Source of the DNA: an uncultured Myxococcales bacterium
GTDB taxonomy: Bacteria; Myxococcota_A; Polyangia; Polyangiales; Polyangiaceae
Assembly: GCA_937872925.1 (NCBI GenBank)
Contig: CALMUT010000260.1
Coordinates: 1 to 64,000, forward strand
Length of the DNA: 64,000 bases
Direction: 5' to 3'
Shown here: positions 1-64,000 of the stretch, piece by piece
How the letters are laid out: the number at the start of each line of letters is the position of its first letter
How positions within the stretch are numbered: the stretch's first letter is position 1
Notes under the pieces: model-generated
What the model saw: the letters and a program-made list of their open reading frames with translations, nothing else
Told to the model about the DNA's origin: nothing
Databases searched by the model: none
Made by a program: the position numbers and the translations under genes

Positions 1-60
1 GGGGGGGCACCGGGGGGGGGGGCCCCCCCCCAGCCCGCGCCGCGCCGGCCCGGGCGCCCG
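1..60. other. Corrupted G/C homopolymer edge of the window
   Basis: The first 60 bases are almost only G and C, in long runs (seven G, then a long block of G followed by C). The rhodanese-like reading frame that crosses this stretch stays open but degenerates into Gly/Arg/Pro. Nothing here looks like natural sequence. The same texture recurs at about 38850-38940 and 61448-61545, where it also damages otherwise recognisable proteins. I read it as base-calling or assembly error at a contig end. Confidence 0.6.
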
Positions 61-683
61 TGCCCGGGGCGGCGGCCGCGCCGCGCGCCCCCCGGGCCCC
101 CGCCACTCTCCGTGGCGCCGCCCCCGGCGACCCAGGCGCCGTACCCCCCATCCAACAGCCGCACCGAAGCATGTTGCGCCCAATGCAGCGTCCAGAATCC
201 GCGCGCCGGCGTGGTATCCGTTTGCGCTCCGACGACGACCACTTCTTTCGCGGGGTCGAGGCCAGCCGTACCGAAGGCGCTCGATAGTTGTGCGTTGTCC
301 GCGACCTGACCTGAAACCCCGGCGACGGTGGCACGGAGCGCGCTGACGTCCACGTGCAGTGATCCTGGGACATGACCGGCCTGGTATGTGGAAGCATCCC
401 GCAAGTCCAGCACCTGGACCACTCCGCCGCCGAGCTGGGAGCCGAGCCAGGCGGCATCCACCCGCAAGTCTTCGGAACCGAGCCCCGCGCTGCCCCCCGT
501 CGCACCGCCCGCGGCGCCGCCGCTTCCACCGCCCGCCGCTCCGCCGCTACCGGCGCCGGACGCTCCGCCGCTGCCGCACAAGGGCGTCGCCCCGGTGCAG
601 GTGTTTGCGTTCTCGTCGTCACTCGAGCCGCAGCCAAGAGCGAATGCGGCGCAGGGCAGGAGCCAGACTAGGCGTCGAAGCAT
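1..683 (-). CDS. Rhodanese-like lipoprotein, 3' end cut by the window
   Basis: The frame starts at ATG 683 and runs leftward off the window with no stop. The N-terminus has a signal peptide with lipobox FALGC (Cys18), then a Gly/Ser/Ala-rich tether to about residue 70. Residues 72-188 read as a rhodanese domain, with VLDLRDASTYQAGHVPGSLH in the first half and LLDGGYGAW in the second. In active sulfurtransferases the central strand ends at a catalytic Cys. Here it reads VVVVGAQTDTTPAR, with no Cys, so sulfur transfer by the usual mechanism is unlikely. The last roughly 40 visible codons are corrupted (1-60). It is probably an outer-membrane or periplasmic lipoprotein, perhaps a binding or regulatory rhodanese homologue. 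The fold is fairly sure, the function unknown. Confidence 0.72.
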   Translation of the reverse strand, partial: MLRRLVWLLPCAAFALGCGSSDDENANTCTGATPLCGSGGASGAGSGGAAGGGSGGAAGGATGGSAGLGSEDLRVDAAWLGSQLGGGVVQVLDLRDASTYQAGHVPGSLHVDVSALRATVAGVSGQVADNAQLSSAFGTAGLDPAKEVVVVGAQTDTTPARGFWTLHWAQHASVRLLDGGYGAWVAGGGATESGGGPGGARRGRRPGHGRPGRRGAGWGGAPPPGAP

Positions 684-763
684 GGTCAGGTTTCTAGCGT
701 CAGTCGCCGCATGACGCCAGGGCGTGAAGCAAGAGCGGAATGGCCGCCGGAGTGAGCGGATGC

Positions 764-2638
764 CTACTGCGCTTCGTCGGGTCCGATGTCGTGTGCGGTT
801 CCTTTGGGGCGCGCCTCACCTTCGAAGTCCAAGGCCGGAGCATCGGCCGCAATGCCCTTGTCGATGGCCGGAGAGCCGGCCTGCAGGTGGTACGTCGCGT
901 CGACCAATGGATCGGCACTGAGATTGCCTGAGACCGGTCCCAGTTGCGCGGCCAGGGCGTTCACCTCGGCGTCCGTCTTCTTGAGCGAAGTGGTCGAACC
1001 GTTCCAATAGTGATAGAGCGCATCCTGCGCAGTCGGCGATGGCAAGAAGAACAGATTGTTCTGCAGGGTTTCCGGATGGGCGGCGCGTACGCTGGGGCTG
1101 GTCACTTTCACTTCGTACACGCCGAAGCGTGCGCCCCCGGTCCCGGCTGCAAAGATGTTGTTGATGAGGCGCCCGACCGTTGCGACCTGTCCGCAGCACT
1201 GGCCGTGTTGCATCGCCACGGCCGCACTCATTCCGTTGCCGTTTCCAGCGCCATCTAGGTAGTTGGAATTGGCGATGACGGTGCCAGCCGGTTGCTCGAA
1301 CTCCGTAATGTAGAGCGCTGCAGACGAGGCGTGATTCGCGCCGAAGACGACGTTGTTCGTTATGATCGTGGTGGAGCTCTCGCTGTTGATGCCGCCGCAC
1401 CAGTACTTGGCGAGCGCGCATTTGGGACGCGACGTCGGATCGAGGTTGATGCGGTTGGAGTCGATGCTGGCGATTCTGCTGATGGAAATGCCCCAAGAGC
1501 CGCTATTCGTGCTTTCACCCGCAACGATATCGTTGCCGGTAATGCGCGTGCCTGGTCCCGTGCTGTGAATGGACAGTCCACTCGTGTAGTTGGCTTTGCC
1601 GCTGCGCACACGGTTGTTGGTGATCTCTACGTACACCTTGGCGTTGCTGTTTGGCGGGCTGCTCGTGAAGATGCCGGCAGACTCGGCATTGGGGGATTCT
1701 CCCGAAGTGATGTCATTGTTTTCGATCAACGGCCCCTGCAGGCTGCTAGAGGGCGCGATCACCGCGATGCCGATGGAGCGTCCGCCCGGCCAGGAGCCAC
1801 CTTGGGACTTGCCAGCTTGGATGGTGTTGTTCACCAGCGTGGGCGAGCCACCGAGCACGGTCACCGCCGTGGTGCCAGGGAAGTTGTTTCCAAAATCTCC
1901 GTCCAAACCGATGACGCGAAAACCGTCGAGCCGCGTAGCCCGGGTGATGCTCCCGTCCGCCGCCACGCCCTGCATGTCCGTGTTGGTGATCGCCGCGTCG
2001 TACGTCTTGGGATCACGCAGCCAACTGCAGGGCTGGGTCGTGCAGGAAAATCCGCCCACCAGGCTGATGCCCTCGATCAGCGTGACTTTCTCCGGGTAGT
2101 GCCCTTCGGCCACAAAGACATCAATGGGACCTGGCGTCGTCTGAGCTGCGACGATGGTCTGGGCATTCTGCACGCCTTTCGCAATCGTCTTGACGGGTTT
2201 GTCTTTGGTCCCCGCGTTGTTGTCGTCGCCTGTCTGTGCGGAGACGTAAGTGCCCAACGCCGAGCAACCATTGTCGACGGTCTTGTCGCAGTCGTTGTCG
2301 GCAAGATCGCCGCAGATTTCTGCGTTGCCCGGATAGGACGTGGGATCGTTGTCGTCGCAGTCCCCGGCGCAGTCCGTGGCGCCGTCATTGTCATTGTCGG
2401 TGCAAATGACGTCGGGACCGGAGTCCAATCCTGCGGAGCCCCCGGCGTCCGCGCCCGCATCTTGTCCGCCTTGGCCAGCGCTACCGCCCTGCCCGGCGCT
2501 GCCGCCCTGCCCGGCGGAGGCTTCGATGCCCGCGTCCTTTTTCGCGGAACTGAAGGCGCTGTCTTCGCTGGAGCACCCCGCAGTCCCAGCCAAGCCTATT
2601 GCCAACGTGACCGTCGAGATCCCAATCGCCCGCCGCAT
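764..2638 (-). CDS. Lipoprotein with MopE-type metal-binding motif and beta-helix domain
   Basis: This 624-residue protein has lipobox AGTAGC and a short Gly/Ser/Ala tether. Next comes a motif dense in Asp, Asn and Cys (DNDNDGATDCAGDCDDNDP, ending DNDCDKTVDNGC), which matches the putative metal-binding repeat named after MopE. From about residue 130 it reads as a DUF1565/right-handed parallel beta-helix: VSAQTGDDNNAGTKDKPVKT, then many repeated I-x-N-N-x-I/V turns such as NNTIQAG and NNVVFGAN. Beta-helices of this type usually bind or cleave polysaccharide, but I see no catalytic signature. A strong Shine-Dalgarno (AAAGGAGG on the minus strand, about 2643-2650) fixes the start. It is transcribed away from the lipoprotein gene at 2751. 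It is probably surface-exposed and calcium-binding. Confidence 0.85.
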   Translation of the reverse strand: MRRAIGISTVTLAIGLAGTAGCSSEDSAFSSAKKDAGIEASAGQGGSAGQGGSAGQGGQDAGADAGGSAGLDSGPDVICTDNDNDGATDCAGDCDDNDPTSYPGNAEICGDLADNDCDKTVDNGCSALGTYVSAQTGDDNNAGTKDKPVKTIAKGVQNAQTIVAAQTTPGPIDVFVAEGHYPEKVTLIEGISLVGGFSCTTQPCSWLRDPKTYDAAITNTDMQGVAADGSITRATRLDGFRVIGLDGDFGNNFPGTTAVTVLGGSPTLVNNTIQAGKSQGGSWPGGRSIGIAVIAPSSSLQGPLIENNDITSGESPNAESAGIFTSSPPNSNAKVYVEITNNRVRSGKANYTSGLSIHSTGPGTRITGNDIVAGESTNSGSWGISISRIASIDSNRINLDPTSRPKCALAKYWCGGINSESSTTIITNNVVFGANHASSAALYITEFEQPAGTVIANSNYLDGAGNGNGMSAAVAMQHGQCCGQVATVGRLINNIFAAGTGGARFGVYEVKVTSPSVRAAHPETLQNNLFFLPSPTAQDALYHYWNGSTTSLKKTDAEVNALAAQLGPVSGNLSADPLVDATYHLQAGSPAIDKGIAADAPALDFEGEARPKGTAHDIGPDEAQ

Positions 2639-2737
2639 GAGTTGCCTCCTTTAAGTAAGCTCGCGCTTCGCAGAAGCCCGATCCGCGTTTCAACTATACG
2701 CTGCCCGCTACCCATGCTCCAGGGCGGTCGCACATGC

Positions 2738-2743
2738 TACGCT
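2738..2743 (+). promoter_or_regulatory. -10-like TACGCT, near-leaderless start
   Basis: TACGCT lies 7 bases before the ATG at 2751, and no Shine-Dalgarno fits between them. This is one of about a dozen TANNNT hexamers in the window that sit 6-9 bases before the first gene of a unit. The expected transcription start falls at or next to the start codon. No convincing -35 is visible. Confidence 0.4.
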
Positions 2744-2750
2744 GTCCTAC

Positions 2751-3353
2751 ATGGTGCGCAGCGCACACCTGATCGGTTGTTGTTTAGCGTTTTGCATCGC
2801 TTCACCTGCGTGCGGCGGGGAAGATTTCTCATCGGGCTCTGGCGGCAGCGCCGGCGCGGGCAGTGGGTCGGGCGCTACGGCTGCCGGTGGCGCTTCCGCA
2901 GGCGGCGCGGGCGGCGCGCCAGTGAGTGGCACGTGTCCCGCGGCTCCAGCGAATGGACTCAGCTGCACCAGTGAGGGGTTGGTGTGCACTTATGGCACTG
3001 GGCCCCGGCCCTGTCAGCGCACGGTCTGGAAATGCGGCGCGGGCGCATTTGCACAAATCAATCAGCCCTGCGCGGCGGATACGACGTGCCCGCCGGCCAT
3101 TGTGGGCAATACCTCCTGTTCCGTCGCCAAAATCTGCCCGGCAGCGGGTGCCCTATGTGGCTGCAATATTCAGATTTCTAAGTGGTCCTGCGTCAACACG
3201 CCTCCAGGTTGTCCGGATACAATTCCAAATGCGGGCACCTCCTGCGCTGGCGCAAAAGCGCAGGACTGCAGCTACGGAAAATGCGGCGTCACGGACGAGG
3301 AGGTGCGCGCTCGCTGCGTCAGCGACGTCTGGATCTGGGAGCGGAAGTGCTAA
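2751..3353 (+). CDS. Cys-rich lipoprotein of unknown function
   Basis: This 200-residue protein has a signal peptide and lipobox SPAC (Cys21), followed by a Gly/Ser/Ala tether to about residue 57. The rest is a Cys-rich domain of about 140 residues with regularly spaced cysteines (for example GLSCTSEGLVCTYG, AGALCGC, KWSCVNTPPGC, DCSYGKCG). The even number and even spacing suggest disulfides in the periplasm or on the surface. I do not recognise a named family. It is the only plus-strand gene in the first 6 kb and ends 19 bases from the convergent GH16 gene, with no terminator visible between them. Confidence 0.8.
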   Translation: MVRSAHLIGCCLAFCIASPACGGEDFSSGSGGSAGAGSGSGATAAGGASAGGAGGAPVSGTCPAAPANGLSCTSEGLVCTYGTGPRPCQRTVWKCGAGAFAQINQPCAADTTCPPAIVGNTSCSVAKICPAAGALCGCNIQISKWSCVNTPPGCPDTIPNAGTSCAGAKAQDCSYGKCGVTDEEVRARCVSDVWIWERKC

Positions 3354-3372
3354 GCGGTCGCTGGGTCTTGCG

Positions 3373-4467
3373 CTACTGCCAATGCCGCACGTAGTCGACT
3401 TTGAGCGTGGATGGCACTTTGACCGGGTAGTTCCCGTTCAGTCCGAGATTGATGATGATGTAGTGGGGCGAACTGGCCGTCTTCGCGCCGCCCTGGAGAT
3501 CCCCCGAGGACACAGAGCCGACGTCTTTGCCGTCGTAGTAGAACGTGATCTTGTCCGGCTGCCAGTTGGCGCCAAACACGTGCCAGCCTGATGCGCTGAT
3601 CAGGTTCTGCGGCGACGCGGTGATCTGACTGTGGGTGCTGCCGCCGCCCGTATCGGAGTCGTAGTGGTACGTCCAGCGCGTCGCCGCACCGCCGCCCAGC
3701 GTCTCCATGATGTCGATCTCGCCGTCTTGAGGCCAAGTCTTGCCGTTCACCCAGAATGCCGCCCAGTTCTGCGCGCTGCCCGTGCCCGGCGGTAGCCACA
3801 TGCGTGCCTCGACGAAACCGTAAGTGAAGTTGTAGCGGCCATCGGACATGATGAGGCCTGACTTGTAGCTCGCGGCGCCGCCGTCCTTCTTGACGCAGCC
3901 GGCCTGCGTGGTCGCGATGGCCGTCAGCGACAGTTCGCCCCCGCCGACCTTGACTTGGGTTGGGTCGTAGCAACTGACTTCAAGGTCGTTGACGGGTTTG
4001 GTGACTGTGGTGTTCGTCGCGCCAAACCAGCTTGGGCGCCACTTGGTGAAGTCGAGGCTGCTGCCGTCGAACTCATCCTGAAAGACGAGGGACCACGCTC
4101 CGCCCACGCCCTGGGGCTTGGGAGTGCCCGCGCCGCCACCCGTGCCACCGCTACTCGTGCCACCGGCGCCCGCGCCACCGCTACCCGCGCCGCCGCCGCC
4201 CGCGCCGCTCGCGCCGCTCGCGCCGCCCGTTCCACCGCTTGCAGCTGAGCCCGCGCTTCCGCTGTTGCCGGCGGTCGCTCCGGAGCCAGCGGCGGCCGCC
4301 CCGCCCTGCCCTGCGGCGGCCCCGGTAGAAACGCCACCGCCCGTGGAGCCTGCGGAACCGCCGGAACCGCTCGCTGCGTCGTCGCCCCCGCAGCGCAGTG
4401 CGAGAACGGAGAGAGCAAAGATGCCGGTGAAAGCGATGCCCGTGCGCCCTGGCGTGTGCCATTCCAT
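3373..4467 (-). CDS. Glycoside hydrolase family 16 (beta-glucanase-like), exported
   Basis: This 364-residue protein has an N-terminal hydrophobic segment ending LALRCGG, a poor lipobox because Arg precedes the Cys. A Gly/Ser/Ala tether of nearly 80 residues follows, then a GH16 domain from about residue 120: WSLVFQDEFDGSSLDFTKW, the catalytic motif DGEIDIMETLG (nucleophile Glu250, Asp252, acid/base Glu255), and a C-terminal jelly-roll ending VDYVRHW, typical of laminarinase-type enzymes. All three catalytic carboxylates are present, so it should hydrolyse beta-1,3- or mixed-linkage glucans outside the cell, consistent with a predatory or saprophytic lifestyle. The start ATG follows a TAGGAT hexamer by 7 bases. 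Confidence 0.92.
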   Translation of the reverse strand: MEWHTPGRTGIAFTGIFALSVLALRCGGDDAASGSGGSAGSTGGGVSTGAAAGQGGAAAAGSGATAGNSGSAGSAASGGTGGASGASGAGGGGAGSGGAGAGGTSSGGTGGGAGTPKPQGVGGAWSLVFQDEFDGSSLDFTKWRPSWFGATNTTVTKPVNDLEVSCYDPTQVKVGGGELSLTAIATTQAGCVKKDGGAASYKSGLIMSDGRYNFTYGFVEARMWLPPGTGSAQNWAAFWVNGKTWPQDGEIDIMETLGGGAATRWTYHYDSDTGGGSTHSQITASPQNLISASGWHVFGANWQPDKITFYYDGKDVGSVSSGDLQGGAKTASSPHYIIINLGLNGNYPVKVPSTLKVDYVRHWQ

Positions 4468-4474
4468 GAGGCAG

Positions 4475-4480
4475 ATCCTA
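4475..4480 (-). promoter_or_regulatory. -10-like TAGGAT before the GH16 gene
   Basis: On the minus strand TAGGAT ends 7 bases before the ATG at 4467. No ribosome binding site precedes the start, so a leaderless transcript is likely. Confidence 0.38.
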
Positions 4481-4588
4481 GCCTATGCGTGCGGGTGTCT
4501 CAAAGCGCGCCTTCGGGCGGAGCAATGCCGGGCGCATGCGTGCTCTGTCGCGAAGCCCGCCCCACGACAGCAGAGTGTCTGGCTTTCT

Positions 4589-5497
4589 TCACAACCCAAG
4601 CAGCCCGTTCAGCAACGCGTTTGATGCGTCAAAGACCTGGGCGCCCGCTTGCTGGTGCAAGATCTTCATCGTGCGGGTGTCGATGTAGACGTTGAAGGGC
4701 ACCCCTTGTCCACCAACCGCGAACAGCGCGCTGAGCTTGCTGAAGTTCGGATCGAGCGCGAGCGCATGGGGAACAGCGAAGTTTGCGTCCCAGTTTTTCA
4801 GATCGAGCTCCGTCGCTGCCACTCCTGAGTTCGGCCCATCCGAAAAGACGCTGAGAAACTCCACGCGACTGCCCTGCCAATGCGCGTAGTCCGCCTGTTG
4901 CGTCTGGGCGGACGCGGGCGCGGCCCACATCGTCATCAGTGACAGCACAAGCAGCCTCGGCTTTTGCACCGCATCACTGGGATTGTAGTACTCGCCAAGG
5001 CTGATCAGTTTCGACTGCGCTGGCTGGCTGTTGTCCACTCCATCGAAGGTCGTGTTTTCGATCACGTCTCCCACGTTGATACCAATCGGACCCGTGGGAT
5101 AAGGGGGGCCAGCATCCGCTCCGCCCGCGCCACCGCTGCCGCATGCACCTTGAACGCAGCTACCGTTGCAACAGTCCCCGAACACCGTGCACGCGCCATT
5201 GTCTGCAACACAGGCGACGCCGCCACAGCGCCCCTGAGTGCACGTACCCGAGCAGCACTCGCCGAAGGCCGCACAAATCTGACCATCCACCTTGCACGCT
5301 GCCGCATCAACCTGACCACCCGTGCCACCCGTCAGCACGCCGCCGCCACCCCCGCTCGCGGCGCCACCCCCTGCGCCGCCGAGGCCGCCATCGACGGGGC
5401 CGCCACCGGATCCCGAAGTGGTGCACGCGCCCGCCGCAACCACCGCGCAAACCAAAGCTCCCAGCATACCGAGCCACCCGTGCTGCGCGGTTGTCAT
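4589..5497 (-). CDS. Lipoprotein with two Cys-knot repeats and a redoxin-like domain lacking CxxC
   Basis: I start it at ATG 5497 (302 residues), because MTTAQHG leads straight into a signal peptide with lipobox AAGAC; the longer frame adds 12 unlikely residues. After a Gly tether come two similar Cys-rich repeats: CKVDGQICAAFGECCSGTC and CVADNGACTVFGDCCNGSC. They are spaced like small disulfide-knot modules. Residues from about 135 form a thioredoxin/AhpC-TSA-like fold (INVGDVIENTTFDG, LLVLSLMTMWAAP, VPFNVYIDTRTMKILH). Active TlpA-type proteins have WCxxC where this one has WAAPAS, so it cannot do thiol-disulfide exchange there. It may bind a partner or serve a structural role. The fold assignment is good, the activity unknown. 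Confidence 0.82.
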   Translation of the reverse strand: MTTAQHGWLGMLGALVCAVVAAGACTTSGSGGGPVDGGLGGAGGGAASGGGGGVLTGGTGGQVDAAACKVDGQICAAFGECCSGTCTQGRCGGVACVADNGACTVFGDCCNGSCVQGACGSGGAGGADAGPPYPTGPIGINVGDVIENTTFDGVDNSQPAQSKLISLGEYYNPSDAVQKPRLLVLSLMTMWAAPASAQTQQADYAHWQGSRVEFLSVFSDGPNSGVAATELDLKNWDANFAVPHALALDPNFSKLSALFAVGGQGVPFNVYIDTRTMKILHQQAGAQVFDASNALLNGLLGL

Positions 5498-5644
5498 GGC
5501 AAGCGCTCTATCACACGCGCAGCCGCCGGGCACGCCGCACCCCGAAGCAGTTCACCTTGGGGAACGCGCGGAATGCACCTGCGAAACCCGCGGGTTGGCG
5601 CACGGCGGCTAGGCGCAGGCCTCGCGTGAGGGACGTTGCAGACG

Positions 5645-6112
5645 CTACTGGTTGCAGGCCTGGAACGCGGCGATTTCCGTGGCGCAGACGCCGGACTTCA
5701 CGGAAGTGATCCCACTGGAATCACATTCCAGGTTGTCGGCACTCTGCGCGGCCGCGCAGGACAGGAATGCGTCGTACTCGGACTGACACTTGGTGAGCCC
5801 ACCGCGTGCGGTCTCGCATTCCGAGCCGCACTGAGCCGCAGCGGGGTCGTTCGGACAGTTGCCATTTGCGGTGTTTGCACACAGCGCCACACAGGGACTC
5901 GCGCCGCCTGCGCCGGCGTTACCCCCGGTGGATCCGGCGCTGCCACCGGAAGCCCCGCCGCTGCCAGCCGCGCCGCCCGAACCACCGGTTGCGCCGGCGC
6001 CACCGCCCGAGCCGGCGCCGCCGCCCGAGCCGCCATCGTCAGATTCGCTGCCACATGCGGCGACCAAAATCGCCACGCCAAATGCCAATACCGTCTGCCG
6101 CTTTGTACTCAT
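5645..6112 (-). CDS. Small Cys-rich lipoprotein of unknown function
   Basis: This 155-residue protein starts at ATG 6112, which leads into signal peptide and lipobox VAAC; an upstream in-frame start would add 11 unlikely residues. The tether is about 55 residues of Gly/Ser/Ala. The C-terminal 70 residues carry eight Cys (CVALCANTANGNC, CGSECETARGGLTKC, FLSCAAAQ, LECDSSG, VCATEIAAFQAC). They look like an alpha-helical disulfide-bonded domain of the kind found on many myxobacterial lipoproteins. No enzymatic motif is visible. It is followed on the same strand by the redoxin-like lipoprotein after about 150 bases. Confidence 0.75.
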   Translation of the reverse strand: MSTKRQTVLAFGVAILVAACGSESDDGGSGGGAGSGGGAGATGGSGGAAGSGGASGGSAGSTGGNAGAGGASPCVALCANTANGNCPNDPAAAQCGSECETARGGLTKCQSEYDAFLSCAAAQSADNLECDSSGITSVKSGVCATEIAAFQACNQ

Positions 6113-6121
6113 CACTTCAGC

Positions 6122-6127
6122 ACTATA
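6122..6127 (-). promoter_or_regulatory. -10-like TATAGT before the 5645-6112 gene
   Basis: TATAGT on the minus strand matches the -10 consensus TATAAT at five of six positions and lies 9 bases before the ATG at 6112. This is the best-matching hexamer of the leaderless-type set in the window. Confidence 0.45.
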
Positions 6128-6246
6128 CCAGACGCCACAAGCCACGAGCGTAGGGCACGGAGCCTTGAAATGTTCGCCACCCGCAGATTCTTCGCGAAAG
6201 CCACCCTTTACAATGCGTCAGACGATCGCATCATTGCGGCACGCAC

Positions 6247-7566
6247 GTGCCCGCTTCCTTTGACGCCTGGACGCCCTATGTGGCGTGGCTGTTTCTAGCT
6301 GTTGCGCTAGCTGGTGCAGGCTTCACCCTCAACGCATTGCGGCCTGTGAAAGGCGGGCGGGTGCTGTTGATTCCGGCGTTTCTGTCGTCGTGGATCGTGG
6401 GCGAAATGGTGGCACACCAATTCCTGTGGCAGCTACTGACCACGGCATTGTTTGTGTGGCTCGGTGCACTCCGGCATTGGCCGGGGTGGGTGGCACTCAG
6501 TCTTACGGCGATCTCCTGGGCGGCGCTGGTAGCCATGTGGATCAGCGCACGGCGCGCGGAGAAGGTCGTGCGCGGGTCGCTCTCAGATTTCGAGCCCTTC
6601 GACGAATGGCCACGGGTGCCGTGGTCGAAGTTGGTGACACCGCTGCTCATGAGTCGTCGCGGTGTGCGGCGCACGCGCGGCATTGAGTACTCTCGCGTGG
6701 GCAAGAAGCGTCTGTTGCTCGACGTGTATGAACCCGCTGCCCCCGGCAAACGGCGCCCAGCCGTGCTGCAGATCCACGGCGGCGGCTGGGTGCTGGGAAG
6801 TCGCCGTGACCAGGGCTTACCACTTTTGTATCACTTGGCGAGTCAGGGTTGGGTTGGCTTCAACGTCGACTACCGCCTGAGCCCGCGGGCGACGTTTCCG
6901 GATCATCTCGTCGATATCAAACGCGCACTTTCGTGGATCCGCGAACATGCAGATGAATACGGCGTCGACCCGGACTTCGTCGTGGTGACAGGCGGCTCGG
7001 CGGGTGGGCATCTGACGGCGTTGATGGCGCTGACGCAAAACGACCCAGCGTACCAACCGGGCTTCGAAGCCGCAGACACGTCGGTGCAAGCCGCGGTGCC
7101 GTTTTACGGAGTGTATTGTTTTGTCGACCGGCTCAAGCTGTACCCACCGGAGTTCTTCTCGATGCTGATCGAGCCCTTGGTGATGAAGGCGAAGCTCGCC
7201 GACGCGCCGGAGAAATTTCACGAAGCTTCTCCCCTGGACCACGTGAGCGCCGACGCTCCGCCGTTTTTCGTGATCCACGGTGACCGGGACACCCTGGCGC
7301 CGGTGCAATATGCCCGGGAGCTCGTGCGGCTGCTGCGCGAGCGCTCCGTCGCCGCGGTGGCCTACGCAGAGCTGCCCGGCGCCCAGCACGCCTTCGATAT
7401 CTTCTATTCGCCGCGCAGCGTGCGCGTGATCGAAGGCGTCGAACGTTTCCTGAGTCGCGTGTATCAGACGCGCACGCAAACCAGCACTCGAGCCAATTCG
7501 CCTGCGCCCCAGGGCGGAGCCGTCAGCGCCGACCTGGGCAGCGCCGCCCTAGACGGCGCAGCCTGA
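6247..7566 (+). CDS. Membrane-anchored alpha/beta-hydrolase (HSL-type esterase)
   Basis: This 439-residue protein starts at GTG. Residues 1-100 carry three or four hydrophobic segments. The catalytic domain follows from about residue 130. It shows the oxyanion-hole motif IHGGGWVLGS, the nucleophile elbow GGSAGGH (Ser of G-x-S-x-G), an Asp in VIHGDRDTLAP and a His in GAQHAFD, which is the full triad of the hormone-sensitive-lipase/carboxylesterase family. It should hydrolyse short acyl or aryl esters at the inner membrane. The natural substrate cannot be told. The C-terminal 30 residues are low-complexity. It starts a plus-strand group; the next start is 19 bases downstream. Confidence 0.85.
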   Translation: MPASFDAWTPYVAWLFLAVALAGAGFTLNALRPVKGGRVLLIPAFLSSWIVGEMVAHQFLWQLLTTALFVWLGALRHWPGWVALSLTAISWAALVAMWISARRAEKVVRGSLSDFEPFDEWPRVPWSKLVTPLLMSRRGVRRTRGIEYSRVGKKRLLLDVYEPAAPGKRRPAVLQIHGGGWVLGSRRDQGLPLLYHLASQGWVGFNVDYRLSPRATFPDHLVDIKRALSWIREHADEYGVDPDFVVVTGGSAGGHLTALMALTQNDPAYQPGFEAADTSVQAAVPFYGVYCFVDRLKLYPPEFFSMLIEPLVMKAKLADAPEKFHEASPLDHVSADAPPFFVIHGDRDTLAPVQYARELVRLLRERSVAAVAYAELPGAQHAFDIFYSPRSVRVIEGVERFLSRVYQTRTQTSTRANSPAPQGGAVSADLGSAALDGAA

Positions 7567-7585
7567 AGCGTCGCATGCTCAGCGC

Positions 7586-8815
7586 GTGGCTGGGCGATTG
7601 GCAACTCGAAGCGCTGCGACCGTCGTGGCAACGCTGGCTGCGCTCGCGAGCGGTTGCGGCACGCAAGCGGCCGCTCCAAAGGCGCCGCAGCCGAAGCCCA
7701 ACACGGGAGCGCTGTCCGTCTTCGCAGAAGGTCCCTGTCCAACCCTGTCCGTGGCTGCCGCCGGCAAGCGACGCTTTGTCGTATTCGGAGATCACGGTCG
7801 CGAGTTCGGCGGCTGGCTGCCCGGCGAAGCCATCGCCGCAGCACAGTCCTTGGTCGAGCTGCGTGGCGGCGAAGCCTTCCGGCGTCCCGAATTGCTAGAA
7901 GGCCTGCCCACAGACGCACGCGGTTATGTGCGCGGCGCCATCGACCTGGGCGGAAGCGCCCACGCACCCTGGCTGGTGCGCACGACCACCCGCTACAGCA
8001 AAGACAAGCGCGGCCCGCTCTTTGAACGCGAGAGCAACGGATACCTCTTCGATTCAGGTTGGCGGCCGACGACCCAGCCCGTGACCATCCCGCCGAGGGC
8101 GCGGCGGCTACCCGAGTTGCCGATCGACAGCGCTTGCGGCACGGGTTTGCGCTGGGTGCCGCTGACCTGGACGCCGACGCCGAAGGGCGGACTCGTGGTG
8201 GCCGGTCGTTGCGACGACGCGCGCGCTGCGAATCTGCTGCATACGAAGATCATCGTCGCCCACGGCCAGCCCGACGCCACGTCCTGGACACTGAGCGCCC
8301 TGCCCGAGACAGACGTGCTGGACGGCATTATCAACCTAGACGTCTACGCCCCCGCCGAAGACAACGTGTACGTAAGCGCGTACGAGCCCTACAAAGAGCC
8401 CGACAAACGTCTCAGCTATTTGGCGCACTACGATGGGCAACGTTGGCGCGATTTGCCCTTGGACATCGCCGATGGGATCATGGCCATCACCGGCGACGGC
8501 GCGGGCACGCTGTGGCTCGCCGCCGGTCGTGCAGCCTACGTGTTGCGCAAACGTCGCGTTGAGCCCGTGGCGTTGCCGCCACTGCGTTTCGTCGCCGGCG
8601 CGAAGCAGCCGGAGTTGCACATTCACGATGTGCACTACCTCGATGGCGAACTGTGGATCGAAGCGAGCTACCGAGTGGAGCTTCCCGGGCAGCGCGGCGC
8701 GCATTGGGCCAGCGCGCTCTTCAGCACGCGCACCGCATCGGCGCCGCTGTTCTGCGACGCGCGTGAGACCGCACCGAGCGCGCTTGTCGTTGCAGAATCG
8801 AGAGCGGCGCGATGA
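7586..8815 (+). CDS. Lipoprotein of unknown function, possibly beta-propeller
   Basis: This 409-residue protein starts at GTG with signal peptide and lipobox LASGC. The mature part is rich in beta-type stretches with repeated Trp/Gly/Asp turns (ELHIHDVHYLDGELWIEAS, GDGAGTLWLAAGRAAYVL), like the blades of a ligand-free propeller, but I cannot place it in a family. Its stop overlaps the next start by four bases (ATGA at 8812), so it is translationally coupled to the HEAT-type protein. The two probably act together in the periplasm. Confidence 0.75.
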   Translation: MAGRLATRSAATVVATLAALASGCGTQAAAPKAPQPKPNTGALSVFAEGPCPTLSVAAAGKRRFVVFGDHGREFGGWLPGEAIAAAQSLVELRGGEAFRRPELLEGLPTDARGYVRGAIDLGGSAHAPWLVRTTTRYSKDKRGPLFERESNGYLFDSGWRPTTQPVTIPPRARRLPELPIDSACGTGLRWVPLTWTPTPKGGLVVAGRCDDARAANLLHTKIIVAHGQPDATSWTLSALPETDVLDGIINLDVYAPAEDNVYVSAYEPYKEPDKRLSYLAHYDGQRWRDLPLDIADGIMAITGDGAGTLWLAAGRAAYVLRKRRVEPVALPPLRFVAGAKQPELHIHDVHYLDGELWIEASYRVELPGQRGAHWASALFSTRTASAPLFCDARETAPSALVVAESRAAR

Positions 8816-10713
8816 CACGGGGGCACGCGACGGCGAATACCCGCAAGATCCCGTCGGCAGCCGCTGGGCTGTGCGCAGCGCTGCTGCTGAGCCTATCCCC
8901 GCGCGCTGCGTCCGCGCTGTTCCCGCCGCGCTACGTGGTGTGCAAAGACGACACCGAGCTGCGCGCAGCCGCGCCGAGAACTCCGCGCGAGCAGTGGTTG
9001 CCCCTCACCACGAAGCGCGTGCGGCCGCTGCGTCTGCTGCCCATGGAAGTGAACGATGTCGCTGAAGCCGACAGCTTGCCCTCACGGCGCTCGGCGCCGA
9101 ATGAAACGCCACCGACTCGGGTCGTCGTGGTCGAAAGCCGCAACGACTACCGCTGCATCGGCATCCCGCGGGGCACCCCTGGGATCTTACGGGTCGTCTC
9201 GGCACCGCCCGGCGCGCGCTTTTACCGCCACAACCATCCAGACTCCTGGCGCCAGGCCAATATGCGCGCCGCCGGCACTTTCGATCTTCAGGCGGCAGTG
9301 CCAGCGCTGCGTCGCGAGCTGACACGCCCGATCCCCGAACACCTCGAGCCGTGGCGTCAGCACCAACTACGCCGAAACAAACACTACGCGGCGCGCGCCC
9401 TGGCAGATCTCGGCGACCAGGCGTCCGGGCCCGCAGTGCTCGCGTTTTTGCGCAGCGAAGAACGCGACGGCTACAACCTGTGGCGCGACACCCTCGACAC
9501 CCTGCCGCGGCTCGAGCCCGCGCGCGCACAAGCCTACGCCCTGGAGATGATCCGTCGCGCCACTCGCGATCCAAAGTTGCTGCAAGCAAACTCGCAGCTA
9601 TTCACAGACTTATTGCCTTTCGTCGTGACACCCACCGCCGGCGCACGTGCCGTGATTGAAGATGCCGCGTCCAGGTTGGTCACGCCCGATGCCGCTTCGC
9701 GCGGGGGCTTTTCTGGAGCGTGTGAGTTGGTGGCCGCGCGGGTGGCCATGGGCAATACGGAGCTGGCCGACGAGCTGCGCGCAGAGCTTGCCACGGACCT
9801 GCGCACCCAGCGTGCGGTGGCCTGTTACAGCAAGTGGATGCCCGTGCTCTTCCCCGGCGCCCTTGCCAGTGAAGCGCCGGTTTGGATGCACCGGCAGCGC
9901 TACGAAGCCCTGCTGACTTGGCTGGCCAAAGTTCGAACCAGTACACCGACGCCCGCGGACACCATCGTCAAAGGCCGCCTGCTCACCTGGCTACGCGGGC
10001 GATCGAAAGAACCCGACGTCGCCGGCGACCGACAAGACCGCCGCTTCTCGCCGGACAAACGCGCCCGGCACTTGGCCGCATTGGCCGGTCTTGGGGACGC
10101 CACGGCGCAGCGCGCGCTGGACGCGTTGATCGTCGACCCGAAAGACGACGGCACCGCGCCCTGGATCGCCGCGCACCAAGCGCTCATGCTCGAGCTGCCA
10201 GGAGCCGCGGATCGCGCCGCAGTGCGCCTCGCCCTGGGCATCACCATGAACACGCGCCGCTTCAATAGCGCGAGTTGGCCCAAGCGCGGCGCCATCTTGA
10301 TCACGGAGCAGGGCGAGGTGATCGAAGCGCTGGCGCGTCGTGGCGACGATCGCTTCGCCTTGGGCCTACTGAGCCGCTCTGTCTTCGATCGCGAACTGAC
10401 TGCGATGCTCGTCGCCCGCAAGAAACCCGTCGGCGCCTGCGACGTCGTGGGCAACGCCGCCCACAAAGCGCAGACTCAAGCCGTCGACGACGCCTTTTGG
10501 ACCCTCAGCGTGCTCGGCGGCAGCTGCCGAAGCACCATGCAGCGCCTGACGGCGGATCCGGCGCAGCCGCCCCCCGTGCGGGGCATGGCAAACGAGTTCC
10601 TAGCGATGCTGCGCGACAAGTCCGTGCCCGCGCGCAGCGACCAACTCGAACGCATCAAAGGCCACCGACCCAGCGTGCAACGCGCGCGCATCATCTTCCG
10701 ATCCCGGGAGTGA
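8812..10713 (+). CDS. Exported HEAT-repeat-like protein
   Basis: This 633-residue protein overlaps the preceding lipoprotein gene by ATGA. The N-terminus is basic, then hydrophobic, ending SLSPRAASA, a good signal peptidase I site. The body is almost all alpha-helical, with recurrent A-L-x-x-L-x-x-P helices (HLAALAGLGDATAQRALDAL, ALADLGDQASGPAVLAFLRS) typical of HEAT/PBS-type solenoid repeats. No catalytic motif is seen. Solenoids like this act as protein-binding scaffolds, here presumably in the periplasm with the product of the overlapping gene. About 480 bases without a gene follow its stop. Confidence 0.72.
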   Translation: MTRGHATANTRKIPSAAAGLCAALLLSLSPRAASALFPPRYVVCKDDTELRAAAPRTPREQWLPLTTKRVRPLRLLPMEVNDVAEADSLPSRRSAPNETPPTRVVVVESRNDYRCIGIPRGTPGILRVVSAPPGARFYRHNHPDSWRQANMRAAGTFDLQAAVPALRRELTRPIPEHLEPWRQHQLRRNKHYAARALADLGDQASGPAVLAFLRSEERDGYNLWRDTLDTLPRLEPARAQAYALEMIRRATRDPKLLQANSQLFTDLLPFVVTPTAGARAVIEDAASRLVTPDAASRGGFSGACELVAARVAMGNTELADELRAELATDLRTQRAVACYSKWMPVLFPGALASEAPVWMHRQRYEALLTWLAKVRTSTPTPADTIVKGRLLTWLRGRSKEPDVAGDRQDRRFSPDKRARHLAALAGLGDATAQRALDALIVDPKDDGTAPWIAAHQALMLELPGAADRAAVRLALGITMNTRRFNSASWPKRGAILITEQGEVIEALARRGDDRFALGLLSRSVFDRELTAMLVARKKPVGACDVVGNAAHKAQTQAVDDAFWTLSVLGGSCRSTMQRLTADPAQPPPVRGMANEFLAMLRDKSVPARSDQLERIKGHRPSVQRARIIFRSRE

Positions 10714-11133
10714 GCGACGCAACCCGCAGGCGTCGTGAGTCGTGCCCGTGCCGCGGTGTCTCCGCCTTGGGTTGGGTTTGTGTTGATTTTTGGGGTCGAG
10801 GCACTTGTCGGCACTGGGTCACTCATCTCACGCGGTGAGGCTGGGTTCGGACCAGCGGTCGTGGCAGGTGGCCGTGGCAGGTGGCGGTGACAGAGGCAGA
10901 GGCAGTGGCAGTGGCAGTCGCAGTGGCAGTGTCAGTGACGGTCGCGGTGGCGGTGGCAGTCGCAGTGGCAGTGTCAGTGACGGTCGCGGTGGCGGTGGCA
11001 GGTGAGAGAGGCAGTGGAACGGAACGGGAACGGAGGAGCGGATCAATACATCGGTGGCGGTGCTCGTGCCAGCCGGGGGCTGTCACTGCGCCCGCAGGCG
11101 GGGAGCTCGAGGGCGGGTGTGTGGGTGGTTCCG
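10714..11133. other. Non-coding stretch with hexamer-based repeats
   Basis: There is no supportable gene between the stop at 10713 and the hairpin at 11134. Frames here are open only because the DNA is made of NNCAGT/NNCGGT hexamers, which gives (Ala-Val)n or (Arg-Gly-Ser)n. I see no clear promoter. Confidence 0.6.
10913..10996 (+). repeat. Two tandem copies of a 42-bp unit
   Basis: The unit is seven hexamers of the form NNCAGT or NNCGGT (GGCAGT CGCAGT GGCAGT, then GTCAGT GACGGT CGCGGT GGCGGT). It occurs twice without a mismatch (10913-10954, 10955-10996) and is flanked by looser GGCAGT/GGCAGG copies from about 10861. This looks like slippage-prone satellite DNA. A related run in inverted orientation lies at 11631-11690, on the other side of the four-helix-bundle gene. 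Confidence 0.85.
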
Positions 11134-11180
11134 GTTTGCCAGTCGTCGGGCGGGTTCGGTGAACCCGCCGACTGGCAAAC
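11134..11180 (+). promoter_or_regulatory. Long hairpin directly before the ribosome binding site
   Basis: GTTTGCCAGTCG (11134-11145) pairs with CGACTGGCAAAC (11169-11180), and GCGGGTTC (11150-11157) pairs with GAACCCGC (11161-11168). That gives 20 base pairs with one 4-base bulge (TCGG) and a 3-base loop. The stem ends exactly at the Shine-Dalgarno AAAGGAG (11181-11187) of the next gene. Its position suggests control of translation, transcript protection or processing. Confidence 0.75.
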
Positions 11181-11194
11181 AAAGGAGAAATCAC

Positions 11195-11518
11195 ATGACA
11201 TTCCGCACCCTCGAACTCGCTCTATCTGCGCAGCGCAACGTGGCCCCGTTGGTGGCGCGGGTGCAGCGCCATGACCGGAAGCTCGCCGCGCAGCTGCGCG
11301 ACGCCACGAACAGCTTCGTCCTCAACCTCGGTGAAGGCTCGGGCTCCGATCCTGGCAATCGGCGAAGCCGGTACTTCACCGCGTCGGGCAGCGCAAGGGA
11401 AGTGGTCGCCGGGCTGCGCGCGGGCGTCGGCTGGGGCTACTTGTCCGCGCAGGCTGTTGCTCCTGCGCTGGCCCAGCTCGATCAGCTCTTGGGGGCGCTC
11501 TGGAAGCTGACGCATTGA
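11195..11518 (+). CDS. Four-helix-bundle protein (23S rRNA intervening-sequence / S23 family)
   Basis: This 107-residue protein starts at ATG 11195, 8 bases after AAAGGAG; any upstream start would have to read through the hairpin. It contains the family hallmarks: FVLNLGEGSG after helix 2, RRSRYFTASGSAREV, and a C-terminal helix ALAQLDQLLGALWKL. Relatives are found inside 23S rRNA intervening sequences, as the Avd protein of diversity-generating retroelements, and very often as solitary genes. No rRNA or reverse transcriptase lies nearby, so this is a solitary copy of unknown role. The surrounding repeats and hairpins make it look like an independent insertion. Confidence 0.85.
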   Translation: MTFRTLELALSAQRNVAPLVARVQRHDRKLAAQLRDATNSFVLNLGEGSGSDPGNRRSRYFTASGSAREVVAGLRAGVGWGYLSAQAVAPALAQLDQLLGALWKLTH

Positions 11519-11531
11519 GTCCTGCTACTCC

Positions 11532-11559
11532 CCCGGCGTCGCTTCGTTGCGGCGCCGGG
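11532..11559 (+). terminator. GC-rich hairpin after the four-helix-bundle gene
   Basis: CCCGGCGTCGC (11532-11542) pairs with GCGGCGCCGGG (11549-11559, one T-G pair), leaving a 6-base loop, 13 bases after the stop. There is no T tract, so it would have to act as a Rho-type or RNA-stabilising element rather than a classical intrinsic terminator. Confidence 0.4.
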
Positions 11560-11630
11560 TGCGCAGTCGGTGAAAGCGCCCCGTCAACTAGATCACTCAA
11601 ATGTGTAAGCGATCTGTTGTCTTGCACCAC

Positions 11631-11690
11631 CCGGACACCGACACCGACACTGCCCCTGACCCCGGCACTGCCTCTTTCGCTGACTCTGAC
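11631..11690 (-). repeat. Inverted counterpart of the hexamer repeats
   Basis: Read on the minus strand this gives GAGGCAGTGCCGG and GGCAGTGTCGGTGTCGGTG, the same kind of hexamer composition as 10861-11000 but on the opposite strand. The gene and hairpins at 11134-11559 thus lie between two inverted, imperfect repeat arrays. Confidence 0.4.
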
Positions 11691-11716
11691 AGCCGGACGA
11701 GGCCATTCGCACTCGC

Positions 11717-14218
11717 ATGGTCGTCCCGTCTCTGGATGCGCGTTTGCGCTTCGCGGCGCTCCTGCGCGCTTTCGCGGGCGTGTTGCGATTGGGCCACAGT
11801 CCGCGACGCAGTTGCCAGGGCAACGATTCAATCCTGGATGCAAATCCCCGCGAGAAGCGCCCGGTACGGCCCGTGCACGGCAGCAGCGTCGTGCCGTCTG
11901 CCAAGCAAGGGATCGTGGACGACGCAGAGCGTCACGTCGCGGCTGCGGATGTTCTCGCGGAGAACGAAGACAGCGCGATTGAAAGCGCAACCCCGGGTTG
12001 CGCCTGGATCGACGCGCGGCTGCAAGACGGCGCGCTGCAGGTCGAAGCCGATCTGAGCCGGCAACCGCCGCTGTCATCCGCAGAACCGCAGCGCGCCCTC
12101 GATGCCCTGCGTCTTGCGGCACGCGGTGTGGCACGGCTGCATGCCCAGGGCGCAGTGCACGGAGACTTGCGCCCGGACACATTGCGCATGGTCGAAAACG
12201 GCGTCGCAGTGATCGTGGTGCGGGGAGGACCGACGCCTACGCAGCTTCTCGTCAGTCGCTTGCGCGGAGGCGCGCCCCTGGGTGACGTCGCATTCGCGGC
12301 TCCAGAAGTCGTGCGCGGCGAAGCAGCAACCCCGGCGTCCGACGTATTCTCTCTTGCTGCACTCGCGGTATTCGCCGTCACGGGTCAAGCGCCTTTGGGT
12401 CGCGTCGACGCCAGCGCTCTCGGAGATCTTGGGGCGGCGACGCGTACGGTCTTGGCCGCTCTGCACCCGTCGCCGGCGCGGCGGCCCGATTTGCAGGAGT
12501 TGCAGGACGCCCTGGCACAAGGTGCGAGCGAACACGCGCGCTCTCTGCCCTCCATGCTCAACATCGTGCTCGGACTCGCGGGCGCGTTTGTGTTTGCCGG
12601 CGTGCTCGCCTTGACGCTGCGACAATGGGAAGACGCAGGTGCCGCTTGGCGCCTGACGGCATTGCTCGGATTTACGTTCGCGACCGCTGCGATGGGCCTG
12701 CTGCTCGGGCGCCTCGGGTTTGCGCGATCCGGTGGCGCGCTGGCTTTGCTCGCGCTGCAGCTGACCTGGGCCGACGCCTATTACATGCTGTCGATGCTGG
12801 GCCAGGCGGAGTCCTACGCCGCGTGGGCGCTGGCAGCCGCTGCGGTCGGCGTGCTGCATTGCGGAGTTGCCGCCATACGCCGCTCGCTGGTCGTCGGGGT
12901 TTCCGGCGTGACTGCGCTGTCCATCGCCTCTCTGAGTCTCGGCTTGGTGGTGACGTCGCCCCTGGAAGTCGCCGCGCTCGGATACGCCTTGGGAGTCAGC
13001 GCCGCCTACGCATGGTTCGCGGCGCTCATGGCGGGTCGCGTGCTCGCGTTGCCGTTCACGGTGGGAGCAGCCGTCGGGGTCGCGACTGCCTGTGTGCTGT
13101 CCGTCGCGCTTTCCGCAGAGCACCCGGCGCTCCTGGCTCTGCCCTACGCGGGTGCCGTCGCCGCGTATCTCGCCGCTCGATACTCGCCCCACCCTGCCGT
13201 GCTGCGCCGGACCGCCCTGGGCATCGTGCTGTGCGCGCCCGTGTTGCAGCTTGCCGCCCATTGGTCGGTTTGGGCCCTCTTTGCCGCGGCCTTCGGCTAC
13301 GCGGCGCTGCACCGACTGCTGACCGTACGCGCCAGCAAAGAGGCAGCGCCCGCCAGCCAACTCGCCCCGCGCGTCAGCGGAATCTTTCTAGCGGTCGTCG
13401 GTGTGGTGGCGGCCGCCGCCGCGGTTGTTCACTTCGCCGAGGCAGGGCCGGGCGAAGCCGTGTACTTCTTGGGATTGATTGGGCCGTATCTGGTCATCGC
13501 CGCGCTTCTCGCCGCTTCTGGACGCTTGGCGCCAACCTGCGGCGCGCTGCTGCTTGGCATCACGCCTTCCCTGCAGGCCATGCTCGCGTACGCTTCGCCT
13601 TACGCAACCTGGGGCTGCATCGCCATCGGAAGCATCGCGCTGTGGCGCTCGGAACGAACCCCGGCTGCACGCCACTGGCTGTGGGTCGGCGCAGCGAACA
13701 TCGCCCTGGCACCCATGTTGCTGACGGCCTGGGCGACCCTAGGCCACGGTGCAGACGAGCTCTTCACCGTCGCCTTCGATCCGGGCGCTGCCGTGGAATG
13801 GTCGCGAACGCGCGCGGCGTACGTGATCACGCTGTTCGGCGCTGTCGTGCTTTTGGTGCGGGCTTCCCTGGCGCGACGCAGCATTGAGCTAGAGATCGCC
13901 GCACTGGTGACCTTCTTTTTGCCCGTGCTGCTTGCTTCTGTCGCGCTGCTAAAGACCGACCTGTTCTACGCCGCGCTCAGCCTGCTAGGCGGCGGCGGCT
14001 TGCTCACGCTGGGAGTGCTGCGGCGCCGCGCGCTGCTCAGCATCGGGAGCGCCCTTGGGCTGTTGGTCGTGCTTTCGATCCAGTACTTCGCGAAGCTCTC
14101 CACGCTGGTGCCGTGGTCCGCCCTCGCCCTGGCTTTTGGCGTAACGCTTTTTGGTTTGGGCATCGTCTTCGAGAAACGACTCAAGGCGCTGCTGCCGACG
14201 CTGCGGCAGTGGGACTAA
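11717..14218 (+). CDS. Pseudokinase domain fused to a many-pass membrane protein
   Basis: This frame encodes 833 residues. About residues 100-260 keep the C-lobe outline of a bacterial Ser/Thr kinase: HAQGAVHGDLRPDTL where active enzymes have HRDLKPxN, FAAPEVVRG for the APE motif, ASDVFSLAALAVFAVTG for helix F. But the P-loop, the catalytic-loop Arg and the DFG are missing, so it is a pseudokinase. From about residue 275 to the end it is almost continuous hydrophobic segments (at least 14 probable helices) with no transporter signature I recognise. Start is uncertain: ATG 11717 gives a basic leader; GTG 11891 would remove 58 doubtful residues. The active kinase gene at 14315 follows, suggesting a shared pathway. 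Confidence 0.78.
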   Translation: MVVPSLDARLRFAALLRAFAGVLRLGHSPRRSCQGNDSILDANPREKRPVRPVHGSSVVPSAKQGIVDDAERHVAAADVLAENEDSAIESATPGCAWIDARLQDGALQVEADLSRQPPLSSAEPQRALDALRLAARGVARLHAQGAVHGDLRPDTLRMVENGVAVIVVRGGPTPTQLLVSRLRGGAPLGDVAFAAPEVVRGEAATPASDVFSLAALAVFAVTGQAPLGRVDASALGDLGAATRTVLAALHPSPARRPDLQELQDALAQGASEHARSLPSMLNIVLGLAGAFVFAGVLALTLRQWEDAGAAWRLTALLGFTFATAAMGLLLGRLGFARSGGALALLALQLTWADAYYMLSMLGQAESYAAWALAAAAVGVLHCGVAAIRRSLVVGVSGVTALSIASLSLGLVVTSPLEVAALGYALGVSAAYAWFAALMAGRVLALPFTVGAAVGVATACVLSVALSAEHPALLALPYAGAVAAYLAARYSPHPAVLRRTALGIVLCAPVLQLAAHWSVWALFAAAFGYAALHRLLTVRASKEAAPASQLAPRVSGIFLAVVGVVAAAAAVVHFAEAGPGEAVYFLGLIGPYLVIAALLAASGRLAPTCGALLLGITPSLQAMLAYASPYATWGCIAIGSIALWRSERTPAARHWLWVGAANIALAPMLLTAWATLGHGADELFTVAFDPGAAVEWSRTRAAYVITLFGAVVLLVRASLARRSIELEIAALVTFFLPVLLASVALLKTDLFYAALSLLGGGGLLTLGVLRRRALLSIGSALGLLVVLSIQYFAKLSTLVPWSALALAFGVTLFGLGIVFEKRLKALLPTLRQWD

Positions 14219-14302
14219 GCGCGGGGGCTAGCACGCAGCCGCTCTGCCCGGACCGGAGCCGAGCACCCTCGCGCTTTTCCCGGGCTGGCGCCGCGCTGGT
14301 TG

Positions 14303-14308
14303 TAGACT
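14303..14308 (+). promoter_or_regulatory. -10-like TAGACT before the kinase-FGE gene
   Basis: TAGACT ends 6 bases before GTG 14315. The sequence between them has no Shine-Dalgarno, which fits a leaderless mRNA. The intergenic gap after the preceding gene is 96 bases, so an independent promoter is reasonable. Confidence 0.42.
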
Positions 14309-14314
14309 GAAGCC

Positions 14315-16384
14315 GTGGCCCTCGAGCTCCGCCCCGGCGTCGTCATCGCGGACAAACTCCGCCTGCTGCGGCAGTTGGGGCACGGCGGCATGGGTGTGGT
14401 GTGGGCCGCGCGGCACGAAACGCTGGAGACCGACGTTGCCGTCAAGCTGATCCGCCCCGAACGCGGTCAGGACGACGCGCTGATCGCGCGCTTCGAACGG
14501 GAAGCGAAGACCACGGCGCGCATCCAGCACCCTCACGTGGTGCACGTGATGGACTTCGGCAGCGTCGACGCCGCGGTCCCGTATATCGTGATGGAGCTGC
14601 TCAGCGGCTTCTCGCTGGCGGAGCTGCTCGAAAGTGGCGGTCGGCTGAGTCTTGCTTCGGCGCTGGTATTGGTACAGCAGGTCGGCAGCGCGCTGGCCAG
14701 CGCGCACGAGCGCGGCGTGGTGCACCGGGACATCAAGCCCCACAACATCTTCGTGCTGGAAGAGAGCCGGGGTTATCCGCTGTTCGTCAAGGTGCTGGAC
14801 TTTGGCATCGCCAAAATGCTGTCCGACACCCAGGTACCCGGCGGCAGCCAGACCCTGACCGAGACCGGCGCCGTGATTGGTTCCCCGCCGTATATGAGCC
14901 CCGAACAGATTGAAGGCAAACCCATCGATCTGCGAACGGACCTGTGGTCACTGGGCGTGATCGTCTATGAGTGTTTGACGGGGCAGCGTCCGTTTCAGGG
15001 CAGCTCTTTCGTGGGCGTGGGTGCGGCGATTCTGAATGGCACCTACACGCCGGCGCGGGAGCTGCGACCGAACTTGCCCCGGGCGGTGGAGGATTGGCTG
15101 TCGAAGGTGCTCAACTTGGATCCGAGCGCGCGCTTTTCGACGGCGGCGGAGATGGTCGAGGCGTTCCAGCGCGCGGCGGCGGAGTCGACGGCGCCGGGGG
15201 ACGCGGTGGCGGGGCGTTCGGGCGTGGCAGTCGCGTCCGCGGCGTCGGGCTTTGAATCGACGCTGGACGCGACCCCGCCAGTAAATACTGGGACAGTCGA
15301 TGCTGACAGCGTGCCGGTTTCCGTTGGAAAAACGGCGAGTCAGCCGCCCATCGCGGTCAAAGGCGCGGCGCCGCGACGGCGAAGGGCGGACTCCCGCGAC
15401 GGCGCTGCCCGCGACGGCGCTGCCCGCGACGGCGCTTCGACGGACACGGACGCTTCGACGGACAGCGCGGTGTCGAGCGCGATTCGACGGGCACCGCGTG
15501 GAAAGGCGCGTCGGCTGCGCAGCGTGGTGATGTACGGACTGCCGGCCGCGGCCGTCGCGGGCACGCTGGCGGCAGTGGGGTTCATGCGCAGCAGCGGCGC
15601 GGCGGATTGCCCCGCTGGAATGGTGAAGATCCCGAGCAGCACGTTCCGGCTCGGCTCGGCACCGGACGGCGAAACGCCAAGCGACGAAGCGCCGCAGCAG
15701 CGGGTCACCCTCGACGCCTTCTGTCTCGACAAGACGGAAGTCAGCGGCCGCGAATACGCGAAGTGCAAGGACTGCGCGCCGCTGCCGCGCACCGTGCAGG
15801 GCGAAGGCTTGACCCCAAACGCCATCACCTTCTGGAGTCAGTTCTGCAACGCAGCGGACGCACTGGATCACCCCGTGAACTGTGTGGACCTGCCACGAGC
15901 CGTCGCCTTTTGCGAATCCCAGGGCAAGCGCTTGCCGACAGAAACGGAGTGGGAGCTCGCAGCGCGAGGTCCGGAAGCGCGCACTTTCCCCTGGGGTGAG
16001 AGCGCACCCACGAATACGCACCTGAACGCCTGCGGCGCTGAGTGCAGCGAGCTGTTGACGGAGCGACTCAAACAGATCGGACGCGATCCGTGGCCACGCA
16101 TGCACGAGCAGAGCGACGGCGCGCCGACCACCGCGCCCGTGGGAACCCACCCGGAAGGCGCGTCAGAAAGCGGCATCTTTGATTTGGCGGGCAACGTCTG
16201 GGAGTGGACCAGTAGCCACTACTGCCGCTACGACGACGCCGACTGCGGCGACTCGCGACGTGTGATCCGCGGTGGGGGCTGGGACACGGTCGAAAGCCAG
16301 GACGTACGCTCCGCGCGTCGCCTGCCCAGCGCCCCGAACGCCCGCAGCTGGAGCGTCGGTTTCCGTTGCGCCAAGTCGCTGTAA
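14315..16384 (+). CDS. Ser/Thr protein kinase fused to a formylglycine-generating-enzyme-like domain
   Basis: This 689-residue protein starts at GTG. The kinase domain (about 12-290) is complete: P-loop LGHGGMGVV, Lys44 in VAVKLI, HRDIKPHN (Asp139), DFG (162-164), SPEQIEG. A disordered linker holds three DGAAR-type repeats and Ser/Thr-rich stretches, possible phosphosites. One membrane helix (about 407-427) is followed by an exported FGE-sulfatase/SUMF1-like domain (about 432-689): MVKIPSSTFRLGS, DKTEVSGREYAKC, LPTETEWELAARG, GNVWEWTSSHYC, RVIRGGGWDT and the closing VGFRCAKSL. Known members of this architecture are myxobacterial receptor kinases whose FGE-like part is thought to be a sensor. 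No sulfatase gene is nearby, so sensing is more likely than sulfatase maturation. Confidence 0.93.
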   Translation: MALELRPGVVIADKLRLLRQLGHGGMGVVWAARHETLETDVAVKLIRPERGQDDALIARFEREAKTTARIQHPHVVHVMDFGSVDAAVPYIVMELLSGFSLAELLESGGRLSLASALVLVQQVGSALASAHERGVVHRDIKPHNIFVLEESRGYPLFVKVLDFGIAKMLSDTQVPGGSQTLTETGAVIGSPPYMSPEQIEGKPIDLRTDLWSLGVIVYECLTGQRPFQGSSFVGVGAAILNGTYTPARELRPNLPRAVEDWLSKVLNLDPSARFSTAAEMVEAFQRAAAESTAPGDAVAGRSGVAVASAASGFESTLDATPPVNTGTVDADSVPVSVGKTASQPPIAVKGAAPRRRRADSRDGAARDGAARDGASTDTDASTDSAVSSAIRRAPRGKARRLRSVVMYGLPAAAVAGTLAAVGFMRSSGAADCPAGMVKIPSSTFRLGSAPDGETPSDEAPQQRVTLDAFCLDKTEVSGREYAKCKDCAPLPRTVQGEGLTPNAITFWSQFCNAADALDHPVNCVDLPRAVAFCESQGKRLPTETEWELAARGPEARTFPWGESAPTNTHLNACGAECSELLTERLKQIGRDPWPRMHEQSDGAPTTAPVGTHPEGASESGIFDLAGNVWEWTSSHYCRYDDADCGDSRRVIRGGGWDTVESQDVRSARRLPSAPNARSWSVGFRCAKSL

Positions 16385-16427
16385 CGCGTCCGCAGCGGTC
16401 TCTCTGCCTGAGCAGGCGTCGCGGCGC

Positions 16428-17705
16428 TCAGTCTTTCTTCGCGCGCTCGCGCATGCGCAGCAGCTTGCCCCGGGAAACGCCCAGTCGCTTTGCGGCTGCG
16501 GTGAGGTTGCCGTCGGCGGCCGCGATAGCAGCGTTCACGACTTCTTCGGTGAGCGCGGTGGTCACCGGGGCGGCCTGCTTGCCGAGGGCTTCGTCGAGGC
16601 CCCACACGCGCAGGCCTGGTTCTGGGTCAGCGCGGCGTGCCGCGGCGAGCGCGGCCTCAAGCTCGCGCACGTTGCCGGGCCAGGGTGCAAGCAGCAAGCG
16701 CTCCACGGCTTCCACTTCGACGGCGTTTGCATCAAGGGGTGCATCGGCACGCGAGCTCAGCGCCTGCGCGATGCTGAAGATATCTTCGGGGCGTTCTCGC
16801 AGCGACGGCAGCTCGACGCGCGCCAGGGCCAAGCGCGCGTATAGATCGCGGCGGAACGTTCCCGCCTCGACCATCGCTTCGAGATTGCGATGCGTGGCCG
16901 CGAGCACCAGCACGTCGACGCTCAACGGCCGCGAGGCACCCACCGGCAGCACTTCGCGGTTTTCGAGCAGTCGCAACAACTTGGGCTGTAGCTCCAGGGG
17001 CAGCTCGCCGATTTCGTCCAGGACCAGCGTCCCACCGTCGTGAGCGACGACCACACCCGGCGACGCGCCCTGGGCACCGGAAAACGCTCCGGCGGCGTGT
17101 CCGAAGAACTGCGACTCGAAGACGCCGGCGGCAACCCCGGCGACGTTGACGAAGGCGAGGGGCTTTGCGCGATGGCAGCTTTCGGCGATGGCACGCGCCA
17201 GCAGCTCTTTGCCCGTGCCCGTTTCGCCTTCGATCAGCACGTTGCGCGGCCTGTCTCCGGCGATCCCACGAAGGCAGTTTGCGACCTTGCGCAGGCCGTA
17301 GGGACCGATCAGCTCGCCCAGCGGGAGCTCGGGGGTAAACGCTCCAAGAAACTCCCCGCGGTATACGAAGAGCGTGCCGCCCATGCGAAGGATCGCGCCG
17401 GACTCGAGGGTAACGCGATCCGACGCGGACAGGCGTGCACCGTTGACCCAAGTGCCGTTGCGCGAGCCCGCGTCGGCCACAGACAACACACCACCGGCGC
17501 GATCGATCGAGAGGTGCTTGGACGAAACCTTTTCATCCGCGAGGTTCGCCGCAGCAAGCCAGTCGCGACCGACGACAGATCCGGAATCGGGTACGGCCAG
17601 AGCGTGGGGGCGCGGGAAGGCGCAGACAAACGCGGGCCGCGTCGCGCCGGTTTTCGGCGGAGACGGCCCACGGTGCTCGACGGTGCTCGCGCTGTCACCC
17701 GACAT
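16428..17705 (-). CDS. FHA-domain sigma-54-dependent transcriptional activator
   Basis: This 425-residue protein starts at ATG 17705; the longer open frame would overlap the upstream gene and adds only Arg-rich shadow sequence. Order: FHA domain at about 40-115 ([31 protein letters not shown]), AAA+ domain at about 135-360 (Walker A GETGTGKE, Walker [14 protein letters not shown], arginine-finger region [10 protein letters not shown]), and a Fis-type helix-turn-helix at the end ([20 protein letters not shown]). The sigma-54 contact loop reads GAFSGA, not GAFTGA. The FHA input means it responds to a phospho-threonine protein, plausibly a substrate of one of the nearby kinases. It is downstream of, and probably co-transcribed with, the coiled-coil gene (41-base gap). 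Confidence 0.93.
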
Positions 17706-17746
17706 GCGTCCGCAGAGTGCCACGCGGCCAATGCCGGACCAAGGAC

Positions 17747-18784
17747 TCAAAACAGCGGCGTGCCGTCGAAGCCGCAGCCGGGATCTCCCACTTGGCAGCG
17801 GCCGCTTGCGACGCCGGTGCTGGTGCTGGTGCCGGTGGCTGCGACGGGGCCGGAGCTCTGGCCGCGCTTGTGCGAGAGCGCGTCCCGGAGTTGATCCAGG
17901 GCGCGAGCGTACGCTTGGCGATCTGCCTGAGTGGCGCCCGGTGCCTTGGCGCGTGCGGCTGCCCGCGCGGCGTCTTGGGTGGTTTGAGATCGGCGCGCGG
18001 TCTCTGCCCATGCAACCAGATCTCCGTGACGCGCGTCGAGCTGTCGGAGCTCGCCCAGGGCGTTGCCGCGCTCCTCGAGTCCGTCGAGGGCCGCGCCAAA
18101 GGTGCTGAGCTGCGAGTGAGTGGGCGTCGTCTCGCTGACCCCATCCCGCGCAGCTTGCGCAGTGGCGCGCGCGCCTTCCAAGTGCTTCTCGGAGAAGCGC
18201 GCCGCCAGTGCCGCGTGCCGTCGGTCCAGCGCCCCAAGTTGAACGCTCTTCGCTTCCTCACGCTCTTGCAGCAGCGCGGCGTTGCGACCCGAAAGTTCTT
18301 CGACGGTCTGCGCGTGAGCAACGGACGCCTGGTGCGCTTGGTAGGCGCCAGCGCCACCGACGCAGGCGACCAGGGCAAGCGCCGCCGACAGCACATACTC
18401 CCGGGTGCGGCGCCGGGTAGCGCGACGAACACGCAGGGCTTCTAGCTCGTGCGCGCGCACAGCGTTGTCGATTTGGAGCCGCGCTTGCGCTTCTGCCTGA
18501 ATGCGCGCCACTTCAACTTCCGCCTGGGCGCGGCCCGCGCGGCGCGCCGCCTCCATGCGTTCTTCAAGGGCCCGCGCCGCTTCGGCTTCCTGTTGTGCGG
18601 CGAGCTGGGCGCGCTGCTTTGCGGCATGCTCCGCCTGGGCCGCCTGCTCCGCCGCCCGCTTGCGATCGCGCTGCTCCGCTTCCTGCGCGGCCTCGGCGCG
18701 CAATCGGCCCGACTCAATGCGGGTCAGCTCCGTCAGGGAAGTCATCACGGAGGTTTCGGTGGTGGCGGGATGTGGCTTGCTCAT
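17747..18784 (-). CDS. Single-pass membrane protein with long charged coiled coils
   Basis: This 345-residue protein starts at ATG 18784, behind a Shine-Dalgarno (AGGAG on the minus strand). Residues about 25-135 are an Ala/Glu/Gln/Arg-rich heptad coiled coil ([20 protein letters not shown]). One membrane helix follows at about 150 ([19 protein letters not shown]), then a second helical coiled region and a short Ser/Thr tail ending [14 protein letters not shown]. This gives a cytoplasmic coil, a membrane span and a periplasmic helix, a plausible scaffold or receptor-like partner for the FHA activator encoded just downstream. I do not recognise a named family. Confidence 0.75.
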
Positions 18785-18877
18785 GCTGTGGGCTCCTGTC
18801 TGGGTTGCCCAAGCGCTTTTGCAGTCGCCGTGCCGACGAAAACGCCGGCCTATTTCCGGGATTTCGCGGGGCATTCT

Positions 18878-18923
18878 GCGATCGCGATCGCGTCTGCACT
18901 GCGCGATCGCGATCGCGATCGCG
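18878..18923. repeat. Palindromic GCGATCGC arrays
   Basis: GCGATCGCGATCGCG (18878-18892) and a longer GATCGC array (18902-18923) are separated by 9 bases. Every GCGATCGC is its own reverse complement, so the two arms can pair with each other or fold on themselves. The site is about 95 bases upstream of the coiled-coil gene, in the only long gap (233 bases) of this region. It resembles the HIP1 octamer known from cyanobacteria and is also a Dam-type GATC cluster. Confidence 0.7.
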
Positions 18924-19017
18924 GGGAGGGCATTGCAACCCCGTGACCAACGCAGCGCGGGTGCACGCATGGGAGGAGTGCCCCAGTGCCTGCACGCGAC
19001 CCGACCCTAAAACCCAA

Positions 19018-19536
19018 CTAGCGACGGTAGTGGTGGTCGTCCGGTTCGGCTTCGACGAGCATGAGCGGGAACTTGAGCAACACGCCGGCCTCACCGTAGG
19101 TCTGCCCTTCAGGCTCCGCGAAGAGGTGGCCCACTCCGCCGTAGAGGTGCACTGCGGCCAGAGATAGTAGGAAGCGCGCACGGAAACCGTCGGTGGCAGG
19201 ATCGCTGAGCTGGCGCACGTAGCCCAGGTCCAGACCGAAAATGGCAGCGCCCGCCTCGGCGCCAACGCTCATGCGTGTGGACTTGGATCCAGAATCGCGC
19301 AGCACGTCCCCGTAGACCCCCGCCCACATGAAGTCCTTGCTGATGTAGACCAAGCTGACTTCTGGGCCGAGCAGGAAGCCGTTGGACAGCGGATCGGGAT
19401 TGACGGCGTAGCCAAGGTTCACGCCCATGGGGAGCCACAACGAATCACGCACCTTGGGCCCGGCGTCTGCGTGCGCAGCGGTTGGCGCGCACAGCACTCC
19501 CAGACTCAGTGCCAGCGCAGTGATCGGAGCTCTCAT
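19018..19536 (-). CDS. Small outer-membrane-type protein
   Basis: This 172-residue protein starts at ATG 19536, which overlaps the upstream stop (ATGA) and opens directly into a signal peptide cut after AHADA. The rest alternates hydrophobic and polar residues with frequent Gly/Tyr (LPMGVNLGYAVNPDPLSNG, LVYISKDFMWAGVYG, AGAAIFGLDLGYVRQL), as in small 8-stranded barrels. The family is not recognised. It is the last gene of a tight minus-strand trio (20647 to 19018). Confidence 0.75.
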   Translation of the reverse strand: MRAPITALALSLGVLCAPTAAHADAGPKVRDSLWLPMGVNLGYAVNPDPLSNGFLLGPEVSLVYISKDFMWAGVYGDVLRDSGSKSTRMSVGAEAGAAIFGLDLGYVRQLSDPATDGFRARFLLSLAAVHLYGGVGHLFAEPEGQTYGEAGVLLKFPLMLVEAEPDDHHYRR

Positions 19537-20183
19537 CGCATCTCGATTTGTACTCCGCTTTCGGGCTCGATGTCTCTGAGTTCGATCACGGTGTGTGGGC
19601 GGCCAAGATTGGCGACGCGTTTTCCTTCGACGATCATCGCGGCGGCGCGCGCGTGGGGGTCGTGCAGCGCGACACGCAGCGTGCGGATCGGTCCGTGCCA
19701 ATACGCGCCGCTTTTGAGCACGTAACCGAAGTCGCCGGTGCCGGGCTGCACGTAGCGCACCGCAAGCCAGCTTCTCGGCGCCTCGAAGTCCGCAGCCCGT
19801 AGCCACAGGTCCCAGGTTTCCGCGGCCTTGCCCACGGGCAAGCTGCCCGCTTCGCCGCGGGCGACACGCACCGAGCGGGACGCGCTGCCGAGCACTTCGG
19901 CGTGGAAGTTGCGACACGCGCCCCGAGGGCCGCCAATGGGAAATGTTGCGATGCGGTTTTTCGCGCGGCCGCGGCTTTCAAACTGGAACAAAGCTTCGAC
20001 CTGCACACTGTCGTCGCGGCGGATACGCAGATTCAGTTGTTCGTGCGCAAGTGCCAGGCCGCTGTCTTCGACGTAGGGATAGCGCGGCACCACGCCGAGA
20101 CCGGACGGCGCGCACGCTGAGGCAGCGATGGCGCACAGTCCGATCCTGCAGACCCGGAACCCAAGGGTCCGCGCGGGCGTCAC
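19533..20183 (-). CDS. Lipoprotein of unknown function
   Basis: This 216-residue protein starts at GTG 20183, which shares four bases with the upstream stop (GTGA). A longer frame would overlap the thioesterase gene by 90 bases. It has signal peptide and lipobox AASAC. The mature part is beta-rich (LNLRIRRDDSVQVEALFQFE, AAETWDLWLRAADFEAP, IRTLRVALHDPHARAAAMIV), like an immunoglobulin-type or DUF4424-like periplasmic domain; this is a guess. It is coupled by overlap to both neighbours. Confidence 0.72.
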   Translation of the reverse strand: MTPARTLGFRVCRIGLCAIAASACAPSGLGVVPRYPYVEDSGLALAHEQLNLRIRRDDSVQVEALFQFESRGRAKNRIATFPIGGPRGACRNFHAEVLGSASRSVRVARGEAGSLPVGKAAETWDLWLRAADFEAPRSWLAVRYVQPGTGDFGYVLKSGAYWHGPIRTLRVALHDPHARAAAMIVEGKRVANLGRPHTVIELRDIEPESGVQIEMR

Positions 20184-20647
20184 GGGACGCGGACGCCGGG
20201 CTTGGACTCGAGGTACGAGCGCAGCGCGGGCGGCATGGCGCAGGACTTGAAGGACTTGCTGTCGATCCACACGTGGTGCGTCTGCCCGATGGCGGCGGGT
20301 GTGCCGTCACCTTTCAGCACGCGATACGCAAAGCGCGTGCTCGACGTGCCCAACTGCGCGAACACAACTTCGACGACGACTTGATCGCCGAAAAAAAGAG
20401 GCGAGAGGTAGTCCGCCTCGGCGTGCACCAGCGGCGCGGCCATTTCGCGACGGGCCAACATGCCCGGCACATCGAGGCCGGCCTGGAGCAGCAGCGCGAG
20501 ATAGGCGTCGCTGAAGTACTCGAAGGTGCGGGCGAAGTAGATGGTGCCGGCGGCGTCGACGTCTTGGAACTTCACGGCGCGCGTTTGCGAGCACAGCGCC
20601 GGTTGCGCGGCGAGGATCGCGTCTTTTTCGAAGTCGGGTGATGGCAC
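20180..20647 (-). CDS. Hotdog-fold acyl-CoA thioesterase (4HBT/YbgC type)
   Basis: This 155-residue protein has one hotdog domain, with the 4-hydroxybenzoyl-CoA-thioesterase motif VKFQDVDAAGTIYFAR (catalytic Asp31 region), then FEYFSDAYLALL and FFGDQVVVEVVF. Relatives hydrolyse acyl-CoA thioesters such as DHNA-CoA or short-chain acyl-CoAs in the cytoplasm. It leads a three-gene minus-strand unit with two envelope proteins. That link is unexplained, unless it resembles the ybgC gene placed beside tol-pal in other bacteria. Confidence 0.85.
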   Translation of the reverse strand: MPSPDFEKDAILAAQPALCSQTRAVKFQDVDAAGTIYFARTFEYFSDAYLALLLQAGLDVPGMLARREMAAPLVHAEADYLSPLFFGDQVVVEVVFAQLGTSSTRFAYRVLKGDGTPAAIGQTHHVWIDSKSFKSCAMPPALRSYLESKPGVRVP

Positions 20648-20715
20648 GGGAAAACCTGCGTTCGCAGTTACGCGCCGGCGTGGAGCGCGTCAAGATCCGG
20701 GGTGACTTGCGGCGG

Positions 20716-20759
20716 CGACTGGAACGAGCCGGCGGAACGACTGGAAGCCGCCGGCGGAA
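20716..20759. repeat. 22-bp tandem repeat in a divergent promoter region
   Basis: Two adjacent 22-base copies (20716-20737, 20738-20759; about 19 of 22 identical, each ending CCGGCGGAA) are followed by the start of a third (CGACGG). They fill the middle of the 152-base space between the divergent starts at 20647 (minus) and 20800 (plus). One copy is two helical turns long, as expected for paired operator sites. Confidence 0.6.
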
Positions 20760-20799
20760 CGACGGATACTCCGGCGCGCGCCTCGATCGCGGACCTCCC

Positions 20800-21594
20800 A
20801 TGCCACGGCTTTTTGATCTTCCGATCCACGTGAGCTCGCGCTGGATCTTCAACTGCTATGTGGTGGAGCTGGACGGCGGCGCGGCGCTGGTCGTGGACCC
20901 GGGCTTGCCAGTCACCGCAACGGGCGCCCTGGAAGCATTGCGGGAGCTCGAGGCAGAGTCCGTGACGGTGGTGTCGAGCCATGGGCACTCGGATCACGTG
21001 GGCGGGATCCCCACGTTGCTGGGGGCCGTGCGTGGGAAGGTGTGGTTGCCCGCACGCTGCGAAGCGTACCTGGCCGGCGAGTTGCCTCGCGCACCGGGGC
21101 TGCGGGAAGTGGCGAAGATCTTGCCAGTGTTCGGCGACCAGCGCTTTGACTGGCAAGCCGTGCGGGAGTTCGCGGGAGAAGCTTCGAAGCAAGGCTACGG
21201 GCGCAGTCCACGCATGCAGATCTCGTTTGAAGTGGAAGGTTTCTTGAGGGACGGAGACACCATCGAAAACGCACCGGGCTGGGAAGTGCTCCACACGCCC
21301 GGACACACCGATGACTCCACGTGCCTGTACCATCGGGCTTCGGCCACGCTGATCTCCGGGGATGCCGTGCTCACCCACGCGGGGCGGGCTTGGTTCAACC
21401 CGGAAGTGACGGACCGCGGCGCTTCCAACGATACAGAAACGCGCCTGCGCGAGTTGGACGTGCGTCATTTGCTGCCGGGCCACGGCAAACCCATCGCCGG
21501 CAAGGCGCTGCTGCGCGACGCGCGTTCATTCCGCGACCAACCAGAGACGCGCAGCACGCTCAGCCGCATCGCGCGCCGTGTCGGCAGTTGGTGA
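20800..21594 (+). CDS. Metallo-beta-lactamase-fold hydrolase
   Basis: This 264-residue protein starts at ATG 20800, placed just before the first beta strand; upstream in-frame sequence is promoter-like and Arg-rich. It has the metal-binding signature SHGHSDH (His61, His63, Asp65, His66), Asp33 in VVDPGLP, His in VLHTPGHTDDS, Asp in LISGDAVL and His in LLPGHGKP, which is the full binuclear site. This is typical of glyoxalase-II-like or lactonase-like hydrolases. The substrate cannot be told. It is convergent with the 21526 gene, and their 3' ends overlap by 69 bases. Confidence 0.88.
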   Translation: MPRLFDLPIHVSSRWIFNCYVVELDGGAALVVDPGLPVTATGALEALRELEAESVTVVSSHGHSDHVGGIPTLLGAVRGKVWLPARCEAYLAGELPRAPGLREVAKILPVFGDQRFDWQAVREFAGEASKQGYGRSPRMQISFEVEGFLRDGDTIENAPGWEVLHTPGHTDDSTCLYHRASATLISGDAVLTHAGRAWFNPEVTDRGASNDTETRLRELDVRHLLPGHGKPIAGKALLRDARSFRDQPETRSTLSRIARRVGSW

Positions 21595-22041
21595 CCAGGC
21601 CGCCTCGTGCGGCGCGCTTGAAGCTGGCAAGTGCGCTGGCGGCGACCGCTGGAGGGCGGTCTCACGCTGCGCTGGCAAGGGCGGGCGCTCCGGCTGCGAA
21701 GTAAACGCCCAGTCGATCAAGAGCGCTAGCCCCACGCCGGTGGCGGCGCCGATCACGTCCCAAGTGAAGTCTTTGTAGCTCGGAGTGCCGGCGCCCGTGG
21801 CGTCGTAGGCCTCCTTGCCGGCACCTGCTGCGATGGCGAGGGAACCGCCGAAGAGAGCACGCTGCCAGCGCTCTTCCGTCACGGGCACGGCCAGCGCGTA
21901 CCCTCCCCCGGCGATGGCTGCCGACACGGAAAAGTGCAGCGCTTTGTCCTCGGCGAACCACGGATCTTCTTGAGCCGCTGCGGGCAACGTCAGGCAGGTT
22001 GCGAACGCAACGCAAGACACGGCAACAGCGCGGCGGTGCAC
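21526..22041 (-). CDS. YfiM/DUF2279-like exported protein
   Basis: This 171-residue protein starts at GTG with a signal peptide cut after PAAAQ. The core EDKALHFSVSAAIAGGGYAL, with KEAYDATGAGTPSYKD and WDVIGAATGVGLALLIDW, matches the YfiM family of small envelope proteins. These are predicted to sit at a membrane via two hydrophobic helices, and their function is unknown. The last 50 residues are a Pro/Ala-rich tail whose DNA overlaps the end of the hydrolase gene on the other strand. A TACGCT hexamer lies 6 bases before the start. Confidence 0.82.
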   Translation of the reverse strand: MHRRAVAVSCVAFATCLTLPAAAQEDPWFAEDKALHFSVSAAIAGGGYALAVPVTEERWQRALFGGSLAIAAGAGKEAYDATGAGTPSYKDFTWDVIGAATGVGLALLIDWAFTSQPERPPLPAQRETALQRSPPAHLPASSAPHEAAWSPTADTARDAAERAARLWLVAE

Positions 22042-22047
22042 CCGCGC

Positions 22048-22053
22048 AGCGTA
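22048..22053 (-). promoter_or_regulatory. -10-like TACGCT before the YfiM-like gene
   Basis: TACGCT on the minus strand lies 6 bases from GTG 22041, with no room for a ribosome binding site. This fits a leaderless transcript. Confidence 0.4.
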
Positions 22054-22080
22054 GCGAAAAGTTCGGGCCCTGGCGCGGTT

Positions 22081-22794
22081 TCAGTCGATGGGGATCGCTG
22101 CCTGGCAATGCCCGGCCACGCATTCTGCGGAACTTCCGGGTGGGAACGGCTGCGGCAGACAGGGCGGGCAATCTCCGGCGGGGTCGCAGACGAGTTGCTC
22201 GAAGGCTACGTTCTTGTTGTAGGCGATCAGGTCCCAGGAAGACCCGGCGCAGGTCTCACAGCATCCCGAACCCCAGCGCAAGCGACAGTCGTCCTTGGTC
22301 TTGCACGCGGACAGCTCACTCGTGCGAATGTCTTTGGGCGTGCACTGACCTGCCTCGCAGAGCGCGATCAAGTTTGGCTGAGGGAACTCCACGCAGTCCG
22401 GGCACGCAACGGGATCCGCGCAGTAGAAATTGTTGGCCTCTTTGGATTTGTTGTGGTTGACGCCGATGAAACCTTCGAGCTTGGGCTCGCCGCAGTAGCC
22501 GCAACAGTTCGTTGGGAACAAGAAACACTGTCCCGGTCCGTCGCAGGCAGCGAAGGCATTGCCACCACTGCCACCACCGGTGCCCGCGCCGCCACTGCCG
22601 CTGACGCCCCCGCCGCTGCCGCCGCCTCCAACTGCGCCCGTCGCTGCGGTGCCTCCGCTGCCCCCGCCGGCAGACCCGCCGCTACCGGCGCCGCCATCAG
22701 GCCCGGAGCCACTCGTAGATGACCCACCGCAGGCCAGCATGCTGGCCAGGGAAAGACCCGCAAAGAACGAACCCCGCACGACGTGCTTGAACAT
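22081..22794 (-). CDS. Cys-rich lipoprotein
   Basis: This 237-residue protein starts at ATG 22794; the much longer open frame upstream is the shadow of the nucleotidyltransferase gene. It has signal peptide, lipobox SMLAC, a Gly/Ser tether to about residue 80, then two Cys-rich repeats. Each has a CC-x2-C core (PTNCCGYCGEP; GSGCCETCAGS) followed by an extended loop and Cys-x-x-Cys-x2-3-P (CADPVACPDC; CDPAGDCPPC). The two halves look like a duplicated domain. The CC-x2-C pattern is common in myxobacterial surface lipoproteins; no function is known to me. Confidence 0.8.
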   Translation of the reverse strand: MFKHVVRGSFFAGLSLASMLACGGSSTSGSGPDGGAGSGGSAGGGSGGTAATGAVGGGGSGGGVSGSGGAGTGGGSGGNAFAACDGPGQCFLFPTNCCGYCGEPKLEGFIGVNHNKSKEANNFYCADPVACPDCVEFPQPNLIALCEAGQCTPKDIRTSELSACKTKDDCRLRWGSGCCETCAGSSWDLIAYNKNVAFEQLVCDPAGDCPPCLPQPFPPGSSAECVAGHCQAAIPID

Positions 22795-22801
22795 GCCCGC
22801 C

Positions 22802-22807
22802 ACTCTA
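22802..22807 (-). promoter_or_regulatory. -10-like TAGAGT before the 22081-22794 gene
   Basis: TAGAGT on the minus strand lies 7 bases before ATG 22794. No Shine-Dalgarno is seen. Confidence 0.38.
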
Positions 22808-22938
22808 GCAATCCGGATGCCGCAGCTGGGACCGGGGAATTGCCGAAAAAACCCAGGGTCCACGGGGGGGCTGTGTGCCAACCATGCCAGATCTGCGGCA
22901 GCAGCGTCGCACCGGGGCGGATCCGACGTGGACTTTGC

Positions 22939-22944
22939 TACGGT
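22939..22944 (+). promoter_or_regulatory. -10-like TACGGT before the nucleotidyltransferase gene
   Basis: TACGGT lies 7 bases before ATG 22952. It would drive the four-gene operon 22952-28673 as a leaderless transcript. Confidence 0.38.
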
Positions 22945-22951
22945 GAGCGCC

Positions 22952-24076
22952 ATGAGCACCCTCAGCGCCATGCTCGACGATCTGCCACCTGAAACCGCAG
23001 CCTTGCTGAGCCGATTCCACTTCGATCGCACGCGCTTCGAGGCCCTGGCGACGCGACTCACGGGCGCGCCCATCGACAACCGCGTGAGCGGCGTGGTCGA
23101 GCCGCCGACGGACGACGATTTGTTGCCGTGTCCGGCTGCGGACACGCCGCGGGCGGCGCAGCTGGCGGAAGCGGGGCGGGGCGCATTGGAACGCGGCGAG
23201 GTCGCGCTGGTGGTGCTCGCGGGCGGCATGGCGACGCGCATGGGCGGCGTGGTCAAGGCGCTGGTTCCCGCTTTGGGTGAGCGCACGTTTTTGGATCTGC
23301 GCTTGGGCGAAGTGCAGAGCATGTCGAAGCAATCGAACGCGCGACTGCCCTTCTGGCTGATGACGAGTTCGGCCACCGAAGACGGCATCGTGGCCGCACT
23401 GGGCGATCGCCTTTCTGGCGACACGATTGCCACGTTCCCACAGTTCGTGTCATTGCGGTTGCGACCAGACGGCACGCTGTTCGTCGATGCGAGTGGCAAG
23501 CCCAGCGTGCAAGCCTTCGGGCACGGTGACTTGCCCGACGCCTTGCGCCGCAGCGGACTCCTGGCGCGATTCGTCGACAGCGGTGGGCGCTACTTGGTGG
23601 TCGCCAACTTGGACAATCTGGGCGCAAGCGTGGATCCGACGCTGATCGGCATGCACATGGAGCATGGCGCGCCGGTCAGCTGCGAAGTCGTGCAGAAGGT
23701 GGGCACGGATCGCGGAGGGATCCCGGTGCGCCTGGATGGGCGCCGGGTCGTGCTCGAAGAGTTCCGCCTGCCCCAGAGCTTCGACCCGACCCGCGTGCGC
23801 GTCTTCAACACCAACACCTTCGTGCTGGACGCCCGCGCGGTGCTCGAGCTCGACGCGGACTGGACCTACTTTGTCGTGGAAAAGCAGGTGGAAGGCGAGA
23901 CCGTGATCCAGTTTGAGCGACTGCTTGGAGAAATCACCAGCTTTCTGGACAGCCGCTTCCTAGTCGTCCCGCGTAGCGGCCCGGAGTCACGATTCTTACC
24001 CGTGAAAGACCACACCGAGCTAAAAGCCCGACAGGGCGAGATAGAGACCATCGCGCGCGCTCGAGGAATGCTTTGA
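22952..24076 (+). CDS. UDPGP-type nucleotidyltransferase (UDP-sugar pyrophosphorylase family)
   Basis: This 374-residue protein starts at ATG 22952. It has the nucleotide-binding loop VVLAGGMATRMGGVVKALVP, YLVVANLDNLGASVDP (metal/UTP Asp), GGIPVRLDGRRVVLEE and VFNTNTFVLDA. These fit the family that makes UDP-glucose, UDP-galactose or UDP-GlcNAc from UTP and the sugar 1-phosphate. It would supply activated sugar for polysaccharide or envelope synthesis. The exact sugar cannot be read from sequence. Its stop overlaps the next start (ATGA). Confidence 0.87.
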   Translation: MSTLSAMLDDLPPETAALLSRFHFDRTRFEALATRLTGAPIDNRVSGVVEPPTDDDLLPCPAADTPRAAQLAEAGRGALERGEVALVVLAGGMATRMGGVVKALVPALGERTFLDLRLGEVQSMSKQSNARLPFWLMTSSATEDGIVAALGDRLSGDTIATFPQFVSLRLRPDGTLFVDASGKPSVQAFGHGDLPDALRRSGLLARFVDSGGRYLVVANLDNLGASVDPTLIGMHMEHGAPVSCEVVQKVGTDRGGIPVRLDGRRVVLEEFRLPQSFDPTRVRVFNTNTFVLDARAVLELDADWTYFVVEKQVEGETVIQFERLLGEITSFLDSRFLVVPRSGPESRFLPVKDHTELKARQGEIETIARARGML

Positions 24077-26586
24077 TGAAACCTACGCTCCACCACGTGG
24101 CATTGGCCGTCGGCGTCCTGTGCGCCGCCCAAACTGCAAGTGCGCAAGAAGTCGTGGCACGCCCCACACGGTTGCCCACCTTCGGCCGCAGCGTTGCCGG
24201 CACCGACGACAGCTCGGCGCTATCGCAAAACCCGGCAAACCTCGCATTCATGCCGGGCGCCGAGTTCCGCTGGACCAGCATCTATCTGGACGACACCAAC
24301 ACGGTGCCCTGGCAGGGCCACGCCCTCGGCTTCGCATTCCCAATCCCGTTCATTCCACTGTCCACAGGCATTCGCCTCGACTTGGTCGATCCCCCGGCAA
24401 ACGCCGCTGCTAACAGCTTCGGCCCGGCCAACTACCAGTGGCTGACCTGGGGCTTGGCACTGGGTTCGGAGACAAGCGCGGTCGGGCTGTCGGTGCAGCG
24501 CTCGTATTCCGATGCGCCTTTTGTCGATCAGCTGTCGTCCTTTTCTCTCGCGTACTCCACGCGTCCCCTCGACGTGCTTGGGCTGTCCTTCGTGGCCCAC
24601 GACGTCAACGGGCCCACCAACGGCATCTTTGGCCTGGATCGCAGCTACGATTTGGCGATGGCGGTGCGGCCCCTGGGCACGCGCGCCCTGGAAGTCGGGC
24701 TGGAGGGCAAGTTCGTGGACCGCAGCCGCGACACTTTTTGGATCCCACGCGCCACCCTCGGCATCGACATTGGTCCGATTGGCAGACTCCGTGGCGAGTT
24801 TTCCTACAGCCGCTTCGACGACAAGGACCGCCGAGCTTGGCTGGCCACCGCCGGGCTCGATCTTCATTTCAACGGCGCCGGCGGATCCGCGTCCCTGGGC
24901 GGCGGCGCAGTGACCGGCGACGGGTTGGGGCAAAAAGAATCCTTTGGCGTGTACATGGATATCGCGCCTGCCCGGGGCTGGCGCGAACCCACGGGGCCCG
25001 AGCTGCCACGCTACGCCCTGCGCATTCGCGTGGAAGACGGCGGTGGCGCCCGGGCACAGGTCGCGATGTTGCGGCGGCTGTGGGGCATTGCGGAAGAGCC
25101 GTCTGTGGACGCCGTCGTGCTGGAGCTGCGCACTTCGCCGGCGGGCTCTTTGGCGCACATCCAAGAGCTGCGCGACGCGGTCCACCACCTGCGCCAGAAC
25201 GGCAAACGCGTGTTGTGCCATTTGGAGGACGCCGGCGGCGCGGAGCTGTATCTGTGTTCCGCGGCCAATAGGATCTTGATCAACCCTGCCGGCGGGCTGC
25301 GCTTTGCGGGGCTCAAAACCCAGCGCATGTACTTCAAGGGCATGCTCGACAAGCTGGGCGTGCGGGCGGACTTCGTACGCATCGGCGCGCATAAGAGCGC
25401 GCCAGAGCGCCTCAGCCGCGAAGGCGCGTCGGAGACGGCCCGCGCCGATGCCATCGACCTGCTGCAGCAGCACGAGCGCCAGTTCGTGGAAGGCGTCGGC
25501 ACCGGACGCAAGATCGGCTACGCCGAGCTGCGCAAGCGCATTGCCACCGGGCCGTTCATCTCCAGCGAGGCAAAAACCGCGGGCCTGGTGGACGGCTACG
25601 CCTTCGACGACGAGCTCGAAGAAGCCGTCAGCAAGCTCGTGGGCCGCGACACGATATTGGTCGATGACAACCGCGCCAAGCGCGCGCCGGAGCGCTTCAC
25701 CGATGGCAAACGCGTCGCCGTCGTCTACGTGGACGGCGACATGGTGGACGGTCGCAGCCAGACGATTCCCCTTTTGGGCATGAAGCTCGTCGGCTCGTAC
25801 ACCATCGCGGACACCTTGAAAGAAGTGCGCGAAGACCCACGCGTCGGCGCCGTCGTATTGCGCATCGAGACGGGCGGGGGCTCCGCCATGGCCTCGGACG
25901 TGATTTGGCGCCAGGTGCAGCTCACGACCAAAGTCAAACCCGTCGTGGTGAGCATGGGAGCGGCCGCAGCCAGCGGCGGTTACTACATCGCGTCGCCGGC
26001 CAGTCGCGTGTTTGCCAACGGCCTGAGCATCACGGGCAGTATTGGCATCTTCTACGGCAAGGCGGATGTGGAGCAGCTGTTCAAGAAGATCGGCGTCACG
26101 GTCGAAACCTACAAGACCGCGCCCCGCGCCGACGCCGAGTCGCTGTTCCGCCCCTTCACTGCCGAAGAGAAGAAGGAGCTCCAGCGCAAAGTGGGTCAGT
26201 TCTACGACGTCTTCTTGTCGCGCGTGGCCCAGGGCCGCAACATGCCGAAGTCGAAGGTCGACGCCGTGGGTCAGGGGCGCGTGTGGACCGGCGAGCAAGC
26301 CAAGGACAAGGGGCTCGTCGACGAGATCGGCGGCCTGCGTCAGGCCCTGGCCTATGCACGCAAAGAAGCGGGTCTGCCGGACTACGCGCCGATCGTGGAA
26401 TTGCCGCCGCCGGACACCTCGTTGATTGGCCGACTGCTTGGCTTGGAAGGCGTGAACGAAGCGGCGCTGGCAAAGAGCACGCTGCCCAAGGCGTTGCTCG
26501 AGACCGCACGCACCCTGGCGCCGCTGATGATCTATTCTCCGGACAAGGCACTCGCGCGCATCGAGCTGGTACCCGTGACGCCGTGA
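24073..26586 (+). CDS. sppA: Signal peptide peptidase SppA with an N-terminal barrel-like domain
   Basis: This 837-residue protein starts with a cleavable signal peptide (ending TASAQ). Residues about 30-300 look like a FadL/PorV-type outer-membrane barrel: the NPAxLA signature (SALSQNPANLAFM) followed by repeated amphipathic strands. From about 310 to 830 it is a two-domain SppA of the long bacterial type. The catalytic Lys is Lys441 (RIGAHKSAPE) and the nucleophile Ser634 (AAAASGGYYIA), 193 residues apart, close to the roughly 200 of E. coli SppA. SppA normally degrades cleaved signal peptides at the inner membrane; here the enzyme is exported and joined to a barrel-like domain, so it may act at the outer membrane. 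It is coupled by ATGA and GTGA overlaps to both neighbours. Confidence 0.9.
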   Translation: MMKPTLHHVALAVGVLCAAQTASAQEVVARPTRLPTFGRSVAGTDDSSALSQNPANLAFMPGAEFRWTSIYLDDTNTVPWQGHALGFAFPIPFIPLSTGIRLDLVDPPANAAANSFGPANYQWLTWGLALGSETSAVGLSVQRSYSDAPFVDQLSSFSLAYSTRPLDVLGLSFVAHDVNGPTNGIFGLDRSYDLAMAVRPLGTRALEVGLEGKFVDRSRDTFWIPRATLGIDIGPIGRLRGEFSYSRFDDKDRRAWLATAGLDLHFNGAGGSASLGGGAVTGDGLGQKESFGVYMDIAPARGWREPTGPELPRYALRIRVEDGGGARAQVAMLRRLWGIAEEPSVDAVVLELRTSPAGSLAHIQELRDAVHHLRQNGKRVLCHLEDAGGAELYLCSAANRILINPAGGLRFAGLKTQRMYFKGMLDKLGVRADFVRIGAHKSAPERLSREGASETARADAIDLLQQHERQFVEGVGTGRKIGYAELRKRIATGPFISSEAKTAGLVDGYAFDDELEEAVSKLVGRDTILVDDNRAKRAPERFTDGKRVAVVYVDGDMVDGRSQTIPLLGMKLVGSYTIADTLKEVREDPRVGAVVLRIETGGGSAMASDVIWRQVQLTTKVKPVVVSMGAAAASGGYYIASPASRVFANGLSITGSIGIFYGKADVEQLFKKIGVTVETYKTAPRADAESLFRPFTAEEKKELQRKVGQFYDVFLSRVAQGRNMPKSKVDAVGQGRVWTGEQAKDKGLVDEIGGLRQALAYARKEAGLPDYAPIVELPPPDTSLIGRLLGLEGVNEAALAKSTLPKALLETARTLAPLMIYSPDKALARIELVPVTP

Positions 26587-27488
26587 CGCTGCTGTCCCTG
26601 AACCAACTGCGCATTGACGACCCGGGCGGGCAAGTCCTGACCTCGGGCTGGGAGCTCGCGGCCGGCGAGCGCAGCTTGGCACTGGTTGGGGATTTCACAC
26701 CGCTGTCTCAGCTCCTGAGCGGGCAAGCAACCCTTGCCGCGGGCAGCGCGCTCATCCTCGGCCAGCCGGCGCGCGCGGAAGTGCAAGCAGGCCGCGTGGG
26801 GCTGCTCATCCCAGACTTGGCTCTACCCCGAACTTGGACCGTCAGCGCGTATCTCGAAGCGGGCGGGCACTTGCTCGGCGGCGCGCCACGGCAGGTCAGG
26901 GCACTCGCCACCAGCACCTTGCAGCATCTTGGACTGCCGCATCTCGGCACGCGCCGCATCGAAACCCTGACCCTGCTGGAGATCCGTTTCGCGCAGCTCG
27001 CCCAGGCGCTGCTGTCCAATCCCGGGACGCTCTATCTGCACGACCCCTTTGCGGGCCTCTCCGACGGGGAAGCCACGGAATTCGACGCGCGGCTGTTGCA
27101 CGCCAGCACGGACAAGCAAGTGATCCTCAGTTCGGTGAGCCTGCCCTTTGCCGGCAACGCCCGCGCCGCCCTTGAGCGCGCGGACACCGCAGCGGTGCTC
27201 TTGGGCGGCAGGCTGTATGCCGGCGCGCCCTCGGAGATCTTGAACCACACCTCCGGCACCGCCGTTACCGTCGCCCGCAACGCTTCCGCATTTGCGGCGC
27301 GGCTCGGCGATGCCGGCGTCGCCACGCGTCCCGACCCGAGTCAGCTTTCCGACCAAGGTCCATGCACGCTATTCGCCGAAGGCAAGGACGCGGACTTGGT
27401 GCCCACCTTGGTCGAAGCCGCTCTTGGCGCCGACGCGCCCATGCTCGAACTGCTGCCCACGCAGCTCGCGGCCGCGACGGACGCATGA
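26583..27488 (+). CDS. Degenerate ABC-type ATPase domain protein
   Basis: This 301-residue protein starts at GTG overlapping the sppA stop (GTGA). The outline of an ABC ATPase is visible: a first strand then LALVGDFTPLSQLLSG where Walker A should be GxxGxGKS/T, ETLTLLEIRFAQLAQALLSN at the signature position in place of LSGGQ, LYLHDPFAGLSD for Walker B and D-loop, and VILSSVSLP at the H-loop with no His. The P-loop Lys, signature Gly-Gly and Walker B Glu are all missing, so ATP hydrolysis is very unlikely. It may be a structural remnant or a regulator of the SppA-like protein. No membrane partner is encoded beside it. Confidence 0.7.
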   Translation: MTLLSLNQLRIDDPGGQVLTSGWELAAGERSLALVGDFTPLSQLLSGQATLAAGSALILGQPARAEVQAGRVGLLIPDLALPRTWTVSAYLEAGGHLLGGAPRQVRALATSTLQHLGLPHLGTRRIETLTLLEIRFAQLAQALLSNPGTLYLHDPFAGLSDGEATEFDARLLHASTDKQVILSSVSLPFAGNARAALERADTAAVLLGGRLYAGAPSEILNHTSGTAVTVARNASAFAARLGDAGVATRPDPSQLSDQGPCTLFAEGKDADLVPTLVEAALGADAPMLELLPTQLAAATDA

Positions 27489-27539
27489 GTGCGCCCCTTG
27501 ACGCGCCTTTTCTGAGCCGGCACACCCTGCGAGCTGACC

Positions 27540-28673
27540 ATGGCTGACTCCCGCCTTGCGCTGACCCAAGCCCGCCGGCTGATCGTCAAGATCGGATCGC
27601 GATCCTTGGCGCAGGACGCAGCCCTGACCCAGACCATTGCGGCCCAGGTCGCTGGGATCCAGGACGAAAGGCGCCGCGTTCTGATCGTGAGTTCGGGAGC
27701 GATCGCCCTGGGCCTACAGCGTCTCGGCTACACCAGTCGCCCGACGGAAATGGCGCGACTGCAGGCGGCGGCCAGCGCGGGCCAGGTGGAGCTCATGCGC
27801 CGCTGGGACGAAGCCTTTCGCGTCCATCAGCTGACCACCGCACAGATCTTGCTGACCCATGCGGACCTGGCCGACCGCGAGCGCTTGAACAACGCTCGCG
27901 AAGCCATTGCAGCACTGCTTGAGACCGGCGCCGTGCCGATCATCAACGAGAACGACACGGTGGCCACTGACGAGATCCGCTTCGGCGACAACGATCAGCT
28001 GGCCGCCATGGTGGCTCCCTTGGTCGGAGCAGATCTGCTGATCTTGCTGACTGACGTGGACGGCGTGCTCGACCCCGGCGGCGCCCGGATCCCCGAGATG
28101 CGCGCGGCTCAAGACGTGGGCGCGGGCCCGGCGAAAAATGGCGAGCGCGTCGGCAGCGGCGGCATGCCGAGCAAGCTGAGCGCCGCGGAAAAAGCGCGTC
28201 ACGCCGGTGCAGCCGTGGTCGTGGCCAACGGCCTACGCCCCGACGTGCTCTCGAGGATCGTCGCCGGCGAAGACGAGGGTACGTTTTTCCCGCGCATCGG
28301 CGAAGTGCTCCGAGCGCGCAAACATTGGATCTTGTTCACGCTGCGGCCCAAGGGAACCCTGTTGCTCGACGCCGGCGCGGCCGTCGCCATCCGTTCAGGT
28401 ACGAGCAGCCTGCTGCCCGTCGGGGTGCTGGGGCTTCGCGGCCAGTTCAACCCTGGGGACTCGGTGCGGCTGGTGGATCCCGACGGCCTGGAGGTGGGTC
28501 GCGGCCTGACCCGGCTGGGCGCTTTGGACGTGGCGAGTGCGGCCGGCAAGCGCGGCCCCGAGCTGGAAATGCGCTTCGGCCCCGCCTCCCGCGACCTAGT
28601 CGTCGTGCACAAAGACGACCTGGCCAGCGTCTCCGCGGCCGCCCCGGGGAGCATCCCCGCAAAAAAAGCGTAA
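27540..28673 (+). CDS. proB: Glutamate 5-kinase
   Basis: This 377-residue protein phosphorylates L-glutamate with ATP, the first step of proline synthesis in the cytoplasm. The amino-acid kinase domain shows RLIVKIGSRSLAQD, LIVSSGAIALG, QILLTHADL, INENDTVATDEIRFGDND (substrate loop), LLTDVDGVLDP and VGSGGMPSKLSAA. A PUA domain follows (about 285-365: GTLLLDAGAAVAIRSGTSSL), as in the long, feedback-regulated form of the enzyme. proA is not in the window. No Shine-Dalgarno precedes the ATG. A 20-codon frame that overlaps the previous stop (27485-27547) ends 8 bases inside proB and could couple translation. Confidence 0.95.
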   Translation: MADSRLALTQARRLIVKIGSRSLAQDAALTQTIAAQVAGIQDERRRVLIVSSGAIALGLQRLGYTSRPTEMARLQAAASAGQVELMRRWDEAFRVHQLTTAQILLTHADLADRERLNNAREAIAALLETGAVPIINENDTVATDEIRFGDNDQLAAMVAPLVGADLLILLTDVDGVLDPGGARIPEMRAAQDVGAGPAKNGERVGSGGMPSKLSAAEKARHAGAAVVVANGLRPDVLSRIVAGEDEGTFFPRIGEVLRARKHWILFTLRPKGTLLLDAGAAVAIRSGTSSLLPVGVLGLRGQFNPGDSVRLVDPDGLEVGRGLTRLGALDVASAAGKRGPELEMRFGPASRDLVVVHKDDLASVSAAAPGSIPAKKA

Positions 28674-28675
28674 GA

Positions 28676-28697
28676 TCACCCAATCTGGTGAGTTTTT
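28676..28697 (+). terminator. Small hairpin with T run after proB
   Basis: TCACC (28676-28680) pairs with GGTGA (28687-28691), followed by G and five T. The stem is short, but this is one of very few hairpin-plus-T-run combinations in the window and it lies right after the proB stop. Confidence 0.35.
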
Positions 28698-28716
28698 ATG
28701 GGTCGAAGGATTTAGG

Positions 28717-28729
28717 CGGGAACTTCCCG
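28717..28729. promoter_or_regulatory. 13-bp palindrome upstream of 28762
   Basis: CGGGAA-C-TTCCCG is a perfect inverted repeat with one central base. It lies 33 bases before the next start, in an 88-base intergenic gap. It could be a dimeric regulator site; no regulator is indicated by its neighbours. Confidence 0.3.
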
Positions 28730-28761
28730 ATAATGCGGATGTCTGTTCGGGATTGGTCGGA

Positions 28762-29286
28762 ATGCGGGATTTAAGTTGGACAGCGGCGGCGATGCTCGCA
28801 GCGGCAGGCACCTGGCTCGCTGCGACGGGCACCACGCCGGCCGGCCCCGCCCTGACCGGCGTACGCTCTGGGGCCGAGCTCGACGCCTTGGAAGCCCGCG
28901 TCAGCCACGCGCCCAATGACCACACGGCGCTGGTGCAGCTGACCGATGAATACCTGTCTCAGGGTGCGCCGGGCCTCGCCGCCGCGTCCCTGGAACGCGC
29001 CCCGGAGCCAGTGAAGGAACGCGCCGTCGTCGCCGACGCCCATGCCCGCGCGCTGACCGAACTGGGCAACGCCACGGTCGCCCTCGATGCCCAAAAGAAG
29101 GCCCTGCGCGCCTGTGCTGAGCAAGGCTGCTCGCGGTCCATCGTGGCCCGGGGCGAACGCCGCCTGCGGGTGCTGTCGGAGATGGTCCGCCTCGGCGTAC
29201 AAGACCACCTGCTGGAACCCAATCGCGCCCTGATCGCCTACCGCATCGCCGTACGAGAAGTCGCCTTGGAGCATTCGAGTCAATGA
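28762..29286 (+). CDS. Exported helical (TPR-like) protein
   Basis: This 174-residue protein starts at ATG 28762 (a TTG 9 bases earlier is possible). After a hydrophobic leader (WTAAAMLAAAGTWLAAT) it is helical, with TPR-like pairs (NDHTALVQLTDEYLSQGAPG, VVADAHARALTELGNATVAL) and one CAEQGCS loop. The stop overlaps the protease start (ATGA), so the two products probably act together in the periplasm. No family is recognised. Confidence 0.7.
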   Translation: MRDLSWTAAAMLAAAGTWLAATGTTPAGPALTGVRSGAELDALEARVSHAPNDHTALVQLTDEYLSQGAPGLAAASLERAPEPVKERAVVADAHARALTELGNATVALDAQKKALRACAEQGCSRSIVARGERRLRVLSEMVRLGVQDHLLEPNRALIAYRIAVREVALEHSSQ

Positions 29287-30146
29287 ACCGCCGCCGGTCG
29301 GCGCGCTCGTCTCTCATTCCCGCCGCCGTCGCGGTGGCGGCGACTTTGTCGACGGCCTGCTCCGGTCTCAAACCGTTTCGCGTGAGTTCAAAGAGCGAGC
29401 CGCCCACGTCGCCGGCGTCGTTGGCCAACGGGAGCCGAACGCCGCCCATGATCCCCTTCGCCCTCGCGCGGGAAGACGACTACGTCGTGCGCATCGTTGC
29501 GGGCAAAGTGACCTGCTCCGGTACGCTGATCAGCGAGGACCAAGTGCTGACCGCGCACCACTGCGTCAGCGAGCGCAACAGCTTCGGTGAGTTCGTGGAG
29601 CACGACGTCGCTGCCAGCAGCGTGCGAGTCGAACTCGGAGGTGACGATCTGCCCTGGGGCGAAGTCGGAGTGAAAGCCATCGTCGCACCGCCCTGCGGAC
29701 ACGCTGCGGGCATTGGCGACATTGCGGTCCTGGTGCTCGAACGCAAGCTGATCGGCGTCGCTACGGTGACGCCGCGCCTAGACGACGGACCGCGCACTGG
29801 CGAAGCCATCGAGCCCGTCGGCTTTGGACGCTGCGCACTGAGCGCCGACGCCATTCGCCGTCGGCAGCGTGTGGGCGGCACGGTCGCCGATATCTTGGAC
29901 AGCCGGTTCCGCCTGACCGCATCGATTTGCCCCGGGGATTCCGGCGGCCCCGCCATGAGCTCCAATGGCAGCGAAGTCGTCGGCGTCATCTCCCGCGCCG
30001 CCATGGACGGCAGCGAGCACACTCTCGGTCGAGCAGAGTTCACACGCCTCGCCCGCGGGCGCTCGGTATTCGCCCCCGCCAAGTTGATCGCCGAAGGCGC
30101 CAGCCCCGCCGAAGTGCCGCCAGCCGGTGGCTGCCCTGCGCCCTGA
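29283..30146 (+). CDS. Trypsin-like serine protease lipoprotein
   Basis: This 287-residue protein has signal peptide and lipobox LSTAC. The chymotrypsin-fold triad is complete: His in VLTAHHCVS, Asp in GIGDIAVLVLE, Ser in CPGDSGGPAMSS. Additional Cys (KVTCSGTLI, PPCGHAAG, GRCALSAD) are placed like the disulfides of secreted S1 proteases. It should be active in the periplasm or at the surface. It is coupled by overlap to the helical protein upstream. Confidence 0.9.
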   Translation: MNRRRSARSSLIPAAVAVAATLSTACSGLKPFRVSSKSEPPTSPASLANGSRTPPMIPFALAREDDYVVRIVAGKVTCSGTLISEDQVLTAHHCVSERNSFGEFVEHDVAASSVRVELGGDDLPWGEVGVKAIVAPPCGHAAGIGDIAVLVLERKLIGVATVTPRLDDGPRTGEAIEPVGFGRCALSADAIRRRQRVGGTVADILDSRFRLTASICPGDSGGPAMSSNGSEVVGVISRAAMDGSEHTLGRAEFTRLARGRSVFAPAKLIAEGASPAEVPPAGGCPAP

Positions 30147-30176
30147 AGTGCAGCGAAAATGCCCATCGGGGCCAGC

Positions 30177-30182
30177 TACGCT
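30177..30182 (+). promoter_or_regulatory. -10-like TACGCT, short leader
   Basis: TACGCT lies 23 bases before ATG 30206, giving a predicted leader of about 17 bases. The gap to the previous gene is 59 bases. Confidence 0.3.
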
Positions 30183-30205
30183 AAGCTGAGAGCGAAAGCT
30201 CATTC

Positions 30206-30850
30206 ATGCGAAAAGTGCTGCGCTTCCTGCTCTGGACGGCCATCATCGTCGGCGCCATCGTTGGTGTGGCCCGCGCCGTGGCGATCCGATGGTGGACGGT
30301 CCCGCTGAACGACCCGTATCTGGAAGCGTCGATTGCACCCAGTCTGCGTGGGGGAGACACGATCATTCTGTGGCGGCTGACGAAGCCAAAGTTCGGCGAC
30401 CTGGTTGTCTGCCCTGAGCCCGACGCGCCCGAACGCGTGGTGATCGGGCGGATCATCGCCGAGGTCGGGGACAACGTGGCTGTCGAGGGTCAAACGGTGC
30501 AGGTCAACGATCGCGCGGCGGCGACCGAGGAGGCCTGCAATGCGCCGAAGTTTACGGTGTTGCACCCGACCACACGCTCCGAGATCGAACAGGGGTGTTC
30601 CATGGAGGTCCTCGGCGGACACCTGCACATGCGCGGAGGTGTGGGCGGACACGGATTGATGCCCCGGTCCGTGAAGACGAAGGTCGAGCCTGGCAAGGTC
30701 TTCCTGCTCAGCGACAACCGGCTACTGCCCTACGATTCTCGGGATTTCGGCCAAGTCGACGTGAACACCTGTACCGAGACGGTCGTGTTTCGCCTGGTCA
30801 GCGCCAAGGGCTTCTTCGATGTCGAGAGCCGATTGACGTTCATCCAGTAG
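30206..30850 (+). CDS. Signal peptidase I-like (S26) membrane protein without the catalytic Lys
   Basis: This 214-residue protein has one N-terminal membrane helix (about 6-27) and then the S26 fold. Ser42 in EASIAPSLRGGD aligns with the nucleophile motif SxxPTL-GD. The next box, GDLVVCPEPDAPERVV, is followed by IGRIIAEVGDNV where active enzymes have IKRVIGLPGD. The general-base Lys is Gly81 here. The last box reads SDNRLLPYDSRDFG in place of GDNRxxSxDSRxFG. So the fold is sure, but classical Ser-Lys cleavage is doubtful. It may be a pseudo-protease or a specialised processing factor. An active lepB would be expected elsewhere in the genome. Confidence 0.82.
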   Translation: MRKVLRFLLWTAIIVGAIVGVARAVAIRWWTVPLNDPYLEASIAPSLRGGDTIILWRLTKPKFGDLVVCPEPDAPERVVIGRIIAEVGDNVAVEGQTVQVNDRAAATEEACNAPKFTVLHPTTRSEIEQGCSMEVLGGHLHMRGGVGGHGLMPRSVKTKVEPGKVFLLSDNRLLPYDSRDFGQVDVNTCTETVVFRLVSAKGFFDVESRLTFIQ

Positions 30851-30901
30851 CCCCAGAATCGTCGCCATTTCGCAGTTCTCGGTGTAGGTTCTTGCCTCTA
30901 C

Positions 30902-32035
30902 ATGGTCGAGGCGGCGCTGGAACTGGGGATCGTCTGCGGAGGGTGCGATGGGTACTGCCCGATGGGCATGGCCGCATGCCCGCGCTGTGATCGCCCTCTA
31001 GCGCTTTCTGGATCCCTTTCTGCGTCGCTCTCCAGCGCACAGAAATTGAGCGTTCCGCCTGCCGAACCGCTACAAGATCCCGAAGAAGTCACGATTGCTT
31101 ACGACCCCGACGCCGGAAAACGCCCCGTTACTGCGGCTCCGGTTGAAATCGCCCGTTCCCAAGCGCCGCAAATTGATCGAGTCTCCCGGGGCACGGTCCC
31201 CGCGGAGGGTCGCGCCCCGAGCCCCCCACCCGGGCTCACCGAGGAGGAGTTGATGGACCAAGCCAGGAACTACGTTTGCGAGTCATGCATGACGCCCGTC
31301 CCGAGTGGACACAAGTTTTGTGGGCGCTGTGGCACGCCAGTTCCGGAGTACATCCTGCACCTGCAGACCAAGTTCTTCAGCGACCTGCAGGACCCGGCGA
31401 AAGCACGCCTGGTCCTGATCCGCGCCCAGGACATGGAGGGGGTGAGCTTTCACCTCAACGCAGAGCAGCACATCATCGGCCGAGACGGAGATCTGGACGG
31501 CTTCAGCGACGACGCATTCATTTCGCCGAAGCACGCCAATTTCCTCTATCGCAGCGACAAGCTCGTCGTGCGCGACGAAGGCTCGCTAAACGGCGTCTAT
31601 ATCCGCATCCGCGGCAGCGTCGAGATCTCGCCCGGCGACTCGTTCATCGCCGGCGAACAGCTATTCCGCGTGGATCCCACGCCGAAAGCCAGCGACGGGG
31701 CCGACCCAGAAGGCACCATGTTCTATTCGTCGCCCAAGTACCCGAGCGCGTTTCGGGTGCACCAGGTGCTCGAAGCGGGAGCACTGGGCATGACGGTTTG
31801 CGCGCGTGAAAGCGTGCTGCGCATCGGTCGCGAAGACGGGGATCTGAATTTCCCCGGCGACGTGTATATGTCCGCCAAACACTGCTCGGTCGAAGAAAAC
31901 GACGGCAAGTTCACGCTCACAGACCACGACAGCCGCAACGGCACCTACGTGCGTATCAAGGCCGACCGCGAGCTCAACCAGGGCGACTACCTGTTCCTGG
32001 GCAAGAAGCTGCTGCGCGTAGAATTGACGAACTAA
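30902..32035 (+). CDS. Zinc-ribbon protein with two FHA domains
   Basis: This 377-residue cytoplasmic protein has four-Cys zinc ribbons at the N-terminus (VCGGCDGYCP..CPRC) and at about residue 120 (YVCESCMTPVPSGHKFCGRC). Two FHA domains follow at about 170-260 (IIGRDGDLDGF, SPKHANFLYR, SLNGVYIRI) and 285-375 (LRIGREDGDL, SAKHCSVEEN, SRNGTYVRI). Both keep the Arg, Ser/His and Asn residues that bind phospho-threonine, with Leu for Arg before the Asn of the first. It is likely an adaptor downstream of the Ser/Thr kinases abundant here. A TAGGTT hexamer lies 11 bases before the start. Confidence 0.9.
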   Translation: MVEAALELGIVCGGCDGYCPMGMAACPRCDRPLALSGSLSASLSSAQKLSVPPAEPLQDPEEVTIAYDPDAGKRPVTAAPVEIARSQAPQIDRVSRGTVPAEGRAPSPPPGLTEEELMDQARNYVCESCMTPVPSGHKFCGRCGTPVPEYILHLQTKFFSDLQDPAKARLVLIRAQDMEGVSFHLNAEQHIIGRDGDLDGFSDDAFISPKHANFLYRSDKLVVRDEGSLNGVYIRIRGSVEISPGDSFIAGEQLFRVDPTPKASDGADPEGTMFYSSPKYPSAFRVHQVLEAGALGMTVCARESVLRIGREDGDLNFPGDVYMSAKHCSVEENDGKFTLTDHDSRNGTYVRIKADRELNQGDYLFLGKKLLRVELTN

Positions 32036-32066
32036 AGCCTAGACCCGCGGCAGGGGCCAATTTGGC

Positions 32067-32669
32067 TCAACCGGATTTGCGTTTGGCGCTGAAATCCACC
32101 GCCGCGCGGGCCAGGCCGGCCAGGGTCGCGATCAGCTGCTTGGGGACTTTGTTCAGCAGGGACTCGAGGTCCATGGGGCCTTCGCCACCGGGGAGCAGCA
32201 TGTCGAAGAATTCTCCAAACAACGAGTACTTGCGACCTAAATCTGCGAGGCGAGCACGGATGCGGTCGGCTTCCGGGCCTTTTGCGTCGCCGAGCAAGGC
32301 CAGGCTTCGGCTCACCAAGCTGCGCTTGTCGACCACGACTCGACGCAGACGCGTGATGTACGCGCCGATGATCACATCCGGATAGGCGCCGCGAAGCGCG
32401 AAGCGATCGTGACGCGCACCCGGTTCGCGGCTGCGGGAAACGATTTCTGCCGCCTCCAGGGCCCGCAGGTTCGTGAAAATGTTGCTCTTGGAGCGCCCGA
32501 GCTCGTCGGCCAACTCGTCCATGCTGCAGGGCACGTCAGCGAGGTACAGGGCCGCGACGATCTGGCCGCCCAGACGCGTGATGCCGGGAAATGACGCGGC
32601 GACTTCCTTTCCAACGCCTTCGAGCAACGTCTTACGCGCCGCAGCGACTGGGTCCGTCTGCTTCGCCAT
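32067..32669 (-). CDS. GbsR/MarR-family transcriptional regulator
   Basis: This 200-residue protein starts at ATG 32669, fused to the preceding stop (TGATG). The winged helix-turn-helix is at about 30-95 (LADVPCSMDELADELGRSKS, then NIFTNLRALEAAEIVSRSRE, the recognition helix and wing). A C-terminal helical domain of about 100 residues follows, as in the GbsR/PadR-like subset of MarR proteins. It likely controls transport or osmotic or lipid genes in relatives; the target here is unknown. It is translated behind pcnB through a 17-codon frame that repeats its own first codons. Confidence 0.85.
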   Translation of the reverse strand: MAKQTDPVAAARKTLLEGVGKEVAASFPGITRLGGQIVAALYLADVPCSMDELADELGRSKSNIFTNLRALEAAEIVSRSREPGARHDRFALRGAYPDVIIGAYITRLRRVVVDKRSLVSRSLALLGDAKGPEADRIRARLADLGRKYSLFGEFFDMLLPGGEGPMDLESLLNKVPKQLIATLAGLARAAVDFSAKRKSG

Positions 32670-32722
32670 CAACCGTGCTCGGGCGTCGCGCTGGCGGCGG
32701 CTGGGTCGGTTTGCTTCGCCAT
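32669..32722 (-). CDS. 17-codon leader frame duplicating the start of the regulator gene
   Basis: The frame encodes MAKQTDPAAASATPEHG and stops at a TGA whose last base is the A of the regulator ATG. Its own ATG shares a base with the pcnB stop (TGATG). The first ten codons almost repeat those of the regulator (MAKQTDPVAAA), so both TGATGGCGAAGCA junctions come from a tandem duplication of about 53 bases. It is probably a by-product that now acts as a coupling or leader frame. Whether the peptide matters is unknown. Confidence 0.45.
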   Translation of the reverse strand: MAKQTDPAAASATPEHG

Positions 32723-34161
32723 CAGCCGTCCTCAGACGTGGGACGACGTCGGCGCCGGCGTCGGCGAGGCTTGGGCGGCAACTCCGCGCGCGCGCCCATG
32801 GGCGCATCGTGGCCGGCGTTCTGATCGGCCAGCGCCAGCACTTCCAGCGCAAGGGGGTAGAGCGGCGTCTTGGAGAAGCGGCCCGTCTTGCCCGCCTGAA
32901 GCCGCGGCAAGATGGCAATCACGCGGCGTATGGCGTCGGCAATGCGCCTGGGCACGTTGAGGCGATCCACCACGGGCTCCAAGAACTCGTAAGCGGCGGA
33001 CACGCGGTCGCGTTCGCCAAAGCAGGCTTCGCGGATGGGGCCGAGCAACAAGCTGGTGAACAGCACCACGTCATCGAGGGGGCGCCCGACTTCGCGGGTG
33101 CGCGCATCCACTCGCGACAGGAGCCCCCAGGTCTCCCGCGCACTTGCGTCTTCATCGGACAAATAGGCAGAAAGCTCGGGCAGCACCACGTCCAGCACGC
33201 CGGTCTCCCACGCCAGCCAAATACTGCGGTGGCAAGCGCCCCCGCGCATGAGGCGCAACACTTCCTCGAACAACCGGGGTCGCGCGGCCATAGAGAGCGT
33301 CCCGCGACACTGCACGATGGCGTCATACACGTCCGGTGAGATGCCGAAGTCGAGCCGCGCGCTGAACTTGATAGCGCGCAAGATCCGAATCGGGTCTTCT
33401 TGGAATCGAACCACCGGATCGCCGATGGTGTGCACGACGCGGCGCCGGATATCGGGCATGCCCTTGACCCAATCGAGCACCTGGCACTCTTCGATGTCAT
33501 AGAAGAGCCCGTTGATGGTGAAGTCGCGTCGCTCGGCGTCCTCGTGGGCTTCGCCGAAAACGTTGTCGTTTCGAATCAGCAGATCCTCGCCGTCCCGACT
33601 GTCCTGTTCCTGGGGCGGTCGTCGGAAGGTCGCGGTTTCGATCACCTTGCCGCCGGAGAACAGCACGTGCACCAAGCGAAAACGGCGCCCGATGATGCGC
33701 GAGTTCCGAAACAGGCGACGCACGTCGTCCGGCCGAGCACTAGTCGCAACATCGAAGTCCTTTGGCGATTGGCCGACGAGAAGATCGCGCACGCAGCCGC
33801 CAACCAAGTACGCCTCGTGCCCGTGTCGAACGAGACGGCGGACCACCTTCGCGGCGTCTGGATCGATGCGCGCCTCATCGAGCTCCACGTCGTGGAGCTC
33901 GGGTTCGTGCTCGTCCGGCGGCGGCGGCGTGGCTCGGGGCGGTTTCGGCTTTGCCGAGGAGGTTGAAGAACGCGCCGCAGTAGTCGCCTCGTTGCGCGAG
34001 GCCGCCGCGTCGCCATCTTTGGGGCGGCGCGTCCGGGTCTTCGTGCGACGAGACGCTTTGCTCTTGGACTCGTCGGTATCTGTTTTCGAGCGGGACGACG
34101 GGGGAACCACGACAACCTCGGGCGCGGTCTGTGCGCCCGCCCGGCGGGGCTCGCCGAGCAA
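32722..34161 (-). CDS. pcnB: Poly(A) polymerase / CCA-transferase family
   Basis: This 479-residue protein adds nucleotides to RNA 3' ends without a template. The head domain is clear: HEAYLVGGCVRDLLVGQSP, KDFDVATSA (the DxD metal ligands), RRFRLVHVLFSGGKVIETAT, RDFTINGLFYDI, RAIKFSARLDFGI. These fit PcnB-type poly(A) polymerase better than tRNA CCA enzymes. The first 90 residues are a charged, low-complexity extension (Lys/Arg/Ser/Pro), and the last 15 residues are Arg-rich, both RNA-binding-like. The start is TTG 34161 by frame, but an internal GTG would also keep the whole enzyme. The stop overlaps the leader frame of the downstream regulator. Confidence 0.9.
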   Translation of the reverse strand: MLGEPRRAGAQTAPEVVVVPPSSRSKTDTDESKSKASRRTKTRTRRPKDGDAAASRNEATTAARSSTSSAKPKPPRATPPPPDEHEPELHDVELDEARIDPDAAKVVRRLVRHGHEAYLVGGCVRDLLVGQSPKDFDVATSARPDDVRRLFRNSRIIGRRFRLVHVLFSGGKVIETATFRRPPQEQDSRDGEDLLIRNDNVFGEAHEDAERRDFTINGLFYDIEECQVLDWVKGMPDIRRRVVHTIGDPVVRFQEDPIRILRAIKFSARLDFGISPDVYDAIVQCRGTLSMAARPRLFEEVLRLMRGGACHRSIWLAWETGVLDVVLPELSAYLSDEDASARETWGLLSRVDARTREVGRPLDDVVLFTSLLLGPIREACFGERDRVSAAYEFLEPVVDRLNVPRRIADAIRRVIAILPRLQAGKTGRFSKTPLYPLALEVLALADQNAGHDAPMGARAELPPKPRRRRRRRRPTSEDG

Positions 34162-34247
34162 TCAAGCTACTGACGGGTCGTGTAGACCACTCGCCAGCCC
34201 CGGGCAACTTGCACTTGGCCAGAGCCAGGATCCGCTGGCTGGCGAGA

Positions 34248-36143
34248 CTATTTCTGGACGGGCCTGGGGGCCGAAGCGCGCCGCGGCGCGCCGCCGTTCG
34301 TGGCTCTGGCAGCGCGAATCGGGCGGTTTGGCTTGCCCAACCGGCTCAATGCTCGACAAACCACGCCATCCGCGCAGGCCCCGAAGCGCCCCGCGGCACT
34401 GGCCGATGCCGGACCGGGTCGGTCCGAGGTGCGCATGTCGGGGCCCTCCCAGCCCGGCAGCGATGCCGCTAACCCCGCCTCACCGTAGCGGGGGCTGGGC
34501 ACCGGCAGCGCGTGGTCCGGCAGCAGTCCGGTGCCTTGCAGCGGGCGCCCGTCGGGCAACGCGAACACCATCGTCGTCAGGCGCAGCACGCCTTTGCCGG
34601 ACTGGTCGTCGAAGTATTCCTGGATGCAACCCTTGCCAAAGGTACGCGCGCCCAGCACGGGACCGCGCCGATAGACCGAAAGCGCGCCGGCGATCATTTC
34701 CGCTGCACTAGCGGTGTAACCGTCCACCAGTGCCGCCACCGGTCCCGTCCAGCGCGCGTCCGGGGCTGGCGTCCATGCGCGCTGCACTTCGACCGCACCG
34801 CCGCGGCGTCGCAGTGGAAAGCTAACCGCCCCGGGCAAGAAGACACCCACCGCCGACGAAGCTCCGTCAATAGACCCACCACCGTTGCCGCGCAGATCCA
34901 GCAGCACTCCGAGCAACGGCTCGGGATCTTCCCGTGCGGCTTTCAGCCAATTCGCCAACTCCACACCCAGGCCATCGGGCACGTCCGCGATGGTGACTAC
35001 GGCAATCGACCCACCCGCATAGGGCACTCGCTCGGCCTCAAAGCTCGGCCCCTCGTCCGTTGCCGGCGTGGGAACGCCGATGGGCACCGTCAGCGTCTTG
35101 AGTGCAGTGTCTTGGGCGCGCCACACGACGACCTCGCGCACGCTCTCGCCGCCCACCGGCTCGAGGCGGGACAGCTGCTCCACCTGCTCCACGCTCATGC
35201 CCACCGTCGGCACACCGCCCACCGCAAGCACAAGATCCCCAACTTCCAAGGGCGGCGTCGGTTCATCCACGACGCGCACGCCCAAGGCGCTGCGCAACAT
35301 GCGGCCCCACAACCGTGGACCCAGATCCAAGCTAAAATCCCCCGCATACAGCGACCATTCTTCATCCAGGGGCGCCCACTGCCCGTGGGGGTCCACCAGG
35401 GGCACATAGGCGCGCACGGCAGCCGAAAGCACAACGGCTTGCCACTGGCGCAGGGACATCTCCGGGAAGAAGCGCCCGGGCGCCGCCGAAGCTGCGGACG
35501 AAGCGACATGCTGCCACGCGAAGGCTTTATGCCGTGCGCCCAGATCTGCAGCCAACTGTTTGGCGGGGCGCCGCACCGGATCGTCTTCGTATATAGCTTC
35601 TGAAGCAAGCAAGAAGACGCTGCGCGCGCTGGCCCCGTCCCTTGGCGCGGGCGCGTCACGGAAATGAGTGCGCAGCACGTCGACCCACGTCCGCACCGCT
35701 GCACCCAGACGCGCAGCGGCAACGCAGGTTTCTCCGTTGCGCGAAGGGGCTTCGATCTCCGCGAGCAGGGCGGCCGCCTCCTGCCGGATCCGCGCGCGAA
35801 CCGGAGAATCTGGCGCGGCTGACCACAGCCCATGGGGGTCGAGCCACCCGGTCAGGGACTCGGCGAACGCTTCTGCTTTGGGCGTCTGCGCCGGTGCGGC
35901 AAGTTTGCCCTGCACTTCCGCAATGATACGTCGTGCCTCTCTGCAGCTCAGCGCGGGTGGCGCACCTGTGGGCAGCGCGAGCGCGCGTACGGAACACGAC
36001 GTCTCTTCAACGTCCGCGTGTAACAGCCGCGCGCGTCTGTCGCGCTCCAACTTGGCGGGCCCCGCGACGCGTGCGGGCTCCGCCCGCACCAACAGGAGCG
36101 CGGCAAGCATCACGACACACAGGAGGAGCGGGGCGCGTTTCAC
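34248..36143 (-). CDS. S41-family C-terminal processing protease with PDZ domain
   Basis: This 631-residue protein starts at GTG with an N-terminal hydrophobic leader (LLLCVVMLAALLLVRA). A long helical region, then a PDZ domain (about 300-370: VLAVGGVPTVGMSVEQVEQL), then the S41 protease core: VLLDLRGNGGGSIDGASSA, nucleophile Ser in DGYTASAAEMIAGAL, and Lys in GARTFGKGCIQEYF, completing the Ser-Lys dyad. It is likely periplasmic and degrades or trims proteins by their C-termini. The last 70 residues are a disordered Pro/Ala/Arg tail. It is the first gene of the minus-strand group ending at 32067 (86-base gap to pcnB). Confidence 0.9.
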   Translation of the reverse strand: MKRAPLLLCVVMLAALLLVRAEPARVAGPAKLERDRRARLLHADVEETSCSVRALALPTGAPPALSCREARRIIAEVQGKLAAPAQTPKAEAFAESLTGWLDPHGLWSAAPDSPVRARIRQEAAALLAEIEAPSRNGETCVAAARLGAAVRTWVDVLRTHFRDAPAPRDGASARSVFLLASEAIYEDDPVRRPAKQLAADLGARHKAFAWQHVASSAASAAPGRFFPEMSLRQWQAVVLSAAVRAYVPLVDPHGQWAPLDEEWSLYAGDFSLDLGPRLWGRMLRSALGVRVVDEPTPPLEVGDLVLAVGGVPTVGMSVEQVEQLSRLEPVGGESVREVVVWRAQDTALKTLTVPIGVPTPATDEGPSFEAERVPYAGGSIAVVTIADVPDGLGVELANWLKAAREDPEPLLGVLLDLRGNGGGSIDGASSAVGVFLPGAVSFPLRRRGGAVEVQRAWTPAPDARWTGPVAALVDGYTASAAEMIAGALSVYRRGPVLGARTFGKGCIQEYFDDQSGKGVLRLTTMVFALPDGRPLQGTGLLPDHALPVPSPRYGEAGLAASLPGWEGPDMRTSDRPGPASASAAGRFGACADGVVCRALSRLGKPNRPIRAARATNGGAPRRASAPRPVQK

Positions 36144-36152
36144 GGACTGGAG

Positions 36153-36158
36153 ACGCTA
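36153..36158 (-). promoter_or_regulatory. -10-like TAGCGT before the S41 protease gene
   Basis: TAGCGT on the minus strand ends 9 bases before GTG 36143, in the 118-base divergent region with the DUF218 gene. Confidence 0.35.
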
Positions 36159-36261
36159 TCGCGAAATGCCCGCCGGCGCCGCCATTGGGAATTTCCCTCG
36201 GGGCCGAGGGCGATGTATCCATGCACGCAGCCGGCCGCGCGGGCCGGCTTGGACTTCCGCC

Positions 36262-36774
36262 GTGGCTTTTCTGACCTCCGCCTCTGTCGATGCCGTCGTG
36301 CTGCTTGGCTGCCGCATCGAGGCTTCTGGCCAACCTTGCGCCGCAGGACTGCGCCGCGCGCACGCCGCAGCGGCGCACTTCCTGGATTCGGATGCGCGCT
36401 TTCTGATCACAAGCGGTGGGCGGCGCTGGTCTGGCCACGCCGAGGCGATAGCGCTAGCGCGCATCGTCGAAGCGCTCGGAGTCGAGCCTGAAGCCGTGGT
36501 CACGGAGCTGTGTAGCCTGAGCACCTTCGAGAACGCGCGCTACGTTGTCGCGGGCTTCGAACGTCTTGGGGTACGGCACGCTGCAATCGTGACGTGTGAC
36601 TGGCATCTGCCTCGGGCGCTACGCTGCTTTCGTCACTTTGGCGCCAGCGTTGTCGGCGTGGGCGCACCTTCTCCACCCAAAGGCCCCCTGCGGCGTGGTT
36701 TGCGATCTGTGCGGGAACATTTGAGCTTCGCCCTGGACCGAACGGCAACCCTTGGGCTACAGGCGCAGCGGTGA
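36262..36774 (+). CDS. DUF218/YdcF-family protein
   Basis: This 170-residue protein starts at GTG 36262, which opens directly into the first strand; upstream in-frame sequence is a shadow of the protease gene. Family marks: VDAVVLLGCRIEASGQPC, FLITSGGRRW, ALGVEPEAVV, LSTFENARYV, VTCDWHLPRALRCF. DUF218 proteins (SanA, YdcF, ElyC) have a Rossmann-like fold and are tied to envelope integrity and polysaccharide-precursor handling, but the reaction is not settled. It lacks the usual N-terminal membrane helix. It is coupled to the next gene by a GTGA overlap. Confidence 0.85.
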   Translation: MAFLTSASVDAVVLLGCRIEASGQPCAAGLRRAHAAAAHFLDSDARFLITSGGRRWSGHAEAIALARIVEALGVEPEAVVTELCSLSTFENARYVVAGFERLGVRHAAIVTCDWHLPRALRCFRHFGASVVGVGAPSPPKGPLRRGLRSVREHLSFALDRTATLGLQAQR

Positions 36775-38957
36775 GGGTAGGGACGCTGTATGCACTGAGT
36801 CTCGTGACTCTGCTGACAGGCTGCGACAGTTGCCGGGGCAAAACGACGGGCGGCACCCAGGCCAGCGCCAGCGCTTCGGCCAGCGCCATACCCGGAGCCT
36901 CCGCAAGCCGGGCACCGACGACGATTCTACGCGCAGAGCATATGCGTCAGACCTCGGCGCTTTCCCCCGACTTGCTGAGCAGCCGCGACGTGGTGCAGCG
37001 CCGCAAAGTGGCACGCGCGCTCGCGCGGATCGCCGACGACAAGGCCCTCGATCTTCTGGCAAAGATGCTGGCTGACGAAGACGGAGCGGTGCTGAGTTGG
37101 GCGGCCTACGGCTTGGGTTATGGCTGCAAAGGACGGGAAATTGCCACGGTACGCGCTTTGGTGCAGCGGGCCGCATCCCTGGCGGCGGACCCAATGCGCG
37201 ACGCCCCGCAGCCGCCGCTATTCGATCCGGTCACAGCCCTGGCCGATGCCCTTGGGCGCTGTGGCAGCCAAGAAGCCGAAGCCACGTTGCGCACTTGGCT
37301 CACTGGCCCCAAGCCCCGCGCCGAGGCGGCCGCACTGGCTCTGGGACGCCTTGCGTCGAAACACAAGCGGCTCGACGACGCTTCCATCGTTGCGCTGCTC
37401 AACGCGGCTAGCGATCCCGATGCCCCACTGACCCATGCCCTGTTCGCGTTTTCGCGTTTGGGCCCGCTGCCAGAACCCGTGGAGAATCGTCTGCGCGACG
37501 TGGCCCGGGGCGCTCTCGACAAGCGCGGCGACGCGCGCTCCTTCGCCGTGCGCAGCTTAGGGCGCGCGGGGGACGCTGCGACGGCGGATCTGGAAAAGCT
37601 CGCGCTGCGCTCAGATCTGCCATCGAGCGAGCGCGCGGACGCTGCTCGGGATCTAGGCAAGCGCGCAGCCGACAGCGAAGCCTTGGTGCGAGTATTAGAC
37701 GCGCTCAGCACGCCGGAGCGCCTGACTGAAGCCGCGCTGATGAGCGAGCACTGGGGGATCTTGATCACCGCACTGGAAGCGATGAACTCGCCGCCAAAAG
37801 AAGCCACCGAAGTCTTGTCACGCCTCGAAGCGCTGCCGCTTCCCGGCGAGAAGGCGAAACACCGGCGGCGGGTGGAGATCTTGCGCTGTACTGCCGCCGC
37901 GGCCCGCGCCGGGCAAAACCACCGCTACGAAAAGCTGGTGCAGTGTCAGCCTGGCGAAGACGCGCCCATCCGGGACCTTGCGGTGCTGAAAGTCCTCGAG
38001 CGCGGCAAGCTCCAAGGAGCGCGCGAACAGGCGTGGTTTGCCCTGTCAAACTCAAAGCAGCCGCGCGTGCGCCAGGCCGCACTGCAGCTACTCAGCGGCC
38101 ATCCCGAAGTCCGTCGTGCCCATACCGTATTGGCCGCGGCCCTCGAGGCGGACCAAGACGGCACCGTGGCAACGGCCGCCCAAATCCTCAGCGCCTACCC
38201 CGCGCGGGCGTCGGCATTGCCGGCGCGCGCAGCGGAAGGCTCTGACGAAGCGCCGCGCGATGTGGCGCCCCACGCCGACGTGGTCGAAGCGTTGCAGCGC
38301 GCCTTCACCAAGCAGCGTGCTCCCGACGCAACGGAGATCCGTCAAAGCCTGATCGCCGCCGCAGGCGCTTTACAGCTGATGCGCCTCAAGCCGGAGATCG
38401 AGAAAGACTGCAAGAGCTCCGCGCCGACGCTGCGAGCCGCAGCAGAGAAAGCGCTGCAGTTACTCGGAGATCGCAACAAGCGCTGCCAGACTGCGAGCCC
38501 CGGCGTCGCGCCCGCAGAGCTTGACGCCCTGCGTTCCGGCGCGATCCAGATCCGCTTGGACACGGACGTGGGGCCGCTGAACTTGACCCTCGATGCAGAC
38601 ATCGCGCCCGTGACGGTCACGCGCATCGCGAGCCTGGTCGAGGCAGGCTTCTACGACGGCATCCTCTTCCACCGCGTCGTGCCCGGTTTCGTGGTGCAGT
38701 TTGGCGACCCGGGTGCGGATGGATTCGGCGGCGCTGCGCGGGACGCACTGCGCTGTGAGACGTCCCCGGTCGCTTTCGATGCCCTCTCCGTGGGCATGGC
38801 GCTTTCGGGCCGAGATACGGGCTCCAGCCAGCTGTTTGTCACCCTGGGCCCCTCCCCCCCGGTGGGGGGGGCCGACGCGGGGGGGGGGCGGGGGGAGGGG
38901 AAGGGGCGGGCGCCACCCGAGGGGGCCCGCATCCACAAAGCCCAGCCCCGCCGCTGA
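36771..38957 (+). CDS. Lipoprotein with HEAT repeats and a cyclophilin-type prolyl isomerase domain
   Basis: This 728-residue protein has lipobox LLTGC. Residues about 60-570 are HEAT/PBS-type helical repeats (VARALARIADDKALDLLAKM, ALALGRLASKHKRL). The C-terminal 150 residues are a bacterial cyclophilin: IRLDTDVGPLNLTLDADIAP, LFHRVVPGFVVQFGDPGADG, GMALSGRDTGSSQLFVT. The domain would isomerise prolyl bonds in the periplasm, tethered to a protein-binding solenoid. From about 38850 the DNA turns into G/C runs and the expected PH-LDG-Y-xxx-G region is unreadable, yet length and frame are kept and it ends HKAQPRR. I take this as sequence error, not a broken gene. Confidence 0.85.
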   Translation: MRVGTLYALSLVTLLTGCDSCRGKTTGGTQASASASASAIPGASASRAPTTILRAEHMRQTSALSPDLLSSRDVVQRRKVARALARIADDKALDLLAKMLADEDGAVLSWAAYGLGYGCKGREIATVRALVQRAASLAADPMRDAPQPPLFDPVTALADALGRCGSQEAEATLRTWLTGPKPRAEAAALALGRLASKHKRLDDASIVALLNAASDPDAPLTHALFAFSRLGPLPEPVENRLRDVARGALDKRGDARSFAVRSLGRAGDAATADLEKLALRSDLPSSERADAARDLGKRAADSEALVRVLDALSTPERLTEAALMSEHWGILITALEAMNSPPKEATEVLSRLEALPLPGEKAKHRRRVEILRCTAAAARAGQNHRYEKLVQCQPGEDAPIRDLAVLKVLERGKLQGAREQAWFALSNSKQPRVRQAALQLLSGHPEVRRAHTVLAAALEADQDGTVATAAQILSAYPARASALPARAAEGSDEAPRDVAPHADVVEALQRAFTKQRAPDATEIRQSLIAAAGALQLMRLKPEIEKDCKSSAPTLRAAAEKALQLLGDRNKRCQTASPGVAPAELDALRSGAIQIRLDTDVGPLNLTLDADIAPVTVTRIASLVEAGFYDGILFHRVVPGFVVQFGDPGADGFGGAARDALRCETSPVAFDALSVGMALSGRDTGSSQLFVTLGPSPPVGGADAGGGRGEGKGRAPPEGARIHKAQPRR
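38850..38940. other. Corrupted G/C-rich patch inside the cyclophilin domain
   Basis: Runs of seven to nine G or C alternate (for example CCCCCCCCGG then GGTGGGGGGGG). The protein changes abruptly from a clean cyclophilin to Gly/Pro/Arg and recovers only at the last dozen codons, still in frame. This pattern fits substitutions to G/C by base-calling at low quality, not natural divergence. Confidence 0.65.
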
Positions 38958-39014
38958 GAGGACCGGGCCACGGAATGGCCGCGCGGTGACGGCGCGATGG
39001 GCCACGCAATGGAG

Positions 39015-39020
39015 TAGAGT
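39015..39020 (+). promoter_or_regulatory. -10-like TAGAGT before coaX
   Basis: TAGAGT lies 7 bases before GTG 39028; no ribosome binding site is present. Confidence 0.4.
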
Positions 39021-39027
39021 GCCGCCC

Positions 39028-39816
39028 GTGCTTCTCGTCGTCGACATAGGCAATACGAACGTCGTTTTTGGGATCTACGACGACCGTCAGCTCGTGCGCA
39101 CCTTTCGGTTCTCCACCGTACGCGGCCGCACCGCCGACGAGCACGGCGTGCTGCTGCACCAGATGCTCACGTTGCATGGGCTCGACACCAAACGCGTTGA
39201 GTCCGCAATCCTGGCAAGCGTAGTCCCACCGCTGACTGACGTCATGGCCCTCGCCATCCAACACGTCTTCGGTCACGGTCCATTGATCGTCAGCCCGGGC
39301 CTGGATACCGGCATCACTGTCGTCTACGACAATCCGAAGGACGTCGGCGCGGACCGCATCGTCAACGCCGTGGCGGCGTACGATCGCGTGCACGCAGGAG
39401 TGATCGTGGTGGACTTCGGCACGGCCACCACCTTTGACTGCGTCTCGCCAAAAGCCGAGTACCTTGGAGGCGTGATCGTGCCCGGCATTCAGGTGAGCCT
39501 GGACGCTCTGCTCGGCAACGCCGCCAAGCTAACGCGTATCGAGATCGCCGAAGCACCCCGCGTGGTGGGCCAGAACACGACCCACGCGATCCAATCCGGC
39601 GTCGTCAACGGCTACGCCTCCCTGGTCGACGGCCTGGTCGACAAGATCACCGCCGAGCTGGGGTTCCCCTGCGACGTCATTGCCACCGGGGGGCTCGCGG
39701 CGTTGATTTCGCGACATACGCGTTCGGTGCAGTCCGTTGACGAGCATTTGACCCTCGACGGTCTGCGCATCCTGCACGCGCGCAACAGCACGCGCGGGCA
39801 AACCCAGGCGAGCTAG
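39028..39816 (+). CDS. coaX: Type III pantothenate kinase
   Basis: This 262-residue enzyme phosphorylates pantothenate, the first step of coenzyme A synthesis. It starts at GTG 39028, placed at the phosphate-binding loop LLVVDIGNTNVVFGIYDD. Other marks: YDNPKDVGADRIVNAVAAY, VVDFGTATTFDCVSPK (catalytic Asp), GGVIVPGIQVSLDAL and ATGGLAALI. It belongs to the ASKHA superfamily, unlike CoaA, and needs a monovalent cation. The permease gene starts 5 bases after its stop, a spacing that suggests co-transcription, although the functions are unrelated. Confidence 0.96.
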   Translation: MLLVVDIGNTNVVFGIYDDRQLVRTFRFSTVRGRTADEHGVLLHQMLTLHGLDTKRVESAILASVVPPLTDVMALAIQHVFGHGPLIVSPGLDTGITVVYDNPKDVGADRIVNAVAAYDRVHAGVIVVDFGTATTFDCVSPKAEYLGGVIVPGIQVSLDALLGNAAKLTRIEIAEAPRVVGQNTTHAIQSGVVNGYASLVDGLVDKITAELGFPCDVIATGGLAALISRHTRSVQSVDEHLTLDGLRILHARNSTRGQTQAS

Positions 39817-39821
39817 CGCCC

Positions 39822-40823
39822 GTGCGACGGCTTTCGGTCATCGCCGGCGCGCTACTGCTCTTGCTGCTGCTATCCGTCGTTTCTGCGGTCAGTTTCGGCG
39901 CCCACGCCATCGATGTGGGCCGCGCCATCGACGACCCGAACAGCCTGGACGGAGTGATCCTGTGGAGCGCGCGGGCGCCGCGGGTCCTATTGGCGGCGTT
40001 GGCGGGGGGCGCGCTGGCGGTCGTGGGCGTTGCTTTCCAGGCGTTGCTACGCAACCCCCTGGCCGACCCCTACGTTCTGGGCGTCTCCGGGGGCGCCGCC
40101 GCGGGCGCCACGTTGGCCATCGTTGCCGGCGCGAGCGCCTTCACGCTACTGGGCGCCGCAGTCGTGCCTGCCGCCGCCATGGTGGGCGGGCTGTTTGCGA
40201 CCTTGCTGGTCTACGCCATCGCACGCGCCGGCGGCGAAGTGAGCGGCACGACGATCGTGCTCGCTGGAGTGATCGTCAACGCCACCTTCGCGAGTCTGAT
40301 CACATTCATCAAGACCCTGGTCAGCGCATCCAAAGCCCAAGAGTTGCTGTTTTGGCTGATGGGCTTTTTGGATGTGCCGTCCACCGCGCAGCTGATCGCG
40401 TGTGCCATCTGGGTGGCCCTGGGCATCACGATGATCGTGCTCGACGCGGGCCGCCTCAATATCTTGTCCCTGGGCCGCGAACCCGCGCAGCACCTTGGCA
40501 TCAACGTCCGAAACTTGGAGCGGCGAGTCTTCTTCGCCGCATCAGCGGTCACCGGCGCCATCGTGAGCTTGACGGGCCTGATCGGCTTCGTGGGACTGAT
40601 CGTGCCGCATGCCGCCCGCCGCATGCTCGGCCCCGATCACCGCAGCCTGATCCCCGCAGCCATGTTGCTGGGCGCGTCCACGCTGGTATTTTGCGATCTG
40701 GCTGCGCGGGTGGCGTTTCACTACCTCGGCACAGAGCCTCCCGTGGGCGCCGTCACCGCCCTGGTGGGCGGCCCGCTGTTCCTCGTGATCTTGTACCGGA
40801 CGCGTGTGCGCGGCGCCGTGTGA
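39822..40823 (+). CDS. FecCD/BtuC-family ABC transporter permease
   Basis: This 333-residue inner-membrane protein has about ten membrane helices. Family marks: RAPRVLLAALAGGALAVVGV, FQALLRNPLADPYVLGVSGG, GREPAQHLGIN, ASAVTGAIVSLTGLIGFVGL and PHAARRMLGPDHRSLIP. Such permeases import Fe-siderophores, haem or cobalamin with a binding protein and an ATPase. Neither partner gene is in the window. The 3' end (codons for T-R-V-R-G-A-V-stop) is the left copy of a 31-bp direct repeat whose second copy lies at 44138, so what followed this gene originally may have been displaced. Confidence 0.93.
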   Translation: MRRLSVIAGALLLLLLLSVVSAVSFGAHAIDVGRAIDDPNSLDGVILWSARAPRVLLAALAGGALAVVGVAFQALLRNPLADPYVLGVSGGAAAGATLAIVAGASAFTLLGAAVVPAAAMVGGLFATLLVYAIARAGGEVSGTTIVLAGVIVNATFASLITFIKTLVSASKAQELLFWLMGFLDVPSTAQLIACAIWVALGITMIVLDAGRLNILSLGREPAQHLGINVRNLERRVFFAASAVTGAIVSLTGLIGFVGLIVPHAARRMLGPDHRSLIPAAMLLGASTLVFCDLAARVAFHYLGTEPPVGAVTALVGGPLFLVILYRTRVRGAV

Positions 40824-40825
40824 GT
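40795..40825 (+). repeat. Left copy of a 31-bp direct repeat (end of the permease gene)
   Basis: The copy begins ACCGGACGCG and ends GCCGTGTGAGT, covering the last codons and the stop of the permease gene. The second copy is at 44138-44168, in the same orientation, with 30 of 31 bases identical (a single G/C difference). Duplicating the 3' end of a gene is what site-specific integration usually leaves behind. Confidence 0.9.
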
Positions 40826-41061
40826 TGAAGCGCGTACCCGACCGATGTGCCTCCGCAGACTGGCTTGCTCGACCGTCTCATGCCCGTTCGGCTGTTCTCA
40901 GACCAACCAAACTTGGTAGGTGGGTTTTCCGAGGCGTCTGCCAGAGCCGCTCGACATACCTTCGCAACACCACTCGAGCTGCAGCTGGGCGGGAGTGCGT
41001 CCCCTGTCCGCCGCGCGGGTCCTGATTCGAAGTCCACCCGAACGCGCAGCCCGTCCCGAAA
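40826..41061. other. Gene-free stretch after the left repeat
   Basis: The 236 bases between the permease stop and the convergent lipoprotein stop contain no supportable gene. On the minus strand a short open stretch reads SRPAAARVVLRRYVERLWQT, but it has no start and no neighbours that would give it meaning. No tRNA folds here, although TTCGAA at about 41025 resembles a T-loop. Confidence 0.5.
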
Positions 41062-42081
41062 CTACCAGGTCACGAACGTGACGGGCCCGGCAATGGCTGC
41101 TGCACTGGCGGCGGCCTGACACTCGACGCTGACGAATGGTGTCTTCTTCGTCCACGAGCCATCGTCGAGGGTCACACGTCGATCGGCGATGTCGGCCTGA
41201 TACAGGTCGCCCACGCCCGAGGCCGTGCCGACCGATGCCCAAACGTCGAGCCCGTAGCGGACAGCGCGCACCGCAGCCAGCTGAAACAGGGTCGCGCCCG
41301 GGTACTTTTGCTCGGCGATCCCGGCATCGCAGGGCACATCCACGCTTGCGGGCGACGTGACAACGGTCGGTACTACGAAGGTGACCTTGTCCTCAGGCGC
41401 GCCACACATCACGGCCACGGATCCGTCCCGCAAGAACATCTGCCCCGGGCGTTGGTCATAGAACTCGGTGTCGCCGCTGTTGCTGGTGTACACGAACGCT
41501 GGCGTGTTTTGGTGCACGAGCGCGTGCACCGCCGACAGCTCGGCGACGGACTTGCCAGGAAATGCGTGTTCGGCGAACGTCCGCGGCTGCGTCCCCACAT
41601 AGTAGCTGGAGGAGCACGTTGCTTCGAAGGTTTCGACCGGTATGGCTTTCGGCACGTGCCAGGTCACCTCGCGATTGCCCGCGATGCTGACGCCACCAAC
41701 GGGCGCGCAGCTGTCCAGCCCCACGGCGCCGCCCGCAATGAACGTGGGTGAACGCCCTTGGTAGCAGCACGGCGCGTTGTCACCCGAAACGATGCGGACG
41801 AAGGGGTGTGCGAAGGCGAGCTCGTTCAGCGTTCGCCCCGGCAGGAGCAGCCGGTTGTCGTTGAGTTTGCAGACCTGCTCATACAGCTGCACACCGCTCC
41901 CTGCTTCGGCGTCGGCAGCGTCCTGACTGGCGTCCGGCAGCGCCGCATCGCCAGGCACGCCGCCACCTCCATCGTTGCCGCCGCTTGCTCCGACCCCACC
42001 GCCGCCACCGCCGCCGCTGCTACCGCCGGAACCACAAGCGATGGCCGCGAGTGCAAAGGCGGTCAACACGCGAGTGTTCAT
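41062..42081 (-). CDS. Lipoprotein of unknown function
   Basis: This 339-residue protein has lipobox AAIAC, a Gly/Asp/Ala-rich tether to about residue 60, then two or three copies of an about 90-residue unit. Each unit includes LNELAFAHPFVRIVSG / VAELSAVHALVHQNTPAFVY / LFQLAAVRAVRYGLDVWASV, a conserved (L)(x)ELxxxxAxV pattern followed by a beta hairpin and Cys. It thus looks like an internally repeated domain; the family is unknown to me. It ends at 41062, convergent with the permease. TACCCT lies 6 bases before the ATG. Confidence 0.75.
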   Translation of the reverse strand: MNTRVLTAFALAAIACGSGGSSGGGGGGGVGASGGNDGGGGVPGDAALPDASQDAADAEAGSGVQLYEQVCKLNDNRLLLPGRTLNELAFAHPFVRIVSGDNAPCCYQGRSPTFIAGGAVGLDSCAPVGGVSIAGNREVTWHVPKAIPVETFEATCSSSYYVGTQPRTFAEHAFPGKSVAELSAVHALVHQNTPAFVYTSNSGDTEFYDQRPGQMFLRDGSVAVMCGAPEDKVTFVVPTVVTSPASVDVPCDAGIAEQKYPGATLFQLAAVRAVRYGLDVWASVGTASGVGDLYQADIADRRVTLDDGSWTKKTPFVSVECQAAASAAAIAGPVTFVTW

Positions 42082-42087
42082 ACTTCA

Positions 42088-42093
42088 AGGGTA
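42088..42093 (-). promoter_or_regulatory. -10-like TACCCT before the 41062-42081 gene
   Basis: TACCCT on the minus strand lies 6 bases before ATG 42081, with no ribosome binding site between. This fits the leaderless pattern. Confidence 0.35.
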
Positions 42094-42252
42094 CCGGTTC
42101 CACACTCGCCGCGCCACGGATCACCTGCGCAAAGCGGCCCGTTGTCGATCAGTGCACTTGCCGGACGTGACGATGTTGAAGGTGCGCAAATGCGACGCTT
42201 TCGCAGTCTGAAAGTGGGGTGGCCAGCACGCGATGGCGAAAACCAAGACCTT

Positions 42253-42969
42253 TCATTTCGCATGCCGTGGTTGGTTCGAGAGCGAGCTCTTCACCAGCAC
42301 GGCGTCCGCCCAATACGCGCCGGTCCCGCCGCTCGGCAAAATGTCGTAGGTGCGCGCAGCGTCCAGTTCGATGCGTTCGACACGAAGCACTTCGGCGCCG
42401 TCCACCCGATCGCCGCTTCGGAGATCGCCAAAAACTCGACCGTCGGTCAGAGGGTGTCCCGCGGACGCCGCGACGCGCCGTCCATCGGTCAGATAGAAAC
42501 GTACCAGCTGGTGATGTTTCGGTGCGAGGACAGAGCCGACGTGCTCGATCACGCCAACCACTCGGCGACCTCGGTCGTCGAGGGTCCAAACCTGCATGCC
42601 CGTGCGCAGCGCGCTCACCTTGCGCGCGCCATCTGGCGTTGCGATCTGGGCGCCGCCGGGCAGGCAAATCGGGCAGCCGTATTGTTTCCGACTCTTGGCG
42701 TCTTCCTGGCTGAGCCAAGAGAAGCCGGGTGCGGGGTCACCTTCCTGGGCGACCGGTGGGCCGCAGTCTTGGACGCACTCGTGACCGGGACTGGGCGCGG
42801 GCCCCTGGCAATTCCCGTTTGCGACGGGCGCGGTCGGCACGGGGCCCGGCGTCGGCGTGATTGTTGGCTCAGGCGCCGGCGTCGTGGACCCGGAGCCAGG
42901 TCCAGCTCCCGCGCAAGCGGACAGCGCAACGACACCAACGACACGCAAGAGCACGGCACAACGGCGCAT
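42253..42969 (-). CDS. Lipoprotein with a Hint (intein-like) domain
   Basis: This 238-residue protein starts at ATG 42969, leading to lipobox LSAC. A Pro/Thr/Ala tether runs to about residue 50 (TPAPEPTITPTPGPVPT). A Cys-containing stretch follows (GHECVQDCGPP), then from about residue 95 a Hint fold: nucleophile-position Cys in CLPGGAQIATPDGA (intein block A), VWTLDDRGRRVV, block-B-like ASAGHPLTDGRVF with the His, and ARTYDILPSGGTGAYWADAV near the end, where inteins have a YDLxVxxxHxFxAxGVLVHN block. The terminal Asn is missing, so protein splicing is unlikely, but N-S acyl shift and self-cleavage at the Cys is possible. It is divergent from the metallothionein operon. Confidence 0.82.
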   Translation of the reverse strand: MRRCAVLLRVVGVVALSACAGAGPGSGSTTPAPEPTITPTPGPVPTAPVANGNCQGPAPSPGHECVQDCGPPVAQEGDPAPGFSWLSQEDAKSRKQYGCPICLPGGAQIATPDGARKVSALRTGMQVWTLDDRGRRVVGVIEHVGSVLAPKHHQLVRFYLTDGRRVAASAGHPLTDGRVFGDLRSGDRVDGAEVLRVERIELDAARTYDILPSGGTGAYWADAVLVKSSLSNQPRHAK

Positions 42970-42994
42970 GCACCACACGCTATCAAATGGTCGT

Positions 42995-43024
42995 TTGGCT
43001 CGCTATGCGGGAGCTGGGTGTAAT
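42995..43024 (+). promoter_or_regulatory. Candidate vegetative promoter of the metallothionein operon
   Basis: TTGGCT (42995-43000) and TGTAAT (43019-43024, five of six matches to TATAAT) are 18 bases apart. They lie in the 124-base space between the divergent Hint lipoprotein and the first metallothionein-like gene. An ECF-type promoter recognised by the sigma factor encoded downstream could overlap this region, but I cannot identify one. Confidence 0.35.
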
Positions 43025-43093
43025 GGGCAGCGGGGCTCGGCGTCAGCGGGATAGATGGGCCCAACTTCTCGGAGCCCAAAGGAGAACGCGACC

Positions 43094-43255
43094 ATGTCCA
43101 ATACTGAAACCAACGCTGCCTGTTGCCCCTGCGACAAAACCGGCTGCGAATGCGTCCCTCGCCCCCAGGAGCCGGCACGGGAGCGCGGCTGCTGCTGCGG
43201 TCCCCTGTGCCAGTGCGGACCGGCGTGCCGCTGCCCAAGCGGGTGCGGCTGCTGA
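43094..43255 (+). CDS. Metallothionein-like protein, copy 1
   Basis: This 53-residue protein starts at ATG 43094 behind a clear Shine-Dalgarno (AAAGGAG at 43078-43084). It has 14 Cys: at 10, 11, 13, 18, 20, then 33-35, 39, 41, 45, 47, 51 and 53, mostly as CxC and CC. Cys makes up a quarter of the protein, with no aromatic residues. The C-terminal cluster CGPLCQCGPACRCPSGCGC is the dense metal-thiolate part. It should bind soft metals such as Cu(I), Zn(II) or Cd(II) in the cytoplasm. It is the first of three genes; the second product has a related core and the third is a Cys-tailed sigma factor. Confidence 0.88.
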   Translation: MSNTETNAACCPCDKTGCECVPRPQEPARERGCCCGPLCQCGPACRCPSGCGC

Positions 43256-43267
43256 GGGCACCGAAAT

Positions 43268-43297
43268 CCCGCCCCGGCGCTGTAATGCCGGGGCGGG
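43268..43297 (+). terminator. GC hairpin between the two metallothionein-like genes
   Basis: CCCGCCCCGGC (43268-43278) pairs perfectly with GCCGGGGCGGG (43287-43297), an 11-bp stem with an 8-base loop. It lies 12 bases after the first gene and 41 before the second. It has no T tract, so it may be an attenuator or mRNA-stabilising element, giving more of the first protein than of the second. Confidence 0.5.
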
Positions 43298-43338
43298 GCG
43301 TGCGTCAGCTCAGTACGGACCCCAAAAGGAGACGGACG

Positions 43339-43515
43339 ATGTGTGATGAAAGCTCGAATCGAACCTGCACGCCCCCCCTGGCATGGCGACGATTTCGCCC
43401 CGGACCCAGCGTGTGCCCTTGCGGACCGGGCTGCCCCTGCGGGGTGCGCTGCCGCTGCCCCGACGGCTGCGTGACCACGCCCTCCGAAACCGCCGAAGGG
43501 GCCCAGTGGGCGTGA
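43339..43515 (+). CDS. Metallothionein-like protein, copy 2
   Basis: This 58-residue protein starts at ATG 43339 behind AAAAGGAGA. It has nine Cys; seven are in the core CPCGPGCPCGVRCRCPDGC (26-44), which matches the CGPxCxC pattern of the first protein. Its leader sequence, with a shared CCCAAAGGAG-type start, also resembles that of copy 1, so the two are probably paralogues. Compared with copy 1 it has lost the N-terminal Cys cluster and gained a Trp/Arg stretch and an acidic tail. Its stop overlaps GTG 43512 by four bases (GTGA), a possible start of the sigma gene. Confidence 0.8.
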   Translation: MCDESSNRTCTPPLAWRRFRPGPSVCPCGPGCPCGVRCRCPDGCVTTPSETAEGAQWA

Positions 43516-43541
43516 CGGTGGCCACCGCGAGCTCGGTTAAG

Positions 43542-44123
43542 ATGGACGCCATGGCCGAGACGCCGGCAAACGCCTCCTCTTCCGACGCGGCGCAGGACAC
43601 CGTTCGCAAGCTCGTCGCGGAGCACCGCCGCTTCTTGGCGTTCCTCGAACGGCGCCTGGGCGACCGCGCCCTGGCCGAAGACGTCTTGCATCACGCGTTC
43701 GTGCGCACTTTGGAGCGGGGTGGGGAGCTCAGGGATTCGGAGTCGGCGGTGGCTTGGTTCTACCGCATGCTGCGCAATGCGGTCACGGACCATCACCGCC
43801 GCAGCGGCGCCGCGCGGCGTGCGCTGGGCGCCTTCGAGCGCGAACTCGCGACCACAACGGAGGGCGGAGGTGAGCTACGTGAAAGCGTGTGCGAGTGTAT
43901 TTTTGAACTAGCGAGCACGCTGAAGCCGGAATACGCGCTAGCGCTCACGCGGGTCGAAGTCGACGGGCTCGCGGTCAAGGAGTTTGCCAACGAGCTGGGC
44001 ATCACGGCGAACGCAGCGGGCGTGCGAGTGTTTCGTGCACGCGAGGCACTACGTCGGCGACTCAAGGAGTGCTGCGGCAGCTGTGCCGAACACGGCTGCG
44101 TGGAGTGCCATTGCAAGGTGTGA
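43542..44123 (+). CDS. CorE-like ECF sigma factor with a Cys-rich tail
   Basis: This 193-residue protein (from ATG 43542; GTG 43512 would add ten residues) has region sigma-2 (FLERRLGDRALAEDVLHHAF) and sigma-4 (LAVKEFANELGITANAAGVR, then VFRAREALRRRL). A CxC (Cys117, Cys119) sits between the two regions. The last 17 residues carry six Cys and two His (CCGSCAEHGCVECHC, 177-191). Sigma factors of the CorE type (ECF44 group, Myxococcus xanthus) have such a Cys-rich tail that senses metals directly, without an anti-sigma factor. None is encoded here. It most likely activates the two metallothionein-like genes, and itself, when a soft metal binds. Confidence 0.88.
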   Translation: MDAMAETPANASSSDAAQDTVRKLVAEHRRFLAFLERRLGDRALAEDVLHHAFVRTLERGGELRDSESAVAWFYRMLRNAVTDHHRRSGAARRALGAFERELATTTEGGGELRESVCECIFELASTLKPEYALALTRVEVDGLAVKEFANELGITANAAGVRVFRAREALRRRLKECCGSCAEHGCVECHCKV

Positions 44124-44124
44124 G

Positions 44125-44172
44125 GTGGACTTTGCGGACCGCACGCGTGTGCGCGGCGCCGTGTGAGTCCAC
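44125..44172 (+). terminator. Inverted repeat after the sigma gene
   Basis: GTGGACT (44125-44131) and AGTCCAC (44166-44172) flank a GC-rich, self-complementary interior, right after the sigma stop. It could end the operon. It overlaps the right copy of the direct repeat. Confidence 0.35.
44138..44168 (+). repeat. Right copy of the 31-bp direct repeat
   Basis: The copy begins ACCGCACGCG and ends GCCGTGTGAGT, 30 of 31 bases identical to 40795-40825, where the same bases encode the end of the permease. Here they are non-coding, starting 14 bases after the sigma stop. A duplicated gene end at the far boundary is the expected scar of an insertion. Confidence 0.9.
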
Positions 44173-44204
44173 GGGCCGCGCACTTGTGTGTAAAGCGCGA
44201 TGCT

Positions 44205-44888
44205 TTACTTCTCGTAGAGCTGCGCTGCGGCGATGCCAGCGCCGCCCGCAACCTCGACCACCATCTTGACGGGCAGGCCGAAGGGCGCGGGGTTCTTGTA
44301 ACAGTTCGGCTTCTTGCCGAGCACCGCTTGGGGACCGGTGCCTTGGTCTTGCGCCAACACCATCGCGGATCCGGGGATCGGCGTGACGGCAACGAACTTG
44401 ACGTTCACTTCCGAGATCGGCGGGAGGCCTGACGCGACCACCGTGTAGCACTTGCCGGCGTTGAGCTGGATCTGAGTTTCGAGGGTCTGGCCTTGCTGGA
44501 AGTTACCCACCAGGGCCGAGCCAACGGGCTTGGCACCAGGCATGGCCTCTGCGGTCGCCATTTGGTTCAGGATCTGCGTCGCGGCCGCGCCCAGAGACGG
44601 GTCCATCGGCGTGGCAGCGCCACCACCGGAAGGCTGTGTTCCGGGCATCGGGGCAGTCGTCGGCTGAGTGGTGGGCTGCGGCGCGGGCTGCTGCTGATAG
44701 CCCCCAGGCTGCTGCTGATAGCCACCGGGCTGCTGTTGATAACCACCGGGCTGCTGCTGATACCCGCCGGGCTGCTGCTGGTAGCCAGCCTGCTGGTACT
44801 GGGCGTCTTGGCCCTCATCCTTTTTCTTGCAGCCGACAACCGTCGTCAACACCAGGCAACCTACGACACCAAGGATCAAACTTCGCAT
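44205..44888 (-). CDS. Lipoprotein with YQQQPGG repeats
   Basis: This 227-residue protein starts at ATG 44888 behind a GGAG. It has signal peptide, lipobox TTVVGC and a KKKDEG stretch, which may favour retention or sorting. Five or six tandem YQQQPGG heptads follow (21-bp DNA repeats, about 44687-44786), then a Pro/Thr linker. The C-terminal 120 residues are a compact beta-type domain (GQTLETQIQLNAGKCYTVVA, VKFVAVTPIPGSAMVLAQDQ, NCYKNPAPFGLPVKMVVEVA) resembling other myxobacterial envelope domains of unknown role. The repeats are probably a flexible stalk and may vary in number between strains. Confidence 0.82.
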   Translation of the reverse strand: MRSLILGVVGCLVLTTVVGCKKKDEGQDAQYQQAGYQQQPGGYQQQPGGYQQQPGGYQQQPGGYQQQPAPQPTTQPTTAPMPGTQPSGGGAATPMDPSLGAAATQILNQMATAEAMPGAKPVGSALVGNFQQGQTLETQIQLNAGKCYTVVASGLPPISEVNVKFVAVTPIPGSAMVLAQDQGTGPQAVLGKKPNCYKNPAPFGLPVKMVVEVAGGAGIAAAQLYEK

Positions 44889-44903
44889 GACTCGCAACTC
44901 CAA

Positions 44904-45161
44904 TGATTCGTTCTAGTTTCTCAACGCGGATAGGCGCCTCGCGCTTACGCGACAAAATGCACATGGTGTGCGGGCGGAAGGCTACCTTTAGACGGCGTGG
45001 GTGGTCCAGGGCGTCAATTTCTCTGCCGGGCAGCGAGCGCCGACTCGTGCGCAGAGTCGCCGACCTGTGTCATAACAGCTTAGAATCGTTGAGTATTTAT
45101 GACTGGCGCTTAAATGCGGCGGGCTGGACCGGGCCCGCCCCCGTGATAGATCGACAGCTGC
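44904..45161. other. Divergent intergenic region
   Basis: 258 bases lie between two divergent genes. The patch 45068-45115 is unusually AT-rich for this genome (TTGAGTATTTATGAC, TTAAAT) and could hold promoters, but no pair of boxes at standard spacing is convincing. I see no RNA gene. Confidence 0.4.
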
Positions 45162-45968
45162 GTGCGCATCGCTCTGGTCACAGACGTGCATTTTGGGCCT
45201 CTCGCCTACTTCGACGGCAAACTCCGAAAGCTGTCACATCGGGCGGCAGATCTGACTGCCGAGTTCGTCCGTGCGGCGCGCGCTGCGGGCGCCGAGCTGA
45301 TCGTGAACCTAGGCGACGTCGTCGAAGACGAATCCCGGGAAGCGGATCACGCACGCTACGCTGAGTTCACGAGCTTGCTTGAGGGAAGCGAGTTGCCGGT
45401 GCTGCACGTCGCAGGCAACCACGACCAAATCTTTCTGAGCGACGCCGACTTGGCTGGACTTTGGGGCCGTGACGGCGCGCTGCACTATTTCGAAGACATC
45501 GGCGGCTTGCGCTTCGTCGTGCTGAACACCCTCGAGACCAAGGACGTCTGCGTGCGCCTTCCCCAGGCACAGCTAGACTGGGTCGCAGCTGTATTGCGAG
45601 ACTCGCCCCATCCAGTCGTCGTGCTGATGCACCATCCCGCCGGCGAAATGGACCTGCGCGGCAATCGCTGGTTCGAGAAGGCGCCGCACATTTGCCGAGT
45701 CGCCGAGCGCCGGGAGCTGCGCAACATTCTGATCCAAAGCGAGAAGGTGTTGTGCGTGTTCAACGGGCACGCGCACTGGAACTACGCCGAGGTCTTCGAT
45801 CAGGTCCCCTTTGTCACGCTGCAAAGTCTCACGGAGAATCTGGATGACGACGCGCCGGGACGGCCTGCCGCAGCTTGGGCGTTGTGCGACATCACGAAAG
45901 CGGCGGTGCTGCTAGAAGTGCACGGCGAAGAGCCCAGCAGACTGCGCGTGCCCCGCAAGTCCGGCTGA
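45162..45968 (+). CDS. Calcineurin-like metallophosphoesterase
   Basis: This 268-residue cytoplasmic protein starts at GTG. It has all metallophosphoesterase motifs: Asp-x-His in LVTDVHFGPL, LIVNLGDVVEDE, HVAGNHDQIF (GNHD/E), VVLMHHPAG and FNGHAHWNYA (GHxH). The set of metal ligands is complete, so it should hydrolyse phosphomono- or diesters. Among cAMP phosphodiesterase-, UDP-diacylglucosamine hydrolase- and general MPE-type relatives it is closest to the CpdA-like shape, but substrate is not certain. Confidence 0.9.
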   Translation: MRIALVTDVHFGPLAYFDGKLRKLSHRAADLTAEFVRAARAAGAELIVNLGDVVEDESREADHARYAEFTSLLEGSELPVLHVAGNHDQIFLSDADLAGLWGRDGALHYFEDIGGLRFVVLNTLETKDVCVRLPQAQLDWVAAVLRDSPHPVVVLMHHPAGEMDLRGNRWFEKAPHICRVAERRELRNILIQSEKVLCVFNGHAHWNYAEVFDQVPFVTLQSLTENLDDDAPGRPAAAWALCDITKAAVLLEVHGEEPSRLRVPRKSG

Positions 45969-46025
45969 CGGAGAGCTCCCGGGCTTTTCGCCTGCCAACA
46001 GCGTCGGCGTCAGCGCGAGCTGGGC

Positions 46026-47696
46026 TCAGCTGCGCCGCTTCGCGCCCGTTTTCTTCTTCTTCTTCTTCTTCGCAGACTTGGGCGACCCGCTCGCTCTAGG
46101 CGACCCGCTCGCTTTGGGCGACCCGCTGGCTTTGGGCGATCCGCTGGCTTTGCCCGCCTGGATCTCGCTATCGGACTTTCGCTGCGAGACAGGACGCACG
46201 TCCGAATGCTCGTCGTCTGCGTCTTCGTCGCCTGCGTCTTCGTCGCCTGCGTCTTCGTCGTCTGCGTCGTCTGCGTCGTCGTCGCCTGCGTCTTCGTCGT
46301 CGGCGTCGGCGTCATCCTTGGAGATCTTGGAGACCTTGGAGACCTTGGAGCGCGGGGTCTTCTTGGACGGCTTCGGTTCCTCGGGCAAGGAGCGTTCCCC
46401 GGCGTCGTCTTCGTCCTCGTCTTCGTCCTCGTCTTCGTCGTAATCCGTCGCCCCCTCGCCAAGCGCCATGGCAGCCTCGGGGTTTTTCTTGGCAGCCTCG
46501 AACAGAGCGCCCCAGACCAAGGCGGCTGCCACTCCGGTGCTGAGGCCGATCCACTGAGACGTCGACAGCTGCACCGCGGTGCCCTGGGCGAAGCTTGCCG
46601 GCTTGAGCAGAAAGAAGAGCACCGGTGCCGGCAGCAGCGCGGCAACCTGCGCGATGCGCCGCGGCGTGTCTTTTGCGATGGAACGCGCTGGACCAAACGC
46701 AAAAGCGAGACCAAATGCCAGCGCCGTCCCAGGCAACACGACGTGTTCGCCCAAGTATGGCCCAAAGGTGCCGCGCTCCAGATCATCCCGCAGCACTTCC
46801 AGAGCGAAGCGCAGCGCGCCGTAGCCTGCGGTGAAGGCCAAGAAGACTTGGCCACGGAAGCGCTGGTGCTTTCTCGCGGCGAATACCAGCGCTAGCAGCA
46901 GCAGCCCTGCGCCGACTTCGTACAGCTGCGTGGGATGCACCGGCAGCGACGCGCTGGTGTCCGCAGAGAGCCCGCGCTGATTGACATGCTGGATCCACGC
47001 GGGTGAACCCGTTCCTTCAAGCGCAGTGCCGTCGGCCCACTTTGGAAACGTGCCGATGGTCTTGAGCCAACTCGGCGCCGAATCCGAGAGCGGTTTGCCG
47101 AAATCGCAACCGTATAGGTAGCAACCCAGCCGCGTGATCACGAGGCCCGCGGCCAAACTAGGCACGGCAACATCCGCCCAGGGCAGCAACCGGATGCGGT
47201 GCCGGTACAGAAAGCCCCAAGAACCAAGGAAGCCCCCCAAGAATCCGCCGTAGGCAACCAAGCCACCTCGGCGCAGTGCGAACAGGTCGTTGAAGGACGA
47301 GAACTCGTCCATGTTCGTCACCACATACAGCAGACGCGCGCCGATCAGTGCCGCGACGGCGGTGACGAAGTAGCAATTGGCCATCACCTCTCGGGGCAAA
47401 CCATCTTTGCTGGCCAAGCCGAGGGTCAGATACCAGCCCACGATAATGGACAGGCACAGCATCGCGCCGTAGGAATACACGGGCAGCGGCGTGAGGGTGT
47501 ACACCTCCCCACGGAAGTTGAAGGCGGCGAAGCCAGCGCCAACCGCCGCCGCCACGCCGATGACGAGCAGGTCGGTGGCGCGCTTGCGATAGCCAAAGAG
47601 CGCGAGCAAGACGCCGACCGCCGCCAGCGCAAGCAGCGCGGGGAACAGGGGGATCGTCCAGCCCGGCAGGGGGATGCTAAACAAGATGGGGTGCAT
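46026..47696 (-). CDS. lgt: Prolipoprotein diacylglyceryl transferase with a long charged tail
   Basis: This 556-residue protein moves diacylglycerol from phosphatidylglycerol to the lipobox Cys of prolipoproteins, in the inner membrane. Lgt marks: YSYGAMLCLSIIVGWYL, GARLLYVVTN, RRGGLVAYGGFLGGFLG, ITRLGCYLYGCDFG (in place of RxGNxxNxExxG) and LPVHPTQLYE. A second group of membrane helices follows to about residue 405. The last 150 residues are disordered and highly charged: an acidic run (YDEDEDEDEDEDDAG), repeats of ADDEDAGDE, four KASGSP-type hexapeptides and a run of seven Lys. Such a tail is not part of normal Lgt (about 260-300 residues). This window has 16 likely substrates. Confidence 0.92.
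   Translation of the reverse strand: MHPILFSIPLPGWTIPLFPALLALAAVGVLLALFGYRKRATDLLVIGVAAAVGAGFAAFNFRGEVYTLTPLPVYSYGAMLCLSIIVGWYLTLGLASKDGLPREVMANCYFVTAVAALIGARLLYVVTNMDEFSSFNDLFALRRGGLVAYGGFLGGFLGSWGFLYRHRIRLLPWADVAVPSLAAGLVITRLGCYLYGCDFGKPLSDSAPSWLKTIGTFPKWADGTALEGTGSPAWIQHVNQRGLSADTSASLPVHPTQLYEVGAGLLLLALVFAARKHQRFRGQVFLAFTAGYGALRFALEVLRDDLERGTFGPYLGEHVVLPGTALAFGLAFAFGPARSIAKDTPRRIAQVAALLPAPVLFFLLKPASFAQGTAVQLSTSQWIGLSTGVAAALVWGALFEAAKKNPEAAMALGEGATDYDEDEDEDEDEDDAGERSLPEEPKPSKKTPRSKVSKVSKISKDDADADDEDAGDDDADDADDEDAGDEDAGDEDADDEHSDVRPVSQRKSDSEIQAGKASGSPKASGSPKASGSPRASGSPKSAKKKKKKKTGAKRRS
46081..46152 (-). repeat. Four tandem 18-bp units in the lgt tail
   Basis: Four 18-base units encode (K/R)ASGSP four times. 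Neighbouring DNA (46200-46300) is a set of GACGAAGAC-type trinucleotide-like repeats that encode the acidic tail. Both are slippage-prone. Confidence 0.85.
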
Positions 47697-47771
47697 GGGG
47701 CGCGGCCTTTATAGCGCAGGCTCAAATCTCCGCATCGCTCCGAGGCGGATGCCGACTCGGGCGCGATGAGT

Positions 47772-47777
47772 TAGCAT
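47772..47777 (+). promoter_or_regulatory. -10-like TAGCAT
   Basis: TAGCAT lies 6 bases before GTG 47784, with no ribosome binding site. This fits a leaderless transcript for the two-gene unit 47784-49882. Confidence 0.38.
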
Positions 47778-47783
47778 GCCCAG

Positions 47784-48608
47784 GTGCTCAAACTGGCCCT
47801 AACTTCAATGCTCGCCTTGGCAATCGCGGGATGCGTACCCGACGAAGCGGCAAAGGAAAAGGGAAAACCGGCCCCCGCGCCGACGCCCGTTCCACCGGCC
47901 CCGCCACCACCGCCCCCCACGCCCGTGGCACCACCGCCGGCGGCAAACCCCGCGGCCAGTGGGTCGACGGCACCCGCGCCGAGTGCCGCCGCGCCCGCGA
48001 AGGACGACGCGCTGCTCACCGCACCCTTCGCGGACTTCTTCGACCGGCAGGAGCTGGGCGACGACTGGCGCACCACCTCAAACGTGTGGCGCATCACCGA
48101 CGGCAAGCTCTGCGGCCGCGGGGCGCGCAACCACGGCGTATGGTTGAAACGCCGCTTGCCCACCAACGCACGCATCGAGCTCGACGCCACCAGCGCTTCC
48201 GCAGACGGCGACATCAAGCTCGAAGTGTGGGGAGACGGGCGCAGCCACGCGACGGGCGTTTCCTACACGAACGCCACTAGCTACGTGGTGATTTTTGGCG
48301 GCTGGAAGAACCAGTTTCACGTCCTGGCCCGCATCGACGAGCACGCCAAGGACCGGCCCGAGGTACGCATCGATCCGGACAATCAGGACGTTCGCGCCCG
48401 AAAGGTGGAGCCCAATCGCAGCTACCACTTCAAAATTGAACGGATCGATGGAAAGACCGTTCGTTGGTTTGTGGATGACATCGAAATCCTCACTTACCCC
48501 GATCCCCAACCCATGAAAGGCGCGGGGCATGAACATATGGGGTTCAACAACTGGGAAGTTCCCGTCTGTTTCGACAATCTCAAGATCGCGCCTTTGCCTG
48601 GGAAGTGA
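47784..48608 (+). CDS. Lipoprotein with a DUF1080-like (concanavalin-fold) domain
   Basis: This 274-residue protein has lipobox AIAGC, then a Pro/Ala-rich linker to about residue 75 (PPAPPPPPPTPVAPPPA). The domain after it has FADFFDRQELGDDWRTTSNV, WRITDGKLCGRGARNHGVWL, GVSYTNATSYVVIFGGW, YHFKIERIDGKTVRWFVDD and the closing VPVCFDNLKIAPL. This is the outline of DUF1080 / 3-keto-disaccharide hydrolase or LamG-type folds, which bind or cut sugars. I cannot identify catalytic residues. It is coupled to the next gene by a GTGA overlap. Confidence 0.8.
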   Translation: MLKLALTSMLALAIAGCVPDEAAKEKGKPAPAPTPVPPAPPPPPPTPVAPPPAANPAASGSTAPAPSAAAPAKDDALLTAPFADFFDRQELGDDWRTTSNVWRITDGKLCGRGARNHGVWLKRRLPTNARIELDATSASADGDIKLEVWGDGRSHATGVSYTNATSYVVIFGGWKNQFHVLARIDEHAKDRPEVRIDPDNQDVRARKVEPNRSYHFKIERIDGKTVRWFVDDIEILTYPDPQPMKGAGHEHMGFNNWEVPVCFDNLKIAPLPGK

Positions 48609-49882
48609 GCAGTGTGAACGAGGCCGAACCAGACATTGATCAGGAGCTCGACGAGCTCGAGACACGCCTGGAACGGTTGCGGTCGCTGTACGAGCAGTAT
48701 TTCCTCGGCATCGAGAAGATCGAACCCAACATCGCCCGCAAAGACGTCGACAGACGCATTTGGACCCTACGCCGCATGAAGTTCCGCAACACCGCGAAGC
48801 GGTTCAAGTTGCAGACCATCGTCATGCGCTACAACACCTACCAGCAGTACTGGCAGCGCATTTGTCGAGAAATCGAGAACGGAACCTACCGCCGCCACCT
48901 GATCAAGGCCGAAAAGCGCGCCGGCATGACTGGGCCACTGACCATCGCGGCGCGCAAACGCCTGGGCATGTTCGCCAAAGGCGCGGAAGCCGTCGCGGAA
49001 CGCGAGCGGGCCCAAGACGCAAAGCGCAGCGCGGAAGACGACATGGCTGCGCTGATGGACCAACCGCAAAGCGCGCTAGACAACGCGATGAAGGCACTCG
49101 ACGACGTCTTCGCGGGAAAGGCCGAACCGCAGCGCAGCAAGACGAGCGCCGCGGCGCCAGAGCGGCCCCCTGCTTCATCCCGTCGCCCGCAAAGAGAACC
49201 CGCCAAGAAGCTCGGCAAGCTGAGTCTAGATTTCGGCCTCGACGGATTGGGGGGCACCGGACGCACCCAGCCCACGCGACAAGAACGCCCGGAGCCAAAG
49301 TCGCCAGCAACGCCAGCGCAGCGAACCGCACCCAAGCCCGTCCGCCCCGCAACGCAACCCGGCCCTCCACCGGGAGGCGTGCATCGACCCGCAGCAGTGC
49401 CGTCCCAGGCCGCGGCCACCCGTGCTCCGGCCGTTGCCACCAAGCCTGGTGTCGGCACGGGCCCCGGCATCGGTCGTCCTCCGCCTCCGGCAACGCGCGC
49501 TCCGGCGGCCACGCGCCCTGGCGACGCTCCGCCCTCGGGCCCTGGGGCACCGCTCCTTCCTCCCCCGGCCCCGGCACGGGCCCCGCGACCGCCTCTCGCC
49601 CGACCTGCCGCGCCAGCTCGACCCCCGGCGCCTCAGCGGCCTCCAGTGCGTGCCGCGGCGGCGGACGCGGCAGTCAGCGACCAGCGAGTGCGCGAAATCC
49701 ACGCCCGACTCGTCGACGCAAAGCGTCAAACCAACGATGCGAAGTCTGTCAGCGTGGACGGGCTGGCTCGGAGCCTACGGGCGACTGAGGCGCAGCTGCG
49801 CCAGAAGCACGGAAATCGCAAAATCGACTTCGACGTGGTGATCAAAGACGGCAAGGCGCTGCTGAAACCAACGGTAAAATAG
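48605..49882 (+). CDS. MXAN_5187-type protein with a Pro-rich linker
   Basis: This 425-residue protein starts at GTG overlapping the previous stop. Residues about 15-105 are the conserved block RLRSLYEQYFLGIEKIEP, RRIWTLRRMKFRNTAKRF, RYNTYQQYWQRICREIENGT, which I recognise from the MXAN_5187 C-terminal family of myxobacteria. A long Ala/Pro/Arg-rich disordered linker follows (about 170-350), then a short conserved C-terminal domain (VREIHARLVDAKRQTNDAKS, RKIDFDVVIKDGKALLKPTV). The family is cytoplasmic and unassigned. Its presence supports a myxobacterial origin. Confidence 0.85.
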   Translation: MSSVNEAEPDIDQELDELETRLERLRSLYEQYFLGIEKIEPNIARKDVDRRIWTLRRMKFRNTAKRFKLQTIVMRYNTYQQYWQRICREIENGTYRRHLIKAEKRAGMTGPLTIAARKRLGMFAKGAEAVAERERAQDAKRSAEDDMAALMDQPQSALDNAMKALDDVFAGKAEPQRSKTSAAAPERPPASSRRPQREPAKKLGKLSLDFGLDGLGGTGRTQPTRQERPEPKSPATPAQRTAPKPVRPATQPGPPPGGVHRPAAVPSQAAATRAPAVATKPGVGTGPGIGRPPPPATRAPAATRPGDAPPSGPGAPLLPPPAPARAPRPPLARPAAPARPPAPQRPPVRAAAADAAVSDQRVREIHARLVDAKRQTNDAKSVSVDGLARSLRATEAQLRQKHGNRKIDFDVVIKDGKALLKPTVK

Positions 49883-49885
49883 CCG

Positions 49886-50167
49886 TCAACGTGCCGCGCC
49901 GCTGCGCGAGCCCACGGAACGCGGTCCAGAATGCCGCGCCTGGACGATCATGTCGTCCTCGCAGAAAAGAATAGCGCAAGAAGTGCGTCCCAATTCCCGC
50001 AGGCGGCTGCAAAGCTCGACTAGCTCCTCGTCCCAATCCACCACATCGCCCTCGGTCGCTTGGAGCGTAGCGTTGTCGTAGCGGCAGTTGTCGAGTGCTA
50101 CCCATTTGCCCTTAAGTTCCTCCGCATCGCAGAGTTCGGGCCAGGTCATCCTGGACTTCATGTGCAT
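49886..50167 (-). CDS. Small hypothetical protein
   Basis: This 93-residue protein starts at ATG 50167 behind GAGGAAAGA. It is acidic to neutral, with three Cys, and contains WVALDNCRYDNATLQ, VVDWDEELVELCSRLRELG and CAILFCEDDMIVQARHSG, a plausible small alpha/beta fold. I recognise no family. It ends 4 bases from the convergent MXAN_5187-type gene. The gap upstream is long (about 400 bases), so it has its own promoter. Confidence 0.6.
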   Translation of the reverse strand: MHMKSRMTWPELCDAEELKGKWVALDNCRYDNATLQATEGDVVDWDEELVELCSRLRELGRTSCAILFCEDDMIVQARHSGPRSVGSRSGAAR

Positions 50168-50570
50168 TCTTTCCTCGAGGTGGACAGTCTTTCCCGCGAT
50201 TTGTCGTCGACCGCAATGTGACGAAGGCTAAGTGCTGGAGCTCCCCTCAGAGCGACCTCAAGGCTAGACCCCGTTGCCTGAATCGGTCAAGCACACACCC
50301 GCATACCTGAGCCCTACAAACCTCGTATCAGGCTGAAAACACTAAGTTATATTAGATCGGCCAAGGGGCCGGCCGTGCCGAGGATCCAGCGAGATCACAT
50401 GGCGTCCGCTGTAGCCCGCCGAGGCCCGGATGGGGACGCCGAGCGCGTGGGAAGCGGTTTCTTTGGGTCGTGGCGGTGGGGCGGCCGTGGTGCGCTCATC
50501 TCGAGCGGGTGCATGGGGCGCGACCCGCCCTGTCCGAAAGGCGGACCCGCCCTGTCCGCGGCGGCTAACG
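50168..50570. other. 403-base gene-free region
   Basis: This region lies between the small gene (minus) and the kinase stop. It includes the most AT-rich patch of the window (about 50330-50360: ACTAAGTTATATTAGATC), probably promoter DNA for the 50167 gene, and a GC-rich repeat near the kinase end. No open frame here has a start, ribosome binding site and plausible protein together. Confidence 0.5.
50522..50558. repeat. 15-bp direct repeat after the kinase gene
   Basis: GACCCGCCCTGTCCG occurs at 50522-50536 and 50544-50558. The copies can also form small stems (GTCCG with CGGAC). They lie just after the kinase stop on the minus strand and may help to end transcription. Confidence 0.5.
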
Positions 50571-52295
50571 CTACTTGCAGGAAGTGCCGGTCAGCGCGGA
50601 TTCCAAAGCGCCTGAGCCCGCGCCCATGCTGCGCGCCGCATTCTGGATCGCCTTGGCTTGGGCGCAGTTGCCGTTGCGAGCTGCGCTTTGTGCGGCCCGC
50701 GCGGCGTTGCCACGCGCTCGCTTCTGGCACGTCGACTTCAGGGCAGGATCGGAACAGTTGCGCATCGCCGCTGCCGCAGCCGGAATGTTGCCGGACTGGG
50801 CCGCAGAGATACACGCCTGGCAGCTGTCGGCGGTGGGTTTGGGCGTCGGGGTGGGCGTCGGGGTCGGGGTCGGGGTCGGCTTCGGCTTTGGAGTCGTGTC
50901 GGGAGTTTCGCCGGTCCCGGTGGCTTCCGGGGCGCCACTTCCCGCGGTCGCAGCGGTGTCGATCTGCGGCGCAATCGTAGTCTGCCCCGAGGTGCTCGTG
51001 AACGGATTCGTGAGCGGCTGGTCTTCGTCGGTCGACGGCTTCATTTGCTTGGCCACCACGACCACGATGCCGATCAACAGGATGCCGCCGACAGCCGCCA
51101 GGGCGACGATGAGGCCTTTGCCACCACCGCCACCACCGCGCTGTTGTGGTGCTGGCGCGGGGATGTGCGGCGCAGGGTGCACGCCCGGGGGCGCCGCGGG
51201 CGCATGGGCCTGCGCAACCGGCGGCGAGACGGGACCCGCCGACCCTGCCATGGCTGCAAAGTCCGGCGCGGCTGCCATCGCTGCAGTGCCAGCCTTGGCC
51301 GGATCTTGAGAACCGGCGGGTTCATCCACGGTGATGCCGCCGCCCCCCGAGAGCTCAGCGAAGAACTCTTTGGCGCTGTCCTGGCGGCTTTCCCGCTCCT
51401 TGGCCAAGGCGCGGAGGATCGCAGCGCGCAACGCTTCAGGGATCGCCGACGTGGGCGCAGTGACCTCAAAGGGCAGCGGCTGCGCGGTCATGTGCTGGGT
51501 CGCCCACTGCCATGGCGTGTCCGCCTCGAAGGGCAGTTTTCCAGTGAGCATCTCGTAAGCCATCACGCCGAGGGAATAGATGTCGCTGCGCAGGTCGAGC
51601 GCTTTGCCCGTGAACTGCTCGGGGCTCATATACGGCGGAGTGCCCAGCACCATGCCCTGCTGGGTGAGCTTCTGCTCCTTCTGCGCGTCCGCCGACTCGC
51701 TGCGTGCAGCGATACCGAAGTCCAATACCTTGACGAAGTCTTTCTCGCCGGCCCGCTCGGTCAGGATCACGTTCTCGGGTTTGAGATCGCGATGGATGAT
51801 GCCTTGGTCGTGCGCTTCTTCCAAAGCACCGCAGACCTGCTTCATGATCTTCAAGACTCGGTCAGCGCTGATCGGACCGCGCTTCTCGATGGTGTCGCTC
51901 AGGGGCTCGCCTTTGACGAACTCCATGGCGATGTACAGCGTGCCGTCCGCCGTCGAGCCAAAGTCGAAAAACTTGATGGTGTTGGGGTGTTCCAGTTGTG
52001 CGACGGTTCCGCACTCACGATGGAATCGCGCCAGCACGGACGGATCCTTGGACAGATGGCTGTGCAAGGTCTTGATGGCAACCTTGCGCACGGTAGAGCC
52101 CATCTGCTGCTCGCCGATGTAGACGATGCCCATGCCACCTTCGCCGAGCACCCCGGTCACGCGGTAGCGACCTCCGATGATTTGGCCGATCAGCGCGTCT
52201 TCCGCGGCGGACTCGTCCGTGGGCACGAGTGCCCCGCAACTTGCGCAGAAACGCGCCCCGTCAATGTTCGCGTGACCGCACGCCTCGCAGTTCAT
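50571..52295 (-). CDS. Zinc-ribbon Ser/Thr protein kinase, single-pass membrane
   Basis: This 574-residue protein starts at ATG 52295, directly at a zinc ribbon (CEACGHANIDGARFCASCG); the frame upstream is shadow sequence. The kinase domain (about 44-300) is complete: GEGGMGIVY, Lys75 in VAIKTLH, HRDLKPEN (Asp170), DFG (192-194), SPEQFTG. A Pro/Ala-rich linker and one membrane helix (about 385-407: GLIVALAAVGGILLIGIVVV) follow, then a Thr/Pro repeat (TPTPTPTPTPTPKPT) and a Cys-rich outer domain (DSCQACISAAQSGN, CSDPALKSTCQKR, GNCAQAKAIQ, TSCK) with six Cys. It is likely a receptor kinase sensing the periplasm. Confidence 0.93.
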   Translation of the reverse strand: MNCEACGHANIDGARFCASCGALVPTDESAAEDALIGQIIGGRYRVTGVLGEGGMGIVYIGEQQMGSTVRKVAIKTLHSHLSKDPSVLARFHRECGTVAQLEHPNTIKFFDFGSTADGTLYIAMEFVKGEPLSDTIEKRGPISADRVLKIMKQVCGALEEAHDQGIIHRDLKPENVILTERAGEKDFVKVLDFGIAARSESADAQKEQKLTQQGMVLGTPPYMSPEQFTGKALDLRSDIYSLGVMAYEMLTGKLPFEADTPWQWATQHMTAQPLPFEVTAPTSAIPEALRAAILRALAKERESRQDSAKEFFAELSGGGGITVDEPAGSQDPAKAGTAAMAAAPDFAAMAGSAGPVSPPVAQAHAPAAPPGVHPAPHIPAPAPQQRGGGGGGKGLIVALAAVGGILLIGIVVVVAKQMKPSTDEDQPLTNPFTSTSGQTTIAPQIDTAATAGSGAPEATGTGETPDTTPKPKPTPTPTPTPTPTPKPTADSCQACISAAQSGNIPAAAAAMRNCSDPALKSTCQKRARGNAARAAQSAARNGNCAQAKAIQNAARSMGAGSGALESALTGTSCK

Positions 52296-52374
52296 TTCGG
52301 CGGTAGAGTGGCACGAAGGCCCACCAAAACGCCACCTTCGTGAAACCCGCCCAAATCGTCGGCGCTGCCCGACG

Positions 52375-53055
52375 CTATGCGCCGCCGTCCGCGGCGCTTT
52401 CCCCGTCCGCTCCCTGTCCCGCATCGCGCTCTGGACGGGGTTTGGAGGCCTGGTGCGGTGGCAACGGCGCATCCGGAGGCCACGGCAGCTCCTCAACCTT
52501 GCCCGTCGCGCGGTCCAGGATCAGCGCCCGAGTGGCTCTCCGACTGTCGGGCACCAGCAGCTTGCGCTGCACCGTGGCGCCTGCAGCAAAGGTCGGCGGC
52601 TGCTTCAGGGGGCGCCGGCGGCCGGCCAGCTCTTCGGAACCGAGTAGCGGGAAGTCGAATCGCACGCGCTCGATCAGTTCGCGACCGATCCAGAGCTCGA
52701 TGGCAAAGCGGCCCATATTCCGCGACGTCGGAATGGGCTTCTTAAAATCGATGCGCTTCACGGAGAGCACCTTGAGCGCGCCGCGGTCGTACTCAAGCAC
52801 GTACTCCCACTGCACTGCTTCCTTCAGCGCTTCCGGGTCCGGCTGCGCATTGGGTGGCTCGGGCACGGGGGTCCGTACCACTCCGCCTTCGGCGCTGGGC
52901 GGCTCGCTGGCGCCGGCGTCTTGCGGGGTACCTTCCGCCAAACGCGCCGGCATGGTCACTCCGGGTCCCTGAGTGTTGTCGTAGCGGGCGCCAGCACACG
53001 CGGCGACGGCGCCGAAAGCGACGAGCGGGAGCAGGAACCCAGGACGAAACCTCAC
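52375..53055 (-). CDS. Lipoprotein of unknown function
   Basis: This 226-residue protein starts at GTG with lipobox AVAAC. A Pro/Glu/Ala linker leads to about 110 residues of mixed structure: VQWEYVLEYDRGALKVLSVK, FAIELWIGRELIERVRFDFP, TVQRKLLVPDSRRATRALI. The tail is Pro/Gln/Asp/Gly-rich. No family is recognised. It sits 43 bases after the pseudouridine synthase gene and 79 bases before the kinase gene on the same strand, so all may share a transcript. TAAGCC lies 6 bases before its start. Confidence 0.75.
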   Translation of the reverse strand: MRFRPGFLLPLVAFGAVAACAGARYDNTQGPGVTMPARLAEGTPQDAGASEPPSAEGGVVRTPVPEPPNAQPDPEALKEAVQWEYVLEYDRGALKVLSVKRIDFKKPIPTSRNMGRFAIELWIGRELIERVRFDFPLLGSEELAGRRRPLKQPPTFAAGATVQRKLLVPDSRRATRALILDRATGKVEELPWPPDAPLPPHQASKPRPERDAGQGADGESAADGGA

Positions 53056-53098
53056 CTCGCCGGCTTAGCGCAGACCGCGTGCGTGCGTCGAGAGCGAC

Positions 53099-53977
53099 TC
53101 ATCTGGCCGCGGCACCGAAGGCAGAAAGTGCGGCACTCTGCCCGCCCAGATCCCGCCAGCACTGCAAGAACTCCGGCGGGAGTTCGGCACGCGCGCAGAA
53201 GGGCGCCCCGTCCGAGGCGGGCAGCTCGATTTCGAACGCGTGCAAGAGCACGCGACCCAGCTCCCGCACGCGCCCGTCCGCCGCCACCAGAGTGGCGGGG
53301 CCCCCATAGCGCCGATCCCCAAACAGCGGCACCCCAGCCGCAGCCGCATGCGCACGCAGCTGATGCGTCCGACCCGTGACAGGCTCCAGCAGCAATAGGC
53401 TGGCGTTGGAGGTCTTCGTGGTGGCCAAAGCAGTGACCCGGGTGGCCGCCGGCTTGCCACGAACCGGGGACGACCATGTTGCGCCTTCGTGCATCGCGCC
53501 GCTGGCGATTGCGAGGTACCGACGAGCGTATTGCGCACGCGTGTCCGCACGCTCCACATGGCGCATGGCGGCGCGGGTTTCGGCGAGCAGCACCACACCG
53601 CTCACGCCAACGTCCAGCCGGGAGACCGCGTGTAGCGACAGCTTCAGCTGTTCTGCCAAGATCTGAGTCAGGGAGCGACTCCCAGAAGCGTCCGGTTCCG
53701 TCGGCAGCTCCGCTGGCTTGCTCGCGGCCAGTAGCCCCGCCCGTCGCTGCACGACCGGGATCGGCGCCGCGGGCGCGGACCGGCCCTGGCGAACGACCAC
53801 CTGCTGCCCGGGCTTGAGCGCAGCATCTTCGCTCGCGCGGCGACCGTCCACGAACACGCGTCCGTCTTCGATCGCCTGGGCGTCTTCCGCGAGCAGCGCG
53901 AGCAGTGCGCCCAAACGCGGCGGATCCTCCGCACGCACCACCCAACGCATTTCGCGGCCGCCACGCCGAACGCTCAT
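53099..53977 (-). CDS. RluA-family pseudouridine synthase
   Basis: This 292-residue protein starts at ATG 53977, overlapping the upstream stop (ATGA). An S4-like RNA-binding segment is at about 25-85 (AIEDGRVFVDGRRASEDAAL, LKPGQQVVVR). The catalytic domain follows: HAVSRLDVGVSGVVLLAE with the conserved Asp of RLD, YARRYLAIASG, EPVTGRTHQLRAHAAAAGVP, LFGDRRYGG and RVLLHAFEIELP. It should convert uridine to pseudouridine in rRNA or tRNA. The precise site cannot be told from sequence. It is coupled to the PEP-utilizing gene. Confidence 0.9.
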   Translation of the reverse strand: MSVRRGGREMRWVVRAEDPPRLGALLALLAEDAQAIEDGRVFVDGRRASEDAALKPGQQVVVRQGRSAPAAPIPVVQRRAGLLAASKPAELPTEPDASGSRSLTQILAEQLKLSLHAVSRLDVGVSGVVLLAETRAAMRHVERADTRAQYARRYLAIASGAMHEGATWSSPVRGKPAATRVTALATTKTSNASLLLLEPVTGRTHQLRAHAAAAGVPLFGDRRYGGPATLVAADGRVRELGRVLLHAFEIELPASDGAPFCARAELPPEFLQCWRDLGGQSAALSAFGAAAR

Positions 53978-56574
53978 ATGCGCTCGATACTGCCTGTATT
54001 GCCGTCGATGCGCACGCGGTCGCCGTCAGCAAGCATTGCGCGGGCGCCGCTGGCGCCGACCACGGCAGGCACGCCCATTTCTCGGGCAACGATGGCGCCG
54101 TGGGACAGAGTTCCGCCGCATTCGGCAATCACGCCCGCGGCCGCCGGCAAGATCGGTGCGAGCCCCACGTCCAGGGAGCGCACGACCACGATCGAGTTGG
54201 GCGTAAGCGCGCCGCGCCGAGTGGAAACGGATAAGTGACGGACCACGCCCTCGCCAGTGGCCGAGCTGGCGCCCTCGCCCGAGAGGGGCTGATCCGGACT
54301 CAGGGTTAGAAACGGTGGCGGACGCCCGACGAACAACTCCGGGGGATCCGCGCGCTCGCAAACCTGGGCGAACCCGGCGCGGCGCCAGCGCACCACGGAA
54401 CCTAGGTCGGCCCGCATCGCGCCGATTGCGTGGGATAGCTCGTGCGGTTCCAGGAAAAACGCCGCGCCTTCCTTCAATCCGGAGTCCAAGCGTCGCAGCC
54501 GGCGATCGACGTCGAGCACCACCGTTCGCAGCATCGACACGGTTTGCGCCAGCCACACCCGCGAGCGTTCACGTACACGCAGCAAGCCCCGTGCGCGGCC
54601 TAGCAAGGATCGGAATAGTGTCGCCTCCAGATAGGATTGCCCCGCTTCCAACATCGCGATGGCCTGATCCGCGTCAGCCCGGACGCGCGACATGCGACTG
54701 TCTACGTTCGTCTCCGAGCCCAGATGCATCCGCAACATGTCCAACACGTGCGCGGGGTTCTCTCCAAAGCGCGAGGCGGCGATTTCCGGCTCGGTCCAGC
54801 CCCGATCGCCGTAGGCATGGAGCCACTGGTTCAGTGCGCGGCGGGCAGGGCCCTCCGGCAATTCTGTTACCTTCGACGCGCCGTTCTGCGCAGCGGTGTA
54901 TGCGGTCTCATCGCTGCGCAGGATCTGGGCCACTTGAAACAGCGCGACGGCAGAAGCCGTCGTCTCAAGCTGTCCGGCGCCGGAACACACGCGATGCGCC
55001 AGTCGGCTGGCTTCCGCGGGATAGGAACGGGCAATCACCGCCCGCACGGCAACGAACGCGGACAAGAACGCCAGCGAGCTGCTGAGGAGCAGCCCCGCTG
55101 TGGCGCGGAAGAACTCGAAGCACTCCCGGAGCGTGGTTTTCAATGCGTCGTCCGGCAAGATCGCGAGATCCATCTCGAGCAGCCACTTGCGTTGGTCGCC
55201 GGCCCGCCGCTCGAACTCCGCCTGCGCATCCAGCAGACGACGCTCTCGAGAAAGCAGGCGCGCGGCGGCCAGGGACAGCGCTGGTAGGGAGGGCGTCTTG
55301 GGGCGCAACTCCAGAGCGCTCAGCACGTCGTCCGTGGAAGCTCCGCGCACGAGGTCCAAAAGCGCCGTTGGATCCAGTCCGGGAACGCTTCGCACGACAT
55401 GCAGCAGCGCGGACAAATCGAAATACGGACGACCGTATACGCTCTCTACTAGCCGCGACGACCGCGACATCTTTCCGCCCAGCTGCGCAATCGCCTCTCG
55501 CAAACTGGCTTCGCTTGCATGCGCCACAAGCCCCGCGGTCAGCGGCGTGGGCACCCGCGGCAAGAGCGCGTCGAGTCCGGAGCGGGACCACACCGTCCTC
55601 GGCTCCCCAGCCCCGGGATATGCGCCACCGATCACGTCTCGGATTTCCGTCAGGCAGGTCGCGTCGTTCTCCCCCACGCCATAGGTGAGCAGCGCTGGCT
55701 CATCCGCCACCACCTCCCGCGCCTCGCCGGACAGTTTTCGCAATCCCGACTCACTGACCGCAGCGGCCCGCATCTTGGTCGAGGCGCCCCTTTCCCCCAC
55801 CTGCGCCCAGTCGGCGTCTTTGTCGGCGACCAGGCAGGTCGCCTCCCCCTCGGGGTCCACCGCGATTTGATCCGCCAGTAGCGCGCCCTGCTCCACCCGC
55901 AGCCGGGGGCCGAGCCCAGCGACGGCGACCCAACGCCGCTGAGTGGGTAGCTTGGCTTGCGGGTTGTCGTTCAGTTTGGGCAGGCTCTCGGGCCGTGAAG
56001 TCAGGATCTGGAGCGTCGCCGTCAGCTTCGGCAGGCGCTGCACCATCACGGCCACCCCTAGGTCGCGAGCCCCCACATCATGCAGCGTACGCAGAGACAG
56101 CTCCAGATAGCTGCGCGCCCAGATGGTTCGGATTGCCTCAGCACCATCTTGGGAAAGCACATCCGCATCCAGACCAGCCATGGTGGCGGTTGTCGGATCC
56201 TTGAGCCCCAGACTGGCTACCGCCCGAAGCTCCCCGGGTTGCGTCGGCGCCAGGTGCATCGCGATCGATTCCGCAAGCACGTCGGGGAGCGGTTCTTTTT
56301 GTAAGCGCTCGAATGCGCGCGCCGCACGCTCGATACCGCTGGGTTTGCGAATCGCACGGATTAGCGATGAGAGATCGTGACCCGGAGGCAATCGTTCATC
56401 GACTTGCATTCGAAAAGCCAGCGCCGGGACGACCCAGGTCTCCGGAACCTGCGCGCCCTTGCGCTGCGCTTCAGCAAGGCGAACCGCGAGGAGCCCAAAC
56501 TCGTCCACGCGCGCGCCCTCGGCGAGCACGTCGAGGAGCGTGTACAGGCGAAGCCGAGAACGATCACGCGCCAT
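53974..56574 (-). CDS. PEP-utilizing enzyme-like protein with a degenerate ATP-grasp half
   Basis: This 866-residue protein resembles phosphoenolpyruvate synthase/rifampicin phosphotransferase in outline. The C-terminal 80 residues are a clean PEP-utilizing mobile domain: VIAECGGTLSHGAIVAREMG with the phospho-carrier His, VPAVVGASGARAML and VRIDGNTGSIERI. The N-terminal half matches a pyruvate/PEP-binding ATP-grasp domain only loosely; the usual VRSSAxxED motif reads AVASLGLKDPTTATMAGL. So the swivelling His domain is intact, but substrate activation is doubtful. It may be a regulatory or diverged phosphotransferase of unknown substrate. It starts at ATG 56574 and overlaps the pseudouridine synthase gene at its end. 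Confidence 0.8.
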   Translation of the reverse strand: MARDRSRLRLYTLLDVLAEGARVDEFGLLAVRLAEAQRKGAQVPETWVVPALAFRMQVDERLPPGHDLSSLIRAIRKPSGIERAARAFERLQKEPLPDVLAESIAMHLAPTQPGELRAVASLGLKDPTTATMAGLDADVLSQDGAEAIRTIWARSYLELSLRTLHDVGARDLGVAVMVQRLPKLTATLQILTSRPESLPKLNDNPQAKLPTQRRWVAVAGLGPRLRVEQGALLADQIAVDPEGEATCLVADKDADWAQVGERGASTKMRAAAVSESGLRKLSGEAREVVADEPALLTYGVGENDATCLTEIRDVIGGAYPGAGEPRTVWSRSGLDALLPRVPTPLTAGLVAHASEASLREAIAQLGGKMSRSSRLVESVYGRPYFDLSALLHVVRSVPGLDPTALLDLVRGASTDDVLSALELRPKTPSLPALSLAAARLLSRERRLLDAQAEFERRAGDQRKWLLEMDLAILPDDALKTTLRECFEFFRATAGLLLSSSLAFLSAFVAVRAVIARSYPAEASRLAHRVCSGAGQLETTASAVALFQVAQILRSDETAYTAAQNGASKVTELPEGPARRALNQWLHAYGDRGWTEPEIAASRFGENPAHVLDMLRMHLGSETNVDSRMSRVRADADQAIAMLEAGQSYLEATLFRSLLGRARGLLRVRERSRVWLAQTVSMLRTVVLDVDRRLRRLDSGLKEGAAFFLEPHELSHAIGAMRADLGSVVRWRRAGFAQVCERADPPELFVGRPPPFLTLSPDQPLSGEGASSATGEGVVRHLSVSTRRGALTPNSIVVVRSLDVGLAPILPAAAGVIAECGGTLSHGAIVAREMGVPAVVGASGARAMLADGDRVRIDGNTGSIERI

Positions 56575-56645
56575 GGACGGATCCGCTCTTACCCCGATTG
56601 CGGCGGCGCGTCATGCGGAGCCAAACCCTGGCTCTCTCGCCGTGA

Positions 56646-57008
56646 TCAGCCCGGGTTTGGCGTTTCGCCAGTGGCGCGTTTCACAAGATCGACCAGGACC
56701 GGATCCGATACCATTTGCTCACGCAAAGTCTCTTTCACGAACTGTAGTTGCTCGGTATTGAGCTGGCCCTGCAGCGGCGCGACCGCGGAGTTCACACTTT
56801 CGTCCAAATACTGATCCAGCGTGATCTCGCCACGCGAAAGTCGCGCAAGGCTCTCGTCTTGCGCGCCGACAACGCTCTCCGCGCCTTCCACGCCTTTGGC
56901 GCCGTCGACACTGAAGCTCTTGCCGGTCTTGCCGGCTTGACCAACATCCGTGGGCCCACCGGGAGGGAGTCCCCCGCCCGGTGGCTTGCCGATTCCGTCG
57001 ATGCCCAT
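56646..57008 (-). CDS. Small protein of unknown function beside the divisome genes
   Basis: This 120-residue protein has a Gly/Pro-rich start (IGKPPGGGLPPGGPTD), then a helical second half (LARLSRGEITLDQYLDESVN, QLNTEQLQFVKETLREQM, DPVLVDLVKRATG). There is no signal peptide. It follows the 57045 gene by 36 bases and probably shares its transcript. The two look like a pair with disordered N-termini and helical C-termini, as in secreted components or their chaperones, but I have no family match. Function unknown. Confidence 0.65.
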   Translation of the reverse strand: MGIDGIGKPPGGGLPPGGPTDVGQAGKTGKSFSVDGAKGVEGAESVVGAQDESLARLSRGEITLDQYLDESVNSAVAPLQGQLNTEQLQFVKETLREQMVSDPVLVDLVKRATGETPNPG

Positions 57009-57044
57009 GATTTACAGCCTATCTTAGTAACGTGCGGAGCGCAC

Positions 57045-57485
57045 TTACCGGATATTTCCAATGGCATTTTTCACGGTGTCGTGGCGTGCCTTCAGCACGT
57101 TTGACATCGTGGAGTACGCGCGGCTCTCAGCGCTGATCTGCTCCTGCAACTGCAGGTAGTACATATTCATGTCGGCGTTGTGCGCCAGCATGTCCTCCAC
57201 GCCAGGTTGGCCTGCGCCCCCTTCGGCGGCGGCAGTGCCCGCCGAGCCCTCGGGCCGCACACCGCCGGCGCCCGCTGCCGTCGAGCCGCCAGGGCGGACG
57301 GCGGCGGAAAGGACCGGCCCGCCGGGCAAGCTGCGCAGGGCCGTCTCCGCGCCTCCGAGCACAGCCCGGGCGCTGGCGTTCATGACTTGTTTGAAAGGTC
57401 GTGCGGGCGGGTCTGTCACCCGAGCCGCAGTCTGAGATGTCGAAACCTGCGTGGACGGGCCACCACTAGAAATACGTGTCGTCAT
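57045..57485 (-). CDS. Small Ala/Gly-rich protein with a conserved helical C-terminus
   Basis: This 146-residue protein starts at ATG 57485 behind a strong GGAGG. The first 100 residues are Ser/Thr/Ala/Gly-rich and probably disordered. The last 45 form an amphipathic helix pair (DMNMYYLQLQEQISAESRAY, STMSNVLKARHDTVKNAIGN). That tail recalls the C-terminal helices of flagellar or type III secretion rod/needle-type subunits, and this is only a resemblance. No signal peptide. It lies between the EnvC-like gene (71-base gap) and the 56646 gene. Confidence 0.68.
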   Translation of the reverse strand: MTTRISSGGPSTQVSTSQTAARVTDPPARPFKQVMNASARAVLGGAETALRSLPGGPVLSAAVRPGGSTAAGAGGVRPEGSAGTAAAEGGAGQPGVEDMLAHNADMNMYYLQLQEQISAESRAYSTMSNVLKARHDTVKNAIGNIR

Positions 57486-57556
57486 TTGAAAAACCTCCGG
57501 AAAACAACTGCAACGGAGCTTCTTCGGCCGGACGACAGGCCAGTTGCGTCAGTTTT

Positions 57557-58546
57557 TCAGATTCCGAACCATTCGGCGGGATCCACAGTTTCCGTGCCCA
57601 CCCGGATCTCGAAATACAGCAGCGGTCCGTCGCCGCTGTCCCCGACGGACCCGATGCGCGCGCCGGAGGTGATCTCGTCGCCGGTTTTGACGCCGATCTC
57701 GTCAAGATTCGAGCTGACGGTGTAGTGGCGATCGCCGTGCTCTACGATCACGGTCTTGCCGTAGGCAGCGTAGATGTCTGCAAAAGCCACGCGGCCGCCA
57801 TACACGGCTCGCACCGGCGTGCCGCGGGGCGTGCGCATCTCCAGCCCCGGCCCATCGGTCCCGGGGCGACGCGCCGAGTGGATCTCTGCGCGGCCGGTGA
57901 GCGGGAAGGGCAGACGCCCTTTCATGGCGGCCATGCCAACCCCCACCTCGGAGGGATCGCTGGGACCGATACCACCGTAGATGGCCGTATGCGGCGCAGA
58001 GCCACTGCTCTCGAACGCGCGCTGAAACGCCAAGGCGCGATCTTGCGCGGCAAGGATGGCGCCGCGGGCGTGCGCCGTCGCGCGTGCCTGCACTTCCAAG
58101 GGCTCTCGCTCTTGGCGGAGCTCGTCCAGCCGCTTCGAAAGCGCCACACGCCGAGCCGCCAACTTGCGCTCCAGCCCAATGTCCCGGGCAATCGCGCGAT
58201 GCAGACGTTCAATCTTGGACGCGTGATCTACCGTGGCTTGGAAACCACCTCCCACAGGCAGGAGACCGGCCCGAGCGAGCCGCACGTAGGCGCGCCCCCG
58301 CGCAATCGTGCGCGCTCGCGCACCCTCCGCTTCTTGCTTGAGGGCTTTCAGGTCCTTCTTGACGTCGCGTTCCTTGCGAAGCAGCGCGTCCACGCGACGT
58401 TCCGGGTCGAGCATCGTCGCCGCTGCCTGCGGCGGCGCGGCGGCGGCCGGCAAGCTGGCCCGATCTGGGATGCTTTGTCCGGCAGAGAGCGGCGCGACGG
58501 CGGCAGCCGCGATGAGGAAGAGGGCGAAACGGCGTCGTGAATTCAC
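57557..58546 (-). CDS. EnvC-like murein hydrolase activator (degenerate M23 peptidase)
   Basis: This 329-residue protein starts at GTG 58546, one base after the ftsX stop, and opens into a signal peptide (RRRFALFLIAAAAVAPLSAG). A coiled coil (about 40-170: RVDALLRKERDVKKDLKALK) leads to a LytM/M23 domain (about 225-325): GTPVRAVYGGRVAFADIYAA, YGKTVIVEHGDRHY, LLYFEIRVGTETVDP. The zinc ligands are incomplete: the HxxxD pair reads as GPGLEM and the HxH reads LYFEI. This is as in EnvC, which activates amidases instead of cutting peptidoglycan itself. Coupling to ftsEX supports that role in daughter-cell separation. Confidence 0.88.
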   Translation of the reverse strand: MNSRRRFALFLIAAAAVAPLSAGQSIPDRASLPAAAAPPQAAATMLDPERRVDALLRKERDVKKDLKALKQEAEGARARTIARGRAYVRLARAGLLPVGGGFQATVDHASKIERLHRAIARDIGLERKLAARRVALSKRLDELRQEREPLEVQARATAHARGAILAAQDRALAFQRAFESSGSAPHTAIYGGIGPSDPSEVGVGMAAMKGRLPFPLTGRAEIHSARRPGTDGPGLEMRTPRGTPVRAVYGGRVAFADIYAAYGKTVIVEHGDRHYTVSSNLDEIGVKTGDEITSGARIGSVGDSGDGPLLYFEIRVGTETVDPAEWFGI

Positions 58547-58547
58547 G

Positions 58548-59417
58548 TTACACCGTGAGCAGCTTGCGCAAGCTGCCGAAGGCCGCGAGGGCGCCCAACA
58601 AGCCTCCAAGGGTGACCATGCCGAGCACGACCGTCCACGGCAAAAACGTTGGCGTGACCCCAAGCAACACGGCGAGTTGTCCGTCAAAGTGATCGCGCAC
58701 GATGGCGTACAGCACACCCAGAATCAGGATCGCAAAGAACGCACCCAGCGCTCCTTGGGCGGCGCCTTCTAGCACGAAGGGTCGACGCACATAGGAGTCC
58801 GTCGCTCCCACCAGTTTCAATATTTCGACTTCGATACGACGACGCTGCAACGAAAGGCGGATCGTCGAAGACACCACGCTCACCACCGCCGCCAACACGA
58901 CGAGCGCCAGCACCAAGGATGCTGTCGTCCCGCCCGCAAGTAGACTGCCCAGGCGCTCGCCCCAGTTCTCGTAGGTCTCGACGGCTTCTACAGCAGGCAA
59001 CGAGGAGAGTTGCGAAGACAGCTTTCCGAGCTGCGTTGCGTCGGCGTCGTCCGCAATGCGCACTTCCAAAGACGCTGGGAATGCTTCGGCTGGAAGCGCC
59101 GACAGTACCTCGCTGTCGGAACCGCCGACGACTTCGCGTCGTGCATCATCGCTACTGACGAAGCGTACATCCGTCACGCCCGGCGTGGCGCGTAGTGCGT
59201 CTTCGATGGCCTGGATCTGCGCGGGAGTGGCTTCAGGGTTCAGGTACACAGAGGCGCGACCGCTCTCGACCCAGCGATTCTTGATGGCGTGTACGTTCAC
59301 GACGACAAGCAGTGCGGCTGCCAAACACACGAACGCAACGGCGACGGAAAACACACTCAGGGAGTGCAAGCGCCAATCCCCGCGGGTTCCGCGCCAAGCT
59401 CTTTCTACCGGTGTCAC
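58548..59417 (-). CDS. ftsX: Cell division ABC transporter permease FtsX
   Basis: This 289-residue inner-membrane protein starts at GTG 59417, one base after the ftsE stop. The layout is the classic one: helix 1 (about 19-41), a periplasmic domain (about 45-165: ATPGVTDVRFVSSDDARREV), then three helices (about 168-288) with RRRIEVEILKLVGATDSYVR between them. FtsX passes the state of FtsE to EnvC across the membrane. Order ftsE-ftsX-envC on one strand, with 1-base gaps, is a textbook unit. Confidence 0.93.
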   Translation of the reverse strand: MTPVERAWRGTRGDWRLHSLSVFSVAVAFVCLAAALLVVVNVHAIKNRWVESGRASVYLNPEATPAQIQAIEDALRATPGVTDVRFVSSDDARREVVGGSDSEVLSALPAEAFPASLEVRIADDADATQLGKLSSQLSSLPAVEAVETYENWGERLGSLLAGGTTASLVLALVVLAAVVSVVSSTIRLSLQRRRIEVEILKLVGATDSYVRRPFVLEGAAQGALGAFFAILILGVLYAIVRDHFDGQLAVLLGVTPTFLPWTVVLGMVTLGGLLGALAAFGSLRKLLTV

Positions 59418-59418
59418 T

Positions 59419-60207
59419 TCAAGCCACCTCGCGTTGTAGATCTGCAGCGTGTTCCAAGCCGCCCTTGACGTCCGTCGCCCTGCCTTCGTCCAGCACCACC
59501 ACGCGACGGGGTCGCACGTCGAGCAGCGTGCGATCATGGGTGGCAAACAGCACCGTCACACCGCTCTCGTTGATATCTTCGAACAGCCCCAAGATGTCGA
59601 TAGCCAGCTGCGGGTCGAGGTTGCCCGTGGGTTCGTCCGCCAGCACCAGCGCCGGCTCGCCGACAATCGCCCGTGCAATGGCCACGCGCTGCTGCTCACC
59701 GCCGGAAAGGGTTCCGGCTAACTCGGTGCCACGCCCGCCGAGACCGACGCGCTCAAGGGCGTCTCCAACACGTTGGCTTCGGAGACGCGACGATACGCCG
59801 AGGACTTCCAAGGGCAGCGAGACGTTTTCGTTCACCGACCAGTTCGGGACCAACTTGAAGTCCTGAAAGACGACGCCAATGTTGCGGCGCAGAAAGGGAA
59901 TGGACTCGTCGGTCAAACGACCCACTTCGCGTCCCATGAACAGGATACGCCCAGAGTCGGCAGCTTCCGCGGCGTACAACATGCGCAGCAGCGTGCTCTT
60001 GCCCGCGCCGGACGGCCCGGTGATGAAGACGAACTCGCCGCGCTGGATCTCAAGGCTCAGACCTCGCAGGACCGGCGCGTCGGGCCGGTACGCCTTGTGA
60101 AGTTCTTCGAACACGAGGATCGGCCGTGGGGCGGCGGTGGGGTCAAATCGCTTGTCCCCGGAGCGCAACACAGGCCGGAACGGGCGAGCTTTTGCCCCAG
60201 TATCCAT
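59419..60207 (-). CDS. ftsE: Cell division ATP-binding protein FtsE
   Basis: This 262-residue cytoplasmic ATPase has all motifs: Walker A GPSGAGKST, Q-loop VFQDFKLVPNWSV, signature LSGGEQQRVAIARAI, Walker B LVLADEPTGNLDP and the H-loop FATHD. An extra N-terminal stretch of about 28 residues precedes the usual FtsE start, near ILVFEELHKAYR. With FtsX it forms the complex that controls peptidoglycan hydrolysis at the division site. It is the first gene of the unit. Confidence 0.95.
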   Translation of the reverse strand: MDTGAKARPFRPVLRSGDKRFDPTAAPRPILVFEELHKAYRPDAPVLRGLSLEIQRGEFVFITGPSGAGKSTLLRMLYAAEAADSGRILFMGREVGRLTDESIPFLRRNIGVVFQDFKLVPNWSVNENVSLPLEVLGVSSRLRSQRVGDALERVGLGGRGTELAGTLSGGEQQRVAIARAIVGEPALVLADEPTGNLDPQLAIDILGLFEDINESGVTVLFATHDRTLLDVRPRRVVVLDEGRATDVKGGLEHAADLQREVA

Positions 60208-60340
60208 GTGCCTCGACCTATCAGCGGGAGCCGCGCACGAACAACTTTTCGGCTTTTTCCATAGTGGTGGCGGCGCCCGGGTCCACGGGAGATCCGGGCT
60301 CGGATCCTGAGGAGATTTCAGCCCGGCCCGGCCGCCCGGC

Positions 60341-60346
60341 TATGCT
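60341..60346 (+). promoter_or_regulatory. -10-like TATGCT
   Basis: TATGCT (four of six matches to TATAAT) lies 9 bases before ATG 60356, in the divergent 148-base space between ftsE and this gene. Confidence 0.38.
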
Positions 60347-60355
60347 GAAAGCCGG

Positions 60356-61264
60356 ATGAAAATCGCGTTTTTCGGGCTCCCCCTGGCCGCACTGTGTCTG
60401 CGCCGCGACGGCCACGACGTCCAGCTAGCGGTGCTTTCCCCAGTTGCCGCGCCAGGCGCACGGCGTCTGAAGGCTGCTCTCGCACCCGGCCAGGTGCTGC
60501 GGGTCACTGACCTGAACCCTGATGCGCTGCGCTCGCAGTTGCAGGAGCGCCTTGCAGCGCTCGCACCGGATCTGATCGTCAGCTGGTACTTCACCCGTCA
60601 CATCGAATCGCCTTGGCTGGCGCTGGCGCGGCGTGGAGGCATCGGCGTGCACCCGTCGCTGTTGCCGCGTCACCGCGGTCCGAACCCGTTTTTCTGGGCC
60701 ATCGACAGTGGCGACACAACGACGGGCGTGTCTGTCCACTGGTTAGTCGACAGCTACGACGCCGGAGATGTGATCGCACAGCGCTCCATTGCGATCGGGC
60801 AACGCAACTCTTGGCAGTTGGCCCGCGCTTTGGACAGAGTCTCCTTGCAAGCGTTGCGGGAAACCGTGTCTCGTCTCGCGCGGGGTGAGCCTGTCGAGGC
60901 CGTGACTCAGGACGAAGCCAGCGTCAGTTGGGCACCGGAGCCAGACGACGCCTTGTTGCGATTGGACCCAACCTGGAGCGTCGACCGCGCGCTCAGACGC
61001 GTCCGCGCGCTGTCACCGATCCCCGGGCTGCCGATCGCGATCCGAGGGCTCGAGATCTTCGTCACTCGCGCAAGTGCCGCCGCCCCTGTCCCGCAGCTAC
61101 TACCGGGCGAGGCGGCCGTTTGGCCGGGCAAGGAAAGCCCGGTCATGCTTGCGGTTGCCGACGGCGCGCTGCGCATCGACCGCGCTGTTTTGGCCGACGG
61201 CCAGGAGCTGGACGGGCCCAGTCTGGCCGCTAGGCTTGGGATCCTTCCGCCAGACCCGCCTTGA
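60356..61264 (+). CDS. Formyltransferase-family protein lacking the catalytic Asn
   Basis: This 302-residue protein resembles methionyl-tRNA formyltransferase in its N-terminal Rossmann half: GIGVHPSLLPRHRGPNPFFW and SYDAGDVIAQRSI. Active formyltransferases have N-x-H, as in INVHGSLLP, then Asp in LDTGD. Here His and Asp are kept but the Asn is Gly (IGVHPS). The C-terminal domain is shorter and diverged (RVRALSPIPGLPIAIRGLE). It may act on another substrate, or be inactive; a regular fmt would be expected elsewhere in the genome. It is divergent from ftsE. Confidence 0.82.
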   Translation: MKIAFFGLPLAALCLRRDGHDVQLAVLSPVAAPGARRLKAALAPGQVLRVTDLNPDALRSQLQERLAALAPDLIVSWYFTRHIESPWLALARRGGIGVHPSLLPRHRGPNPFFWAIDSGDTTTGVSVHWLVDSYDAGDVIAQRSIAIGQRNSWQLARALDRVSLQALRETVSRLARGEPVEAVTQDEASVSWAPEPDDALLRLDPTWSVDRALRRVRALSPIPGLPIAIRGLEIFVTRASAAAPVPQLLPGEAAVWPGKESPVMLAVADGALRIDRAVLADGQELDGPSLAARLGILPPDPP

Positions 61265-61320
61265 GCAAGCTGCAAATCCCCTATCTGGGAAACAAGCGAA
61301 CAATACGCGGCGCTCCTTGA

Positions 61321-61326
61321 TATAGA
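61321..61326 (+). promoter_or_regulatory. -10-like TATAGA before the PilZ gene
   Basis: TATAGA lies 26 bases before the GGAGGAG-led ATG at 61352, so this unit would have a short leader with a true ribosome binding site. Confidence 0.35.
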
Positions 61327-61351
61327 CTGGTCGCCTCTACGGAGGAGCTGG

Positions 61352-62551
61352 ATGAGCGATCCGATCAGCCAAGCCAAAACAGCGCGCCAGAATCTGGCCC
61401 AGGGGCTGTCCGCCCTGCAGAGCCCGGGGGTGCCCGAGCAACTCAGAAGCGGGGGGGGGCGCGGGGCTGAAGCCAGGAGCCCCTCGCCCGGATTTGCGTT
61501 TTCGCAGGGGGGCGCGCCCGGGAAACCCCCCGCCGCTTTGGCAGCGGTTCGTCGTGCGCTCTCACTGCTACAAGGCCACGCAGGCCTCGAGCACCCCGCG
61601 GTGAATCAAGCGACTGAAGCCATCGCTGGGGCTCTCGGCATGGTGCACTCCCTGTCCAAAGCAGCGAGTTCGTCTGCGCAACCCGCCGTGGCACAGCCCG
61701 CCGCGGCTCCTGGCGGGCAACCTGCGTCTGGGGGCTTCGGTCAGTTCCCCTCGGCCGCGCCGCGTGTTGCGGCTGCCGCTGCGCCCGCCGGCTTCGGCGC
61801 CACCGCGGTCATTCCGCCCCAGGCTGCCGCGCAGCCGCAAGCTCCCGTGCCGCAAGCTCCCGTGCCGCAAGCTCCCGTGCCGCAAGCTCCCGTGCCGCAG
61901 CAAGCGCCACCCTGGGCCCAACCGCAGCAACCCGTCGCACCGGTCGCGCAGCAGCAGCCAGTCGCCGTGCAACAACCCGTGGCTCCCGTCGCTCAACCGC
62001 AACCCGCGCAGGTTCCTCAACAAGCGGCGCCCGCGGCCGGCTGGCAGCAGCCGCAACAGGCGTGGCCAGCGCAGCCAGCGGGCCAGCAAGCGCATCCCTC
62101 TCATCCCCACGCGCAGGCGCAGCCACACCCTGGCTCGCACCCCCAAGCCGCCGCGGGTTCGCACCCCCAGGCGGCTCCTGGGCCGGCGGTGCCCATTCAG
62201 GCGCCGCCAAATACCCGCCGCATCGAGGCCAATCTCGGCGCCCACAGCCCAACCAATTTCTACAAGGGCCTCAGCGGCAATGACGTGATCGACGCAGGCG
62301 GGATCTTCGTCGAAACCTACCAAATCCCAGCGATGAGCGAGAGCTTGGTCGTGCATGTTTCGCTGCCGGGCGGCTACGAATTCGAGGCGCTGGCGGTGGT
62401 GGAGTGGGTGCGTGAGGCGCCTGCATCCACCGCGGGCGTCGAAGCCCCACCCGGGTTCGGCGCGAAGTTCACCCAGATCTCGCCAGAAGGCCGCCAGCTC
62501 GTGTATCGCTATGTCAGGAATCGTGAACCGTTGTTTCACGACGACCTGTGA
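61352..62551 (+). CDS. PilZ-domain protein with QAPVP repeats
   Basis: This 399-residue protein starts at ATG 61352 behind GGAGGAG. A helical N-terminal region (about 1-105) is followed by a long Ala/Gln/Pro-rich linker containing QAPVP repeated four times (15-bp units, about 61842-61900). The last 110 residues match the Myxococcus-type PilZ subfamily: LSGNDVIDAGGIFVETYQIP, LPGGYEFEALAVVEWVREAP, GFGAKFTQISPEGRQ and the closing NREPLFHDD. Such domains are cyclic-di-GMP-linked or orphan regulators in gliding bacteria. The key Arg residues of c-di-GMP-binding PilZ (RxxxR) are not obvious. Bases 61448-61545 look corrupted. Confidence 0.85.
   Translation: MSDPISQAKTARQNLAQGLSALQSPGVPEQLRSGGGRGAEARSPSPGFAFSQGGAPGKPPAALAAVRRALSLLQGHAGLEHPAVNQATEAIAGALGMVHSLSKAASSSAQPAVAQPAAAPGGQPASGGFGQFPSAAPRVAAAAAPAGFGATAVIPPQAAAQPQAPVPQAPVPQAPVPQAPVPQQAPPWAQPQQPVAPVAQQQPVAVQQPVAPVAQPQPAQVPQQAAPAAGWQQPQQAWPAQPAGQQAHPSHPHAQAQPHPGSHPQAAAGSHPQAAPGPAVPIQAPPNTRRIEANLGAHSPTNFYKGLSGNDVIDAGGIFVETYQIPAMSESLVVHVSLPGGYEFEALAVVEWVREAPASTAGVEAPPGFGAKFTQISPEGRQLVYRYVRNREPLFHDDL
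61448..61545. other. Corrupted G/C-rich patch in the PilZ gene
   Basis: Runs of up to nine G or C (GCGGGGGGGGGC) interrupt an otherwise well-behaved helical region. The frame is preserved and the protein recovers at ALAAVRRALSLLQGH. It has the same texture as 1-60 and 38850-38940. Confidence 0.55.
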
Positions 62552-62576
62552 GCCTGCGCATCCAGTCTAGTTGCCC

Positions 62577-64000
62577 ATGAAGTCGTGGCTCACGGCGTTG
62601 TCCTTGGCAGCAACGCTGACGGGCCTGAGCGCGCCCGCGCATGCCGGTGACCCGTACCTGCAGTGGTACACGATCAAGACGCCACATCTCCGCATTCACT
62701 ATCACGGGGGTCTGGAATCGTCCGCGCAACGCGTGGCGAACCTCGGCGAAGCCGTCCATCGTCAACTGGTCCCTCAGCTCGGATGGCAGCCCACCGAGGT
62801 GACGGAGATACTGCTGACGGACACCACGGACTCAGCGAATGGGTCGGCGACGGCCTTGCCGTACAACGCGGTGCGCATGTTCGTCAGCGCGCCGGACGAC
62901 ATGTCGCCTTTGGGCGAATACGACGACTGGCTCGGCAACCTGTTGACCCACGAATACGTTCACATCCTGCACGTCGACAACATCAGCGGCGTGCCTTCGC
63001 TGTTGAACTCGATCCTCGGCAAGACCTACGCCCCGAACCAAGTGCAGCCGCGCTGGATCTTGGAAGGCCTTGCCGTTGCGTTGGAGTCCGAGCACAGCGG
63101 CGGCGGACGGCTGCGGTCCACGCAATTCGACATGTATCTGCGGGCGGATGTACTGGAGAATCGCATCGCTCGCCTGGACCAAATCAGCAACCCGGCCCGG
63201 CGTTGGCCCACCGGCAACCTCTGGTATCTCTATGGCGGCAAGTTCATCGGCTGGATCGCCGACATCTACGGCCCGGACACCTTCGCGGCCGTCGCGACGG
63301 ACTACGGCGCCAACGTCATGCCTTGGGGCATCAACCGCTCCATACGCCGGGCCACGGGGCGCACCTACGTCGAGCTGTACGAAGGTTTCAAACTGCATCT
63401 GAAGCGCAAGTACGCGTCGCAAGTCGCTGCAGCCGAAAAGCGCGGGCTGCGAGAAGGGACCCAACTCACGAAATCCGGGCGCATCGCGGCCACTCCGCGC
63501 TTCGTACCCGCGTGCGCCCGGAGCGGTGCTCACGAAGAGATCCTGTACTACCGCGACGACGGGCACTCGCCCGGCGGCTTCTACCGCGTGGAACTCGCGG
63601 CGCGGAACCGTGCCAGCGGCAAGACCGCTCGCCTGGTGACGCGAAGCTCCGGTCGCGCGCTGAGCTTCGAGCCATCGTGTAGCTACGTTTTCGACAACAC
63701 GGCTCCATCCGAGCGGCGCTATTATTTCAACGATCTGTTTCGACAAAAGGCCGGCACCTCATCCCCCCGGGGCCTGAGTAACAGCGTCGAGCGCCTGACC
63801 CAGGGCCGGCGAGCGCGCGATCCCGACGTCAGCTCTGACGGACGCCAAATCGCCTACGTCACGAATCGGGCGGGCACGTCCACGCTACGCGTCGCGCAAT
63901 TGAGCCCCGAGGGTCGCGTCGAGGCGGAGCGCATCTTAGTGCCAAGTGCGCGCTACGAGCAGGCGTTCACTCCGCGCTTCTCCCACGACGGCCGCAAGCT
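62577..64000 (+). CDS. Exported gluzincin-type peptidase with beta-propeller, 3' end cut
   Basis: The frame starts at ATG 62577 and stays open to the window end (474 codons seen). The signal peptide is cut after AHA. The zinc-peptidase core has HEYVH (His125, Glu126, His129) and the third ligand region WILEGLAVALE (Glu163), the gluzincin arrangement found in M1/M4-like peptidase-MA domains. From about residue 300, stretches such as SSDGRQIAYVTNRAGTSTLR and TPRFSHDGRK read as TolB/PD40 propeller blades. It probably acts at the outer membrane or periplasm. It is 25 bases after the PilZ gene. Confidence 0.85.
   Translation, partial: MKSWLTALSLAATLTGLSAPAHAGDPYLQWYTIKTPHLRIHYHGGLESSAQRVANLGEAVHRQLVPQLGWQPTEVTEILLTDTTDSANGSATALPYNAVRMFVSAPDDMSPLGEYDDWLGNLLTHEYVHILHVDNISGVPSLLNSILGKTYAPNQVQPRWILEGLAVALESEHSGGGRLRSTQFDMYLRADVLENRIARLDQISNPARRWPTGNLWYLYGGKFIGWIADIYGPDTFAAVATDYGANVMPWGINRSIRRATGRTYVELYEGFKLHLKRKYASQVAAAEKRGLREGTQLTKSGRIAATPRFVPACARSGAHEEILYYRDDGHSPGGFYRVELAARNRASGKTARLVTRSSGRALSFEPSCSYVFDNTAPSERRYYFNDLFRQKAGTSSPRGLSNSVERLTQGRRARDPDVSSDGRQIAYVTNRAGTSTLRVAQLSPEGRVEAERILVPSARYEQAFTPRFSHDGRK

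Follow-up and report, generated by a model that had tools for sequence, protein, structure and literature searches.

Two short cysteine-rich genes and, directly after them, an ECF sigma factor are encoded on the forward strand of the window (the whole stretch of 64,000 nucleotides that was analysed), an arrangement which confirms that given by the first-pass annotation. The three genes are accompanied by two copies of one promoter element and by a GC-rich hairpin, the features being located as follows.

43019..43047, forward strand: promoter P1, TGTAATG-N15-CGTCAGC, 46 nt before MT1
43094..43255, forward strand: metallothionein-like gene 1 (MT1), 53 amino acids, 14 Cys
43267..43298, forward strand: GC-rich hairpin after MT1, 13-bp stem, loop CTGTAA with the -35 core of P2
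43281..43309, forward strand: promoter P2, TGTAATG-N15-CGTCAGC, 29 nt before MT2
43339..43515, forward strand: metallothionein-like gene 2 (MT2), 58 amino acids, 9 Cys, with a 19-residue core common with MT1
43512..44123, forward strand: CorE-type ECF sigma factor, 203 amino acids, whose predicted GTG start overlaps the MT2 stop as GTGA
43890..43898, forward strand: linker CxC, C127-E-C129, between sigma2 and sigma4, invariant throughout the alignment of 72 sequences
44070..44114, forward strand: Cys-rich tail C187-C188-x2-C191-x4-C196-x2-C199-x-C201, five of its Cys invariant in 72 aligned sequences

Both short products have the small size, the high cysteine content and the CxC repeats of bacterial metallothioneins. 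MT1 is free of histidine and its ribosome-binding site is AAAGGAG, that of MT2 being AAAAGGAG. The core which the two have in common, C-x-CGPxCxCGxxCRCPxGC, was matched by none of 1000 shuffles. Neither product matched a family in Pfam or NCBIfam, so that homology to a described metallothionein family was not found; for MT1, in addition, the PDB gave no convincing match, and a protein search of 59 relatives yielded only two weak ones, too divergent, one of which (G070) sits behind the same promoter element. The name metallothionein therefore rests on composition, context and promoter, and both peptides would probably bind metal.

The GC-rich hairpin, with stems at 43267-43279 and 43286-43298 and a z of -2.85 for the region, is real, as had been noted at first pass. 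Nevertheless, its role as a mere spacer between the two genes did not stand, since P2 overlaps it: TGTAA, the -35 core of this promoter, sits in the loop. Its function as an intrinsic terminator was considered and rejected, as it is not followed by a T run. A transcript reading through from P1 would carry the hairpin, while one from P2, which from the position of the -10 should start at about 43313-43316, would be without it.

The surroundings of the locus have some traits of their own. A Hint-type (intein-like) domain protein, with a weak Hint_2 match below the cut-off, lies divergently just upstream (42253-42978, reverse strand), and a FecCD-type permease, part of an importer for siderophores or B12, is found 2.3 kb upstream (39822-40823, forward strand). 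On the other side are a lipoprotein-like ORF (44205-44903, reverse strand), close to whose N terminus about five GYQQQPG repeats stand in tandem, and a prolipoprotein diacylglyceryl transferase (LGT match; 46026-47696, reverse strand) with an unusually long C-terminal tail made of acidic runs and KASGSP repeats.

Domains and cysteines of the sigma factor

Sigma70_r2 (PF04542) and Sigma70_r4_2 (PF08281) both scored above cut-off, and the protein consists of sigma2 and sigma4 domains only, as in ECF factors, which its predicted fold also resembles (structure match; model pLDDT 73). Membership of SigZ (TIGR02959) was discarded, the score being 95.7 bits against an equivalog cut-off of 168.65 bits.

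The first-pass annotation had pointed to a CxC between the two domains and to a tail with six Cys and two His as in CorE-type factors, and both were found as described. The tail, KECCGSCAEHGCVECHCKV, holds C187, C188, C191, C196, C199 and C201 together with H194 and H200, and C127-x-C129 lies between sigma2 and sigma4, where CorE-type factors have their CxC. In the alignment of 72 members C127, C129, C188, C191, C196, C199 and C201 are invariant, as the CxC and five tail Cys already were in an earlier alignment of 13 sequences. The tail spacing, C-x2-C-x4-C-x2-C-x-C, is that of C181, C184, C189, C192 and C194 of CorE from Myxococcus xanthus, whose Cys-rich domain is needed for copper activation (PMC3107203). 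Among these residues, C188, C191, C199 and C201 correspond at identical spacing to CorE 181, 184, 192 and 194, the four tail Cys which the CorE paper called invariant (PMC3107203).

A further sigma, encoded on a Phenylobacterium zucineum plasmid and found by protein search, has in the alignment both the CxC and these four tail Cys and is without the Cys189 equivalent; since it was the sole match on the plasmid, it is taken to be PHZ_p0174 of the list in the CorE paper. The cysteine spacing, the CxC and the alignment with this plasmid member support the assignment of the present sigma to the CorE type (former ECF44); CorE itself is left unclassified in the 2021 scheme, according to PMC8999054. 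The plasmid gene itself is surrounded by genes of universal stress proteins, has a cation transporter at a distance of 3 kb and does not adjoin copper genes, which suggests that CorE-type sigmas may also serve other responses.

Control by an anti-sigma factor, the finding named at first pass as speaking against direct sensing, was also considered. The neighbours examined (the Hint-domain protein, lipoprotein-like ORFs, FecCD permease, phosphoesterase and Lgt) include no anti-sigma gene, in keeping with the CorE type as regards linked genes. The proposal that the tail resembles a piece of a metallothionein had to be abandoned, since about 700 of 1000 shuffles gave a local alignment as good, the likeness being one of composition only.

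A promoter element shared with related sigma factors

The element was recognised by reading the DNA upstream of metallothionein-like genes which adjoin related sigmas, and consists of TGTAATG or TGTAAGG, 15 bases and CGTC, often followed by AGC. The window holds two exact sites, while 100 dinucleotide shuffles gave none. At first pass it had been suggested to look for an ECF motif within 42970-43093, which is where P1 lies; P2 is a second copy, before MT2. Sigma-70-type promoters were not found in the region. The long form, TGTAATG-N15-CGTCAGC, has only two exact matches in the 9.4 Mb of the own genome, namely P1 and P2. Two further matches to TGTAAKG-N15-CGTC in this genome were set aside, being without AGC and without a metallothionein-like gene behind them (bases read by eye). 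The genome also encodes two copper-type P1B ATPases, and the element was not found upstream of either, up to 1.5 kb from the matched domain; efflux may thus have another regulator, and the sigma may serve storage only.

Within the same family, 52 of 108 genomes encode relatives of the sigma (E < 1e-20; the best at about 50-60% identity), and the element occurs together with them: it was found in 22 of the 52 sigma-bearing genomes and in 2 of the 56 sigma-free ones (p = 9e-7), against p = 0.15 for a reversed control pattern. Its sites in the family genomes numbered 28, against 8 for the control, and across the class (290 genomes) 28 sites of the long TGTAATG form were counted, against 2 for controls. 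These genome-wide scans represent a partly independent check, as some of the loci used for recognition were recovered there too. A scan of public genomes gave 80 sigma loci, labelled Myxococcota, Acidobacteriota, Planctomycetota, Gemmatimonadales, Nitrospira and others, although the labelling of records derived from metagenomes may be imprecise. At a spacing of 15 there were 56 sites, in 40 of these 80 loci, whereas each of the other spacings tried gave 0-4 and shuffles gave 0.65, counts which include loci where the element had been noticed.

The exact element is absent from 30 of the 52 sigma-bearing family genomes, so that either its sequence is variable or the motif was defined too narrowly. 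In the Myxococcus clade almost every locus is without it, and a search for a promoter consensus in this clade gave nothing convincing; together with the AAC-containing -35 of CorE, this suggests that CorE may read another sequence. Near-identical DNA was not found on plasmids.

The genes behind the element point to metals. Behind family sites are P1B ATPases with YHS or heavy-metal-binding domains and an HMA-type ATPase, as well as multicopper-oxidase-like, outer-membrane-efflux-like and cupredoxin-like proteins and metallothionein-like ORFs, identities which were read from translations without a family scan. A Pfam scan of the genes adjoining 66 and 70 sigma loci gave E1-E2 ATPase, HMA, cupredoxin, multicopper oxidase, HMBD, YHS and OEP as the commonest domains. 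A metallothionein-like ORF follows within 150 bases behind 23 of 85 distinct sites and behind 177 of 20000 random positions (0.9%), a 30-fold gap in which the first count is somewhat generous, since some of the sites, including loci that entered the 85, had served to recognise the element. Two of the metallothionein-like ORFs behind family sites (L145, L156) lie on contigs apart from the sigma.

The search for the same gene set in other genomes, which had been proposed at first pass, was fruitful: about 16 of 80 public contigs, several phyla being represented, have a metallothionein-like gene next to a related sigma, and a relative of the same genus has TGTAAGG-N15-CGTCTGC, a metallothionein-like gene and the sigma in that same order. 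Mapped onto a tree built from 88 sigmas, the metallothionein-linked label requires at least nine changes, compared with 18.3 for shuffled labels, which indicates a linkage that is clustered and yet recurrent; this tree was a quick one with many weak forks, its well-supported branches alone forcing only three changes. One well-supported clade (L108, L085, L093, L095 and L113, with the labels Nitrospira, Terriglobia and Bryobacteraceae) has in every member a metallothionein-like gene and a sigma in divergent orientation, separated by the promoter.

A proposed metal-responsive circuit

We consider it highly probable that the locus is a metal-activated three-gene module with positive feedback, in which a CorE-type sigma acts on P1 for MT1 and on P2 for MT2 and its own gene, and the metallothioneins bind metal. 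Cytoplasmic metal, most likely copper, would bind the Cys-rich tail, with the linker CxC helping, and the sigma would thereby become competent without the need of an anti-sigma factor. The active sigma would read TGTAATG-N15-CGTCAGC, so that P1 (43019) would transcribe MT1, and P2 (43281) would transcribe MT2 and the sigma itself, making the response self-amplifying. The MT1 and MT2 peptides would then bind the metal and, more speculatively, its withdrawal may shut the sigma off, as was reasonably proposed at first pass.

Copper is our best guess for the activating metal. The residue which sets the Cd/Zn specificity of CorE2, Cys174 (PMC9023288), is equivalent to Ala192 here, and on this basis copper would be predicted over cadmium and zinc, by analogy for the present branch. 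The equivalent of CorE Cys189, needed for copper activation, is kept as C196, so that the residues are those of the copper subtype. The same module might instead respond to zinc or cadmium, in the manner of CorE2, or to silver, gold or mercury, its peptides being metallothioneins of the Zn/Cd type. Thiolate-only peptides are known to bind many soft metals, the extra C187 alters the tail with respect to most relatives, and elsewhere in the own genome (L161; C202) a MerP-like HMA protein with mercury-transport-like neighbours is found. Nevertheless, Ala192 and C196 argue against such a metal, as does the fact that the genes adjoining related sigmas and their promoters are mainly those of copper-type ATPases, multicopper oxidases and cupredoxins, and we regard this alternative as rather unlikely.

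Far less probable is that the sigma senses oxidants through its cysteines, the peptides acting as thiol buffers with no role in storing metal. Although redox activity is in general conceivable too for Cys-rich tails and for small peptides of this kind, in relatives this promoter stands before genes of metal efflux, and the cysteine spacing equals that of a tested metal sensor, CorE. It could also be argued that the two short ORFs are chance or decayed Cys-rich frames beside an ordinary sigma, and that the promoter repeats drive the sigma only, given that they have no family match and that GC-rich DNA occasionally yields such frames. However, both start soon after a promoter of their own and a good ribosome site, their common core was not reproduced by shuffling, and in relatives the promoter is found before metallothionein-like ORFs at 30 times the frequency seen for random positions, in some cases away from the sigma; this explanation seems to us the least credible of all. 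In the metal-activated module, as we prefer to read the locus, the entire regulon of the sigma in this genome could be the two metallothioneins and itself, the products taking the metal back in a self-ending pulse, and related sigmas of several phyla could share the promoter, in part linked with metallothioneins and in part with efflux. This wider proposal is put forward tentatively, and may well prove incorrect.

Several known systems resemble parts of this arrangement. In cyanobacteria SmtA, a small metallothionein, is under the metal sensor encoded beside it, SmtB, as is proposed for the present locus; in that case, however, the regulator is an ArsR/SmtB repressor, the metal is zinc and the genes are divergent. 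In Mycobacterium tuberculosis the small metallothionein MymT is induced by copper as part of the RicR regulon, which includes the gene of the regulator itself (PMC10141476), a self-inclusion also proposed here, but RicR is a repressor of the CsoR family, whereas the present regulator is a sigma factor. In architecture the present sigma resembles CorE of M. xanthus, an ECF factor free of an anti-sigma, with the linker CxC, the tail C-x2-C-x4-C-x2-C-x-C and copper-type neighbours in the family. CorE differs in its targets (cuoB, copA, copB and the gene of an HMA protein, whereas the exact sites here precede two metallothionein-like genes and the sigma only), in its AAC-containing -35 in place of TGTAATG, and in a distal Cys206 which the present sigma is without. 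CorE2 of M. xanthus (ECF44/ECF238), activated by cadmium and zinc, has the same architecture and CxC and differs at the specificity residue; in the literature searched it is not described together with metallothioneins.

The first-pass statement that CorE-type factors are described with efflux pumps and oxidases, not with metallothioneins, holds for the open literature searched, which ties them to ATPases, an HMA protein and multicopper oxidases and contains no link to a metallothionein (the 2016 CorE2 work and the 2021 ECF classification being covered via later papers). The pairing is nevertheless not unique, as the public contigs described above demonstrate. The kind of regulator is therefore known, and what differs is its metallothionein targets, its apparent limitation to two exact promoters and the TGTAATG promoter, although their novelty is not assured.

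Few ECF factors read their signal themselves, the CorE-type sigmas being among them, and this locus and its relatives add metal storage to their likely targets. In addition, a testable consensus, TGTAATG-N15-CGTC, becomes available for a large branch extending across phyla, and searching behind it offers a way to metallothioneins too short or too divergent for family models. With three genes and only two exact sites, the module would represent a simple natural system in which a metal buffer and its sensor share one ion.
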